The notes below the pieces were generated by a model. It made no database searches. It had not been told where the DNA came from and worked only from the letters and a program-made list of their open reading frames with translations. This document shows, piece by piece, positions 1 through 64,000 of a stretch of DNA of 64,000 bases. The stretch is from Lysobacteraceae bacterium (GTDB lineage: Bacteria; Pseudomonadota; Gammaproteobacteria; Xanthomonadales; Xanthomonadaceae). The translations under genes were made by a program, and so were the position numbers. Where the stretch lies: contig QBLY01000003.1 in assembly GCA_003241895.1 (NCBI GenBank), positions 150,053 through 214,052 on the forward strand, read 5' to 3'. The first letter of the stretch is position 1, and each line of letters opens with the position of its first letter.

Positions 1-436
1 CCAGTTCGGCGTGCAGGGCCAGCCAGCCGCGCTCGGCGGCCTGCGCGGCGATCTCGGCGCGCAGCGCCGGGTCGGCCGCGGGCATGTCCGACAGGCCGTT
101 GAGCAGCGCGCTGAAATACAGCCCGGTGCCGCCCACCAGCAGCGGCACCCGGCCGCGCGCGGCCAGGGCCTGCATGGGCGGCAGCGCTTCGCGGGCGAAG
201 TCGGCAGCGGAAAACACCTCGTGCGGATCGCGCACGTCCACCAGGTGGTGCGGCGCCAGCGCCAGCGTGGCCGCGTCGGGCTTGGCGGCGCCGATGTCCA
301 GGCCGCGGTACACCAGCGCCGAATCCACGCTGATCACCTGCGTGTCCAACTGCTGCGCCCAGTCCACCGCCAGCGCGGTCTTGCCCGAAGCCGTCGGGCC
401 CATCAGGGCGATGGCGAGCGGGCGCTGGTCGTGCAC
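1..436 (-). CDS. miaA: tRNA dimethylallyltransferase, C-terminus truncated by window edge
   Basis: Reverse-strand translation from GTG at 436: [53 protein letters not shown]...; P-loop GPTASGKT and DSxxVYRxxDIGxAKP are typical of MiaA. Confidence 0.93.
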
Positions 437-439
437 GGG

Positions 440-556
440 TCAGGCACCGCCGACACAAAGTGCGCCCGGCAGGCAGTGCCAGGCCGCGAAACCAATGCCC
501 GTCATGCCCGCGATGTAGATCGCGAAGCTGATGTGCAGCGGGGACAGCTGGTTCAT
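440..556 (-). CDS. putative 38-aa small membrane protein (smORF) immediately upstream of miaA
   Basis: ATG at 556, TGA at 440-442, below the ORF-track length cutoff: MNQLSPLHISFAIYIAGMTGIGFAAWHCLPGALCVGGA*; hydrophobic, ends 3 nt before the miaA start. Confidence 0.45.
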   Translation of the reverse strand: MNQLSPLHISFAIYIAGMTGIGFAAWHCLPGALCVGGA

Positions 557-690
557 GGTGGCTCGTCGGCTGGCTGGGGCCGGGCAAGCTTACCGCGCGT
601 CGCGATAGTGATTGAAAGCCATGCATCTGCCGGGCTAACCTTTCCCGGGCTTCGACGCCCCCGCTCCGCCCTCTTCCAAAGGCCTACCGC

Positions 691-1596
691 ATGAAGCTGC
701 ACCCCCTCGGCCTCGGCCTGTTCGCGCTGACCGCGCTTTCCATCAATCCTGCCGCCGCCTGCACCGTCATAGCTTCCATCCCGGCGGTGCTGACCCAGCC
801 GGGCACCTACTGCCTGGCATCGGACCACACGTTTGCTGCGGCTGCAGGCAACGCGATCACGATCGCCAGCGACGACGTTTCGATTGATTGCCGCCAGCAG
901 CTGATCACCGGCACCGCCGGCACGGCCACCTTGGCTGTAGGCGTCGCGGCCATGAACCGCAGCAACATCACCGTCAGGAACTGCAAGATCGGGGGATTCC
1001 ATTCCGGGATCAGGGTCAACGAGGACGGTACGCTGCCCAGGCGCCCCAGCGGCACGGTGGTCGAGTCGAACCAGCTGATCCGAAACACACAGCTGGGGAT
1101 ATTGGTGGCGACCAATGGGAGTATCGTCCGCGACAACCTGGTCTTTGCCACCGGCGGCAACACCCTTGGCCTGTCAACCGCCGGCATCCGGGTTCGCGGC
1201 AGCGTGGATGTTGCGCGCAATGACGTGCAATCCCCATTTGGCCCCGCCTCCGGGCCAGCTGACACCTTCGGCATCTTCGCCACCCATGGCAACGGTGGCG
1301 TCATCGAGAATAATCGCGTCCGCTCCATAGCCTCGAGCCGGGCGCAATACGGCATCGCCGTTTTTGCACCGGGCGGAGCCATCCTCAGGAACAACACCTT
1401 GCACAACCGATATTATTCAGCCACGAATTATGAGGTTGCCTACGCGTGCATTGGCAGCCGCACGGTGATCGAGGGCAATACCAGCTACGGCTTCGCAAAT
1501 GGGCAAGTTAACTGCGAACAGCTGGCAGGCAACACGTTTATCTTGGGAGATACTTTCACGCCCGAGAGTGCCAACGACCAAGGGGCGTCCAAGTGA
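691..1596 (+). CDS. secreted right-handed parallel beta-helix repeat protein
   Basis: Signal peptide MKLHPLGLGLFALTALSINPAAA; repeated N-x-(I/V)-x-x-N style rungs (RNCKIGGF, VESNQLIRN, VRDNLVF, ARNDVQS, IENNRVRS, LRNNTLHN, IEGNTSYG). Confidence 0.75.
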   Translation: MKLHPLGLGLFALTALSINPAAACTVIASIPAVLTQPGTYCLASDHTFAAAAGNAITIASDDVSIDCRQQLITGTAGTATLAVGVAAMNRSNITVRNCKIGGFHSGIRVNEDGTLPRRPSGTVVESNQLIRNTQLGILVATNGSIVRDNLVFATGGNTLGLSTAGIRVRGSVDVARNDVQSPFGPASGPADTFGIFATHGNGGVIENNRVRSIASSRAQYGIAVFAPGGAILRNNTLHNRYYSATNYEVAYACIGSRTVIEGNTSYGFANGQVNCEQLAGNTFILGDTFTPESANDQGASK

Positions 1597-2465
1597 GCCG
1601 CGTCGCCCGCGCCATCGCAGTGGTCGCGCTGGTGCTGCCGGCCGTCGGGACGGCCCAGCAGTGCACCCCGATACCGAGTTTGCCCGCAGTGATCAGTCAA
1701 TCCGGCAGCTACTGCCTTGGCCGCAGCCACGTGGTTGCCATCGGTAACGGCGCCAACGTCGCCGCCATCCAGATCGACGCCAACGACGTCACGCTGGATT
1801 GCCGCGGAAACACCATCGACGGGAGGCTGCCGGAAAATGCTGTGTCCCGGAGCAGCGGAATCAGCGCCACCAGCCGTAAGAACATCATCGTTAGAAACTG
1901 CTCCGTCCGCGGGTTCCGTAACGGGGTCAGCTTCACCCAGAACCAGCTAATCGCGTTCACCAACACCGGGCTGGTGGTCGAGGACAACCGCTTCGATGGC
2001 AGCCAGGTGCTCGGAATCGGCGTTAGCGGCGACAACAGCGTGGTCAGGCGCAACATCGTTACCAACATAGGCGGCAGCGGCCAACAGTTCGCCGGCGGCA
2101 TCGCCACGGGGCACCAAACGGACGTGGTCGACAACCTGATTGATGGCGTGACGAGCAGCGGCGATTATGTGTTCGGTATCAACCAAGCTGGAGCATCGGG
2201 CTCGGTCGTGTCCGGTAACCACGTGCGCAACTTGGCCAGCGCAGGCAGTGCGTATGGCATCGCCGTCTACTACAGTGAATACCGCACGTCGTTGGAGATC
2301 CGCGACAACGTCATCTCAAATCTCGCTCCCGGACCGGACTCAACGGCCATCGTCTGCGGAAGTAACGGGTCGCACATCGCCATTGGCAACCTGGCGACCG
2401 GCTATGCCAGGGTCATCGGCGACTACTGCGTCGACGGTGGCGGCAACCGGGGCGGCACGGACTGA
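1593..2465 (+). CDS. secreted right-handed parallel beta-helix repeat protein, tandem paralog
   Basis: GTG start overlaps the previous stop by 4 nt (GTGA). Shares the layout C(T)xIxSxPAVxxQxGxYCL...I.A(S/N)DVxxDCR...IxVRNCxxxGF with the preceding ORF. Confidence 0.75.
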   Translation: MSRVARAIAVVALVLPAVGTAQQCTPIPSLPAVISQSGSYCLGRSHVVAIGNGANVAAIQIDANDVTLDCRGNTIDGRLPENAVSRSSGISATSRKNIIVRNCSVRGFRNGVSFTQNQLIAFTNTGLVVEDNRFDGSQVLGIGVSGDNSVVRRNIVTNIGGSGQQFAGGIATGHQTDVVDNLIDGVTSSGDYVFGINQAGASGSVVSGNHVRNLASAGSAYGIAVYYSEYRTSLEIRDNVISNLAPGPDSTAIVCGSNGSHIAIGNLATGYARVIGDYCVDGGGNRGGTD

Positions 2466-2476
2466 ATCGGGACTAC

Positions 2477-2499
2477 CCGGGGCCCGGCAAGGCCCCGGG
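2477..2499. terminator. GC-rich hairpin between convergent beta-helix gene and folP
   Basis: CCCGGGGCC-cggcaa-GGCCCCGGG; no strong T-tract, so weak evidence for intrinsic termination. Confidence 0.4.
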
Positions 2500-2639
2500 A
2501 AGAACCGGCGCCCAAGTCAAGGGGCCGGCTGTCCACACAGCCTGTGGACAAGTACGGTGGAACCCCTGTGGATGGATCGCCACGCGGCCCGCGCAGCGCG
2601 GCTGTCAAGCGGATTGGCCAAGGATTGACCAGGCTGTAA

Positions 2640-3539
2640 TCAATCGTCGTCGGGCCACTTGGGCGCAGCCGGTTTGGCGGGTTTTGCCACCGGCCCGGGC
2701 AGCGCGGCGACGGCCGCCCACACCTTCATGGCGTCCACCGTTGCAGCAACGTCGTGAACGCGGATCAGGCGCGCGCCGTACTCGGCGGACAGAACCGCGG
2801 CGGCCACCGAGGCATGCACGCGCTCGTCCACCGCGCGGCCGGTCAAGTCGCCCAGGCTGCGTTTGCGCGACAGCCCCGCCAGCACGGGCACGCCCAGGTC
2901 GCTGAAGCGACCCAACTGCCGCAGCAGCAGCAGGTTGTGCTGCAGGGTCTTGCCGAAGCCGAAGCCCGGGTCGACCACCAGGTTCTTCTTGGCAATGCCC
3001 GCCATTTCGCAGGCGAACAGGCGCTCGGCCAGGAATCGGTGCACGTCGGCCACCACGTCGCCATAGCGCGGGTCGTCCTGCATTGCGCCCGGCTCGCCCA
3101 GCATGTGCATCAGCACCACCGGCACGCCGGCGGCGGCGGCGGCATCAAGTGCGCCTTCGCGGCGCAGCGCGTAAACGTCGTTGATCAGGCCGGCGCCGGC
3201 GGCGACGGCGGCGCGCATCACTTCCGGTTTCGAAGTATCTACCGAGACAACCACCGTGGTCTCGCGCGCCAACCGCTCGATCACGGGAATCACGCGCGCC
3301 AGCTCTTCGTCGAGGCTGATCGCCTCGGCGCCGGGCCGGGTCGATTCACCGCCCACGTCCAGCACGTCGGCGCCTTCGTCGGCCAGTCGCCTTCCATGCG
3401 CCACCGCCGCCTCCAGACTGCCGTGCTGGCCACCGTCGGAAAACGAATCGGGCGTGACGTTGACGATGCCCACCACGTTCGGACGGTCGAGCCTAAGCAC
3501 GCGGCCGGCGCAATCGAGCTGCGGGACGGTATCGAACAT
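2640..3539 (-). CDS. folP: dihydropteroate synthase
   Basis: VVGIVNVTPDSFSDGG, ADVLDVGGESTRPGA, NDVYALR, VDPGFGFGKTLQHNLLLLRQL, GLSRKRSLG. Confidence 0.96.
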   Translation of the reverse strand: MFDTVPQLDCAGRVLRLDRPNVVGIVNVTPDSFSDGGQHGSLEAAVAHGRRLADEGADVLDVGGESTRPGAEAISLDEELARVIPVIERLARETTVVVSVDTSKPEVMRAAVAAGAGLINDVYALRREGALDAAAAAGVPVVLMHMLGEPGAMQDDPRYGDVVADVHRFLAERLFACEMAGIAKKNLVVDPGFGFGKTLQHNLLLLRQLGRFSDLGVPVLAGLSRKRSLGDLTGRAVDERVHASVAAAVLSAEYGARLIRVHDVAATVDAMKVWAAVAALPGPVAKPAKPAAPKWPDDD

Positions 3540-3591
3540 GACGGCACCTGCAAGGCGGGAATGGACGGCATGGTAGCCGGTGCGGGCCCGC

Positions 3592-4365
3592 TTACGGCAA
3601 TACGTCGATCACGGGCCAGCCCAGGTCGCGGTTGACGGGCGATTCGCCGCTGCCGATGAACTCGAACAGTTCGCTCAGCGGCACCAGGCCGACGCGATGC
3701 AGTGTGAGTCGAATGCGCACCTGGCTCTGGTCGGGGCTCATCCACTGAACATCGGTGATCGGGGCTCCAGCGCCCTGCAGCGCCGCGGCGCCCGAGCGAA
3801 CGCGCAGCCCGCCCAGCTGGCGGCCGGCCAGCGTGAACGTGCGCTCCTCGCCCATGCGCGCGCCCTCGCTGGATTCGGCCTGCCGGGGGTTGAGGAAGCC
3901 GTGGCTGGCGATCACATGCAGCGTAGCCTTTTCGTCACTGCGCCCGATTCCGAACAGCGGCGATCGCTGCATCACCAACGTATAGGCGCCCGGCTGTTCT
4001 ATCGCGGGCAGTCGCACCGACACGAAGGCACCACCCGCCGCCGGTACGCAGTGCGCGGAGGGTGGGATGCCGTTACCCCCGACCGACAGCAGCCTACCGC
4101 CCGTGACCACCGCACCGTCGGCCGACACGGCGCTTGCTGACACCACGAACTCCAAGCCTTCGCCACGCACGCCCACCACGCATGGCACTCCGGCGTAACA
4201 AACTTCTGGCGCACGTCGGCCGGGACGCGGCTCCAAGTCGGGGCACAGACGCTGCGACTGCACGGCCGCAGTCGCGGATGCCGCGGTGAGCGCCGATACG
4301 GCGGCCAGTGCGTGCAGCGTGGCCCTGGGCAGAACACTGCTCACGACGCCGGCTCGCCAGGGCAC
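3592..4365 (-). CDS. secreted protein of unknown function, paralog of the adjacent 4412-5344 product
   Basis: In-frame GTG at 4365 followed by a hydrophobic leader (VVSSVLPRATLHALAAVSALTAASATAA). LCPDLE...APEVCYAGVPC... and C-terminal FEFIGSGESPVNRDLGWPVIDVLP align with the neighbour. The ORF-track extension to 4530 overlaps the neighbour and is probably not translated. Confidence 0.65.
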   Translation of the reverse strand: MPWRAGVVSSVLPRATLHALAAVSALTAASATAAVQSQRLCPDLEPRPGRRAPEVCYAGVPCVVGVRGEGLEFVVSASAVSADGAVVTGGRLLSVGGNGIPPSAHCVPAAGGAFVSVRLPAIEQPGAYTLVMQRSPLFGIGRSDEKATLHVIASHGFLNPRQAESSEGARMGEERTFTLAGRQLGGLRVRSGAAALQGAGAPITDVQWMSPDQSQVRIRLTLHRVGLVPLSELFEFIGSGESPVNRDLGWPVIDVLP

Positions 4366-4411
4366 ACAACGTACCGTCCGCGACCTGCAGGCCCGTCCAA
4401 GCGCGATCCGA

Positions 4412-5344
4412 TCAAGGCTGCACTTCGATGCGCGGCCAGCCAAAATCGTTGTTGATGGCGGGCGTGACAACGATACCCGGCGACGGCGGAACAAACTCGA
4501 AATAGTCTTCCAGATTGACGGTGCCGGCACGCAGCACGTTCACCCGGATCCGCACGCTGTCGAAACGCGCGGAGACGATTTCGAACGGCTTCGGGTCGAA
4601 AGTAATCTGCTGTGCGTTGACCGGCAGCGTGGCTGCCGTCCCATTCCCCACGCGCGCGGCCATACGCCCTGCCAGCGTGCCCGATCCAGGCGCTGGCGCA
4701 GCGCCCGGCGATGGGCTGCTGACTGCTGCCGGAAACGGCTGGCGCACGCCCGCCTTCACGCGCAGCTGTTGCAAGCCGCGCCCAGCGATGTCCAGCTCTC
4801 GCACTTGGCCGGCGGGCGCCGTGAAGGGCTGGCGACCCGAGGCCGATAGATTGAGGAAGTTGCCGCCGTTGCGGATTTCCAGCGGGATGGAGTCGCTGTG
4901 GCGGTTTAACCCGATATTGCCGATGCGCTTGACTTCAAGAATGTGGTTCCCAGGCGTAACGATGTCCTCGAGGCGTATCGCCACGTAGCCCTGTCGGGTC
5001 TTGCTGGCAGGAGGGACGCACTGTTCGCGCGCACGGATGTCGGCACCGGTCTCGGCGATGGAGACACGGGTTTTTGCACCGGGATAGACGGGGCCGTCAG
5101 TGTGGAGCAGCACAGTGTCGGTCAGGTCGAGCCAATGGCCGCGAAGGCCGGCGATGCAGTCGAAGCCGGTGTAGCAGACGTCGGGAATCGTTCGGCCCGC
5201 TTCGATCTGCACGCTGTTGCCCAATCGGGGGCAGACGTTGTAATCATTCAGTCCGGCAAAGGCTGGAGTTCCCATCAATAGACTGGCACACAACGCCAAC
5301 GCCAGACGGGGCGTGGTCGGCATCAAGGTTGTCATCGGATTCAC
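4412..5344 (-). CDS. secreted protein of unknown function, paralog of the 3592-4365 product
   Basis: GTG start at 5344; signal peptide ...PRLALALCASLLMGTPAFA; VCPRLG...IPDVCYTGFDC... and C-terminal YFEFVPPSPGIVVTPAINNDFGWPRIEVQP. Confidence 0.7.
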   Translation of the reverse strand: MNPMTTLMPTTPRLALALCASLLMGTPAFAGLNDYNVCPRLGNSVQIEAGRTIPDVCYTGFDCIAGLRGHWLDLTDTVLLHTDGPVYPGAKTRVSIAETGADIRAREQCVPPASKTRQGYVAIRLEDIVTPGNHILEVKRIGNIGLNRHSDSIPLEIRNGGNFLNLSASGRQPFTAPAGQVRELDIAGRGLQQLRVKAGVRQPFPAAVSSPSPGAAPAPGSGTLAGRMAARVGNGTAATLPVNAQQITFDPKPFEIVSARFDSVRIRVNVLRAGTVNLEDYFEFVPPSPGIVVTPAINNDFGWPRIEVQP

Positions 5345-5436
5345 TCCTTCAGACGCCGCGTGGTCTCATGCACCACCACGGCAAGGGGGTAACGCTACCG
5401 AACCCCGCCCGTACGCGAGGCCCGGCAGCGGGGGGG

Positions 5437-5973
5437 CTATTCGCAGATCTTGAGAGACGGGCGGGCGATGTTTTCCCACGGGTAGGCACCCCGCGAGCGG
5501 CTGCTGCAGCAGTGCTGGGTGTCGTTGCTATGCACGCCGGAGCCGCGGTTTGCGCAATATTTCGAGCGCACCACGTCGCCGGTGTTATTGACGAGGTTGG
5601 TTTCTATCATCCGGGTCCACTGGTAACCCCAGATCGCGCGGTCGACGGACTTGGTCCAGGCCAGGGTGCATGACGTGGAACTTTCGTTGCCGCCGCACAT
5701 TTTTCCGTTAGGATTGTCCGCGCAGCAGGGATCGTGCGACAGGCTGCCGCCACTGACTTTGCACAGGCCGAACCCGGCGAAATGTACGCAGAACGCGACA
5801 CGCGGCATTTGACCAATCGTCCAATTGCCGCAACCCTGCCCGGATGCGCCGAAGCAGAATTCCGGCCCTGCGGCGCGCGCCTGAGACACCGGCGCCATCG
5901 TGGCGGAAACAATCACAAGCAGGGCCAGCGCCAAGGCGCGCAGGCCGGAGTTCTTGATCAGGGAAGTCATCAT
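5437..5973 (-). CDS. cysteine-rich secreted protein of unknown function
   Basis: Signal peptide MMTSLIKNSGLRALALALLVIVSATMAPVSQARA then 12 Cys in the mature part, including two CC pairs (DPCCADN, QHCCSSR). Confidence 0.65.
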   Translation of the reverse strand: MMTSLIKNSGLRALALALLVIVSATMAPVSQARAAGPEFCFGASGQGCGNWTIGQMPRVAFCVHFAGFGLCKVSGGSLSHDPCCADNPNGKMCGGNESSTSCTLAWTKSVDRAIWGYQWTRMIETNLVNNTGDVVRSKYCANRGSGVHSNDTQHCCSSRSRGAYPWENIARPSLKICE

Positions 5974-5981
5974 CGTCTCCT

Positions 5982-6461
5982 TCAGCGGGTGCGACGGACG
6001 GTGGAGCCGTCCGAGGCGGTCAGGGTGTTGTCATCCACCATCGCAAAGCTCAAGCGCGTCATCGCGGTTTCCTTGCTTTCCTCCGGATCACCAGGGGCGC
6101 GCTCCAGCACGAGGGTGAACACCTTTCCATCGCCCTCCACCACCGCATAACGGCCGCTGGCCAGGGGCTGCTTTTCCTGGTCCTTGAACACCGAACTGCG
6201 AACGCGCGTTCCGTAGCTGCCGTCGGCGCGGAACTCGATCAGGGTGGTCACCGTCTCATTGGTTTCCTTATCGCCCTGGCGCTCGATGCCCCAAGTGCCG
6301 AAGAGACGCTTGGCCATGTCGCCAGGCTTGGCCTGCGTCGCGCCGGATAGGGAACGCAGTTCCGGCGCTGCCTTGCCAATTTCCTGAGCAAAAGCGCCGG
6401 ACGTGACGAAGCAAACGGACAGCAGAACGCCGCAAAGCGGTCGGGTGGATCGACGGTTCAT
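5982..6461 (-). CDS. small secreted protein of unknown function (lipocalin-like character)
   Basis: Signal peptide MNRRSTRPLCGVLLSVCFVTSGAFA; LFGTWGIERQ...LIEFRADGSYGTRV...GRYAVVEGDGKVFTL. Start overlaps the upstream secretin gene stop by 4 nt. Confidence 0.6.
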   Translation of the reverse strand: MNRRSTRPLCGVLLSVCFVTSGAFAQEIGKAAPELRSLSGATQAKPGDMAKRLFGTWGIERQGDKETNETVTTLIEFRADGSYGTRVRSSVFKDQEKQPLASGRYAVVEGDGKVFTLVLERAPGDPEESKETAMTRLSFAMVDDNTLTASDGSTVRRTR

Positions 6462-8176
6462 GGGGTGCCTCCTTGGGTACGGTGGGTTACAGCGGGAACG
6501 CCGGCGCCGTCACGCGCGCTGGCGAGGAAGGTCTGCATCAGCTGGGGATCGGACAGGCCGCGAACGCGCACGTCGCCAACGGTTGCGCGCGAGAAGAAGC
6601 GTCTGCCGGCCACGCGCTCGGTGAGCGCGTCCAGGCCATGCCCGGGTTCGACCAGCGACTCCCACAGCTGCAGCAGGCGCTGCGTGGGTTCACCCCGCCG
6701 ATTGCCGGTGGCGAAGCCCACGGGCGGCGACGGCGTGACCAGGATGATCACGGAGCGCTGCCGGCGCTGGTCGGTCTTGCGGTTGAACAGCAGGTCGAGC
6801 CCCGGCACGTCGCCGAGCACGGGGACACCCGATTCGCTGCGGTCGTTGACCGATTCCGACAGGCCGCTGAGCACGAGGGTCTCGCCGAAACGAACGTCGG
6901 CCGTAGCGGCGACGTTTTGGCGGAAAGTCGCCAGCTGCTGCGAGAAACTGCCCACGCCCTGGTCGCTGAAGAAACTCCGGTCTGCCTCGACGCGGAATCG
7001 GGCACCGTCGCTACGGATTTCCGACGGAGTGATCTTCAGGCCCACGCCCACGTCGATGCGCTCAAGCTGGGCGAAGTTGACGCCGGCCACCGCCACGTTG
7101 AGCTGCTCGCCGACGAAGAACGTGGACTGCTCGCCGAGGAACGCACTCAAGCTCGGTCGCGCGATCACTTCGTACTGGCGGCGGGCGCGATTGAGGATGT
7201 TGAGGTTGTAGGTGATATCCGGGATGCGGATCAGGCGCGTGATCGATGTGGTCTCGGCGCTGCCGGACACGTCAGTGACGGTCTGCCGGTTGTGCTGGCG
7301 GCCGAACTGCAGCTGCAGCGATTCGAGCAGGTTCACGCCATAGCCCGTGGAGTTGCGCATGTCGCCCAGAATCAGGGTCACGTCCACGGTGAGCTGCTGC
7401 GGCGCGACCGCCGGCTCGCTGCTGGTGAAATCGGTGGGCGCCGGCGCGCCGTCGTCCACCACCGAGGTACGCATCAGGGCCGCGGAGCGCGCGGCCACCC
7501 AAGCGCGGTCGTCGGCGGTCAGCGCCGCCGGCGGCATTGCCAACAATTTGTCGACGGCGCCCGGGTCGTTGCCGCCCGCCGCCGACAGCACGGCCGTGCG
7601 CCAGGCGCCGGTGGACTGCGGGTCAAGCCGTCGGGCCTGTTCGGCGGCGGCGTAAGCCAGCGGCAGGTCGCCCGAAAGATAAGCTGCAGCGGCCAATCCC
7701 TCGTAAGCCCAGCCGGCGTTCGGATCCGCCATCACCGCAAGCGCGAACGCATCGGCCGCTGCCGCGGGCCGCTGCTGGCGCATCAGGTTCACGCCGGTGA
7801 GGTAGTGGGGCCAGGGCCCGGTGTCGCCCAGTCGATTGGCGGCCTCGAAGCCCGAGCCGGCCACCTCGGCCTGCGCCGGGTCGTCCTTCAGTTGGTGCGC
7901 GGCGCCAAGATAAAGATGGGCCTTCGGCGCGCGCATGTCCTGGGCCAGCCACTGCTCGGCGGCGATTCGGGCCCGGTTGGCGTCGTTTTTCTGCAGTGAC
8001 TGCAGGATGGTGGCCTCCAGCGTGCCACGATCGGCCAGGGCCGGCGCCTCGCCCCGCGGCGCCCTCGGCGTCGTGGCACAGCCCGCCAGCACCACGGCGA
8101 CCGCCAAGACCCCCGCCAGCGCGATGCCCTGCCGCGACTTCATTGCCATTGCCGCCGCTGTAGACTCATTACCCAT
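6458..8176 (-). CDS. outer-membrane lipoprotein with TPR-like N-terminus and C-terminal secretin domain
   Basis: Lipobox VVLAGCATT; TPR-like helices; secretin signature ARPSLSAFLGEQSTFFVGEQL...VGVGLKITP...GVPVLGDVPGLDLLFNRKTDQRRQRSVIILVTPSPP. True start may be an internal Met (MKSRQG...). Confidence 0.8.
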   Translation of the reverse strand: MGNESTAAAMAMKSRQGIALAGVLAVAVVLAGCATTPRAPRGEAPALADRGTLEATILQSLQKNDANRARIAAEQWLAQDMRAPKAHLYLGAAHQLKDDPAQAEVAGSGFEAANRLGDTGPWPHYLTGVNLMRQQRPAAAADAFALAVMADPNAGWAYEGLAAAAYLSGDLPLAYAAAEQARRLDPQSTGAWRTAVLSAAGGNDPGAVDKLLAMPPAALTADDRAWVAARSAALMRTSVVDDGAPAPTDFTSSEPAVAPQQLTVDVTLILGDMRNSTGYGVNLLESLQLQFGRQHNRQTVTDVSGSAETTSITRLIRIPDITYNLNILNRARRQYEVIARPSLSAFLGEQSTFFVGEQLNVAVAGVNFAQLERIDVGVGLKITPSEIRSDGARFRVEADRSFFSDQGVGSFSQQLATFRQNVAATADVRFGETLVLSGLSESVNDRSESGVPVLGDVPGLDLLFNRKTDQRRQRSVIILVTPSPPVGFATGNRRGEPTQRLLQLWESLVEPGHGLDALTERVAGRRFFSRATVGDVRVRGLSDPQLMQTFLASARDGAGVPAVTHRTQGGTP

Positions 8177-8299
8177 CTCGCCACCTCCGCTGTCTGTGAG
8201 GCACCGAAGATCGCGCCAACTGCGGCATGGGTCGTGACGGAATCCCTACTTTTTCGCTACCTTTCGCACTTCAACTAATTTCCCTGAGGAATCAGTCGC
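8177..8299. promoter_or_regulatory. divergent intergenic region between secretin operon and winged-helix kinase gene
   Basis: 123 bp between two divergent starts. No specific promoter elements assigned. Confidence 0.4.
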
Positions 8300-11035
8300 A
8301 TGGAGTCGTCTGGACACCCCGTTACGCCGCGTCGCGAACTGCGATTCCTGTTCGGGGACTGCCAACTCGACGGCCGCAGCCTGGTGCTCAGCGTCCGCGG
8401 CAGCGTGGTCAAGCTCGAACGCAAGCCGCTGGAGATGCTTCTGCACCTGCTCCAGCACGCCGGTGAAGTGGTGACCAAGCAGGAGTTGCTGGACGAGGTC
8501 TGGGCCGGCCGCATCCTCAGCGACGCCGTGCTGACCAAGACCATGGCCAGGCTGCGCCAAGCCTTGGGCGACGAGTCCCAGGTAGTGATCCGCACCGTGC
8601 ACGGCTACGGCTACCGGCTGGTGGCCGCGGTGACCGTGGAGGCCAGCGGAGTTGCCCTGTCGCCGACCCTGCCAGAGCTGGCCGTGGGCGACGCTCCGCC
8701 GCTGCGTCCGCTTTGGCGCCTGGAGCGTCGGCTGGGCAGCGGCAGCGCCGGCGATGCCTGGCTGGGTCGGCACACCAAGACCGGCGAGTCGCGCGTCTTC
8801 AAGTTCGCGCTCGACGCCGCGGGCCTGACCTCGCTCAAGCGAGAGATCACCCTCTACCGAGTGATGCAGGACAGCCTGAGCGCCCGCGACGACGTCTTGC
8901 GCCTGCTGGACTGGAACCTCGAGGAGGCCCCGCTCTACCTCGAGTCCGAATTCGCCGAACACGGCTCGCTTCTCGACTGGAGCGCGGCCCGCGGCGGGCT
9001 GGCCGCCCAGCCCCTGGCACTGCGACTGGAACTGATGGCGCAGGTGGCCGAAGCCCTGGCCGCCGCGCATTCGGTCGGCGTGCTGCACAAGGACCTCAAG
9101 CCCGGCAACGTGCTGGTGGCCGGCGACGGCGATTCGCCACATATCAAGCTGGGCGATTTCGGCAGTGGCCGACTGGTCGACTTGGCAAGGCTGGAGGCGC
9201 TGGAAATAACGCGCCTGGGCTTCACGGCGGCGCAGGCCGAGGGTGACTCGGGCGGCACGCCGCTCTACGTCGCACCCGAACTGCTGGCCGGACAGTCGCC
9301 CACCGCGCGTTCGGACATCTACGCCCTGGGCGTGATGCTCTACCACTGCGTAACCGGCGATACCCGCCGGCCCCTGGCGCCGGGCTGGGAAAGCGACATC
9401 GATGACCCCCTGCTGCGCGAAGACATCGCGGCCGCTGCCGCCGGCGATCCAGCGGCGCGCCTGGGCGATGCGGGCAGCCTGGCCAAGCGGCTGCGCACGC
9501 TGGATGCCCGCCGCGCGGAGCGCGCCGCTGAACTCACCGCCCGCGAAGAGGCCGGACGCCTGCACGAGGCCCTTGCCGTATCGCGGATCCGCCGCCGGCG
9601 CTGGGGCATCGCCTCGGCAACGCTGGCCACGGGCCTGTGCGTGGTGACCGTGCTGCTGCTGCAGGTGAGCGACGCCCAGAAGCAGGCGCGCGTGGAGGCC
9701 GACATGGCCGCCGCGGTGAACCAGTTCCTCACCGAAGACCTGTTGGCCCAGGCCAACCCACTTATTTCCGGCCGAAGCGACGTACAGGTGCGCGACTTGC
9801 TCGATTCAGCGGCGCAACAGGTCGGGAACCGTTTCAACGATCGTCCGGCCACCGAGGCTTCGGTGCGCATGGCGCTGGGCAACGCCTACCTCAACCTGGG
9901 CGAATTCGCGAAGGCACAGCGCGAACTTGAACGGGCCCTGCAGCTCGCGCAGGGCCAGACCGACAGCGACGCGATCGTGGTGAACGCCCGCTCGGACCTG
10001 GCAAAACTGCAGGCTCGATCAGGCGACGCGGTGCGGTCGCAGGAAACCCTTGCGCCGCTGCTGACGCACCCGGACACCGCAACGCGGCTGCGGGCCGGCA
10101 TCGACACCGCGTTCGCACAGTTGAGCCAGGGCGACGCCGCGGCCTCGCTTGCGCGCCTGGACGCCATCGCGCCTGAAATCGCCGCGCACTTCCAGGCAGG
10201 CAGCAGTGAAGCCATAACAACCACCGCCTACCAGGCCAATGCCCTGCGTGAACTGGGCCGCTACGACGAGGCGATCGCCAAGTACCGGGAAAGCCTGGCC
10301 GGGCGCCAGGCGCTGCACGGCGCCGGCCATATCGCCACGCTCGAGCCACTGCGCGGGCTTGGTGGCGCACTCACGCTGGCAGGTCGCCACGACGAGGCGT
10401 TGGTACCCCTGGAGGCTGCGATGACGTTGGCGCGCGACGTCTATGGCGAACGCCACGACCATACGCTGGCGATCGCCTCCGACCTGGCGCTGGTGCTGCA
10501 AAACGTCAAGCAGTTCCCACGCGCCGAGGCGCTGATGCTGTCCACGCTGGCTGCCCGCGCCGAGAGCTATGGCAAGGACTCGCCCGACTACCGCTCGCTG
10601 CTCAACAACCTGGGCGTGCTTTACGGCGAAAAGGGCGACTTCCCCCGCCAACATGAGTATCTGGCGCAAAGCTGCGCGGCCGAACACACCGCGTCCGGCG
10701 AAGATCATCCGCAAACGCTGATTTGCGACCACAACCTGGCGCGCGCCCTGGTGGACTTCGGTCGGCTGGCCGAAGCCGAATCCCTGGAGCGGCGCACGAT
10801 GGAGCGGGCGCTGCCGGTGTTCGGCCCGGAGCATGCGTTCATCGGCATCGTCGGCTACACCTACGCCAGCATCGAAGGCCAATTGGGCCGCAAGGACGCC
10901 GCAGAGCGCGGCTTCGAGGAAGCCATCACCCTGCTGGACAAGGCGTTGGGGCCTGGCAACGAACGCAGCGCCAAAGCCGTGGCGATGCGCGAGGCCATGC
11001 GCTCAGGCAAGCAAGTCCCGCCCCCGGCACCTTGA
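8300..11035 (+). CDS. winged-helix (OmpR/CadC-type) DNA-binding domain - Ser/Thr protein kinase - TM - TPR fusion protein
   Basis: N-terminus QLDGRSLVLSVRGSVVKLERKPLEMLLHLLQHAGEVVTKQELLDEVWAGRILSDAVLTKTMARLRQALGDE...VIRTVHGYGYRL (Trans_reg_C). Kinase motifs GSGSAGDAWLG, HKDLKPGNVL, LGDFGSG, YVAPELL, SDIYALGVMLY. TM WGIASATLATGLCVVTVLLLQV, then TPR repeats. Confidence 0.9.
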   Translation: MESSGHPVTPRRELRFLFGDCQLDGRSLVLSVRGSVVKLERKPLEMLLHLLQHAGEVVTKQELLDEVWAGRILSDAVLTKTMARLRQALGDESQVVIRTVHGYGYRLVAAVTVEASGVALSPTLPELAVGDAPPLRPLWRLERRLGSGSAGDAWLGRHTKTGESRVFKFALDAAGLTSLKREITLYRVMQDSLSARDDVLRLLDWNLEEAPLYLESEFAEHGSLLDWSAARGGLAAQPLALRLELMAQVAEALAAAHSVGVLHKDLKPGNVLVAGDGDSPHIKLGDFGSGRLVDLARLEALEITRLGFTAAQAEGDSGGTPLYVAPELLAGQSPTARSDIYALGVMLYHCVTGDTRRPLAPGWESDIDDPLLREDIAAAAAGDPAARLGDAGSLAKRLRTLDARRAERAAELTAREEAGRLHEALAVSRIRRRRWGIASATLATGLCVVTVLLLQVSDAQKQARVEADMAAAVNQFLTEDLLAQANPLISGRSDVQVRDLLDSAAQQVGNRFNDRPATEASVRMALGNAYLNLGEFAKAQRELERALQLAQGQTDSDAIVVNARSDLAKLQARSGDAVRSQETLAPLLTHPDTATRLRAGIDTAFAQLSQGDAAASLARLDAIAPEIAAHFQAGSSEAITTTAYQANALRELGRYDEAIAKYRESLAGRQALHGAGHIATLEPLRGLGGALTLAGRHDEALVPLEAAMTLARDVYGERHDHTLAIASDLALVLQNVKQFPRAEALMLSTLAARAESYGKDSPDYRSLLNNLGVLYGEKGDFPRQHEYLAQSCAAEHTASGEDHPQTLICDHNLARALVDFGRLAEAESLERRTMERALPVFGPEHAFIGIVGYTYASIEGQLGRKDAAERGFEEAITLLDKALGPGNERSAKAVAMREAMRSGKQVPPPAP

Positions 11036-11082
11036 GCCGGGTTACGTTGCCGCTGGCATGGGTGGGAATGCCGGCCAAATGA

Positions 11083-11108
11083 AAAAGGCCGGGCAAGCCC
11101 GGCCTTTT
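11083..11108. terminator. bidirectional intrinsic terminator
   Basis: AAAAGGCCGGGC-AA-GCCCGGCCTTTT between convergent kinase gene and ftsH. Confidence 0.85.
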
Positions 11109-11129
11109 CCGTTGCCAGCTTCGCTGGAC

Positions 11130-13039
<1,910 letters not shown>

Positions 13040-13040
<1 letters not shown>

Positions 13041-13669
13041 CAGTTCTTTCCTCGGCGCTTGCCCAATGCCAGCGCGTAAACTTCATTCGAACGGCGGCGG
13101 GAGGCCGCCGGCTTGCGGATCACCAACTTTTCGTAGCGGGTCCTGAGATCCTTGACGTAGGCATCGAAGCCTTCGCCCTGGAACAGCTTGATCAGGAAGT
13201 TGCCGCCTACCTTCAGGTGGCTTTCCGCAAAATCGCGGGCCAGTTCGGACAAATACATCGCCCGGGCCTGGTCCACGGTATCCACGCCAGTCATATTGGG
13301 GGCCATGTCGGAAAGGACAAGGTCCACCGGCTTGCCGGCCAGCAGGGATTCCAGTTGCGACAATGGCCCGTCCTCTCTGAAATCGCCGTGAATGAATTCC
13401 ACCCCGGCGATCGGCGGCATCTCCAGGATGTCCAGGGCCACCACCCGGCCGTGGTCGCCCATGTCCCGGCGCACCACCTGGGACCAGCCGCCCGGGGCGG
13501 CGCCCAGGTCCACCACCACCATGCCGGGCTTGAGCAGGCGGTCGCGCTCGATCAGCTCCTCGAGCTTGTAGGCCGCGCGCGACCGCATGCCTTCGGCCTG
13601 GGCCTTCTTCACGAAGGGGTCGTCGAAGTGTTCCTTCAGCCAGCGGACGCTGCTTTTGGTGCGGGCCAT
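13040..13669 (-). CDS. rlmE: 23S rRNA (uridine(2552)-2'-O)-methyltransferase
   Basis: [65 protein letters not shown]...[10 protein letters not shown]. Confidence 0.96.
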
Positions 13670-13744
13670 GGGGGACGGGAGCCGTGAAGGCGAAAGTGGC
13701 CGACATGATACCCTACGGCCCCTCCCAGCCCTGCCCGGAACACC

Positions 13745-14050
13745 ATGCCCGCCGCCCTCAGCAATCCCCAGAAGCGCTACCTGCGCGGCCTGGCCCACGA
13801 CCTCAAGCCCGTGATCATGGTTGGCGCCAAGGGCGTCACGGAAAACGTGGTGGCCGAAACCGGCCTGGCCATCGAGCGCCACGAGCTGATCAAGGTGCGC
13901 GTGGTCGCCGGCGATCGCGGACTGCGCGACGAGTGGATCGCCGCCCTGTGCGACCGCGTCGAGGCTGCCCTGGTAGCCCGCATCGGCAACATCGCGGTGC
14001 TTTATCGCCGCAGCCAGGACAACCCGCTGATCGTGCTGCCCAAGGCCTGA
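13745..14050 (+). CDS. yhbY: CRS1/YhbY family ribosome-assembly RNA-binding protein
   Basis: [49 protein letters not shown]...[10 protein letters not shown]. Confidence 0.93.
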
Positions 14051-14062
14051 GGGACCGGTCGC

Positions 14063-14437
14063 ATGCAGCTGGCGCAGGAAAACCCCGACTTCACCTACGT
14101 GCTGCGCGGGGCCAGCGAGGCCGGCGTGCTGGTCAACCAGGAAACGCTTACCCGCAGCTTCCTGCTCACGCCCAACCGCATCGTGCAGGACTGGCGCCCC
14201 ACCTCGGCCGCCGACCTGACGCCCGACGACATGCTGGCCCTGCTGGAACTCGAGCCGGCGCTGGTGCTGCTGGGCACCGGCCCGCGGCAGCGGTTCCCCT
14301 CGGCGGCCGCCATGGCCGCCCTGCTCACGCGCGGTATCGGCATTGAAGTGATGGACAGCGGCGCCGCGGCGCGCACGTTCAACGTGGTGGCCACCGAAGG
14401 CCGGAAAGTCGTCGTCGCCTTCCTGCTGCCGGGCTGA
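14063..14437 (+). CDS. Mth938-like domain protein (DUF498 family)
   Basis: [10 protein letters not shown]...[21 protein letters not shown]...[34 protein letters not shown]. Confidence 0.8.
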
Positions 14438-14460
14438 ACCAGCCGGCAGCGGCTTGAAGC

Positions 14461-15381
14461 TCAGGGCGGCGGCAGGACCTGCAGAGGATCCACCGGCTTG
14501 CCGTTGCGACGGACCTCGAAGTGCAGCATGTCCCGGCTGGTGCCGCTGCGGCCGAGTTCGGCGATGGGCTGGCCCGCGCGCACGGCCGTGCCTTCGCTGA
14601 CCAGCCGCTTGCGGCTGTGGGCATAGGCCGACAGCCATTCGTCGCTGTGCTTGACGATGATCAGCTCGCCGTAGCCCACCAGGCCCGCACCTGAGTACAC
14701 CACCACGCCATCGGCGGCCGCCACCACGGCTTGGCCGGCCGTACCGGCAATGTCGATGCCCTGGCGCTTGGGATCACCGGCCACGAAGCGACCGATCAGC
14801 TGGCCCTGGGTTGGCCAGCGCCAGCCGCCGGCGCTGACGACCGCGGGCACCACCGGCGTACTGGGCACCACCACGGGCGTGCTGGTGACGGGACGCGGGC
14901 TGATGGGTGCTGCCAGCGGCACGGCTGCCGGGGGCGCGCCATTGGCGGGGGGCGGCTCCGGCGGCAGCGCCGTAACCGGCGCCGGCCCGTCGCCGTACGA
15001 TGCCACCGGCGAGGCCCCCGGGCGCGACAGCGGCGTGGTTGCCGGCCTGCCGGTGACCACGCCGCGCGAGGTGTTGCGGGGCGCGGCCGCCGTGCGCGCA
15101 CTGGCCAGCCGCAGGCGCTGGCCCGGGTAGATGGTGTACGGCGCGGGGATGCGGTTCCAACCGGCCACTTCGCGGTAGTCCAGGCCGTGCCGGAAGGCGA
15201 TGCCGTACAGCGTGTCGCCGGCACGCACGACATAGCTGCCGTCGCGCGGCACGGACGCGGCGGAGCGCGCAGGCGCCGACGGCCTCGAGCCCTCGCGCTT
15301 CACCACGCGCGAATTGCCGCAGGCGGCCAGCAGCAGGGCGATGACCAGGACAACGATGGAACGGGCGGCGAGCGTCTTCAT
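14461..15381 (-). CDS. nlpD: LysM / M23 peptidase-domain lipoprotein (NlpD-type)
   Basis: Lipoprotein signal LLLAACGNS; Lys[31 protein letters not shown]23 [51 protein letters not shown]. Confidence 0.9.
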
Positions 15382-15962
15382 CCGCGCATGTTCAACCAGA
15401 CGATGGCGCCAAGGATGACTGCCGCCACAACCCAGCCCACGACTTCGATGTAGCGGCGCAGGTGCGGTTCGATCCGCGGGCCGCCCCAGGCCACCAGGCC
15501 GGCGACCAGAAGGAAGCGCAGGCTGCGCCCGACCAGCGACGCCACCGTGAAGGGCAGCAGCGGCATGGCCGCGGCGCCACCGGCGATGGTGAATACCTTG
15601 AAAGGAATGGGAGTGAACGCCGCGACGAACATGATCCACACGCCATAGCGCGTGAATTGGTCCTGCACGGCCTGGTAGTGGCCCAGGTAACCCACGCGTT
15701 CGATCCAGGGCATCACGGCCTCGATGGCAAAGTAGCCCAGGGCGTAGCCGATCAGACCGCCCAGAACCGAAGTGACCGCCGCGATCAGGCCGTAGCGCAG
15801 CCAGCGCCTGGGATGCGCCAGCGCCATCGGTGCCAGCATGACGTCGGTGGGCACCGGGAAGAAGATCGATTCGATGGCGCTGATGAAGCCCAGGTACCAG
15901 GGCGCATGCGGGTGCGCGGCGAGTCGCCGGCAGCTGTCGTAAAGCGGCCCGAACAGTTTCAT
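15378..15962 (-). CDS. YqaA/DedA-family membrane protein
   Basis: Multi-TM; FISAIESIFFPVPTDVMLAPM...AAFTPIPFKVFTIAGGAAAMPLLPF. Confidence 0.85.
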   Translation of the reverse strand: MKLFGPLYDSCRRLAAHPHAPWYLGFISAIESIFFPVPTDVMLAPMALAHPRRWLRYGLIAAVTSVLGGLIGYALGYFAIEAVMPWIERVGYLGHYQAVQDQFTRYGVWIMFVAAFTPIPFKVFTIAGGAAAMPLLPFTVASLVGRSLRFLLVAGLVAWGGPRIEPHLRRYIEVVGWVVAAVILGAIVWLNMRG

Positions 15963-16640
15963 TCACAGGGTCCCGGGCAGCAGTGGAACAAACACGACGG
16001 CGCCGAGGTCTTCCTGCACCAGCTGGCCTTCGATGCGGCGCAGGCGCAGCAGGCGTTGGCCGTTGGCGGCGCCGATGGGCGCGACCAGGGTGCCGCCCTC
16101 GGGCAGCTGTTCGTACAGCGAAGCCTCCAGCGCAGCAGCGCCGGCGGTGACGATGATGCCGTCGAACGGCGCGTACTCCGGCCAGCCCGCGCGGCCGTCG
16201 TCGTGGCGGGTGCGCACGTTCAGGCCCAGGTTGCGGAAGCGGCGGCGCGCCACGCGAAGCAGCTCTTCAATGCGCTCCACGCTGTAGGTTTCCAGACCCA
16301 GCGTGGCCAGCACCGAGGCCTGGTAACCCGAGCCCGTGCCTACTTCCAGAACGCGCTGCGGGATGCCGTGTTCAATCAGCGCAGCGGTCATGCGCGCCAC
16401 CACCCAGGGCTGTGAAATCGTCTGGCCGTTGCCGATCGGCAGCGCCGTGTCTTCGTAGGCCCGGCTGGCCAGCGCTTCGTCGATGAACAGGTGGCGGGGC
16501 ACGGTGCGCATGGCCGTGAGCACGCGCTCGTCGCTGATGCCGCCTTCGGCGCGCAGGCGTTCGATCATGCGGTCGCGCGCGCGCTGCGAGGTCATGCCCT
16601 GTCCGCGCGCGGCGGGCTGGCTGTGGAATCGGGCCGTCAT
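15963..16640 (-). CDS. pcm: protein-L-isoaspartate O-methyltransferase
   Basis: [32 protein letters not shown]...[18 protein letters not shown]...YSVERIEEL. Confidence 0.95.
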
Positions 16641-17416
16641 GCGGGGTGCTTGAGCGCTTCGCCGAGGCCACCCACCCAGCTGGCGACCTTTTCCAGCGCC
16701 TGGTAGCGCGTGAGGTCGACGTGGATCGGAGTAATCGAGATGTAGCCGGTGCGCACCGCGTGGAAGTCGGTCCCGGGGCCGGCGTCCTGCTCGGGGCCGG
16801 CCGGGCCGATCCACCACAGCGGGCGACCGCGCGGGTCCACCTGGGGTATGCAGGGCTCGGCGCGGTGGCGATGGCCCAGGCGCGTGACCTCGTAGCCGCG
16901 CAGCTCGCTCCAGGGCAGGTCGGGCACGTTGACGTTGAGGATGGTGTCGGCCGGCAGCGGGTCCACCAGCAGCCGCGCGGTGATTTCCAGCGCGGCCTTT
17001 GCGGCGGAGTCGTAGTTCCGGCCGGACGACTCGCTGGTGACCAGCGACATCGCCACCGCGGGCAGGCCCAGGAAGCGGCCTTCCATCGCCGCCGCCACGG
17101 TGCCCGAGTAAATGACGTCGTCGCCCAGGTTGGCGGCGCTGTTGATGCCCGACACCACGATGTCCGGGTCGGCGGCCAGCAGGCCGGTGAGGGCCAGGTG
17201 CACGCAGTCGGTCGGGGTGCCGCCGACGCGCCAGACGCGTTCGCTGATTTCCCGCGCGCGGATGGGCGAATCCAGGGTGAGCGAGTTGCTGGCGCCGGAG
17301 CGGTCGCGGTCGGGCGCCACCACGGTCACCTCGTGGCCGGCGGCACGCAGGCCGTCGGCCAGTACGCGGATGCCCGGGGCTTCCACGCCATCATCATTGC
17401 TGACCAGTACGCGCAT
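16637..17416 (-). CDS. surE: 5'/3'-nucleotidase SurE
   Basis: [23 protein letters not shown]...[15 protein letters not shown]...[26 protein letters not shown]. Confidence 0.96.
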
Positions 17417-17507
17417 CTTGGGTTCCGCGGATAAGGGGACATGATAACGGATGCACCCACCCACGCGGCCACCCCGCGCTCACGGCTGGCCGGGTTACCC
17501 TTCGCGG

Positions 17508-18089
17508 ATGAAGCGCAAGCCGCCGGCGCCAACGCCCGAAATCACGCCCGACGACGCCGCGCTGTTCCGCGAGGCGATCGGCGAAGTGCGCGAGCTGGCG
17601 CCGCCTCCGCCGGCCCCGGAGCGCCCGCGGCCGGCCCCGGAGCCGCGCATGCAGGCCCGCGACGAAGCGCTGGCGCTGGTGCAGTCACGCACGGCCTCGT
17701 ACCTGGCGGCCACCATCGACGCGGCGGAGACGCTGGCCTACCGGCGCGACGAAACGCCGGAGAAGGTGCTCAAGGCGCTCAAACGCGGCCAGTACAGCAT
17801 CGGCGGCGAACTCGACCTGCACACCCTGCGCGCACACGACGCCGAGCGCTGGCTGCGCGAATTCCTGGCCCAGTCGCGCGCCGGCGGCCACGCCTGCGTG
17901 CGCATCATCCACGGCAAGGGCCCGCGCACCGTGGACGGCGGCTCGGTGCTCAAGGCACTGGTGGACCGGATGCTGCGCCAGCGCGCCGAGGTACTGGCCT
18001 TCGCCTCCGCGCCCGAAGCGATGGGTGGCACCGGCGCGGTCCTCGTGCTGCTGGCCAGGAAAAGACCCGGGGAGCGTGGACCCCCTTGA
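17508..18089 (+). CDS. Smr/MutS2 C-terminal domain protein
   Basis: ELDLHTLRAHDAERWLREFL...CVRIIHGKGPRTVDGGSVLKALV. Confidence 0.9.
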   Translation: MKRKPPAPTPEITPDDAALFREAIGEVRELAPPPPAPERPRPAPEPRMQARDEALALVQSRTASYLAATIDAAETLAYRRDETPEKVLKALKRGQYSIGGELDLHTLRAHDAERWLREFLAQSRAGGHACVRIIHGKGPRTVDGGSVLKALVDRMLRQRAEVLAFASAPEAMGGTGAVLVLLARKRPGERGPP

Positions 18090-18095
18090 GCCTGG

Positions 18096-18311
18096 TCAGT
18101 CGTCGCGGCGAATGGCGCGCGGCGGATTGATCCAGTGCACGGTAACGCCGGCGTCCTGGTTGGCACGGTTGATGGCATCCACGTAGTCCCGTTCGACGGT
18201 GACGCGGGACGACGACGCCCCGGGTGCCTTCGCTGTCTCGGGGTTGCTGGCGCACGCCGCCAGCAGCAGGCTGAAAGCGATCATTGCCGCGGTCGTGCGG
18301 ACGGTGTTCAT
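18096..18311 (-). CDS. small lipoprotein of unknown function
   Basis: MNTVRTTAAMIAFSLLLAACASNPETAKAPGASSSRVTVERDYVDAINRANQDAGVTVHWINPPRAIRRDD; lipobox LLAAC. Confidence 0.6.
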   Translation of the reverse strand: MNTVRTTAAMIAFSLLLAACASNPETAKAPGASSSRVTVERDYVDAINRANQDAGVTVHWINPPRAIRRDD

Positions 18312-18348
18312 GGTGACCTCCTCGAAGGCTCTAAACCGACGGCCAAGG

Positions 18349-19431
18349 TTACTCCGCCGGTTCGTCCGCGCAAGTGTCCGGGGCGACCGAACCGTCGACA
18401 GCCCGTGGTCCGCGGCCGGGCTCGGCCACGTCGCCCAGCGCCTCCAGCAGGCCGGTGGCGTAGGCGCCCGGCGGCAGCGTGAATTCGAGCAGAAGCTGGT
18501 CCGGCTCGGGCCACTGCCAGCGCAGGTCAGCCACCCGCACGCGCAGGGCGCGGCGCTCCTGCTTCATGCCCGCCGCCTCCAGGCCGGCGCGCAGGTCGGC
18601 GAAGGGCGCCAGCGCCGCGTCTTCGGCACTGCGCACGTCGGCCTGCGGCCGCAGCTCGCCCAAACCCCACATCGGACCGGTCGGGTGGATGTCCTGGCGG
18701 GCCGCCCGCGCCCGGATCTCGTCGGTGGCCGGCTCGGGGCCGAATACGCTCTGGGTGCCGTCGAGCATCCACACTTCGCCCTCGCCTCCGCTGGCCCAGT
18801 CCCCACGCATGACGCGGGCGGCAAGCGCGGCGTTGAACATCTGCGAACGCGCGGCCGACAGATAGATCGAACGCTGGTCGCGGTGCACCCGCTGGCCCGC
18901 GAACATGCGCCGCGCCGCCTCGACGTTGTCGCCTTCGCGGCCGAACCGCTGGTTGCCGAAGTAATTGGGGATTCCCTGTACGGCGATCGCCTCGAGGCGC
19001 GCTTCGACCGCAGCCCTGTCACCGACCACGTCGCGCAGCCGGAGCACGAAGCGGTTGCCCTTGAGCGCGCCTCGCGGCAGCTTGCGGTTGTGCCAGGTGG
19101 ACGCCAGCACGCGAAGGTCGTCCGACACCAGGCCTGCCAGGTCGGGCGCCACGCGCTTGGGGAAGTGCACCGAGAAACGCTGGCGCGTCACCGCATGGCG
19201 GTCCTTCATGCCGGCGTAGCCCACGCCCATGTCCTGGATGCCGGCCCATCGGGCGATGCGCTTGGCGGCGAACGAGGTGTTCATGCCGCGCTTCTCCACG
19301 GTCAGCAGCAGGTGCTCGCCCTGCCCCGTCGGCTCGAAGCCGTCGATTTCCTCGACCTGGAAATCCTCCGGCTCCACCCGGTAGCGCGCCTGCAGCACGG
19401 CGTCGCCGTGGGCGCGCGGCAGCAGGCTCAC
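18349..19431 (-). CDS. truD: tRNA pseudouridine(13) synthase
   Basis: [11 protein letters not shown]...[52 protein letters not shown]...[14 protein letters not shown]. Confidence 0.95.
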
Positions 19432-19913
19432 GCGCGCACCAGCAGGGCCACGGCCATGGCCGCCAGGCCTTCGCCGCGACCGGTGAAGCCAAGCCGTTCG
19501 GACGTGGTGGCCTTCACGCTGATGTCGTCCAGCGCCACGCCCAGGTCGGCCGCGAGGTTGGCGCGCATCGCCGCGGCGTGCGGCGACACCTTCGGGCGCT
19601 CGCACACCACGGTGATGTCGGCATTGCCCAGGCGCCAGCCGCGCTCGGCCACCAGCGCCGCGCAATGGCGCAGGAACAGGCGGCTGTCGGCGTCCTGCCA
19701 GCGCGGGTCGGTCGGCGGGAAATGCACGCCGATGTCGCCCAGCGCCAGTGCGCCCAGCAGCGCATCGCACAGCGCGTGGATGACCACGTCGCCGTCCGAA
19801 TGCGCCAGCACGCCGCAGTCGTGCGCGATGCGCACGCCGCCCAGCACCACGTGGTCGCCGTCGCCGAAGGCATGCACGTCATAGCCTTGGCCGATCCTCA
19901 CGCTGTTGGTCAT
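19428..19913 (-). CDS. ispF: 2-C-methyl-D-erythritol 2,4-cyclodiphosphate synthase
   Basis: [24 protein letters not shown]...[33 protein letters not shown]...[21 protein letters not shown]. Confidence 0.97.
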
Positions 19914-19944
19914 TTTTTTCCTTTTTGCCGCGGCAAAATACCAA

Positions 19945-20631
19945 TCAATCCATATTCCCAAGAATGAACTCAGCCAGCGGCAGATCGGCTGGCGTGGTCA
20001 CCTTGATGTTGTCTTCGCTGCCTTCCACCAGGCACGGGCGCAGGCCCAGGCGCTCCATGGCCATGGCTTCGTCGGTGATCTTGACGCCGGCGCGAAGCGC
20101 GGCCTGTAGCGCACGGGTCAGGCCGCCGCGCCGGAACAGCTGGGGCGTAAGTGCGCGCCACAGCCATTCGCGCGGTTCGGTGGCCTGGCTGTGGCCCAGG
20201 TGGTCGGAACGCTTGAGCGTGTCGCGCACGGGCGCCGCCAGCAGCGCACCCACGGGGTCGGCCTGGCCCACCGCCAGCAGGCGGGCCAGGTCGAGCGCAC
20301 GCAGGCAGGGGCGCGCGGCGTCGTGCACCAGCACCCACTGGTCGTCGTCCACCGTGCCCGGCAGGGCCATCAGGCCAGCCAGCACCGAGTCGGCGCGCTC
20401 GGTGCCGCCGATGCAGGTGATCACGGGCTTGCCGCCGATCTCGCGCCAGCCCGGCCAATAGGCGTCGTCGTGCGACAGCGCCACCACCACGCCGTCCACG
20501 CTGTCGTGGTTGAGCACGGCGCGCAGGCTGTGTTCGATCACGCTGCGGCCCGCCAGCGGCGAATACTGCTTGGGCCGCTCACCGCCGAAGCGCATGCCGC
20601 GACCCGCCGCCGGAACCACCGCCCAGGTCAC
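19945..20631 (-). CDS. ispD: 2-C-methyl-D-erythritol 4-phosphate cytidylyltransferase
   Basis: [36 protein letters not shown]...[12 protein letters not shown]...[11 protein letters not shown]. Confidence 0.96.
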
Positions 20632-20969
20632 GGCTGCGGCTCCGGCGCCGGCGTGTCCAGCGCCTTTTCGACGCGCCGGGCGCCAACCTTGGCGGGCTCG
20701 ACGACGCGGTAGAAGGTTTCGCCGGGCTTGATCATGCCCAGTTCGCTGCGGGCGCGGTCTTCCACCGCGGCGGCGCCCGACTTGAGGTCCTCGACTTCCG
20801 CCGACAGTGCATCGTTGCGCTGCTGCGAACGCGCGTTCTCGGCGCGCTGGGCACTGACGCGCACGTCAAGTGCGCGCGCTTCGCCCAGGCCACCCTCGCC
20901 CCACCAAAGCTTCACCTGCAGGCCCACCAGGGCCAGCAGCAGCAGGGCAAGGACCCACCAGCGGCGCAA
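20628..20969 (-). CDS. ftsB: cell division protein FtsB
   Basis: Short N-terminal TM and coiled coil: LLLLALVGLQVKLWWGEGGLGEARAL...ARSELGMIKPGETFYRVVE; sits between ispD and eno. Confidence 0.9.
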   Translation of the reverse strand: MRRWWVLALLLLALVGLQVKLWWGEGGLGEARALDVRVSAQRAENARSQQRNDALSAEVEDLKSGAAAVEDRARSELGMIKPGETFYRVVEPAKVGARRVEKALDTPAPEPQP

Positions 20970-20979
20970 GGGCGTGGGC

Positions 20980-22424
<1,445 letters not shown>

Positions 22425-22431
22425 AATCTTC

Positions 22432-23264
22432 CTATTCCTGCATCTCGAGGAAACCATTGCGCTTGGTGATGCGGTCAAGCTCCAGCAGCGTGGCCAGCAG
22501 CGCTTCCATTTTCGCCAGCGGCCAGGCATTGGGGCCGTCGCTGAGCGCCTTGGACGGGTCGGGATGGGTTTCCATGAAGATGCCGCTGATGCCCACGGCC
22601 ATGGCCGCGCGCGCCAGCACCGGCACGAACTCGCGCTGGCCGCCGGACTTGCCGTCCATGCCGCCGGGCAGCTGCACCGAATGGGTGGCGTCGAACACCA
22701 CCGGGCAGCCGGTGTCGCGCATCACGCTGAGCGAGCGCATGTCGCTGACCAGGTTGTTGTAGCCGAAGCTGGCGCCGCGCTCGCAGGCCATGATCTGCGT
22801 ATTGCCGGTGGCCAGGGCCTTGGCGGTGACGTGCTTCATTTCCCAGGGCGAGAGGAACTGGCCCTTCTTGATATTCACCGGCTTGCCGGCGCTGGCAACC
22901 TTCTGGATGAAGTCGGTCTGCCGGCACAGGAAGGCCGGCGTCTGCAGCACGTCCACCACGGAAGTGACTTCATCGAGCGGCGTGTACTCGTGCACGTCGG
23001 TCAGCACCGGCACGCCAAGCTGGCGCTTCACTTCGGACAGCACCTTCAGGCCCGCTTCCAGGCCGGGGCCGCGGAAGCTGGTGCCCGAGGTGCGGTTGGC
23101 CTTGTCGAAGCTGGACTTGAAGATGAAGGGGATGCCGAGCTTGCCGGTGATTTCCTGCAGGCGGCCGGCCGTTTCCATCTGCAGCTCGAGGGATTCGATC
23201 ACGCAGGGGCCGGCGATGAGGAAGAAGGGCTGGTCGAGGCCCGCTTTGAATCCGCACAGCTCCA

Positions 23265-23265
<1 letters not shown>
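22432..23265 (-). CDS. kdsA: 3-deoxy-8-phosphooctulonate (KDO-8-P) synthase
   Basis: [23 protein letters not shown]...[28 protein letters not shown]...VLTDVHE...[11 protein letters not shown]. Confidence 0.97.
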
Positions 23266-25058
<1,793 letters not shown>

Positions 25059-25151
25059 TCAATGGCTTGCAAAAGGGCCGCTTGACCGCTTCCGGTGCCG
25101 CGCCCATCCTTCGGCCTCGCGCCTGCATCCTGCCCTCCCGAGCCCCGCACA

Positions 25152-27041
25152 ATGAATACCCGCTACAACGCCGCCGACATCGAAGTGCTTTCGGGCCTGG
25201 ACCCGGTCAAGCGCCGCCCCGGCATGTACACCGACACCACCCGGCCCAACCACCTGGCCCAGGAAGTGATCGACAACTCGGTGGACGAGGCGCTCGGCGG
25301 CTTCGCCAAGACCGTGGACGTGACGATTTTCACCGACGGCAGCTGCGAGGTGATCGACGACGGCCGCGGCATGCCGGTGGACATCCACCCCGAGGAAAAA
25401 ATCCCGGGCATCGAGCTGATCATGACCCGCCTGCACGCCGGCGGTAAGTTCAGCGGCAAGAACTACACGTTCTCGGGCGGCCTGCACGGCGTGGGCGTGA
25501 GCGTGGTGAACGCGCTGTCGAAGCGGGTCGAGGTGGTGATCCGCCGCGAAGGCCAGGAACACCGCATGGAGTTCCGCGACGGCGACCGCAGCTCGGCGCT
25601 GGAAGTGGTCGGCACCGTGGGCAAGCGCAACACCGGCACCCGGCTGCGCTTCTGGCCCGACCCCAAGTACTTCGACACGCCCAAGATCCACGCCAAGTCG
25701 CTGCGCCACCTGCTGCGCGCCAAGGCGGTGCTGTGCCCGGGCCTGACCGTCAAACTGTTCGACGAGGCCACCGGCGAGCGCAACGAGTGGTACTACGAGA
25801 ATGGCCTGCGCGACTACCTGCGCGGCGAACTGGTGGGCCGCGACCTGCTGCCGGCCGAACTCTTCGTCGGCCACGTCAACAAGGACACCGAGGTGGTGGA
25901 CTGGGCGGTGGCCTGGGTGCCCGACGGCGAATTGGTGCAGGAAAGCTACGTCAACCTCATCCCCACCGCCCAGGGCGGCACCCACGTGAACGGCCTGCGT
26001 TCGGGTTTCACCGACGCGCTGCGCGAGTTCTGCGATTTCCGCAACCTGCTGCCGCGCGGCGTGAAGCTGGCGCCCGAGGACGTCTGGGACCGGGTGAGCT
26101 ACGTGCTCAGCATCAAGCTCACCGACCCGCAGTTCAGCGGCCAGACCAAGGAGCGCCTCAGCTCGCGCCAGGCCGCGGCCTTCGTGGAAAACGCGTCGCA
26201 CGACGCGTTCTCGCTCTGGCTCAACCAGCACGTCGAAACCGGCCTGCAGATCGCCCAGCTGGCCATCGACCGCGCTTCGGCGCGCCTGAAGACCGAGAAG
26301 CAGGTCACCCGCAAGAAGATCACCCAGGGCCCCGCCCTGCCCGGCAAGCTGGCCGACTGCATCAGCCAGGACCTGGGCCGCACCGAACTGTTCCTGGTGG
26401 AAGGCGACTCCGCCGGCGGCAGCGCGCGCCAAGCCCGCGACAAGGAGTTCCAGGCCATCCTGCCGCTGCGCGGCAAGATCCTCAACACCTGGGAAGTCGA
26501 ATCGTCGGGCGTGCTGGCGTCCAACGAAGTGCACGACCTGGCCGTGGCCATCGGCTGCGATCCGGGCACCGACAACATCGACGGCCTGCGCTATGGCAAG
26601 GTGATCATCCTGGCCGACGCCGACTCCGACGGCCTGCATATCGCCACCCTGCTGGCGGCGCTGTTCCTGCGTCATTTCCCGGCCCTGGTGCGCGCGGGCA
26701 ACATCTTCGTGGCGATGCCGCCGCTGTTCCGGGTGGACGTGGGCAAGCAGGTGTTCTACGCGCTGGACGAAGAAGAGAAGCGCATCCTGCTCGACCGCAT
26801 CGAGAAGGAAAAGATCCGCGGCCAGGTCAACGTCACCCGCTTCAAGGGCCTGGGCGAGATGAACCCGGTGCAGCTGCGTGAATCCACCATCCACCCCGAC
26901 ACCCGCCGGCTGGTGCAGCTGACGGTGGACGACGCCGAGCTGACCCGGGGCTTGATGGACATGCTGCTGGCCAAGAAGCGCGCCGGCGACCGCAAGGCCT
27001 GGCTCGAGGCCAAGGGCGACCTGGCGTCGCTAGAGGTCTGA
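25152..27041 (+). CDS. parE: DNA topoisomerase IV subunit B
   Basis: NAADIEVLSGLDPVKRRPGMYTDTTRPNHLAQEVIDNSVDEALGGFA...GGLHGVGVSVVNALS...FLVEGDSAGGSARQARDKEFQAILPLRGKILN. Confidence 0.96.
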   Translation: MNTRYNAADIEVLSGLDPVKRRPGMYTDTTRPNHLAQEVIDNSVDEALGGFAKTVDVTIFTDGSCEVIDDGRGMPVDIHPEEKIPGIELIMTRLHAGGKFSGKNYTFSGGLHGVGVSVVNALSKRVEVVIRREGQEHRMEFRDGDRSSALEVVGTVGKRNTGTRLRFWPDPKYFDTPKIHAKSLRHLLRAKAVLCPGLTVKLFDEATGERNEWYYENGLRDYLRGELVGRDLLPAELFVGHVNKDTEVVDWAVAWVPDGELVQESYVNLIPTAQGGTHVNGLRSGFTDALREFCDFRNLLPRGVKLAPEDVWDRVSYVLSIKLTDPQFSGQTKERLSSRQAAAFVENASHDAFSLWLNQHVETGLQIAQLAIDRASARLKTEKQVTRKKITQGPALPGKLADCISQDLGRTELFLVEGDSAGGSARQARDKEFQAILPLRGKILNTWEVESSGVLASNEVHDLAVAIGCDPGTDNIDGLRYGKVIILADADSDGLHIATLLAALFLRHFPALVRAGNIFVAMPPLFRVDVGKQVFYALDEEEKRILLDRIEKEKIRGQVNVTRFKGLGEMNPVQLRESTIHPDTRRLVQLTVDDAELTRGLMDMLLAKKRAGDRKAWLEAKGDLASLEV

Positions 27042-27354
27042 GTCCGCGGGGCAAGATCCCGATCATCCGGGCCTTGCGCCTGCCGCAGGCCCTGACGGAC
27101 AGGACCTGCCGTGGGGCGTCAGCACGGTCAGCTTTCGACCTCACCCGACCGCCGCCCCGCGCCGGTTGCGCCCGCCGCAGCGGCGGCCAAGTCATTGAAC
27201 GCCAACGTACAAACGGGAAAGACGAGAGCCGGCCACGCTCCGCCGCCACCGGCACGATTATTGCTTGGGTTGTTCCCAATCACTCTGACGCCCACCCGGG
27301 CCGCCAAGGGCAGGTACCCATGCGACACGCCCGACGCGGCCCCACGAGAAACCC

Positions 27355-28182
27355 ATGATGTCTCCACGCAAGGGCGGCCCCACGCAGCCCCTCATCCTCA
27401 CGCTGGCCGGTCTGGCGTTCGCCGCGGCCTTGGCCGTGGGCCTGCAGGCCAGCGAGCGGGCCAGCAGCGAAGCGCGTCTTTACGGATACACCGTGCTCGC
27501 GGGCCCGGCGTCTGCGGACTGCGGATTCGACTACATCGACCTCACCCACGCCGGAGCTCCGGTCAGCCTGCAGCCTGTCCGCGCCGACGCGGCCAGTGAT
27601 GACGGCGGCGCGGTGTTGGCCTTCGAGCAGCCCTTCGAGCTCTACCAGTCCCCGGTGAGCACTTGGGTGGTTTCGGGCAATGGCTACCTGGCCGCCGCGG
27701 AATCGCTGGCGGTCGAAGACGGCGCCGACTTCAGCAACGACTGCAACCTGCCGGTGCGCGCCGACAACGCGGCGGCCAGCCAAAACCGCATCTACGTCTA
27801 CCACGACGACCTGCGCCAGCGCGCCGGCGGTGAAGTGCGGCAGGCCTACTTCCCCGACTGCCCGCGCAACAGCGCCAGCGGGCACCCGGAAGCCTGCACG
27901 GTGGTGGAATGGAACGGGTTCGAACGCGTTGAGCCGATTCCCAGCAGTCGCCCGCTTCGGGCGCAGGCCGTGCTCTACCACGACAGCCAGGGCATCGCGC
28001 TGCAGTATGCGTCGGTGGACGACAGCGCTGCCGCCCAGGCCACGATAGGCCTGCAGGGTTTCGACGCACGCGCCGCCACCCAGGCCGGCTGCAACCAGCG
28101 CAGCAAGGTCGCAGCGGGGCAAGCCATCTGCTTCTTCGATCCGCGCCATCGCCCGCGCGCACGCGTGGCGGCCGCGGACTGA
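27355..28182 (+). CDS. secreted protein of unknown function
   Basis: Hydrophobic N-terminus LILTLAGLAFAAALAVGLQA; paired Cys in mature part (CPRNSASGHPEACTVVEWNGFERV; GCNQRSKVAAGQAICFFDP). Confidence 0.6.
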   Translation: MMSPRKGGPTQPLILTLAGLAFAAALAVGLQASERASSEARLYGYTVLAGPASADCGFDYIDLTHAGAPVSLQPVRADAASDDGGAVLAFEQPFELYQSPVSTWVVSGNGYLAAAESLAVEDGADFSNDCNLPVRADNAAASQNRIYVYHDDLRQRAGGEVRQAYFPDCPRNSASGHPEACTVVEWNGFERVEPIPSSRPLRAQAVLYHDSQGIALQYASVDDSAAAQATIGLQGFDARAATQAGCNQRSKVAAGQAICFFDPRHRPRARVAAAD

Positions 28183-28195
28183 CCGAACGGGCGCC

Positions 28196-28972
28196 TCAGG
28201 CCAGCGCGTCGCGCAGCAAAGACCCGACCACACCCTGCAGCCGCTGCGCCCGTGACGCATCGTAGCGGCCGGTGGTTTCATCCATGTAGGTGGCCTGCGC
28301 CAGCTCGAGTTGCACCGCGTCCACGCCTTCGGCCGGCCGCCCGTAGTGGCGCGTGATGTAGCCGCCCTTGAAGCGGCCGTTGCAGACCCAGCTGTAATCC
28401 GACTGCGCCGCCAACAGGGCTTCCAGCCGCGCCTGCAGGGCCGGCGCGCAGCTGGTGCCGGCGGCCGTGCCCAGGTTGAAGTCGGGCAGCCGCCCCTCGA
28501 AAAGGAACGGCACGACGCTGCGGATGGAATGCCCTTCCCACAGCACCACCCGCCCGTGCAGGCCGTGCAGGCGCGCGAGCTCGGCGCCAAGCGCATCGTG
28601 GTATGGCTTCCAGTAGCGCTCGACGCGGTCCGCCACCTCGCCCGCAGAGGGCTCCTGCCCGGGCAGGTAGACCGGCTCGCCGGTGAAGCGCTGCACCGGG
28701 CACAGCCCGGTGGTTTTCTGGCCCGGGTAGAGCGACAGGTCGTCGGGCGGACGGTTGAGGTCGACCACGTAGCGCGAGTGGACCGGCACCAGCAGCGATG
28801 CGCCAAGCTGCCGCGCGAAATCGTACAGGCGCCCCACGAACCAGTCGGTATCGGGCACGCCCCGCGCGTGGTCCGTCATGCGCCTGGCCATGTCTTCGGG
28901 CAGTGCGGTGCCGTCGTGCGGCAGGCTCACCAGCAGCGGCGTGGTGCCGCGATGCAGGGTGAACACGTCCAA
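28196..28972 (-). CDS. hutG: N-formylglutamate deformylase / amidohydrolase family
   Basis: PLLVSLPHDGTALPEDMARRM...DTDWFVGRLYDFARQLGASLLVPVHSRYVVDLNRPPDD...LWEGHSIRSVVPFLFEGRLPDFNLGT. Confidence 0.85.
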   Translation of the reverse strand: MDVFTLHRGTTPLLVSLPHDGTALPEDMARRMTDHARGVPDTDWFVGRLYDFARQLGASLLVPVHSRYVVDLNRPPDDLSLYPGQKTTGLCPVQRFTGEPVYLPGQEPSAGEVADRVERYWKPYHDALGAELARLHGLHGRVVLWEGHSIRSVVPFLFEGRLPDFNLGTAAGTSCAPALQARLEALLAAQSDYSWVCNGRFKGGYITRHYGRPAEGVDAVQLELAQATYMDETTGRYDASRAQRLQGVVGSLLRDALA

Positions 28973-28975
28973 CGA

Positions 28976-30238
28976 TCAGGCCTGCGCCGTGAAGCGCGAA
29001 GGCGCGTAGGGCGCCGGATCGATCGGCGGCGCGCGGCCCTGCATCAGGTCGGCGATCACGCGGCCGGTGCCCGCGGCCATGCCCATGCCCATCATGCCGT
29101 GGCCGGTGGCCAGCCAAAGGTTGCTATGGCGCGGCGAACGGCCCAGCAGCGGCAGGTCGTCCACCACCATCGGCCGCCAGCCACACCATTCCTCGCGCTT
29201 GGCCGGGCCCACCGGTTCGTGCAGGTATTGGGCGGCGCCCCGCTCCAGCGCCGCCAGCCGCGTGCGGTTGAGGCGATCGTCGTAGCCACTGAACTCCATC
29301 GTGCTGCCCAGGCGGAAACCGTCGTCCCATGCCGTGACGCAGACGCTGCGCTCCTTCAGCACCAGCGGCCGGCGCGGCGCAACGGTGGGGCGGTCGTAGG
29401 TGATCGAGTAACCCTTGCCCGGCTGGATCGGGATGACCAGCCCCAGGCTTCGCGCGAACTGCGGTGACCACGCGCCCATCGCCATCAGCACCTTGCCGCC
29501 GGTGCGCCGGCCCTCGTTGGTCAGCACGGCGTCGATACCGCGGCGACCGCTTTCGAAGCCGGTGACGCTGACGCCCTCCTCGATCACGCCACCCGCCTCG
29601 CGCACCACCCGCGCCAGTTCGGCGGTGTAGCGTTCGGGCCGCAGCTGGGCGTCGCCGGGGAAATGGATGGCGCCTGCCATGCCGGGCCGCAGCGCTGGCT
29701 CGTCGGCGGCGAGTGCCGCGCCGTCCAGCACGCTGGCGCGGATACCCATCTCGGCCAGCAGCGGCAGGTCGCGCTGCTGCTTCTCCAGCGCCCGGGCGCT
29801 GCGGAACACGTAGTGGAAGCCGCTGGCCTGAAAGCCGCAGTCCAGGTCCTGGCCGAACACCAGGTCCTCGGTGAGCGCGCGCGACAGCTTCAACAGCGTG
29901 CCCTTGGCCAAGCCACTGGCGCGCCAGTCGCCGGCATTGCAGCGACGCGCTGCGGCCATCAGCCAACTGGCCAGCGCCGGATCCCAGCGCGGCTTGATGT
30001 AGAGCGGCGCCGAAGAGCTGAGCATCCAGCGAAGCGCCTGCCCCACCATGCCCGCGGCCGCCAGCGGCGGCGCATGGCTGGGCGTAAGCGTGCCGCAGTT
30101 GCCGTGCGACGCGCCGCCGCCCACCCGGGCCTGCTCCAGGATGCGGACCGACCGGCCTTCCGCCAGCAGGTAATGCGCGCAGGCAAGTCCGATCACGCCT
30201 CCACCAAGTATCAGGACTTCCGCGTCGTCGTTGCTCAT
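28976..30238 (-). CDS. FAD-dependent D-amino-acid dehydrogenase family (DadA-like)
   Basis: AEVLILGGGVIGLACAHYLLAEGRSVRILEQ...YSITYDRPTVAPRRPL...CGWRPMVVDDLPLLGRSPRHSNLWLATGHGMMGMGMAAGTGRVIADLM. Confidence 0.85.
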   Translation of the reverse strand: MSNDDAEVLILGGGVIGLACAHYLLAEGRSVRILEQARVGGGASHGNCGTLTPSHAPPLAAAGMVGQALRWMLSSSAPLYIKPRWDPALASWLMAAARRCNAGDWRASGLAKGTLLKLSRALTEDLVFGQDLDCGFQASGFHYVFRSARALEKQQRDLPLLAEMGIRASVLDGAALAADEPALRPGMAGAIHFPGDAQLRPERYTAELARVVREAGGVIEEGVSVTGFESGRRGIDAVLTNEGRRTGGKVLMAMGAWSPQFARSLGLVIPIQPGKGYSITYDRPTVAPRRPLVLKERSVCVTAWDDGFRLGSTMEFSGYDDRLNRTRLAALERGAAQYLHEPVGPAKREEWCGWRPMVVDDLPLLGRSPRHSNLWLATGHGMMGMGMAAGTGRVIADLMQGRAPPIDPAPYAPSRFTAQA

Positions 30239-30273
30239 GCCGTCATTCTACAGGGGCCGGGCCGCAGCCCGGA

Positions 30274-31566
30274 TCAGCCGCGGCGCATGGGCGGCAGCTG
30301 CAGGTAGGTCGCTGCCCGCCACAGCCACTCCATCGGGCCAAAGCGGAAACGCGCCAGCCACGCGTGGCTGGCGATGACCTGCAGGGCGTAGAAGCCAAGC
30401 ACGAACGGGACCTGCCAGGCCCGCGGCAGCTGTTCGAAGTAGCCCAGGCCATAGCCCGAGAAAATGAAGGTACAGATGACCGACTGGGCCAGGTAATTGG
30501 TCAAGGCCATGCGTCCGGCCGGCGCCAGCTGATGCAGCCGCGGGCCGACGGAGGCCGACTGCAGCCCGCGCACTATCCAGGCCAGGTATCCCAGGCACAT
30601 CAGCACGCCGCCCGCCATGGACAGGGCCATGGCCAGGCTTTCGACCAGGCTCGGCATCCCCATGTCCACCGACGGCGCCAGGGCCATGGAAGCAGCCATC
30701 ATCACCATGCCCAGCGGCAGCGCGATCCAGCGCAGGCGCGCGTGCAGCGCCGCGTGTTCCAGGGGCCGGGCGATCGCGCCGCTGCGCACGAACCAGCCGC
30801 CCAGCAGGAACAGGCCCAGCAGCTGCCAACCGTAGAAAACAAGGTAGGACAGCATCATCGCCAGGTCCTTGCCGCGCTGGACCACCGACTGGACGTACGT
30901 GCCAACGCCCTGAGCCTGGCGCTGCGCCTCGAGCATCGCGGCCATTTCCTGCGTTGACGCCGAGTCCATGGCGGTGAACTCCGCCGCCGACTCGGGGTTG
31001 AGCTCGGCGACCTGCATCAGCAGGCCCGACAGCAGCATCAATACCAGCGGCAACAGCATGAAGGCGATGGCCCACTTGGGCAGGCGGGACTGCGGCGTGT
31101 CGCGGAAAAACAGCAGCAGCAACAGTGCCACCAGCGCATACGTGGTCAGGATGTCGCCACTCCACACCAGCAGCGCGTGTGCAACACCGATGGCCAGCAG
31201 CGCCAGCACCCGGCGCAGATACAGGCGCACGAACGGCCGGCCAGCCTGCGCCGCGCGCTGCATCATCACGGCGAAGCCCATGCCGAACAGCAGCGAGAAC
31301 AGCGGGTAGAACTTGCCCTGCACGAAGAAGTAAATCAGCGCGTCGGCCCAGCGGTCGGCACCCGTCAGCGCCGGGTCCAGCCCGGTGAGGGCACCGTTGA
31401 GCGGCCCCACCATGCCTTCGATGTTCATCAGCAGGATGCCCAGCAGCGCGAATCCGCGCAGCACATCCAGCGCGTCAATGCGCTCGCCGCCCTGCAGGGG
31501 TGAAAGCATGGTGGCGTCGGTCATGGAGCCAGGCCTCCCCGCCCAGTGAAGCCCGATCATGGTCAA
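30274..31566 (-). CDS. DUF418 family multi-TM protein; start may be at MTDATMLSPLQG (about 31524)
   Basis: GGERIDALDVLRGFALLGILLMNIEGM...APAGRMALTNYLAQSVICTFIF...GPMEWLWRAATYLQLPPMRR. Confidence 0.85.
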   Translation of the reverse strand: MTMIGLHWAGRPGSMTDATMLSPLQGGERIDALDVLRGFALLGILLMNIEGMVGPLNGALTGLDPALTGADRWADALIYFFVQGKFYPLFSLLFGMGFAVMMQRAAQAGRPFVRLYLRRVLALLAIGVAHALLVWSGDILTTYALVALLLLLFFRDTPQSRLPKWAIAFMLLPLVLMLLSGLLMQVAELNPESAAEFTAMDSASTQEMAAMLEAQRQAQGVGTYVQSVVQRGKDLAMMLSYLVFYGWQLLGLFLLGGWFVRSGAIARPLEHAALHARLRWIALPLGMVMMAASMALAPSVDMGMPSLVESLAMALSMAGGVLMCLGYLAWIVRGLQSASVGPRLHQLAPAGRMALTNYLAQSVICTFIFSGYGLGYFEQLPRAWQVPFVLGFYALQVIASHAWLARFRFGPMEWLWRAATYLQLPPMRRG

Positions 31567-31649
31567 GCGCGGCGGTTACCGCAACCCTTGGCGCCAAACG
31601 AGGACGGCCCGCGAAGGCGGGCCGTCCGGAGCTGACGCTGCAGAAGGTA

Positions 31650-32129
31650 TCAGTGTTGCGCGCCGCCCTCGCCATGCACATGGCCGTGGTCGATCTCGAC
31701 CTGTTGGGCGGCGCGGACATCGACGATCTCGACCTGGAACTGCAGGGTCTTGCCGGCCATCGGATGATTGAGGTCGACGTCCACCACCGTGCCGCCCACC
31801 TTCACCACCGTGACCGCGCGGGGGCCGGAAGAACTGTTGAGCACCACCTGCTGGCCGGGCTGCAGGCGGGTTTCGCGGAAGTGCTTCTTCGGGACCCGCT
31901 GCACGAGGCCTTCCTGGCGCTCGCCGTAGGCCTGGTCAGATTCCACCGTGGCTTCGAAGCTGTCGCCGGCGACGTGGTCGAGCATCGCGTTCTCGAGACC
32001 CGGGATGATGTTGCCGTGGCCGATCAGCACAGCCAGCGGCTCGCGGTCCTTCGAGGTTTCCACCGGCGGCTGGCCCGGCTCGGACACGGTGTAGTGGAAG
32101 CGGACGACGTGGTTCTTCTCGATCTTCAT
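31650..32129 (-). CDS. slyD: FKBP-type peptidyl-prolyl isomerase SlyD
   Basis: MKIEKNHVVRFHYTVSEPGQPPVETSKDREPLAVLIGHGNIIPGLENAML...VDLNHPMAGKTLQFQVEIVDVR...DHGHVHGEGGAQH (His-rich tail). Confidence 0.92.
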   Translation of the reverse strand: MKIEKNHVVRFHYTVSEPGQPPVETSKDREPLAVLIGHGNIIPGLENAMLDHVAGDSFEATVESDQAYGERQEGLVQRVPKKHFRETRLQPGQQVVLNSSSGPRAVTVVKVGGTVVDVDLNHPMAGKTLQFQVEIVDVRAAQQVEIDHGHVHGEGGAQH

Positions 32130-32185
32130 GGGGTTTCCGGGAAAGGGCCGGTGACGCGACCGGCGGGATCGGGCAGACTCGGCCC

Positions 32186-32740
32186 GTGAAAGCGAACGCG
32201 CATTATCCCGGCGGTTCACTCCCGGCGCCAGTTCCGGGCGCGTGGTGCGTGGCCCTGCTGCTGGTGTTCGCCCTGGGCGCCTGTTCGTCGGCGCCCAAGC
32301 GCGCTCCCGCCCAGGCCGGCGGCTCGAGCCTGGCCATCACCGATGTCGCGCCCGCCGATCCATTCCGCGCCAACAATGTGCTGATCCGCGCGCTGGGCCT
32401 GGTCGGCACGCCATACCGCTGGGGCGGCAACACCCCTGAGGGGGGCTTCGACTGCAGCGGTTTGGTGGGCTACGTGTTCCGGGACGCCGCCAGCCTGAGC
32501 CTGCCGCGCACCACCGGCGAGATCGCCCGCTTCGACGCCAAGAGCCCGCCGCCCAACCGACTGGCCTCCGGCGACCTGGTGCTGTTCGGAAAGGGCAAGA
32601 ACGTTTTCCACGTCGGCATCTATGTCGGCGAAGGCCGCTTCGTGCATGCCCCCAGCACCGGCGGCACCGTGCGCCTGGACCGGGTGGACGGCCCCTACTG
32701 GCGCGACCACTACACCGGTGCACGCCGCGTTCTGGACTAA
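32186..32740 (+). CDS. NlpC/P60 (C40) family lipoprotein endopeptidase
   Basis: Lipobox FALGACSSA; LVGTPYRWGGNTPEGGFDCSGLVGYVF...GDLVLFGKGKNVFHVGIYVGEGRFVHAPSTGGTVRLD. Confidence 0.92.
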   Translation: MKANAHYPGGSLPAPVPGAWCVALLLVFALGACSSAPKRAPAQAGGSSLAITDVAPADPFRANNVLIRALGLVGTPYRWGGNTPEGGFDCSGLVGYVFRDAASLSLPRTTGEIARFDAKSPPPNRLASGDLVLFGKGKNVFHVGIYVGEGRFVHAPSTGGTVRLDRVDGPYWRDHYTGARRVLD

Positions 32741-32846
32741 AGGTTTTTTGCCACGGATAAAAGCGAATGGGCGCGGATAAAACGAGTGCGAATTCTGGAC
32801 CCTGTGCTTAATCCGCGTTCATTCGCTCTTATCCGTGGCAAAAGGC
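32741..32846. repeat. long imperfect inverted-repeat element, copy B
   Basis: Left arm TTTTGCCACGGATAAAAGCGAATGGGCGCGGATAA; reverse complement of right arm TTTTGCCACGGATAAGAGCGAATGAACGCGGATTAA. Begins directly after the NlpC/P60 stop codon. Confidence 0.85.
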
Positions 32847-33220
32847 TTTGGCTCCGGCCTGGACCAGAGCCAGGTGCCGACGACGGCCATGATGGCGGTG
32901 CCGATGGCGGCCATCCACCAGCGCGGCGCGGTGATGAAGAAGATCACCGAACACAGCACCATCGTGCCGATGGCCCAGCGCTTCGCCGACCGGCTGACCG
33001 CACCGCCGGCCTGCCAGTCGCGGATCATCGGACCGTAAAGGCGGTGCGCCAGCATCCAGCCATGCAGTTTCTGCGAGCCGTTGGCGGCGGCGTAAGCCGC
33101 CAGCAGCACGAAGGGCGTGGTTGGCAGGCCCGGCAGGAAGATGCCGATGATGCCCAGCGCCAGCGCCGCATAAGCGAGGCCCAGCCACAGCCAGCGCTTG
33201 ACGCGTCGCCCCAGGCTCAT
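32819..33220 (-). CDS. DUF454 (YbaN-type) inner-membrane protein
   Basis: LGLAYAALALGIIGIFLPGLPTTPFVLLAAYAAANGSQKLHGWMLAHRLYGPMIRDWQAGGAVSRSAKRWAIGTMV. Confidence 0.9.
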   Translation of the reverse strand: MSLGRRVKRWLWLGLAYAALALGIIGIFLPGLPTTPFVLLAAYAAANGSQKLHGWMLAHRLYGPMIRDWQAGGAVSRSAKRWAIGTMVLCSVIFFITAPRWWMAAIGTAIMAVVGTWLWSRPEPKPFATDKSE

Positions 33221-33702
33221 GCCTGGCGCAGGCTCGCCACGGCCTGCTCGATGTCCTTGCTCAGGGCCATCACCTTGAGCGCGTACTCGGCCAGGCGACG
33301 GTCGTCGGGATCCTCAGGGCGCCATGCCGGCACGGCCACGGGTTTGCCCTCGACGCCGTCCAGCGCCACGAACACGATGACGCAGTGCGTGCACAGGCGG
33401 TCACCACCGTCGCGCATCGGGTCGCGCCCGCGCACGTCAACGGCGAAATGCATGCTGCTGGTGCCGGTATAGACCAGCTTGGCCGTGACGGTCACAAGGT
33501 CGCTGGTGCGGATGGGCGTCACGAACCGGATACCGCCCACGGCCACCGTAACGCTGTAGCGGCCGCTCCAGCCAACGGCGGCGGCGTAGCCCACCTGGTC
33601 GATCCACTTCATCACCACACCGCCGTGCACCTTGCCGCCATAGTTCACGTCGGTGGGCTCGGCCAGGAAACGGAACGTCAACTCACGCTGTGCGCCACTC
33701 AT
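33217..33702 (-). CDS. acyl-CoA thioesterase, hotdog fold (YciA-like)
   Basis: FLAEPTDVNYGGKVHGGVVMKWIDQVGYAAAVGWSGRYSVTVAVGGIRFVTPIRTSDLVTVTAKLVYTGTSSMHFAVDV. Confidence 0.87.
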   Translation of the reverse strand: MSGAQRELTFRFLAEPTDVNYGGKVHGGVVMKWIDQVGYAAAVGWSGRYSVTVAVGGIRFVTPIRTSDLVTVTAKLVYTGTSSMHFAVDVRGRDPMRDGGDRLCTHCVIVFVALDGVEGKPVAVPAWRPEDPDDRRLAEYALKVMALSKDIEQAVASLRQA

Positions 33703-34062
33703 GCGGCTACCCCGTTGCCGCGCTGCGCGGCGTCGGGGCGATTCTAGCCCTCAAGCCCGGGCACGCCGCCTCCGACCGGGGCCAGCCAGCCTGAACGCCG
33801 GCCTCACCCTGACGACGGCCGCGCTGGCTGGACGGCACGAATTCGCGTACCCTTCGCCCTGTTTGCTGCACGGCTGACCGTTTTCCCCCGGTATGCCCGC
33901 CACCCAGGTCTCGAGTCCGCTCGTCCTGCGTCTGGCCCCACTCCGCACGCCTTTCGCTGCGCAAACCCGTCAGGCCCCACTTGGGCCCTGCCGTAAAACC
34001 AGCTTCACCAGCTCGCAGCGCGGTTTCAGGGAACGCTCCGGGTTACACAACGGAGTACCACC

Positions 34063-35388
34063 ATGTCTTTTGAAACCCTTGGGCTTGCGCCCGAGCTTAA
34101 CCGTGCGCTTGCCGAACTCGGCTACGCCATCCCCACCCCGATCCAGTCCGAAGCGATCCCGCTGGTCATGGCTGGCCACGACCTGATGGGCGGCGCCCAG
34201 ACCGGCACCGGCAAGACGGCCGCGTTCGCGCTGCCCCTGCTGCACCGCCTGGCCCAGGCCGGCCCGGTGTCCGGCCCGCGCAAGCCGCGCGCGCTGATCC
34301 TCACCCCCACCCGCGAGCTGGCCGTGCAGGTGCACGACAGCCTGCGCGCCTATGGCAAGCACCTGCGCCTGGCCAGCACCACCATTTACGGTGGCGCCGG
34401 CATGCAGCCGCAGATCGACGCCCTGCGCCGCGGCCTGGACATCCTGGTGGCGACCCCGGGCCGCCTGCTCGACCATCTCGAGCGTCGCAGCGTGGACCTC
34501 TCGCACGTGGAGATCCTGGTGCTGGACGAAGCCGACCGCATGCTCGACATGGGCTTCCTGCCCGCGATCAAGCGCGTGATGGCCAAGATTCCGTCGCGCC
34601 GCCAGACCCTGCTGTTCTCGGCCACCTTCGAGGACGCGATCAAGAAGCTGGCGATGGAGTTCCTGCGCGACCCGAAGGAAGTGCAGGTTTCGGTGCGCAA
34701 TGCCGTGGCCACCAACGTCACCCACATCGTGCACCCGGTGGACGCGAGCCGTAAGCGCGACCTGCTGCTCGAGATCCTGTCCAAGCGCTACCAGGACCAG
34801 GTACTCGTGTTCGGCCGCACCAAGCACGGCTGCAACCGCCTGTCCGAGCAGCTCGACAACGCCGGCATCAACTCGGTGGCCATCCACGGCAACAAGAGCC
34901 AGGCCCAGCGCCTGAAGGCCCTGCGCGACTTCAAGTCGGGCAAGGCCCGCGTGCTGGTCGCCACCGACGTGGCCGCCCGCGGCCTGGACATCCCGCTGCT
35001 GCCGATGGTGATCAACTTCGACCTGCCGATGGTCGCCGAAGACTACGTGCACCGCATCGGCCGCACCGGCCGCGCCGGCGCCTCCGGCGAAGCGATTTCG
35101 CTGGTGTCGTCCGACGAGGGCGGCCTGCTGCGCGCCATCCAGCGCGTGCTCAAGGCCGACATCGAGATGGTGGTGGTGGAAGGCTACGCGCCGCAGCGCC
35201 CGATCCGCATGGGCAACGATGCGCCGTCGGGCCGCCCGGCCGGTGGCCAGCGTCCGCCGCAGCGCCACGCCCGTCGCCCGCACGTGGGCACCGGCGAACG
35301 CCACGCCCACGCCGGTCCCAAGAGCCCGCGTGACGGCGGGCGCGGCGACGGCCGCGGCCGCAGCGACGGCACCCGCACCGCGCGCTGA
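34063..35388 (+). CDS. rhlE: DEAD-box RNA helicase, RhlE-type
   Basis: AQTGTGKTAAFALPLL, PTRELAVQV, VATPGRLLD, VLDEADRML, SATF, ARGLDIP, HRIGRTGRAG; basic C-terminal tail. Confidence 0.93.
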   Translation: MSFETLGLAPELNRALAELGYAIPTPIQSEAIPLVMAGHDLMGGAQTGTGKTAAFALPLLHRLAQAGPVSGPRKPRALILTPTRELAVQVHDSLRAYGKHLRLASTTIYGGAGMQPQIDALRRGLDILVATPGRLLDHLERRSVDLSHVEILVLDEADRMLDMGFLPAIKRVMAKIPSRRQTLLFSATFEDAIKKLAMEFLRDPKEVQVSVRNAVATNVTHIVHPVDASRKRDLLLEILSKRYQDQVLVFGRTKHGCNRLSEQLDNAGINSVAIHGNKSQAQRLKALRDFKSGKARVLVATDVAARGLDIPLLPMVINFDLPMVAEDYVHRIGRTGRAGASGEAISLVSSDEGGLLRAIQRVLKADIEMVVVEGYAPQRPIRMGNDAPSGRPAGGQRPPQRHARRPHVGTGERHAHAGPKSPRDGGRGDGRGRSDGTRTAR

Positions 35389-35410
35389 TCCATCGCTGCA
35401 AGCCGCATGG

Positions 35411-35440
35411 AAAGGGCCGCCTCGCGCGGCCCTTTTCTTT
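35411..35440. terminator. intrinsic terminator after rhlE
   Basis: AAAGGGCCGC-ctcgc-GCGGCCCTTTTCTTT. Confidence 0.85.
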
Positions 35441-35455
35441 GGCGCGAAAAAACCC

Positions 35456-36352
35456 TCAGGGGATGGTCGCGTTCGAGACGCCCATGTCTTCCGACCCCCT
35501 CCTGGTGCTGAGCCACGCCCCGGTAAGCAGCAAGGCGACGGCGACGGCCTGGGTCCAGTGCGGGCTGGCCCGGCCGAACGCCAGCAGCAGGCCGGTGGAC
35601 AGCACCGGCGCGGCATAAGACAGCGTGCCCAACACGGCGATGTCGCCGCGCTTGGTGCCGATGTCCCACAGCCAGAATGCGATGCCGGTCGGGCCCAGTC
35701 CCAGCAGCACAATCAGTGCCCATTGCAGCGGCGTGGGCGGCACGGTGGTTTCCACGGCGAAGTGCATTATGCCGCCGAGCACGCCCACCACCAGGCAAGC
35801 GCCTGCCATTGCCGAACTGGGCACCGACTCGAACCGCCGGTTGAGCACCGAATAAAGCGCCCAGACCAGCGCAGCCCCCAGCGCCGCCGCGTAGCCCGGC
35901 AGGTGCGCCGGATCGATGTGCAAAGAACGGCCGCGCGTCACCAGCAGCACCGCCGCGACCAGGCCAAGCAAGGTGCCCAGCCACTGCCCGGCGCGCACGC
36001 GCGTGCCGCCGATGGCCGCCGCGAACACGACGATCAGCAGCGGCCACAGGTAGTTGATCAGGTTGGCCTCGACCGCAGGAGCCCGCTTGAGCGCGATGAA
36101 ATACAGCGCGTGGTAGCCGAACAGCGCGCCGACGCAGAGCCCGCCGGCCGCCCACGGCTGGCGCAGCGATGCGAGTCCGGAGCCACCCGGCCGCAGCATC
36201 AGGGCGATGCCGGCCAGGCCGGCGATCGAGAACCCCATCGCCAGCAGTTGGAAGGGCGGGATGTCGCCGGTGGCGGTGGTCAGCAGCGCCAGCGACGACC
36301 ACAGCAGCACCGCCGCGAAGCCCGCGAGCGTCGCGCGCTGGCTCGACATCAT
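35456..36352 (-). CDS. EamA/DMT family transporter
   Basis: Ten hydrophobic segments; YFIALKRAPAVEANLINYLWPLLIVVFA...GPTGIAFWLWDIGTKRGDIAVLGTLSYAAPVLSTGLLLAFG. Confidence 0.9.
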   Translation of the reverse strand: MMSSQRATLAGFAAVLLWSSLALLTTATGDIPPFQLLAMGFSIAGLAGIALMLRPGGSGLASLRQPWAAGGLCVGALFGYHALYFIALKRAPAVEANLINYLWPLLIVVFAAAIGGTRVRAGQWLGTLLGLVAAVLLVTRGRSLHIDPAHLPGYAAALGAALVWALYSVLNRRFESVPSSAMAGACLVVGVLGGIMHFAVETTVPPTPLQWALIVLLGLGPTGIAFWLWDIGTKRGDIAVLGTLSYAAPVLSTGLLLAFGRASPHWTQAVAVALLLTGAWLSTRRGSEDMGVSNATIP

Positions 36353-37623
36353 CCGCGCGACGCCTCTTCCTCGATGCCGATGTCACTGGACGCCGCGTCA
36401 TAGACCGCCTGGTCGAGCAGCCCGGTTTCCTTCGCCACCAGCACCGGCACCAGTATCTGGCCGGTGACGTTGGTCATCGTGCGCATCATGTCCAGCACGC
36501 GGTCGATGGCGATCAGGTAGCCGATGCCCTCGAGCGGCAGGCCGGCGGAGCTGAGCACCACCGTCGCCATCACCACCGCCGTGCCCGGCACCCCGGCGGT
36601 GCCGAAGCTGCCCAGCACCGAGGCCAGCAGGATGATGAAGTACTGCGACGCCGACAGTTCGATGCCGAAATACTGCGCCACGAACACCGCGGTCAGCGCC
36701 GGGAAGATCGCGCCACAGCCGTCCATCTTGATGCTGGCGCCCAGCGGCACCGCGAACGCGGCGTATTCGGGCTTCACGCCCAGGTTGTGGGTGGCCGCGC
36801 GCAGCGAAGCCGGCAGTGCCGCAAAGCTGGACGAGGCCACGAACGCGATCTGCATCGCCGGGAATGCCCCCCGGAAGAACTTCAGCGGGCTGAGCCCGTG
36901 CGCCAGCAGCAGCCCGCCATAGACGAACACGATATGCAGCGCGCAGGCCAGGTAAAGCGCGAAAACGAACCCGCCCAGCGGCAGCAGCCGCTCGAAGCCA
37001 TACGTGCCCACCAGCGCCGCTATCAATCCGAACGTGCCGATGGGGGTGAACTCCAGCACGAAGCGCGTGACCTGGATCATCGTCTCGCTGGCTTCGCCGG
37101 CGAGCGCGCGCAGGCGGGCGGTCTTCTCGCCCAGCTTCACCAGCGCGAAGCCCACCAGGCCGGCGAAGAAGATCACCTGCAGGATCTTGCCCTCCGCCAG
37201 CGCCGCGAACGGATTGGCCGGCACCACGTCCAGCAGCACCGCCACCGGACCCGGCACCACTCGCTCGACGTAGCCCGCCTCGGGCACCAGCGCGCCCAGT
37301 CCCAGGCCAGGCTGCAGCAGCAGCGCCACTGCCAGGCCAACGCCTACCGCCAACGCCGCCGTCACCGCGAACCAGGCGAAGGTGCGACCGCCCAGCGCGG
37401 CCACCGACTGCTGCCCGTGCAGGCTGGCCACGGCGTTGATCACCGCGAAGAACACCAGCGGCGTGGCGATCATCTTGATCAGCGTGACGTAGACCGTGCC
37501 CAGCGGCTGGAACCAGGGCCCGGCCTGCGGGCCCAGCAGCCAGCCCGCCAGGCCACCCAGCAGGAAGCCGGCCAGCACGCGCTGCCAGAAGGGGATTCGG
37601 AACCAGCGCTTGAGCAGGGACAT
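36349..37623 (-). CDS. dicarboxylate/amino acid:cation symporter (DAACS family)
   Basis: LIKMIATPLVFFAVINAVASL...FVASSSFAALPASLRAA...VPLGASIKMDGCGAIFPALTAVFVAQYFG...GTAGVPGTAVVMATVVLSSAGLPLEG. Confidence 0.93.
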   Translation of the reverse strand: MSLLKRWFRIPFWQRVLAGFLLGGLAGWLLGPQAGPWFQPLGTVYVTLIKMIATPLVFFAVINAVASLHGQQSVAALGGRTFAWFAVTAALAVGVGLAVALLLQPGLGLGALVPEAGYVERVVPGPVAVLLDVVPANPFAALAEGKILQVIFFAGLVGFALVKLGEKTARLRALAGEASETMIQVTRFVLEFTPIGTFGLIAALVGTYGFERLLPLGGFVFALYLACALHIVFVYGGLLLAHGLSPLKFFRGAFPAMQIAFVASSSFAALPASLRAATHNLGVKPEYAAFAVPLGASIKMDGCGAIFPALTAVFVAQYFGIELSASQYFIILLASVLGSFGTAGVPGTAVVMATVVLSSAGLPLEGIGYLIAIDRVLDMMRTMTNVTGQILVPVLVAKETGLLDQAVYDAASSDIGIEEEASRG

Positions 37624-37739
37624 GGGCAGGCCCGGGGAAGACGATGCCCGACGATACCCAGTCCCGGACCCGGGGTCACCCGCGCGTTCGCGAACGCATC
37701 GTTGCAGGCGATAATGCCCGACCTTCCCCGGAGCCACCC

Positions 37740-38816
37740 ATGATCCTGATTACCTTCCTGGCCGGCCTGGCCCTGCTGATCTTCGGCGCGGACGTGCTGG
37801 TGCGCGGTGCCGCGCGGCTGTCGCTGTCGCTGGGCATCGCGCCGCTGGTGGTGGGTCTGACGGTGGTCGCCTTCGGCACCAGCGCGCCGGAGCTGGCGGT
37901 GTCGGTGAAGGGCGCGCTGGACGGCCAGACCGACATCGCCTTGGGCAACGTGGTGGGCAGCAACATCCTCAACGTGCTGTTCGTATTGGGCGTGTCGGCC
38001 CTGCTGGCGCCGCTGGTGGTGGACCGGCAGTTGATCCGGCAGGAGGTTCCGATCCTGATCGGCCTTTCCGCCCTGGTGGCGTGGATGTCGGCGGACGCCA
38101 ATGTCTCGGTGCTGGATGGCGTGGTTCTGTGCTCGATCATCGTCGCCTACACCGGCCTGCTTTACTGGCAGGGAAAACGCGCGCCGGCCAGCGAAGTCAG
38201 CGACGACCTGCTGCCGGCGGCCACCGGCGCCACGTCACGCCTGCCGGTGCAAATCGCCCTGATCGTCCTTGGCTTGGCCATGCTGGTGCTGGGCTCGCAG
38301 TGGCTGGTGGACGCCGCCACCACGTTCGCGAAGATGCTGGGGGTGAGCGAGCTGATCATCGGCCTGACCATTGTTTCCTTCGGCACCTCGCTGCCGGAGG
38401 TGGCTACTTCCATCATTGCCGCGCTGCGCGGTGAGCGCGAGATCGCCGTCGGCAACGTGCTGGGCAGCTGCATCTTCAACCTGATGGCGGTGCTGGGCAT
38501 CAGCGCGGTGGTGTCCGGCAGCGGCCTGCAGGTGCCGGCTGCGCTGATGGCGTTCGACATCCCGGTGATGGTGGCCGTGGCGGTGGCCTGCCTGCCCGTG
38601 CTGGCCACCGGCCACCTGATCGCGCGCTGGGAAGGCGCGCTGTTCCTGGCCTACTACGTGGCCTACGTGGCTTACCTGGTGCTGTACACGCAGGACCACG
38701 ACGCCCTGGAGGAATACACCCTGGTGATGAGCACAGTGGTGATCCCACTGACGGCGCTCACGCTGGCCGTAGTGTCCTGGCGCGAGATCAAGCGCTGGCG
38801 GCGGGAACACGCCTGA
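37740..38816 (+). CDS. CaCA-family calcium/sodium antiporter, tandem copy 1
   Basis: Alpha-repeats GTSAPELAVSVKGALDGQTDIALGNVVGSNILN and GTSLPEVATSIIAALRGEREIAVGNVLGSCIFN. Confidence 0.93.
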   Translation: MILITFLAGLALLIFGADVLVRGAARLSLSLGIAPLVVGLTVVAFGTSAPELAVSVKGALDGQTDIALGNVVGSNILNVLFVLGVSALLAPLVVDRQLIRQEVPILIGLSALVAWMSADANVSVLDGVVLCSIIVAYTGLLYWQGKRAPASEVSDDLLPAATGATSRLPVQIALIVLGLAMLVLGSQWLVDAATTFAKMLGVSELIIGLTIVSFGTSLPEVATSIIAALRGEREIAVGNVLGSCIFNLMAVLGISAVVSGSGLQVPAALMAFDIPVMVAVAVACLPVLATGHLIARWEGALFLAYYVAYVAYLVLYTQDHDALEEYTLVMSTVVIPLTALTLAVVSWREIKRWRREHA

Positions 38817-38949
38817 GCGTCGGGACCACCCGGCAGCGGGCCAGCCCCAGCCACGGCGCCACGCCGAACATAACTTTCCCAGAGCCGACCGGAATTGGGT
38901 GCCCGCGTGCGTTCAAGGCGATAATGCACCCCCTTCCCCGGAGCCACGC

Positions 38950-40026
38950 ATGATCCTGATCACCTTCCTCGCCGGCCTGGCCCTGCTGATCTTCGGCGCC
39001 GATCTGCTGGTGCGCGGCGCATCTCGGCTTTCGCTGTCGCTGGGCATCGCGCCGCTGGTGGTGGGACTGACGGTGGTGGCTTTCGGCACCAGTGCGCCGG
39101 AGCTGGCGGTGTCGGTGAAGGGCGCGCTGGACGGCCAGACCGACATCGCCCTGGGCAACGTGGTGGGCAGCAACATCTTCAACGTGCTGTTCATCCTGGG
39201 CGTATCGGCGCTGCTGGCGCCGCTGGTGGTCGACCGGCAACTCATCCGGCAGGAAGTGCCCATCCTCATCGGCCTGTCGGCGCTGGTGGCCTGGATGGCG
39301 CTGGACCGGAATCTGTCCTTCCTGGACGGGGCCGTACTGATTTCGCTGCTGTTGGCCTACATCGTCCTGCTGTACTGGCAGGGAACGCGCGCCGCGCCGG
39401 CCGAGGTCAGCGATCCGCTGCTTTCATCCGAGCCCGGGCTGCTGTCGCGGCTGCCGGTGCAGCTGGCGCTGATCGTGGTCGGCCTGGCCATGCTGGTGCT
39501 GGGGTCGCGTTGGCTCGTGGATGCCGCGACGGTGTTTGCGACCATGCTGGGCGTGAGCCCGCTGGTGATCGGCTTGACCATCGTCGCCGCCGGCACCTCG
39601 CTGCCCGAGGTAGCCACGTCCATCATCGCCGCGCTCCGCGGCGCCCGCGAAATCGCGGTGGGCAACGTGCTGGGCAGCGGTATCTTCAACCTCGGCGCCG
39701 TGCTGGGCATCAGCGCGATGGTGTCGGGGTCCGGCCTCGGGGTGCCGCCCGCGCTGCTCGCATTCGATATCCCCGTGATGGTGGCCGTGGCCGTGGCCTG
39801 CCTGCCGGTGCTGTTCACCGGCCACCTGATCGCACGCTGGGAAGGCGTGGTTTTCCTGGCCTACTACGTGGCTTACGTTACTTATCTCGTGCTGTACGCC
39901 CAGGAGCACGGCGCCCTGGACGAATACGCCTTCGTGATGCGCATGGTGGTGATCCCATTGACCACGCTGACCTTGGCGGTGGTGGCGTGGCGCGAGCTCA
40001 AGCGCAGGCGCCACGCGCACCCCTGA
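38950..40026 (+). CDS. CaCA-family calcium/sodium antiporter, tandem copy 2
   Basis: Same length as copy 1 (1077 bp); alpha-repeats GTSAPELAVSVKGALDGQTDIALGNVVGSNIFN and GTSLPEVATSIIAALRGAREIAVGNVLGSGIFN. Confidence 0.93.
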   Translation: MILITFLAGLALLIFGADLLVRGASRLSLSLGIAPLVVGLTVVAFGTSAPELAVSVKGALDGQTDIALGNVVGSNIFNVLFILGVSALLAPLVVDRQLIRQEVPILIGLSALVAWMALDRNLSFLDGAVLISLLLAYIVLLYWQGTRAAPAEVSDPLLSSEPGLLSRLPVQLALIVVGLAMLVLGSRWLVDAATVFATMLGVSPLVIGLTIVAAGTSLPEVATSIIAALRGAREIAVGNVLGSGIFNLGAVLGISAMVSGSGLGVPPALLAFDIPVMVAVAVACLPVLFTGHLIARWEGVVFLAYYVAYVTYLVLYAQEHGALDEYAFVMRMVVIPLTTLTLAVVAWRELKRRRHAHP

Positions 40027-40030
40027 CCGG

Positions 40031-40486
40031 TCAGAACGGCTTGGCCAGCACCAGGTAGATGATCGGCACCAGGGCCAGCAGCGGCAGTTCGTTGAACCAG
40101 CGCATGGTGGTGGGCGAAGGCAGCGCGCGGCCTGCGGCCACGCCCTTGAGCCAGCGCCCGGCAACGATGTAGTACGCCAGCAGCAGCGCCACCAGGCCCA
40201 GCTTGGCGTGCATCCACTTCATGCCGGCCACCAGGTCGGGAAAGCTGCCCGGGGCGAACTTGTAGCCCAGCCACAGCACGAAGCCCAGCACCACAGCGAT
40301 GCCGAACATGGCGTGGCCAAAACCGTACAGCCGGCGCCCCATCAGCAGCAGGCGCGCCTGAACCTCGGGCTGGCCGCGGGTTTCCGCCAGGTTCACCAGG
40401 ATGCGCGGCAGGTAGAACACCGCGGCCATCCAGGCGATGACGAAAAGCAGGTGGAAGGTCTTGGTCCAGAGATAGGCCATGGTCAA
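40031..40486 (-). CDS. hemJ: protoporphyrinogen oxidase HemJ
   Basis: YLWTKTFHLLFVIAWMAAVFYLPRILVNLAE...WMHAKLGLVALLLAYYIVAGRWLK...RWFNELPLLALVPIIYLVLAKPF. Confidence 0.9.
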   Translation of the reverse strand: MTMAYLWTKTFHLLFVIAWMAAVFYLPRILVNLAETRGQPEVQARLLLMGRRLYGFGHAMFGIAVVLGFVLWLGYKFAPGSFPDLVAGMKWMHAKLGLVALLLAYYIVAGRWLKGVAAGRALPSPTTMRWFNELPLLALVPIIYLVLAKPF

Positions 40487-40503
40487 CTCGTCGAAGGGAA
40501 AGA

Positions 40504-41295
40504 TCAGGAGCAGTTTGGACGTCGGCCGGCGCTGCGCGCCTGCTCGTAAACGGGCATCAGCCCGGGCGCGGCGGCGGCCAGCGCGGCGATACGCTGCTGC
40601 GGATCGGGGTGGGTCGACAGGAAGGCCGGCGCCCGGGCGCCACCGGCGCGAATCATGTTCTGCCAGAGCGTGGCCGCCGCGCGCGGGTCGAAGCCGGCGC
40701 TGGCCATGTAGCGCTGGCCAAGCACGTCGGCCTCGCTTTCGTGGCGGCGCGAGAACGGCAGCACGATACCGGCCTGGGCGCCCGCGCCAAGCAGGCCCAG
40801 CAGCTGCTGTCGCTCGCCGCCGGTGGCGGAGTTCACGGCCCGCAGCGCGGCTTCGGTAGCGAACTGCTGGGACACGCGTTCGGCCGCATGGCGCGAGATC
40901 ACGTGGCCCAGCTCGTGTCCGATCACGGCCGACAGTTGGTCCTGGTCGGTGGCGATCTTGAGCAGGCCGGTGTGCACGCCGACCTTCCCGCCGGGGAGGG
41001 CGAACGCGTTCGGGCTGTCGTCGGCGATCAGCGCCACCTCCCAGGACTGGCTGCGCGCCGGCTCGGGCAACTGGTCGATCAGGGCGCGGGCGACGCAGTT
41101 CACGTAGCGGGCTCGGGCCGGGTCGTCGGCCAGCCTGCCGCTGGACTTGATCTGGGCGAAGGCGGTGGCGCCCATCCGGTCCATGTCGGCGTCGCTGACC
41201 AGGATCAGCTGCTGGCGGCCCATCGGAGTCGTCGCGCAGGCGGCCAGCACGGCCAGGCCGAGGGCCAAAAACAGTTTCCCGGGCAGCAGTCGCAT
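40504..41295 (-). CDS. M48-family metalloprotease lipoprotein
   Basis: Lipobox VLAACATTP; AVIGHELGHVISRHAAERVSQQ; SRRHESEADVLGQRYMASAGFDPRAA. Confidence 0.93.
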   Translation of the reverse strand: MRLLPGKLFLALGLAVLAACATTPMGRQQLILVSDADMDRMGATAFAQIKSSGRLADDPARARYVNCVARALIDQLPEPARSQSWEVALIADDSPNAFALPGGKVGVHTGLLKIATDQDQLSAVIGHELGHVISRHAAERVSQQFATEAALRAVNSATGGERQQLLGLLGAGAQAGIVLPFSRRHESEADVLGQRYMASAGFDPRAAATLWQNMIRAGGARAPAFLSTHPDPQQRIAALAAAAPGLMPVYEQARSAGRRPNCS

Positions 41296-41475
41296 GGCGG
41301 GTCTCCTTGCAGAAGCGGACCCCATCATTGGCGCATCGTACGCCGACCGCAATACCGCAGCGGTTCAGTCACTTAAGAGCCGTTATGGGATACAATGTGC
41401 GCCTTCTTCGTGTCCGTGGTGTGCCGGTATGCGAAGTCTCCCCGATGAAATCGGACCCAGACCTACGGACCTCCC

Positions 41476-43371
41476 ATGACCGCCCAGACGACCGAGGCGC
41501 CCAGCGCGCCGATGCAATTCCGCGAACTCGCCCTCAGCGAGCCCCTGATCAAGGTGCTTGGCGAGCTGGGCTACGAGACGCCCTCGCCCATCCAGGCCGC
41601 CACCATCCCGCACCTGCTGGGCGGCCGCGACGTGCTGGGCCAGGCGCAGACCGGCACCGGCAAGACCGCCGCGTTCGCGCTGCCGATCCTGTCGCAGATC
41701 GACCTCAGCCAGACCAAGCCCCAGGCCCTGGTGCTGGCCCCCACGCGCGAACTGGGCATCCAGGTCGCCGAGGCCTTCCAGCGCTACGCCACCCACATGC
41801 CGGGCTTCCACGTGCTGCCGATCTACGGCGGCCAGAGCTACGGCCCACAGCTGTCGGCCCTGCGCCGCGGCGTGCACGTGGTGGTGGGCACCCCCGGCCG
41901 GATCATTGATCATCTCGAGAAAGGTTCGCTCGACCTGTCCCTGCTCAAGAACCTGGTGCTGGACGAAGCCGACGAAATGCTGCGCATGGGCTTCATCGAC
42001 GACGTCGAGGCGATCCTCAAGAAGATGCCGGCCGTGCGCCAGACGGCGCTGTTCTCGGCCACCATGCCGCACGCCATCCGCCGCATCGCCCAGACCTACC
42101 TCAGGGACCCGGTGGAAGTCACCATCGAAGCCAAGACCCGCACCGCCGACAACATCCGCCAGCGCAGCTGGGAAGTCAGCGGCATGCACAAGCTCGACGC
42201 GCTCACCCGCATCCTCGAGGCCGAACCCTTCGACGCGATGATCGTCTTCGCCCGCACCAAGCTGGCCACCGATGAACTGGCGGAGAAGCTGCAGGCAAGG
42301 GGCTTCGCGGCCGCCGCCATCAACGGCGACGTGGTGCAGGCCCAGCGCGAGCGCACGATCCAGCAGCTCAAGGACGGCAAGATCGACATCCTGGTGGCCA
42401 CCGACGTGGCGGCCCGCGGCCTGGACGTGGAGCGCATCAGCCACGTGCTGAACTACGACGTGCCGCACGACACCGAAAGTTACGTGCACCGCATCGGCCG
42501 CACCGGCCGCGCCGGCCGCAGCGGCGAGGCGATCCTGTTCATCGCCCCGCGCGAGAGGAATCTGCTGCGCGCAATCGAACGCGCCACGCGCCAGCCGATC
42601 ACGCCGATGGAGCTGCCCACCGTGGCCGACGTCAACGACGTGCGCAAGTCCAAGTTCAAGCAGCAGATCACCGACACCCTGGCCGCCGGCGAGCTCACCG
42701 AGTTCCGCAAGCTGATCGAGGACTACGAGCGCGAGCTGAACGTGCCGGCCATCGAGATCGCCACTGCCCTGGCCAAGATGGCCCGCGGCGACGTGCCGCT
42801 GCTGATGCAGCCGCCGAAGTTCGAGGCCAAGAAGCGCGCCTTCGACCACGACGTGGCCGCCGCCACCGACAAGTTCGCCCGTCCATCGCGCTTCGACAAG
42901 CCAGAGCGCGGCGAGCGCCCGGCCCGCGCCGAGCGCCCCGAGCGCCCGGCCTTCCCGAAGAAGCAGCGCGAGGCGCGTGCGCCTGACGAGGGCAAGGCCA
43001 CGTTCCGCATCGAGGTGGGCTACGACCACGGCGTGAAGCCGGGCAACATCGTCGGCGCCATCGCCAACGAAGCCGGCCTGGACGCCAAGCACATCGGCCG
43101 CATCGAGATCTTCGAGGACCACACCCTGCTCGACCTGCCCGACGGCATGCCGGGCGACGTGATGACCCACCTCAAGACGGTCTGGTGCGCCGGCCAGCAG
43201 CTGCGCATCACCCGCGACGGTGAGACGCCCGACACCGCCGGCAAGTCGGCCGGCAAGAAGCCCTTCGCCAAGAAGGCCTTCGGCGGCGACAAGAAGGAGT
43301 TCGGCCCGCGCAAGTTCGGCGACAAGCCGCCGTTCAAGAAGCCGCACCGCAAGGGTCCGCCGACCGAGTGA
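41476..43371 (+). CDS. deaD: DEAD-box RNA helicase DeaD/CsdA with DbpA-type RNA-binding domain
   Basis: AQTGTGKTAAFALPIL, LDEADEMLRMGF, SATMP, HRIGRTGRAGR; C-terminal FRIEVGYDHGVKPGNIVGAIANEAGLDAKHIGRIEIFEDHTLLDLPDGMP. Confidence 0.94.
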   Translation: MTAQTTEAPSAPMQFRELALSEPLIKVLGELGYETPSPIQAATIPHLLGGRDVLGQAQTGTGKTAAFALPILSQIDLSQTKPQALVLAPTRELGIQVAEAFQRYATHMPGFHVLPIYGGQSYGPQLSALRRGVHVVVGTPGRIIDHLEKGSLDLSLLKNLVLDEADEMLRMGFIDDVEAILKKMPAVRQTALFSATMPHAIRRIAQTYLRDPVEVTIEAKTRTADNIRQRSWEVSGMHKLDALTRILEAEPFDAMIVFARTKLATDELAEKLQARGFAAAAINGDVVQAQRERTIQQLKDGKIDILVATDVAARGLDVERISHVLNYDVPHDTESYVHRIGRTGRAGRSGEAILFIAPRERNLLRAIERATRQPITPMELPTVADVNDVRKSKFKQQITDTLAAGELTEFRKLIEDYERELNVPAIEIATALAKMARGDVPLLMQPPKFEAKKRAFDHDVAAATDKFARPSRFDKPERGERPARAERPERPAFPKKQREARAPDEGKATFRIEVGYDHGVKPGNIVGAIANEAGLDAKHIGRIEIFEDHTLLDLPDGMPGDVMTHLKTVWCAGQQLRITRDGETPDTAGKSAGKKPFAKKAFGGDKKEFGPRKFGDKPPFKKPHRKGPPTE

Positions 43372-43393
43372 GGCCGGCGCGCCTCGAATGAAG

Positions 43394-43421
43394 AAAGCCG
43401 GGGCTAGCCCCGGCTTTTTTG
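43394..43421. terminator. intrinsic terminator after deaD
   Basis: AAAGCCGGGG-CTAG-CCCCGGCTTTTTT. Confidence 0.88.
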
Positions 43422-43447
43422 TTGGTCAGCCTGACCGCCTCTGGCCG

Positions 43448-44116
43448 TCAGGGTACGCCCGGCGCCAACAGCTGTGCCGCGCCCAGCGTCTGCTGCAGCA
43501 GCGGCAAATGCGGCCGCAGCAGTTCAGCGTTGTACTGCGCCGCGGCCAGCGCAGCGGGCGTGGTCGGCCCGCCCAACGGCAGGCCGGGCAAGCTGGGCAG
43601 GCCCGCTGGCGCAGGGACGTCCACCAGAAGAGGCAGCGCCAACAGCGCCTGCTTGCGCACGAACGCATACTCCTGGCGCGACAGGCCGGCCTCGTTCACT
43701 CCGGCCGACTGCGCGGCCCGCAGCCTGCTGACCAGACCGGAAATCTCCCGCGCCGCAGCGGCCAATTCGGGCAGCGACGGCGGCTGGTTGCTGGTCCGCG
43801 CGGCCTGCAGGGTGCGGGCACGCTCGGCCAATGCAGAAAGGTCGGCGCCCATGTCGCGCACCACCACGGCCTGCACCTGCACCAGGGCATCCACTTGCGC
43901 CTGCGTAAGGCGGCCATCGGCCGGCGGCGCGAACGGCGCGTCGTTGGTGATGTCCTTGCCCAGGTCCAGGGTGGTTGCCCAGTCCTTTGCGCCCGACACC
44001 ATGTCGCCGCCGGCCGTCCACATCGGCCGGAGCACGAACCACCATGCCAGGCCAAGGCCCAGCACCATCACCAGCACCACGACCAGGCAACCGGTCAGTA
44101 TTTTCTTCGCCGCCAT
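43448..44116 (-). CDS. single-TM anchored protein of unknown function
   Basis: N-terminal TM ILTGCLVVVLVMVLGLGLAWWFVLRP; mostly helical remainder. Confidence 0.55.
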   Translation of the reverse strand: MAAKKILTGCLVVVLVMVLGLGLAWWFVLRPMWTAGGDMVSGAKDWATTLDLGKDITNDAPFAPPADGRLTQAQVDALVQVQAVVVRDMGADLSALAERARTLQAARTSNQPPSLPELAAAAREISGLVSRLRAAQSAGVNEAGLSRQEYAFVRKQALLALPLLVDVPAPAGLPSLPGLPLGGPTTPAALAAAQYNAELLRPHLPLLQQTLGAAQLLAPGVP

Positions 44117-44117
44117 A

Positions 44118-44936
44118 TCATTCCCCTGCCCGGCCCACGCGCCGGCGACGTCGGCGCAACAGCGCCTTGATGATCCAGAACAATGCGCCGGCCAGCAGCG
44201 CGAACGGCAGCACCGCCAAGATGACGGTCACCAGCACCGCCACGCTGCTGTCGAGCACCGACAGCGAATCGCGCAGCGCCTCGCCCAGGCGAGAACTGGC
44301 CACCGTCACCTGCGACGACTCGAAGCGCAGCGTCAGCAGGTTGGTGTGGATGCGGCGCTGCTGCTGCGCGGCCTCCTGTTCGGAGGCCTGCAGTTCGGTT
44401 TCGATCTGGGCCAGCTGGTTGCTCAGCGCAATCAGGTCGTCGGCCTTGATGTCCCTGCGCGCAAGGAATTCGCTCAGCCGATCGTGCTGGGTGCGCAGGC
44501 GCTGCTGGCGCAGGCCGTTGTCGCGCACGGCGTCGGCCAGGTCCTCGGCCTGGGTGCCGCGCTGGGAAAGCTCGCCGCCCTGAGCCGCCATGGCCACCAG
44601 CGGCTCGATGGCCTTTGGCTCGGCGCGCAGCAGCAGCTGGCCGCTCGGCCATTGCCCGCTGCCCTGCTGCTCGCCCAGCACGGTGCACTGCCCGTGGCGA
44701 CCGTCCATGCAGGCCGTACGCACGGCCGATACCCGGGCGGCAATGTCCGGGCCGGCCATTCGCACGGTGGCGTCGTGCGAATAGGCGAGGAAGCTGCCCT
44801 GGGCGTTGGCTTGGCCCACCAGTCCTTCGGGTGCGGCGGCGCTGTCCGCGGCAGTCGAGGAGTCCCCGGTCTTTTCCGAACAGCCACCCGCCGTCAGCAG
44901 CAGCAGGGCGAACAGGGCGACGGCAATCCGGGGCAT
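44118..44936 (-). CDS. DUF4349-type lipoprotein
   Basis: LLTAGGCSEKTGDSS lipobox; coiled-coil LSEFLARRDIKADDLIALSNQLAQIETELQASEQEAAQQQRRIHTNLLTLRFESSQVTV; C-terminal TM. Confidence 0.7.
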   Translation of the reverse strand: MPRIAVALFALLLLTAGGCSEKTGDSSTAADSAAAPEGLVGQANAQGSFLAYSHDATVRMAGPDIAARVSAVRTACMDGRHGQCTVLGEQQGSGQWPSGQLLLRAEPKAIEPLVAMAAQGGELSQRGTQAEDLADAVRDNGLRQQRLRTQHDRLSEFLARRDIKADDLIALSNQLAQIETELQASEQEAAQQQRRIHTNLLTLRFESSQVTVASSRLGEALRDSLSVLDSSVAVLVTVILAVLPFALLAGALFWIIKALLRRRRRRVGRAGE

Positions 44937-45059
44937 GTGCCATCCAAAGCGGCGGGGGGTGGCGGCAGATTAGCCCATCCCATGCCTGCCGGGCGTCCGG
45001 CGCCGCTATCATTCCCGGCACATGAATCCGCCCCGCCATCGACACGGCCGCCTGCTGCC

Positions 45060-46253
45060 ATGACCCCCTCCGCAACCACCACCGACGTGCTGGTGATCGG
45101 CGGCGGCGCGGCCGGCCTGTTCTGCGCGCTCACCGCCGGGCGCCGCGGCCGGCGCGTGCGCGTCATCGAGCACGCCAACCGCTGCGGCAAGAAGATCCTG
45201 ATGTCGGGCGGCGGCCGCTGCAACTTCACCAACACCGGCACCACGCCGGCCAACTTCCTGTCGGCCAACCCGCACTTCTGCAAGTCGGCGCTGGCGCGCT
45301 ACCGGCCCGAGCACTTCGTAGCGATGGTGGACGCGCACGGCATCGCCTGGCACGAGAAGGAGCTGGGACAGCTTTTCTGCGACGAGTCGTCCAAGCAGAT
45401 CGTGGCCATGCTGCTGGCCGAATGCGCCGACGCCGGCGTGCAGGTGGAGGTGTCGTGCGCGGTGGCATCGGTCGCGGCGATGGACGGCGGCGGTTTTTCC
45501 GTCGCCACCGCGCAGGGCGTCGTCCACGCCGAATCGCTGGTGGTCGCCACCGGCGGCCTGTCGATACCCAGCATGGGCGCGACCGGCTTTGGCTATGACC
45601 TCGCGCGCCAGTTCGGCCACGCCGTGCTGCCCACGCGCGCGGGGCTGGTGCCACTCACGCTCAGCGGCAAGCACCAGGAACACTACGCCGAGCTGTCGGG
45701 CGTTGCCTTCCCGGTCGAAGCCCGCTGTGGCCAGGCCAGCTTCCGCAACGCGATGCTGGTCACCCACCGCGGGCTCAGCGGCCCGAGCATCCTGCAGATC
45801 TCGTCGTACTGGGAGCCTGGCAAGGAGCTGCTGCTGGACCTGATGCCCGGGCGCGACATCGAAGCCTGGTTGCTGGAGCGCCAGCGGGCCAAGCCCGCCG
45901 CCGAACTCAGGACGGTGTTGGCTGAAGCCTTCCCGCAGCGCTTCGCCCAGCGACTGTGCGAGGTCTGGTTCGAGAACAAGCCCCTGCGCCAGTACACCCA
46001 CCGGCAACTGCCCGACATCGCCCGCCAGCTGGCGCACTGGCCCATCGTAGCCAGCGGTACCGAGGGCTACCGCACGGCCGAGGTGACCCTGGGCGGCGTG
46101 GACACCGAGGGCCTGTCGTCGGCCACGATGGCCTCGAAAAACACGCAAGGTCTTTATTTTATTGGCGAAGTGGTGGACGTGAGCGGCTGGCTGGGCGGCT
46201 ACAACTTCCAGTGGGCCTGGGCTTCCGGCCACGCGGCGGGCCTGGCGGCCTGA
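45060..46253 (+). CDS. HI0933/YhiN-family FAD-dependent oxidoreductase
   Basis: TDVLVIGGGAAGLFCALTAGRRGRRVRVIEHANRCGKKILMSGGGRCNFTNTG...GVDTEGLSSATMASKNTQGLYFIGEVVDVSGWLGGYNFQWAWASGHAAG. The ORF-track extension to 43419 is spurious. Confidence 0.93.
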   Translation: MTPSATTTDVLVIGGGAAGLFCALTAGRRGRRVRVIEHANRCGKKILMSGGGRCNFTNTGTTPANFLSANPHFCKSALARYRPEHFVAMVDAHGIAWHEKELGQLFCDESSKQIVAMLLAECADAGVQVEVSCAVASVAAMDGGGFSVATAQGVVHAESLVVATGGLSIPSMGATGFGYDLARQFGHAVLPTRAGLVPLTLSGKHQEHYAELSGVAFPVEARCGQASFRNAMLVTHRGLSGPSILQISSYWEPGKELLLDLMPGRDIEAWLLERQRAKPAAELRTVLAEAFPQRFAQRLCEVWFENKPLRQYTHRQLPDIARQLAHWPIVASGTEGYRTAEVTLGGVDTEGLSSATMASKNTQGLYFIGEVVDVSGWLGGYNFQWAWASGHAAGLAA

Positions 46254-46322
46254 GCATCATCACCCGGCCCGTACGGACCGGTATGGTAGAGTCGCGGCTT
46301 CCACACCCACCGGTCCCGCCCC

Positions 46323-48104
<1,782 letters not shown>

Positions 48105-48110
48105 GTGCGC

Positions 48111-48692
48111 CTAGTTCTTTGTTGACCACAGTGCCGCCCAGCCGCTCGGTCCGAGTTTCTCGAGCGTCTGGATATTGGTCTCGAAGATAGCCCCTGCCTC
48201 CGGGAAGGCAGCCACGGCCTTGTCCACGCTTTCCTCGCGCAAAAGATGCAGCGTGGGGAACGGCGCACGATTGCTGAAGTTGCCCATGTCATCGGGATGG
48301 CTGTCGGCGAATTGGTACTGCGGGTGGAAGCTGGCCACCTGCAGCACGCCGCCAAGGTCGAGTTCGTCCACGGCGGCATCGGCGATGTCGAGGAAGTCGT
48401 TGTAGTCCAGGAAATCAGCGAGCACGCGCGGGTGCACCAGCAGCGTGGTCTCGATGTCGCCTGGATCGGCCGCCGCCAGCAGCTGCAGCTCGTGCAGCAG
48501 GTCATCGATCAGGGCTTCCTCGGTTTGCGCGTGGCTGACGACGTAGCGGATCTGCCGCTTCGCGTGCACGGCCTTGGCGAACGGGCACAGGTTCAGGCCG
48601 ATCACGGCCTTCTCGAGCCAGTCCTGCATCGCCACCACCACGGCGTCGTCCGCCAGCGGATCGATGCCATGCATCGGATCATTGGGTTGCAT
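48111..48692 (-). CDS. DUF1415 family protein
   Basis: VIGLNLCPFAKAVHAKRQIRYVVSHAQTEEALIDDLLHELQLL...ADFLDYNDFLDIADAAVDELDLGGVLQVASFHPQYQFADSHPDDMGNFSNRAPFPTLHLLREESVDKA. Confidence 0.85.
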   Translation of the reverse strand: MQPNDPMHGIDPLADDAVVVAMQDWLEKAVIGLNLCPFAKAVHAKRQIRYVVSHAQTEEALIDDLLHELQLLAAADPGDIETTLLVHPRVLADFLDYNDFLDIADAAVDELDLGGVLQVASFHPQYQFADSHPDDMGNFSNRAPFPTLHLLREESVDKAVAAFPEAGAIFETNIQTLEKLGPSGWAALWSTKN

Positions 48693-48701
48693 GTTGGCCT
48701 C

Positions 48702-50003
48702 CTAGCGCCGCAGCTTCGCGGCTTTGCTCAAGTCGTTCCACCAATAGCGCGCGAATGAACGCAGCATGCCACGGCCGAGGTCTGGTTCCAGGCCATCGGC
48801 GATGCGGTCCATCTGCTGGTAGTACCAGCCCTGTGCGCCAAGCACGTTGAGCATCTTGGGCAGCAGCCATGGGCTGGCCGGCGACAGCAGGCCGCGCGGG
48901 CGCAGGTGCAGCTGGCTTTCGAACGCAGGAAGTTGGTCGATTTCCCGCGCCAGCAGCCGGCGCGCCGAATCGGGATGCGTGCAGAAGGGCCGGCCCAAGC
49001 CGATCATGTCGGTGTCACCGGTGGCCAGCGCCGCCTCCATGCCGGCGCGCGTGCGGAAGCCGCCCGTCACCATCATCGGCATGGTCGCCACCTTGCGGAT
49101 GGCGGCGGCGTAGTCCAGGAAATAGGCCTCGCGCACCTTGGTGCTGGCGCGCACCTGCACGGCGTCGTCGTCACGTCCTGACATGCCCAGCAGCCGCGGC
49201 TGCTCGTAGTTGCCGCCGGAGATCTCCAGCAGGTCGAGGCCTTCGCCGTTGAGCAGCTGCACCACGTCCAGGCAATCGGCGCTGCTGAAGCCGCCCTTGC
49301 GGAAGTCGTCGGAGTTGAGCTTCACCGACACCGGGAAGTCACGGCCCACCGCCTTGCGCACCGCATGCACCGTTTCCACCAGGAAGCGTGCCCGGTTGAC
49401 GAGCGATCCGCCCCAGGCGTCGGTGCGCTGGTTGGTGATGGGCGAGAGGAAACTGCTCAGCAGGTAGCCGTGGGCGCCATGCACCTGCACCCCGGTGAAC
49501 CCGGTGTCGCGGGCGATCACGGCGACGTCGGCGAAGCGCTGCACCAGGCCCAGGATTTCGTCTTCGCGCAGGGCGCGCGGCCGGGCGTAGTTGCCCATCA
49601 GCTTGAGCTGTACTGCCGACGGCCCCACCGGCTGGCGCGTGGCGTAGCGCGGCGACTGCCGGCCGGCGTGGGATATCTGCATCCACAGGCCGTTGCCGCC
49701 CACGGTACCGGCCGCCGACCAGGCCCGGAGCCGGGCGCGTGCCTCGGCGTCCACACTCGGCGGATGGCTCGGGTCGATGGCAACGTTGCCGGGACGCTCG
49801 ATCACCTTGCGGTCCACCATCACGTTGCCGGTGATGTGCAGGCCGGCACCGCCCTCGCTCCAGGCGCGATACAGACGCACATGGCGCGCGGTGGCGCGCA
49901 ACAGGGCGTCGCCCAGACCCTCGGTCATGGCGGCTTTGCAGAGGCGATTGGGCAGTTGGGCGCCGCAGGGGAGGCGCAGCGGCTGGGAAAGGGGGTCAGG
50001 CAT
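48702..50003 (-). CDS. NADH:flavin oxidoreductase, Old Yellow Enzyme family
   Basis: LPNRLCKAAMTEGLGDA...WMQISHAGRQSP...FTGVQVHGAHGYLLSSFLSPITNQRTDAWGGSLVNRARFLVETVHAVR. Confidence 0.92.
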   Translation of the reverse strand: MPDPLSQPLRLPCGAQLPNRLCKAAMTEGLGDALLRATARHVRLYRAWSEGGAGLHITGNVMVDRKVIERPGNVAIDPSHPPSVDAEARARLRAWSAAGTVGGNGLWMQISHAGRQSPRYATRQPVGPSAVQLKLMGNYARPRALREDEILGLVQRFADVAVIARDTGFTGVQVHGAHGYLLSSFLSPITNQRTDAWGGSLVNRARFLVETVHAVRKAVGRDFPVSVKLNSDDFRKGGFSSADCLDVVQLLNGEGLDLLEISGGNYEQPRLLGMSGRDDDAVQVRASTKVREAYFLDYAAAIRKVATMPMMVTGGFRTRAGMEAALATGDTDMIGLGRPFCTHPDSARRLLAREIDQLPAFESQLHLRPRGLLSPASPWLLPKMLNVLGAQGWYYQQMDRIADGLEPDLGRGMLRSFARYWWNDLSKAAKLRR

Positions 50004-50114
50004 GGGGCGCTCCGGGACCAAACCTCATTAAACCGCATCCGGTGGGGTGCCGGTTGCCGCGATCCTGCCTCCGCCTGTGCTTAAATCATCCAACTCTTCA
50101 GGGGAAGCCTTCCG

Positions 50115-51761
50115 ATGCGTGAGTCCCAACTGGCCGGCAGGTTGTCCTTGCTGGTGGCGGTGTTTGCAGGTCTGTTCCTGGTCTTCGGGTTTACCACCTG
50201 GCGCACGCTGGAGGAGGTGCGGGTGAAGGGCCCCATCTACACCGAGATCGTGTTGGGCAAGGACCTGATCGCCGACGTCCTGCCGCCGCCGGCCTACATC
50301 ATCGAGTCCTACCTGCTCACCCTGCAGATCGTTGACGAGACCGACCCCACGCGCACCTCGCAGCTGATCGAGCGCGGCGACCAGCTGCGGCTGGACTTCG
50401 AGTCCCGCCAGGAGTTCTGGAAGCGCACCCTGGACAAGGCCGAGCTGGCCGACCTGATGACGGTGCAGGCGTACCGCTCCGCCATCGAGTTCTTCCGCGT
50501 GCGCGACGAGCAGTTCGTCCCGGCCATCCGTGCCGGCGACCGCGAGCGCGCCCGGAGCCTGCTGCCGGCCATGGGCCGCAGCTACGACACCCACCGCCGC
50601 GCCATCGACCGCGTGGTGGAGATCGCCACCCAGAACAACATCGAATTCGAGCGTAGCGCCGACGAGATCATCCGGACCCAGAGCCGCACCCTGCTGATAC
50701 TGGGCGGCGCGATCCTGCTGGTGGTCGGCTTCATGGCGGTGTTCGCCAACCGTTCGGCGCGCCAGCTGTCGGCTCGCATCCAGATGGCGGCGGACATCGC
50801 CCGCCGTGTCGCCTCCGGCGACCTGGCCACCGAGGTGCCGCCGGGCAACGACACTGACGAAGCGGGCCGCCTGCTCAAAGCCATTAGCGGCATGACCCAC
50901 AGCCTGCGGGCCCTGGTGACGCGCGCCAAGCAGGCATCGATCGAGCTGATGAGCACGGCCACCGAATTCGCCGCCACCAGCCGCCAGCAGGAAGCGACGG
51001 TGCAGAGCTTCGGCGCGTCCACCAACCAGATCGCCGCCGCGGTGAAGCAGATCAACGCCACCAGCGCCGAGTTGCTCTCCACCATGGAAGGTGTGAACGC
51101 CGTTGCCAGCCAGACCGCCGACCTGGCCGAGGATGGCCAGGCCGGCCTGCGCAACCTCGACACCACCATGGACCGCCTGGCGCAGGCCGCCAACACGATG
51201 GCCGCACGCCTGGCGGCCATCCGCGCCGAGGCCGCCGAGATCACCGGCGTGGTCACCACCATTTCCAAGGTGGCCGACCAGACCAACCTGCTGTCCATAA
51301 ATGCCGCCATCGAGGCCGAGAAGGCCGGCGAGCATGGCCTGGGCTTCCTGGTGCTGGCGCGCGAGATCCGCCGCCTGGCCGACCAGACCGCCGTGGCCAC
51401 GCTCGACATCGAGCAGATGGTGAAGCAGATGCAGACCGCGGTATCGGCCGGCGTGATGGAAATCGACCGCTTCGACGAAGAGGTTCGCAGCGGCGTGGGC
51501 AATGTGGTGCGGGTGGGCGGCCAGTTCGGCCAGATCATCAGCCAGGTCAAGACGCTTTCGGAACGGTTCGATGCCGTCAACCACGGCATGCGCAGCCAGG
51601 GCCAGGGCGCGCGCCAGATCGGCGACGCCATGGGCCAGCTGATCGACGGTGCCCGCCAGACCTCGGTGTCCCTGCGCGAGTTCAACAGCGCCACCGAGAG
51701 CCTGCGTGACGCGGTGTCGGTGCTGAAGCAGGAAATCTCCCAGTTCAATGTCGGCAACTGA
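50115..51761 (+). CDS. wspA: methyl-accepting chemotaxis protein, WspA-type
   Basis: Two TMs, HAMP, and signalling tip ISKVADQTNLLSINAAIEAEKAGEHGLGFLVLAREIRRLADQTAVAT; first gene of the wsp operon. Confidence 0.9.
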   Translation: MRESQLAGRLSLLVAVFAGLFLVFGFTTWRTLEEVRVKGPIYTEIVLGKDLIADVLPPPAYIIESYLLTLQIVDETDPTRTSQLIERGDQLRLDFESRQEFWKRTLDKAELADLMTVQAYRSAIEFFRVRDEQFVPAIRAGDRERARSLLPAMGRSYDTHRRAIDRVVEIATQNNIEFERSADEIIRTQSRTLLILGGAILLVVGFMAVFANRSARQLSARIQMAADIARRVASGDLATEVPPGNDTDEAGRLLKAISGMTHSLRALVTRAKQASIELMSTATEFAATSRQQEATVQSFGASTNQIAAAVKQINATSAELLSTMEGVNAVASQTADLAEDGQAGLRNLDTTMDRLAQAANTMAARLAAIRAEAAEITGVVTTISKVADQTNLLSINAAIEAEKAGEHGLGFLVLAREIRRLADQTAVATLDIEQMVKQMQTAVSAGVMEIDRFDEEVRSGVGNVVRVGGQFGQIISQVKTLSERFDAVNHGMRSQGQGARQIGDAMGQLIDGARQTSVSLREFNSATESLRDAVSVLKQEISQFNVGN

Positions 51762-51776
51762 GTCCCGCCCACGAAG

Positions 51777-52223
51777 ATGTTGGCCATTGCATTCCAGGTC
51801 GGCGACCACGCGCTCGCCCTGCCCGCCTCGCGGGTAGTGGAGCTGCTGCCGCGGCGCAGCCTGCGTCCGATCGCCATGGCGCCCGAAGGGGTGATCGGCC
51901 TGCTGCCGTTCCGCGGCGCGCTGGTGCCGGTGGTGGACCTGTGCCAGCTGGCGCTGGGCCGCGATTCGCGCCCGCTGCGCTCTACCCGGCTAATCGTTGT
52001 CTCGCTGCCGCAGGGCGACGGCCAACGCCTGGTGGGCCTGCTGGCGGAAAGCGTGCTGGACCTGGTCACGCTGGGCGACACCCTGCCCGGCCTGCCCGTG
52101 GCCGGCGCCCCCTGGCTGGGCGAGCACCTCGCGGGCAGTCCTGGCATGCCGCAGCTGGTGGACCCGATGCAGCTGCTGCCGGTCGAACTGGCCGCCCTCT
52201 ACCAGGAGGTCGCGCCGGCATGA
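51777..52223 (+). CDS. wspB: CheW-like coupling protein
   Basis: LAIAFQVGDHALALPASRVVELLPRRSLRPIAMAPEGVIGLLPFRGALVPVVDLCQLALG. Confidence 0.88.
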   Translation: MLAIAFQVGDHALALPASRVVELLPRRSLRPIAMAPEGVIGLLPFRGALVPVVDLCQLALGRDSRPLRSTRLIVVSLPQGDGQRLVGLLAESVLDLVTLGDTLPGLPVAGAPWLGEHLAGSPGMPQLVDPMQLLPVELAALYQEVAPA

Positions 52224-53455
52224 GCCGCGAGGCCCTGATCGAGCTGCTGCAGACGCGCCTGGGGCTGGACCCCGGCACGCTGGGTCCGCGCGTGATCGAT
52301 GACGCGTTCGCCGACGCGCGCCGCGCGCTGGCCGCAGCCGACGACGCCGCGCTGTATCACCGGGTGCTGTTGGACGGCAAGGCGTTCAGCGAATTTTCCG
52401 AGTGCTTCGTGGTGCCCGAGACGTGGTTCTTCCGCACCCCCGAACAGTTCCAGGACCTGGTGCGCTTCGCCCGCGAGCAGCCGGCCCGCCGGCCGCTGCG
52501 CATCCTCAGCCTGCCCTCGTCCACCGGCGAAGAAGCCTACTCGGCCGCCATGGCGCTGCTGGAGGCGGGGTTCGTTCCGGCGGACATCGACGTGCTTGGC
52601 ATCGACGTCTCGCAGGCCGCCATCCGCCGCGCCAGTGCCGGCGTGTTCCGGCGAAGCGCGCTGCGTGGCCAGCCGATACCCAGCCCCTGGCTGCACGAAG
52701 CGGACGACGGCAGCCTCGTGGCCGATCCCGTGCTGCGGCGCTGCGTGCGCATGCGCGTAGGCAATGCGCTTGATCCGAAACTGCTGCAGGCCGAGCAGGG
52801 CTTCGATGTCCTGTTCTGCCGGAACCTGCTGATCTACCTGCGCCCCGAGGCGCGCACCCAGCTGCTGCACACCCTGCTTTCCGCCGCCCGCGTGCCGGCG
52901 CTCGTGCTGGCGGGCCAGGCCGAAGTGCTCAGCTCGCTGTCGGATGCGCTGCGGCCATACGAAGGCGGCTGCCCGCTGAGCTTCGTGCACGGCGCGCCGC
53001 GCGCGGCAAGCGCCGCGCATGCGCCGCCCAAGGCCGCACCGCGACCTGCGCCTCGCGCCACACCGTCACCCGCGCCGGTGCCCGCCCAGAAAAGGCCGGT
53101 CAAGTCCGCGCGACAGGCCACCCCGGCAGTCGCACAGGAAGACATCGCGCGTGCGCACCAGCTGGCCGACGCCGGCCAGGTCGACCAGGCAAGGGCGGCC
53201 TGCCTCGCGCACTTGGTCCGGCAGCCGGCCGACGTGGATGCGCTGTATCTGCTGGGCCTGCTCGAATCCGCCGCGGGGAACGCCGAGGCCGCCGAACGCG
53301 CCTTTACCCAGGTCCTTTACGTGGACCGCGACCACCTGGACGCAATCGAACAGCGGGTGGGTCTCGCCGAGCGTCGTGGCGCCGGCGACCAGGCGCGCGA
53401 CCTGCGCGCCCGGGCGGCACGCCTTCGCCAGCGCCACCGCGAGGCCGCGCCATGA
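52220..53455 (+). CDS. wspC: CheR-type methyltransferase with C-terminal TPR
   Basis: ECFVVPETWFFRTPEQFQDL...RPLRILSLPSSTGEEAYSAAMALLEAG...GFDVLFCRNLLIYLRPEARTQLL; C-terminal TPR-like ADVDALYLLGLLESAAGNAEAAERAFTQVLYVDRDHLDAI. Confidence 0.9.
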   Translation: MSREALIELLQTRLGLDPGTLGPRVIDDAFADARRALAAADDAALYHRVLLDGKAFSEFSECFVVPETWFFRTPEQFQDLVRFAREQPARRPLRILSLPSSTGEEAYSAAMALLEAGFVPADIDVLGIDVSQAAIRRASAGVFRRSALRGQPIPSPWLHEADDGSLVADPVLRRCVRMRVGNALDPKLLQAEQGFDVLFCRNLLIYLRPEARTQLLHTLLSAARVPALVLAGQAEVLSSLSDALRPYEGGCPLSFVHGAPRAASAAHAPPKAAPRPAPRATPSPAPVPAQKRPVKSARQATPAVAQEDIARAHQLADAGQVDQARAACLAHLVRQPADVDALYLLGLLESAAGNAEAAERAFTQVLYVDRDHLDAIEQRVGLAERRGAGDQARDLRARAARLRQRHREAAP

Positions 53456-54090
53456 CCGGGTTGCCCGAAAGATGCTGGCGCGTGATCGGTGTGCAGGGTG
53501 GCGACCAAAGCTGCGAACGCCTGCTCGAAGTCCTGCACTGCCGCAACTGCCCCATTTATGCCGCGGCTGCGCGCCAGCTGCTCGACCGCGAATCACCCGC
53601 GGACGAAAGCATCGAGCGCCCCATCGATCCCCGTCGCGCCGCCAGCAGCCATACCGCCCTGGTATTCCGCCTCGGCCAGCAGTGGCTGGGGCTGCCGCCT
53701 GCCCTGGTGGCCGAGGTCGCCGGCAACCCGCCGGTGCGACGCCTTGCGCACCGCACCGACGGGCGCATCGAAGGCGTGGTGAACGTGCGCGGCGAACTGC
53801 GCCTGTGCGTTTCGCTGGTCGAACTGCTGGGCCTGGGCCGCCGCGACGCCGGCAGCGCAACGGCGCGCCTGGTGTTGGTTGAGCACGAAAGCGGCCCGCT
53901 GGCCTTCCGCTGCGACGAAGTGCGCGGCCTGCTGCCCTACACCGACGACGCCACCGAGCCGCCGCCGGACACGCTGCGTGCCCCGCTCGACGACTGCGTG
54001 CGCGCCATGATGCCCAGCGCCTCCGGGCACGTGGCGCTGCTCGACGCCCACGCCGTGACCCGGCTGCTGCGATCGGCGCTGTTCGAATGA
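53452..54090 (+). CDS. wspD: CheW-like coupling protein
   Basis: TGLPERCWRVIGVQGGDQSCERLLEVLHCRNCPIYAAAARQLLDRE; CheW LVFRLGQQWLGLPPALVAEVAGNPPVRRLAHRTDGRIEGVVNVRGELRLCVSL. Confidence 0.9.
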   Translation: MTGLPERCWRVIGVQGGDQSCERLLEVLHCRNCPIYAAAARQLLDRESPADESIERPIDPRRAASSHTALVFRLGQQWLGLPPALVAEVAGNPPVRRLAHRTDGRIEGVVNVRGELRLCVSLVELLGLGRRDAGSATARLVLVEHESGPLAFRCDEVRGLLPYTDDATEPPPDTLRAPLDDCVRAMMPSASGHVALLDAHAVTRLLRSALFE

Positions 54091-56636
54091 AGTCGCTCTG
54101 GCCCCTGATGCAGGAGGAGCTGGCGCGGCTGCTGCCGCAGCTGCGTCGTTTCGCCGACGCCATGGCGCACGGCGAAGACGCCGCCGCCGCGGCGCAGTGG
54201 CAGCGGCGGCTCAGCGCATTCAAGGGAGCCACCGGCGTGTTGGGCGAGACACCCCTGCCGCATGTGGTCAAGCGCATGCAGGTCCTGTGGCAATCGCCCG
54301 GCAGCCACGACGAGCGGCTGGCGCAGGCCCGGCGCTGGATCGACACGCTGACCACCATCGCTGCGCAGGACTTCGCCGACGCGCTGGAAACGCTGGCCGG
54401 CATGGCCGGCGCGACGGCCCCGGCCGCCGCACCCCCGGCCCCCGCGACGGCGCTGGATGCCCGCCTGCGCGGCCTGTTCGCCACCGAAGTGGACGATAAG
54501 TGCAACGCCATGGAACGGGTCCTGCTGCAGCTCGAGCAGGCCCCTGAGCGGCTGGAGCTGATCGCCCCGCTGATGCGCGCCGCGCACTCCATCAAGGGCG
54601 CGGCGCGCGCCGTGCGCAACGAGGACGCCGTGCGCCTGGCGCACGCCTTCGAAGACTGCATGAGCGCGGCGCAGAAGCGCGCCACGCCCGTGGACGGCGA
54701 GCGCCTGGACCTGGCCCTGCGAGCAGTGGACCGCCTGCGGCGGCTCGGCACCGACGACTCGCAGGCCGCGCGCGACGCCGCCGCCGAACTGGTCGCGGCC
54801 CTGACGGCGGCACCCGCCGCCGGCGCCGTCGCGACGACAGCGCAGGCCGGTCCCGCGCCGGCACCCACCTACATCGACGTCGAGGACACCGATCCGATCC
54901 TGCGCGTGCGAGCCAGCCACGTCGGCCGCCTGATCGCGCTGGCCGGCACCGGCATGATCGAAAACCGCCGCCTGCGGCCGTTCGGTGAACGCCAGCAGCG
55001 CCTGCGGCGCGACCTCGCCGATGCCTCGCGCATGCTCGATGAACTGCACCACGAGCTGGGCGCGCCCGGCCCGCAGACTCCCATCGGCAGCCCGCTGGCG
55101 GCCCTGCGCCACCAGCTGTCTGCGTCGCGCGGCACCATCAACCAGTGGCTGGACGAGTTCGGCGCGTACGAGCGCGAATCGGGCGACCTGACCGAGCGCC
55201 TCTACCACCACGCCTCGCAGACAAGGCTGCGGCCCTTCGCCGATATCGCCGAGTCGTACCCGCGCATGGTGCGCGAACTGTCGCGCCAGCTGGGCAAGCG
55301 CGTGCACACGACGCTTTCGGGCGAGCAGCTGGCCGTGGACCGCGACGTATTGGAAAGGCTCGACGCCCCGCTCACCCACCTGCTGCGCAACGCCATCGAC
55401 CATGGCATCGAGGATCCGGCCCGACGCCTTGCCGCCGGCAAGCCCGAGGAGGGCCACCTGAAGATCGCCGCCAGCTATCGCGCCGGCATGCTTTCGATCG
55501 AAGTGGGCGACGACGGTGCGGGCATCGACTTCGAGCGCGTGCGCGCCCGCCTGCGCGAAGGCCAGGGACTCTCGGAGGTAGAGGCGGCGGCGATGGACGA
55601 GGACGCCCTGGCCGAGACCCTGTTCACGGCCGGCTTCACCACGCGCGAACAGGTCAGTGAAATCAGCGGCCGCGGCGTCGGCCTGGACGTGGTGCGGCAG
55701 ATGCTCAAGCAGCTCGAGGGCAGCGTGCGCCTGCACTCCACGCCCGGCGCGGGTACGCGCTTCAGCCTGCTGGTGCCGATTTCGCGCGCGGTGACGCGCG
55801 CCGTCGCGGTGGGCGTGGCCGGCGAAACCTATGCGTTCCCGCTGCTGCGCATCGAGCGCCTGGTGCGCGCAGGCGCCGACCAGATCCACCGCCGGGAGGG
55901 CATGCAGTACCTGGCCCTGGAAGGCAACAACATCGGCCTGGTGCCGCTGGCCGAACTCCTCGGCCTGGGCAGCACGCGCGTCGGCGGCGACGGCACGGAC
56001 ATCGTGGTGGTGTCGCAGGATGGCCGTCGCGCCGGTTTCGCGGTGGACTCGGTGCTGGGCGAATTCGATTTGGCCACCCGCCCGCTGGATGCCCGGCTGG
56101 GACGCGTGGCCGACCTGGCGGCGCTGGCGCTGATGCCCGACGGCGCGCCGGTGGTGCTGCTGGACACCGAAGACCTGATGCGCGGCGCGCTCGAGCGCGA
56201 GCGCCAGCACGAACGCCTTGCCGGGCAGAGCGAAGACAGCGCGGCGCCGAGGCGCCGGCGCGTGCTGGTGGTGGACGACTCGATCTCCGTGCGTGAGCTG
56301 GTACGCCAGCTGCTGGCTGCACGTGGCTTCGAAGTACAAGTGGCGGTGGACGGCATGGACGCGTGGTCACGACTTCGTGAATGGCCCTGCGACCTGGTGG
56401 TCACCGACGTGGACATGCCGCGCATGGACGGCATCGAACTCACCCGATCGATCAAGCAGGACCCGCGCCTGCGCAACCTGCCGGTCATCATCGTTTCCTA
56501 CCGGGACCGGCCCGAGGACCGCGGACGCGGCCTGGAAGTGCACGCCGACGCCTACCTCACCAAGAGTGACTTCCAGGAGCACGGATTCCTGGACGTGGTG
56601 CACTCCCTCATCGGCGATGCCGAGGCCGAAGCATGA
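54087..56636 (+). CDS. wspE: CheA/CheY hybrid histidine kinase with an extra N-terminal Hpt-like segment
   Basis: Hpt MRAAHSIKGAARAVRNED; LTHLLRNAIDHGIEDP; DDGAGIDFERV; GRGVGLDVVRQMLKQLEG; REC VLVVDDSISVRELVRQLLA...DLVVTDVDMPRMDGIEL. About 125 residues precede the canonical Hpt. Confidence 0.92.
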   Translation: MKSLWPLMQEELARLLPQLRRFADAMAHGEDAAAAAQWQRRLSAFKGATGVLGETPLPHVVKRMQVLWQSPGSHDERLAQARRWIDTLTTIAAQDFADALETLAGMAGATAPAAAPPAPATALDARLRGLFATEVDDKCNAMERVLLQLEQAPERLELIAPLMRAAHSIKGAARAVRNEDAVRLAHAFEDCMSAAQKRATPVDGERLDLALRAVDRLRRLGTDDSQAARDAAAELVAALTAAPAAGAVATTAQAGPAPAPTYIDVEDTDPILRVRASHVGRLIALAGTGMIENRRLRPFGERQQRLRRDLADASRMLDELHHELGAPGPQTPIGSPLAALRHQLSASRGTINQWLDEFGAYERESGDLTERLYHHASQTRLRPFADIAESYPRMVRELSRQLGKRVHTTLSGEQLAVDRDVLERLDAPLTHLLRNAIDHGIEDPARRLAAGKPEEGHLKIAASYRAGMLSIEVGDDGAGIDFERVRARLREGQGLSEVEAAAMDEDALAETLFTAGFTTREQVSEISGRGVGLDVVRQMLKQLEGSVRLHSTPGAGTRFSLLVPISRAVTRAVAVGVAGETYAFPLLRIERLVRAGADQIHRREGMQYLALEGNNIGLVPLAELLGLGSTRVGGDGTDIVVVSQDGRRAGFAVDSVLGEFDLATRPLDARLGRVADLAALALMPDGAPVVLLDTEDLMRGALERERQHERLAGQSEDSAAPRRRRVLVVDDSISVRELVRQLLAARGFEVQVAVDGMDAWSRLREWPCDLVVTDVDMPRMDGIELTRSIKQDPRLRNLPVIIVSYRDRPEDRGRGLEVHADAYLTKSDFQEHGFLDVVHSLIGDAEAEA

Positions 56637-57628
56637 AACTCGCCATAGCCCATCCCGACCGCCTCGCGCGCGAGGCCTTGCGCCGCACGCTGCTGCGCAG
56701 CGACCACGAACTGCTCTGGGCGGCCACCGACCGCGCCGAGATGGATCGGGAGTGCCGGCGGCATCCGCCGGCGCTGCTGCTGGCCCAACTCGAACTGCTT
56801 GGCCGCAAAGCCGAGCACCTGCCGAAGCTGATCGAGGCCGGCATCTCTGTGATCGCGCTTGCTTCCAGCCAGGCGGTCGGCGACGGCTATGAGGCCCTTG
56901 GCCTGGGCGCACTGGGATTGATCGAGCCGCCGCGGCTGGATGACAGCGGCGACCTGATCGGTGGCCAGCGCACGCTCACCCGCATCCAGCGGCTGGCCAG
57001 CCTGGTCGGTTACACCGGGCCCGTAAGCACGCCGGCACCCGTCGCGCAGGGCACGCGCCAGACGCGCATCATCGCGCTGGGCGCCAGCACGGGCGGCCCG
57101 CTGGCGCTGGCCAAGGTGTTGGCCAGCCTACCGTCGGACCTTGGCGCGGCCGTCCTGATCGTGCAGCACATCGAAAGCGAGTTCACCAGCGGGCTGGCGG
57201 AATGGTTGGGCAGCCAAAGCAAGCTGCCGGTCTGCGTGGCCGAGCGTGGCGACACGCCGCAGCCCGGCCGCGTCTACGTGGCCGGCAGCGGCGGCCACCT
57301 GGTGCTGCTGCCCTCCCTGCAGTTCAGCCGGCAGGCGGCGCGCGCCAGCGAGCTGCACGTGCCCAGCGTCGACGCCCTGTTCAACAGCCTGGCCCAGCAT
57401 GCCGCGCCCGGTGCCGCGGCGCTGCTCACGGGCATGGGCTCGGACGGCGTGGCCGGCCTGGGCGAGATGCGCCGCCGCGGCTGGCACACCCTGGCGCAGG
57501 ACGAACCCAGCTGCGTGGTGTACGGCATGCCGCGTGCCGCCATGGAATCGGGCGCCGCGATCCAGGCGCTGGACCTGGCCGCCATCGGGCCGGCCCTGGT
57601 CCGGCATTTGGCGAAGGTGCGCGGCTGA
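56633..57628 (+). CDS. wspF: CheB-type methylesterase with degenerate receiver domain
   Basis: Methylesterase IIALGASTGGPLALAKVLASL...LIVQHIESEFTSGLAEWL...LLTGMGSDGVAGLGEMRRRGWHTLAQDEPSCVVYGMPRAAMESGA; receiver lacks the conserved Asp. Confidence 0.9.
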   Translation: MKLAIAHPDRLAREALRRTLLRSDHELLWAATDRAEMDRECRRHPPALLLAQLELLGRKAEHLPKLIEAGISVIALASSQAVGDGYEALGLGALGLIEPPRLDDSGDLIGGQRTLTRIQRLASLVGYTGPVSTPAPVAQGTRQTRIIALGASTGGPLALAKVLASLPSDLGAAVLIVQHIESEFTSGLAEWLGSQSKLPVCVAERGDTPQPGRVYVAGSGGHLVLLPSLQFSRQAARASELHVPSVDALFNSLAQHAAPGAAALLTGMGSDGVAGLGEMRRRGWHTLAQDEPSCVVYGMPRAAMESGAAIQALDLAAIGPALVRHLAKVRG

Positions 57629-58791
57629 TGGACGAGACCCTGCGCGTCCTGATCGTCGACGACCAGCCCATCATCCTGGAGGCCGTGCGCGCCATGCTGG
57701 CCGATGCGCCCGAACTCCAGGTCACCGGCATTTCCGACCCCAGCGGCGCCATCGCGCTGGCCAGGGAGCTGCGGCCGCACGTGGTGCTGCTGGACTTGAA
57801 CATGGAGCCCGTGGACGGGCTGGAGGTTTTGTCGGGCCTGCGCGCCGATCCCGACCTCACCGACGTATCGGTGGTGATGCTGTCGGCGGCGGAGGAGCCC
57901 GAGACCAAGGTCGAGGCGTTCCGTCGCGGTGCCAACGACTACGTGGTCAAGCTGCCCAGCGCCCTCGAACTGATCGCGCGAGTGCGCTACCACGCCCGCG
58001 CCGCCGCGGCTGCCGGGGCACGCGAAGCCTCGTTCCAGGCCATGATGGAAAGCCGCGCCGCGCTGGAGCTTCGCAACCGCCAGGTGGAGAGCCAGAAATC
58101 GCAGCTCGAACTGATGAACCGCGAGCTCACCGAGGCCAGCCTCACCGACGCGCTCACCGGCCTGCGCAACCGGCGCTACCTGAAGTTCTTCCTCGAGCAG
58201 GCGCCGCTGCTGGCACAGCCCGACAGCGAACGCCGCCACCGCGCCCCGGGCCACTTCACGTTCTGCCTGTTCGACCTGGACCATTTCAAGCAGATCAACG
58301 ACCGCTACGGCCATGAAACCGGCGACGCCGTGCTGGTGGAAGTGGCACGGCGCCTGCGCCAGAACACGCGGGAGAACGACAGCGTGATGCGCTGGGGCGG
58401 AGAGGAATTCCTGGTGGTCGGGCACGGCTACGATTACGACGGTGCGCGCGAACTGGCCTATCGCGTCCTGCACAGTATCAGCGACCAGCCGATGCGGCTG
58501 CCGGGCGGGCTCAGTCTTCGCGTCACCTGTTCGCTGGGCTTTTCACCCCTACCGTGGATCGGCAGCGACGGCTCGCAGCTCGGCCGCGACCAGACGCTGA
58601 ACCTGGCTGACGTGGCGCTTTACCTGAGCAAACTCGAAGGTCGGAACCGCGGCTATGGTGTGTTCCCGGGCGCCGACCCCGACGTGGTGGCCCGGCTGAC
58701 CGACCTGGGGGTGGACCCGCAGTCGCTTCGCCTGGAGAACGGCAAGGGCGTGCAACTGGTCGCCCTTGCCGGACACGAACCCGACGATTGA
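57628..58791 (+). CDS. wspR: response regulator diguanylate cyclase
   Basis: REC VLIVDDQPIILEAVRAML...HVVLLDLNMEPVDGLEVL; GGDEF domain TDALTGLRNRRYL...TRENDSVMRWGGEEFLVVGHG (active GGEEF and upstream RxxD I-site). Confidence 0.94.
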   Translation: MDETLRVLIVDDQPIILEAVRAMLADAPELQVTGISDPSGAIALARELRPHVVLLDLNMEPVDGLEVLSGLRADPDLTDVSVVMLSAAEEPETKVEAFRRGANDYVVKLPSALELIARVRYHARAAAAAGAREASFQAMMESRAALELRNRQVESQKSQLELMNRELTEASLTDALTGLRNRRYLKFFLEQAPLLAQPDSERRHRAPGHFTFCLFDLDHFKQINDRYGHETGDAVLVEVARRLRQNTRENDSVMRWGGEEFLVVGHGYDYDGARELAYRVLHSISDQPMRLPGGLSLRVTCSLGFSPLPWIGSDGSQLGRDQTLNLADVALYLSKLEGRNRGYGVFPGADPDVVARLTDLGVDPQSLRLENGKGVQLVALAGHEPDD

Positions 58792-58843
58792 CCTGCCGGC
58801 GGCAAGCCCTTTTCCGTTTTCCCCCTCCCAAGAAGGATCCCGC

Positions 58844-59236
58844 ATGCATCCCCTGATCGCCCTGATCACCATCCTCACCGTGCTGCTGATGTTCGCCACC
58901 GCCTTCATGGTCGGGCGCGCCCGAGGCAAGTTCGGCATCAAGGCGCCGGCCACCACCGGCCACGAGGGTTTCGAGCGCGCCTTCCGGGTGCAGATGAACA
59001 CGCAGGAATCCGCGCTGATGTTCCTGCCCGCGCTCTGGGCGGCCGCCGCGTTCGGCGCCGCGTGGCTGAGCGCTGCGTTCGGAGCCGCCTGGCTGTTGGG
59101 ACGGATCTGGTATGCCGTGGCCTACGCCAATCCGGCCGGTAACCGCGGCCCGGGCTTCCTGATCGGCATGATCGCCCTGCTGGCGCTGATCGTGCAGGCG
59201 CTGTGGGGTATTGCCTGGACCTTCGTGCTGGCCTGA
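58844..59236 (+). CDS. MAPEG family membrane protein
   Basis: RARGKFGIKAPATTGHEGFERAFRVQMNTQESALMFLPALWAAA...GRIWYAVAYANPAGNRGPGFLIGMIALLAL. Confidence 0.87.
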   Translation: MHPLIALITILTVLLMFATAFMVGRARGKFGIKAPATTGHEGFERAFRVQMNTQESALMFLPALWAAAAFGAAWLSAAFGAAWLLGRIWYAVAYANPAGNRGPGFLIGMIALLALIVQALWGIAWTFVLA

Positions 59237-59242
59237 AGAAAG

Positions 59243-59274
59243 TCCGCGGGCCGGCCTGGCCGGCCCGCGGGACA
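59243..59274. terminator. strong GC hairpin between convergent MAPEG and DUF1700-like genes
   Basis: GTCCGCGGGCCGGCC/GGCCGGCCCGCGGGAC; near-perfect palindrome without T-tract. Confidence 0.5.
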
Positions 59275-59283
59275 CCATCACCA

Positions 59284-60183
59284 CTAGGCAGACTTCACCA
59301 GCAGGTGCTTCGCGAGCAGGCCGTGGCCCCTGCCGACCAGGCGCGCCACGTGCAGGGTCACGAACAGCCCGACAACGCCAAGCACCATCGCCACCGGAAC
59401 CTCCCAGGCGGCGGGCGTATCCACGTACCAGTGGACGCTGAACACGTCCAGGCCCAGCAGGTGCAGGCCCATTGCCAGCGACCCGTAGATCAGGGCGAGC
59501 GACGCGCTGAGGCCTGTCACGGCGATGGTGAAGTAGGCGATGCCCAGCGGCAGCATCAGCACCATGTAAAGCATTGCCGACCACGTGCGCGGGTCGGTGA
59601 ACATGCGCCCGATGCGCGTGAGCAGCGGCAGGCCGCGTTCGGCGTACAGCGGTCGGCGCGGCATGCGTTCGCCCAGCATCACCTCCACCAGCCGGCCTTC
59701 CACCAGCGACAGCAGGCGCACGATGCCGACGAACAGGATGACGAACGGGATGCCGATGATCAGCACCGCCAGCCCGAACGACAGGCTCAAGCCGGCGGTC
59801 ACCACGGTGAAGTAGACGGTGCCCGTCGCCAGCGAAAGCAGCATGTAGAACAGCGCTGCCCAGGCGCGCGAATCGGCTGCCACGCCGAAGAACTGCCCCA
59901 ACGCGCTGCGTCGCGGCCTGGGCGGCGGCGGGCTGAGCGCCTTGGTGACACGCACCTCGGTGTCGCGGTAGATCGCCGCCACCTCTTCGGGGGCGCCGTA
60001 GCTGGTGGCGATGGTGGCCAGCAGCGCGGCTTCGTCGGTGCCGGGATTCGCGGCCAGTTCCGAACGAAGGTATTCCTCGGCGTCGTAGAGCGCGTCCTGC
60101 AGCAGGGCGGGATCGGCGCTGCGCAGTTCATAGCGCAGCTGCTCGAGGTACTCGGGGATGGTTTTCGGGGTGGCGGTGTTCAT
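59284..60183 (-). CDS. DUF1700/sensor-domain multi-TM protein
   Basis: IPEYLEQLRYELRSADPALLQDALYDAEEYLRSELAANPG...YGAPEEVAAIYRDTEVRVTKAL then two repeated multi-TM modules. Confidence 0.75.
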   Translation of the reverse strand: MNTATPKTIPEYLEQLRYELRSADPALLQDALYDAEEYLRSELAANPGTDEAALLATIATSYGAPEEVAAIYRDTEVRVTKALSPPPPRPRRSALGQFFGVAADSRAWAALFYMLLSLATGTVYFTVVTAGLSLSFGLAVLIIGIPFVILFVGIVRLLSLVEGRLVEVMLGERMPRRPLYAERGLPLLTRIGRMFTDPRTWSAMLYMVLMLPLGIAYFTIAVTGLSASLALIYGSLAMGLHLLGLDVFSVHWYVDTPAAWEVPVAMVLGVVGLFVTLHVARLVGRGHGLLAKHLLVKSA

Positions 60184-60545
60184 CGCAGGTTTCCTTCCAG
60201 CACGCAATCAACGGAATGGCGGGTGGTGCGCCAGGTGTCGGCCCAATCGGACAGCGCCTGCCGCCCCAGTTCGGTGATGCGGTAATAGCGCCGCGGCGGC
60301 CCGGTCACCGACGGTTCGACATGGCTTTGGGCCAGGCCGGAGGCGCTGAGGTTGCGCAGCACCGGGTAAAGCGCGCTCTGCTTGCCCACCAGCAGCGGGT
60401 CGCCGGTCTGCTCCAGGCGCTTGGCGATCTGGTAGCCGTACAGGGCCTCGTTGGACTGTCCCAGCACGGCCAGCAGCACCAGGGACACGGTCCCGGCGCT
60501 GAGCTCTTTCTGGAACTTCTTCAGGTGCGGCTCGGTGTCGTCCAT
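60180..60545 (-). CDS. PadR family transcriptional regulator
   Basis: LVLLAVLGQSNEALYGYQIAKRLEQTGDPLLVGKQSALYPVLRNLSASGLAQSHVEPSVTGPPRRYYRITELGRQAL. Confidence 0.93.
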   Translation of the reverse strand: MDDTEPHLKKFQKELSAGTVSLVLLAVLGQSNEALYGYQIAKRLEQTGDPLLVGKQSALYPVLRNLSASGLAQSHVEPSVTGPPRRYYRITELGRQALSDWADTWRTTRHSVDCVLEGNLR

Positions 60546-60685
60546 GGGCCTGTCCTTGACTGACCGATACAGCCTGATTGGCTATATCGTTAACTAAACA
60601 CTAGCCTGTCCAACGGGGCGCCGCGCAGTGCCGGAAGTCAGGGTGTTAGTGTTTGGGGCGTCTCCCACCTGAAGGATTGGTTCCA

Positions 60686-61477
60686 ATGAGCGCTGCGTCC
60701 CTGTCCGGCCCGATGCCCGCGGTCTTCCTGGGGCACGGTTCGCCCATGAACGCCATCGAGGACAACGCCTGGCGACGAAGCTGGCAGGCGCTGGGCCAGC
60801 GCCTGCCGCGCCCCAGGGCGATCCTGTGCATCTCGTCGCATTGGGAAACTCAGGGCATGTACGTCGGCGCCGCCGAGCGGCCCGACACCATCCACGACTT
60901 CCACGGATTCCCGCGCGCGCTGTTCAACGTGCGCTATCCCGCCCCGGGCAGCCCCGAGCTGGCGCACCGCATCGCCGAGCTGATCCCGCATCCCCGCGTG
61001 CACCTGGACACACACCGCGGCCTCGACCACGGCGCCTGGGGCGTGCTGCAGCCGATGTATCCGGACGCCGACATCCCGGTGGTCCAACTCAGCCTGTCGA
61101 TCCTGCAGCCCGGCGCCTGGCACTACGACATCGCCAAGCAGCTCGCGCCGCTGCGCGACGAAGGCGTGCTGGTGGTGGGCAGCGGCAACATCGTGCACAA
61201 CCTTCGCCTGTGGAAGCAGGCCATGGCCGATCCCTACGACTGGGCCCAACGCTTCGACGAGGACATCGCCGACCGCATCGCCGAAGGGCACCACGACGGC
61301 ATGTTGGGTTACGAAACACTGGGGCCGGACGCGCTGATGTCCATCCCCACGCCCGAACACTACCTGCCGCTGCTGTACGTGCTGGCGCTGCAGCGCGCGG
61401 GCGAGCCGGTCGAATTCTTCAACGAACACGTGTCGAGTTCGATCTCGATGCGTTCGGTGCTGGTCGGCGCGGATTGA
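60686..61477 (+). CDS. ygiD: 4,5-DOPA-extradiol-dioxygenase (LigB/YgiD family)
   Basis: PAVFLGHGSPMNAIEDNAWRRSWQALGQRLPRPRAILCISSHWETQG...TIHDFHGFPRALFNVRYPAPGSPELA...DHGAWGVLQPMYPDADIPVVQLS. Confidence 0.92.
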   Translation: MSAASLSGPMPAVFLGHGSPMNAIEDNAWRRSWQALGQRLPRPRAILCISSHWETQGMYVGAAERPDTIHDFHGFPRALFNVRYPAPGSPELAHRIAELIPHPRVHLDTHRGLDHGAWGVLQPMYPDADIPVVQLSLSILQPGAWHYDIAKQLAPLRDEGVLVVGSGNIVHNLRLWKQAMADPYDWAQRFDEDIADRIAEGHHDGMLGYETLGPDALMSIPTPEHYLPLLYVLALQRAGEPVEFFNEHVSSSISMRSVLVGAD

Positions 61478-61480
61478 TTC

Positions 61481-62347
61481 GTGGCCGACAACGCCCTGCT
61501 GATCATCTTTCTGCCCCTGGCGCTTGCCGTGGTGATGGCCGGCCTGGGCCTGCACCTCACGCCCGCGGACTTTCGCCGCATCCTGGCGATGCCGCGCGCG
61601 GTCGGCCTGGCCCTGGCGATCCAGGCGCTGCTGCTGCCACCGGTCGCCTTCGGGCTGGCGAAGCTGGCCGGGCTACCGGGTGAACTGGCGCTGGGCCTGG
61701 TGCTGCTGGCCGCCTCGCCCGGCGGCGTCACCGCCAACCTGTTCAGCCACCTGGCGCGCGGCGACGTGGCGCTCAACATCAGCCTCACCGCCATCAACAG
61801 CCTGCTGGCCCTGCTGACCCTGCCGGTGTGGACGGCGCTGGCGCTGTCGGTGTTCCTGGGCGACGAGGCCAGCGTGCCGCCGCCGATCCGCAAAGTGATC
61901 GAAGTGGCGCTGCTGGTGATCGTGCCGGTGATGCTGGGCATGGCGCTGCGGGCCTGGAAACCGGCGCTGGCGAACGCGGCCGAGAAACCGGTGCGGGTGC
62001 TGTCGTCGCTGCTGCTCGCGGTCCTGATCGCGCTGGCCTTCATCTCGGAATGGGACATGGTGGTGCGCTTCCTCCCGGTGGTGGGACTGGCCTGCGTGGC
62101 CTTCAACGTGCTCAGCCTGCTGTCGGGCTATTTCGCGGCGCGGGCGGCAAAGCTCGCCGAGCCACAGGCCATCGCGATCAGCTTCGAGATCGGCATCCAC
62201 AACGGTACCCTCGCCATCTTCATCGCCATCGAGGTGCTGCAGCGCGCGCAGGCCACCATCGCGCCGGCGGTGTATTCGCTCAGCATGTACGTCACCGGCG
62301 CGATCTTCGCCGCGTGGCTGCTGCACAAACGGAAAACCCAGGCGTGA
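61481..62347 (+). CDS. bile acid:sodium symporter family protein
   Basis: GLGLHLTPADFRRILAMPRAVGLALAIQALLLPPVAFGLAKLAGLPGELALGLVLLAASPGGVTANLFSHLARGDVALNISLTAINSLLALLTLP. Confidence 0.9.
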   Translation: MADNALLIIFLPLALAVVMAGLGLHLTPADFRRILAMPRAVGLALAIQALLLPPVAFGLAKLAGLPGELALGLVLLAASPGGVTANLFSHLARGDVALNISLTAINSLLALLTLPVWTALALSVFLGDEASVPPPIRKVIEVALLVIVPVMLGMALRAWKPALANAAEKPVRVLSSLLLAVLIALAFISEWDMVVRFLPVVGLACVAFNVLSLLSGYFAARAAKLAEPQAIAISFEIGIHNGTLAIFIAIEVLQRAQATIAPAVYSLSMYVTGAIFAAWLLHKRKTQA

Positions 62348-62937
62348 CCAAGACCTACGACCGCCGCTACTTCGACACCTGGTACCGGCAGCGCGGCCTG
62401 GGCGGCAGGGCGGCGCTGACGCGCAAGGTGGCGCTGGCGGTGGCGCTGGCCGAAGTGCACCTGGGCCGGCCGATCCGCACGGTGCTGGACGTGGGCTGCG
62501 GCGAAGGCGCCTGGCGCGCACCGCTGCTGGCGCTGCGGCCGAAGCTGCATTACATGGGCGTGGACTCCAGCGACTACGCCATCGCCCGCCACGGTCCACG
62601 ACGCAACCTGCACTGGCTGCCGTTCGGCGACCTGGCGGCGATGCCGCTGCGCAAACCGGTGGACCTGCTGGTGTGCTCGGACGTGATGCACTACCTGCCC
62701 GACGACGAGCTGCTGCGCGGGCTGGCGGAGTTCGCGCGGCTGTGCAGCGGCGTCGCCTTGCTGGAGGTGTTCGCCCAAGGCGACGACATCATCGGCGACC
62801 TCAAGGACATGCGCCGGCGCCCCGCCGCCTGGTATCGGCACGCCTTCGCCAAGGCCGGGTTCGTCGCGGCCGGCTCGCACCTGTACCTGTCGCACGAGGT
62901 CGCCGCGTCGGCCACCGCACTCGAACTGCTGCGCTGA
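62344..62937 (+). CDS. class I SAM-dependent methyltransferase
   Basis: IRTVLDVGCGEGAWRAPLLALRPKLHYMGVDSSDYAIARH...VDLLVCSDVMHYLPDDELLRGL. Confidence 0.88.
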   Translation: MTKTYDRRYFDTWYRQRGLGGRAALTRKVALAVALAEVHLGRPIRTVLDVGCGEGAWRAPLLALRPKLHYMGVDSSDYAIARHGPRRNLHWLPFGDLAAMPLRKPVDLLVCSDVMHYLPDDELLRGLAEFARLCSGVALLEVFAQGDDIIGDLKDMRRRPAAWYRHAFAKAGFVAAGSHLYLSHEVAASATALELLR

Positions 62938-62975
62938 CGGCACCGCCCGGGCGCGGCAGGGGTTACCCTGCGCGC

Positions 62976-63953
62976 ATGCAGGACACGCCCTACGCCGACC
63001 TCAACCCCGACCGCATCCTCGACGCCGTGGAGTCACTGGGCCTGCGCAGCGACGGCCGCGTGCTGTCGCTCAACAGCTACGAGAACCGCGTCTACCGCAT
63101 CGGCATGGAGGAAGGCCCGGCCCTGGTGGCGAAGTTCTACCGCCCCGGTCGCTGGACCGACGCCGCCATCGGCGAAGAGCACGCCTTCGCCGCACAGCTG
63201 GTGGCCGCCGACCTGTCGGTGGTGGCGCCCATCGCGTACGACGGCCGCACGCTGCATCCGTTCCAGGGCCACCGGTTCACGCTGTTCCCGCTGCGCGGCG
63301 GCCATGCGCCCGAGCCCGGCGACCGCGACACGCTGCGCCACATCGGCCGCGTGCTGGGCCGTCTGCACGCCGTGGGTGACGGCGAGCGGTTCGCGCACCG
63401 CGGCGTGCTGACCATCGACAGCCACGGCATCGAGCCGGTGGAATACCTGCTGGAAAACCGCTGGCTGCCGCCCGACCTGCGGGCCAACTTCGAAACGCTG
63501 GCGCACGCGCTGCTCGACGCCATGGAAGACTGCTGGGAGCGCGCCGGCGACGTGCACACCCTGCGCATCCACGGCGACGTGCACCCGGGCAACATATTGT
63601 GGCGCGAGGACCAGGCCCACTTCGTCGACCTGGACGACACGCTCACCGGCCCGGCGGTGCAGGACTTCTGGATGCTGGCCGGGCGCCGCGAGGACAGCGC
63701 CGAGCCGCTGCGCTGGCTGCTGGAGGGCTACGAGCAGTTCCGGCGCTTCAACCGCCGCGAGCTGCACCTGATCGAACCGCTGCGAACGCTGCGGCTGCTG
63801 CACTACAACGCCTGGATCGCGCGTCGCTGGCACGACCCGGCCTTCCCGGCGGCGTTCCCGTGGTTCGAGGCGCCGCGGCACTGGGAGTCGGTGATCACCC
63901 AGATGCAGGAACAGCTGTCGGCCATGCAGGAAGCCCCGCCAGATCCCGATTGA
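62976..63953 (+). CDS. srkA: stress response kinase A (YihE/SrkA family)
   Basis: LNSYENRVYRIGMEEGPALVAKFYRPGRWTDAAIGEEHAFAAQL...LRIHGDVHPGNILWREDQAHFVDLDDTLTGPAVQDFWMLAGR. Confidence 0.94.
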   Translation: MQDTPYADLNPDRILDAVESLGLRSDGRVLSLNSYENRVYRIGMEEGPALVAKFYRPGRWTDAAIGEEHAFAAQLVAADLSVVAPIAYDGRTLHPFQGHRFTLFPLRGGHAPEPGDRDTLRHIGRVLGRLHAVGDGERFAHRGVLTIDSHGIEPVEYLLENRWLPPDLRANFETLAHALLDAMEDCWERAGDVHTLRIHGDVHPGNILWREDQAHFVDLDDTLTGPAVQDFWMLAGRREDSAEPLRWLLEGYEQFRRFNRRELHLIEPLRTLRLLHYNAWIARRWHDPAFPAAFPWFEAPRHWESVITQMQEQLSAMQEAPPDPD

Positions 63954-64000
63954 AACGATCGGTTAGGCTTTGCCATCCCACCCGCACGGAACCCCGCCAT

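Follow-up and report, generated by a model that had tools for sequence, protein, structure and literature searches.

Gene content and position of the block

The interval between ftsH and folP in the window (the whole 64,000-nucleotide stretch that was analysed) is occupied by six genes, A to F, of which A–E are read leftward and F divergently from them (Table 1). The original prediction had described five leftward genes for exported products and, 123 bp from them, a divergent gene for a winged-helix/kinase/TM/TPR protein; all six open reading frames and the 123-bp spacing of E and F were confirmed, with the start of gene A corrected. The GTG listed as its start, at 4530, overlaps B, and alignment with the ortholog of Pseudoxanthomonas composti places the start near 4344. 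The start of D shares 4 bp with the stop of E, and a gap of 8 bp separates D from C, so A–E likely form an operon. A simple promoter scan found nothing, and terminators were at the level of shuffled sequence. The G+C content of B, C, and D (0.62–0.635) is below that of the window (0.687).

Table 1. Genes and features of the block and its flanks (window coordinates)
Feature	Position	Strand	Description	Basis
folP	2640–3539	minus	flanks the block	
gene A	3592–4344	minus	exported protein of ca. 250 aa with signal peptide, paralog of B	ORF and alignment with P. composti ortholog
gene B	4412–5344	minus	exported protein, 310 aa, paralog of A	ORF
gene C	5437–5973	minus	exported protein, 178 aa, 12 conserved cysteines	ORF
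gene D	5982–6461	minus	small exported protein, 159 aa	ORF
gene E	6458–8176	minus	TPR-secretin, predicted lipoprotein, 572 aa	Pfam Secretin, TPR_2, lipobox
E–F intergenic region	8177–8299	.	imperfect 11-bp direct repeats, candidate operator	
gene F	8300–11035	plus	winged helix/Ser-Thr kinase/TM/TPR protein	Pfam Trans_reg_C, Pkinase, TPR_12
ftsH	11130–13040	minus	flanks the block	

In 23 of the 24 same-genus genomes in which folP was found, ftsH and folP are direct neighbours, the end of ftsH lying upstream of folP at a distance of 6–152 bp in the eleven congeners measured, and no block gene is present at these 23 loci. The block, which had been proposed to separate two genes adjacent in many gammaproteobacteria, is therefore regarded as an insertion in the source species. 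The break falls between the ftsH terminator and the start of folP, and no target duplication was seen there. The only congener in which ftsH was not found within 1.5 kb of folP (L047, G1003:C4) has other coding sequence upstream of folP, from which it appears that the junction may accept insertions repeatedly. Just past folP and convergent with it, at 691–2465, lie two adjacent paralogous genes for exported beta-helix-like proteins, 35% identical to each other and likewise of a G+C content (0.62–0.63) below that of the window.

Architecture of the TPR-secretin E

The product of gene E comprises a lipobox (LAGC) followed by TPRs, the secretin C-domain (residues 333–482), and a C-terminal tail, as read from an alignment of four family members and a Pfam scan. 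It matches Pfam Secretin (PF00263) at 86 bits, with a cut-off of 27.5, and also TPR_2, in agreement with its original description as a lipoprotein TPR-secretin, and it is predicted to reside in the outer membrane. The best solved-structure matches of its secretin part are GspD, RcpA, and PilQ; nevertheless, E remains well below the cut-offs of the curated families (71 of 351 bits for GspD, 45 of 284 bits for PilQ) and matches the PilW model weakly (23 bits, cut-off 154).

The domains N0, Secretin_N, and STN were found neither in E nor in seven relatives scanned, all of which share the lipobox, TPR, and secretin layout. The four other secretins of the source genome, PilQ and three GspD-like proteins, all contain Secretin_N, and three of them N0 or STN as well. 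GspC, and probably PilP, relies on N0 to bring the channel into line with the inner membrane (PMC10499894). Since the N-domains for docking to the inner membrane are missing, a stand-alone mode of action is likelier for E than that of a type II system deprived of some parts, and because a TPR lipoprotein and a secretin are joined in one chain, which also carries a tail, a self-piloted secretin is the natural reading of this protein. Among the GspD-like secretins of the source genome, a divergent one (L003, G000:C23; 292 of 351 bits), located near a contig end, adjoins a gene for a secreted protein and has no N0 match.

The source genome encodes several ATPases and platform proteins of type II secretion systems (T2SS) and type IV pili (T4P). 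When these were used as tblastn queries, they matched their own loci, which served as the positive control, and gave no match anywhere in the window, as had been claimed for secretion inner-membrane genes; similarly, no GspE/GspF-type ATPase or platform protein was matched in any of 16 neighbourhoods of the E family.

The exported partners A–D

None of the A, B, C, and D products matches a Pfam family. A and B are indeed paralogs (28% identity, E-value 6e-21 in blastp), and C has the 12 cysteines ascribed to it, all of them conserved in the P. composti ortholog; none of the 11 further genomes or records tested has this gene. D shows a weak similarity to TIGR03066, below the cut-off. No common sorting signal was identified among the partner proteins. 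The AlphaFold model of A is of low confidence (pLDDT 59) and predicts beta-sandwich domains; it matches only generic immunoglobulin folds (TM ca. 0.25), and no function is claimed on its basis. The model of C, obtained for two sequences, was unusable (pLDDT 38). The block was also considered as a defence system and this was rejected: A–E have no defence match, and F matches models of defence-system kinases through its kinase part alone.

Regulator F and the shared promoter region

F comprises an OmpR-type winged helix (Trans_reg_C, residues 35–107), a Ser/Thr kinase, a hydrophobic segment near residues 436–456, and TPRs at ca. 520–890. Its presumed topology is that of a cytoplasmic winged helix, one transmembrane segment, and a periplasmic TPR domain. 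The kinase motifs are intact and conserved in P. composti (K168, HKD 263–265, DFG 286–288, and APE 325–327). Of 200 genomes from the order, 21 encode F-like proteins, 34–44% identical apart from F itself, without E. Being found across the order in genomes devoid of E, such regulators are not tied to it, and F is a member of a general regulator class recruited to the cassette. In at least seven of the 11 F-like neighbourhoods read, the divergent gene codes for a predicted exported protein or lipoprotein.

Direct repeats spaced by 11 bp are typical of binding sites of OmpR/PhoB-type winged-helix proteins. In the E–F gap of the source genome, lag 11 is the best among lags 8–14 (raw p 0.017, 300 shuffles, seven lags compared), and it is also the best in the corresponding gaps of P. 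composti and of the F-like loci L107 and L108 (each raw p < 0.004, seven lags compared; 300 shuffles for P. composti). Of other F-like gaps, that of L105 is borderline at lag 11 (0.053), L104 has a 10-bp repeat, and L111 gives no clear signal. The 11-bp pattern supports a role of F as a local regulator and makes the gap a candidate operator. A 20-mer conserved between the two E–F gaps did not exceed the shuffled extreme, and only the 11-bp periodicity was used. The model of a regulator, a secretin, and its partners put forward in the original prediction is largely supported, including by the repeats in the gap, except that the class of F is common without E.

The loci L105, L107, and L108 share a further feature, namely that divergent exported proteins of ca. 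560–600 aa with similar mature N-termini face their F-like regulators, and in L107 and L108 the gap between the two divergent genes contains CGTTACCG repeats every 11 bp. This is a recurring regulator–target pair in the order.

Distribution of the cassette and of the TPR-secretin family

A profile of E was searched against 397 genomes of the family Xanthomonadaceae; the genome samples used here were drawn evenly and are non-exhaustive, and the first-look step scores few candidates per genome. Matches were obtained in three genomes, those of the source, P. composti, and G995, the last with a partial, divergent copy of E only and no cassette. An intact block is present in two of the 397 genomes, the source and P. 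composti, and in none of the congeners, so it is a rare insertion rather than a family-wide system, though one that does co-occur outside the strain.

The P. composti cassette keeps the order F-E-D-C-X-A and the same strands at a different chromosomal place, between a nearby gene for an S46 peptidase and the genes cinA, lexA, and recA (names assigned by sequence inspection). The co-occurrence of the six genes therefore extends to a second species with one exception: B is replaced there by X (L007, 12809–13780), whose product is also exported but does not resemble B. Protein identity between the two cassettes amounts to 69% for F, 68% for E, 58% for A, 47% for C, and 46% for D, and the overlap of E and D is 4 bp in both. 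A conserved core of E and F with partner genes that diverge or are swapped would be the usual behaviour of a secretion machine and its cargo.

Profile searches over a sample of Pseudomonadota revealed the E family in 11 of 399 genomes, in a scattered distribution. In a tblastn search against plasmids, one from Asticcacaulis sp. AND118 was found to carry a homolog that aligns with 88% of E at 38% identity. This homolog, too, lies in a run with genes for exported proteins; the regulator at the head of the run is a different one, which combines a probable N-terminal DNA-binding part (weak HTH match) with a membrane segment and TPRs. In all 15 E-family loci checked, a signal peptide or lipobox is predicted for the product of the co-directional gene adjoining E; signal peptides were called by a simple heuristic, and with five of the 15 loci from one genus the count corresponds to roughly eight independent lineages.

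The partners are unrelated between lineages, and A and B are not detectably related to those of Asticcacaulis, nor to D. One genus (L026 and L028) has partners of the tectonin beta-propeller type and, adjacent to these, an AraC-type regulator; L012, a gammaproteobacterial locus, encodes exported repeat proteins which look similar to them by inspection. In another genus (L029, L030, L031, L035, and L036) the TPR-secretin forms a trio with a pentapeptide-repeat lipoprotein and, after it, an MscS-like channel carrying a cNMP domain. The pentapeptide lipoprotein of L029 is fused to a solute-binding domain. At L033 (G624:C1), the gene after the TPR-secretin codes for an exported protein of ca. 2,900 aa, whose first part (919 residues) matches no Pfam family. 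A search over open-access text found no description of TPR-secretins, and, as expected from the original prediction, the libraries searched assign no function to homologs of the block genes. This wider TPR-secretin family is a new point beyond the regulator–secretin–partner model.

Proposed function of the cassette and alternative explanations

Our leading interpretation, which we hold with somewhat less than even confidence, is that of a horizontally acquired, self-contained cassette in which the self-piloted secretin E exports or displays the partner proteins without a dedicated motor, under the control of F. The lipid anchor and fused TPRs of E would replace a separate TPR-lipoprotein pilotin, such as TadD or PilF, and E would form an outer-membrane ring lacking the N-domains through which other secretins are joined to an inner-membrane platform. 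In the periplasm, the ring of TPRs could capture A, B, C, and perhaps D after their export by the Sec pathway and then deliver them to the cell surface or the medium. F, an inner-membrane protein whose TPR domain would face the periplasm, would sense the status of the channel or cargo and set expression by binding the 11-bp direct repeats between E and F, while its kinase might tune this control or relay a signal. The gene content, its conservation, the insertion, the domain architecture, and the exported neighbour of E at all 15 loci are observed, as is the absence of platform gene matches nearby; that E forms a pore, that the partners leave the cell through it, that F acts as a sensor, and what its kinase does are inferred. 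The partners are read as cargo because they differ by lineage and one was swapped between the two closest cassettes. A broader proposition, that TPR-secretins constitute a separate motor-free system in many Pseudomonadota, exporting interchangeable cargo encoded next to them and forming the secretin counterpart of type XI secretion, is put forward tentatively, as doubtful at present.

The export model has points against it, since it names no energy source for a route that lacks an inner-membrane motor, host motors could serve E in trans, and in some lineages the partners are lipoproteins, which could simply stay in the periplasm. Its strongest rival, rather unlikely in our estimation, takes E for a structural or sensory outer-membrane ring that, together with its partners, makes up a complex at the surface or in the periplasm, for example in adhesion or envelope sensing, monitored by F. 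The tectonin propellers and pentapeptide lipoproteins among the partners of relatives, the MscS-like channel with a cNMP domain added in one genus, and the combination of a kinase with a presumed periplasmic TPR domain in F would all suit such an assembly; on the other hand, secretin domains are otherwise known as channels, and swapping of partners would be odd for fixed structural subunits.

The next alternative, that E is an accessory secretin plugging into the T2SS or T4P machinery of the host in trans and providing a second exit with its own substrates, is unlikely. The ATPases and platform proteins encoded outside the window, as well as the three GspD-like secretins and PilQ, show that the genome has such machinery, but E has neither Secretin_N nor N0, the latter being bound by connectors of the GspC/PilP type (PMC10499894), and N-domains are equally missing from the seven relatives scanned, including members beside unrelated partners. 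Least probable is an incidental co-location in a mobile piece of a decaying secretin relic, secreted proteins, and an unrelated regulator, for which the rarity of the block and the low G+C content of B, C, and D could speak. It is already disfavoured, because the conserved order and strands at two unrelated chromosomal places, the intact reading frames at 46–69% protein identity, the shared E/D overlap, and the retention of all the cysteines of C indicate selection on the gene set.

The usual teaching presents secretins as the outer half of machines that span the envelope. If the export model is true, a family without docking domains, in which the pilotin is built in and an exported partner is supplied, would be close to the simplest secretin system described so far, and it would offer a clean setting for asking what drives transport through a secretin gate. 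With its location at different chromosomal places, a distant form on a plasmid, and varied partners and regulators, the cassette could also serve as a compact model for the acquisition of cargo by secretion modules.

Comparison with known systems

E has the C-terminal secretin domain (PF00263) in common with the secretins of T2SS, T4P, and Tad systems (GspD, PilQ, and RcpA), from which it differs by the presence of a lipid anchor and TPRs, by the lack of N0, Secretin_N, and STN, and by having no platform genes nearby. The nearest precedent for a secretin devoid of N0 is KilC of the Kil/Tad-like apparatus of Myxococcus, reported to lack this domain (PMC8460266). KilC, however, works with Tad ATPase and platform proteins, while E has no ATPase or platform genes in its vicinity and carries TPRs. 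The Tad secretin has as its pilotin the TPR lipoprotein TadD, which holds the C-terminal tail of the secretin in a groove (PMC10499894). TadD and PilF/PilW resemble E in linking a TPR lipoprotein to a secretin, but these pilotins are separate proteins, whereas in E the TPRs and the lipobox are fused to the secretin. F shares an OmpR-type winged helix, a single transmembrane segment, and a presumed periplasmic domain with one-component regulators of the ToxR/CadC type. It differs from them in having a complete Ser/Thr kinase that separates its winged helix from the membrane, and a TPR array as its outer domain.

By analogy of layout, the closest functional analogue of E is type XI secretion (DUF560/Slam, NilB, and HrpB), in which DUF560-family TPR-barrel proteins export the products of neighbouring genes, the TPR domain is fused to a single outer-membrane channel with a dedicated cargo gene beside it, and there is no dedicated inner-membrane motor (PMC8406197). 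The likeness concerns the layout only: the partner families are unrelated, and the channel domain of E is a secretin, with no DUF560 barrel in the Pfam scan, so E is not a member of type XI secretion.
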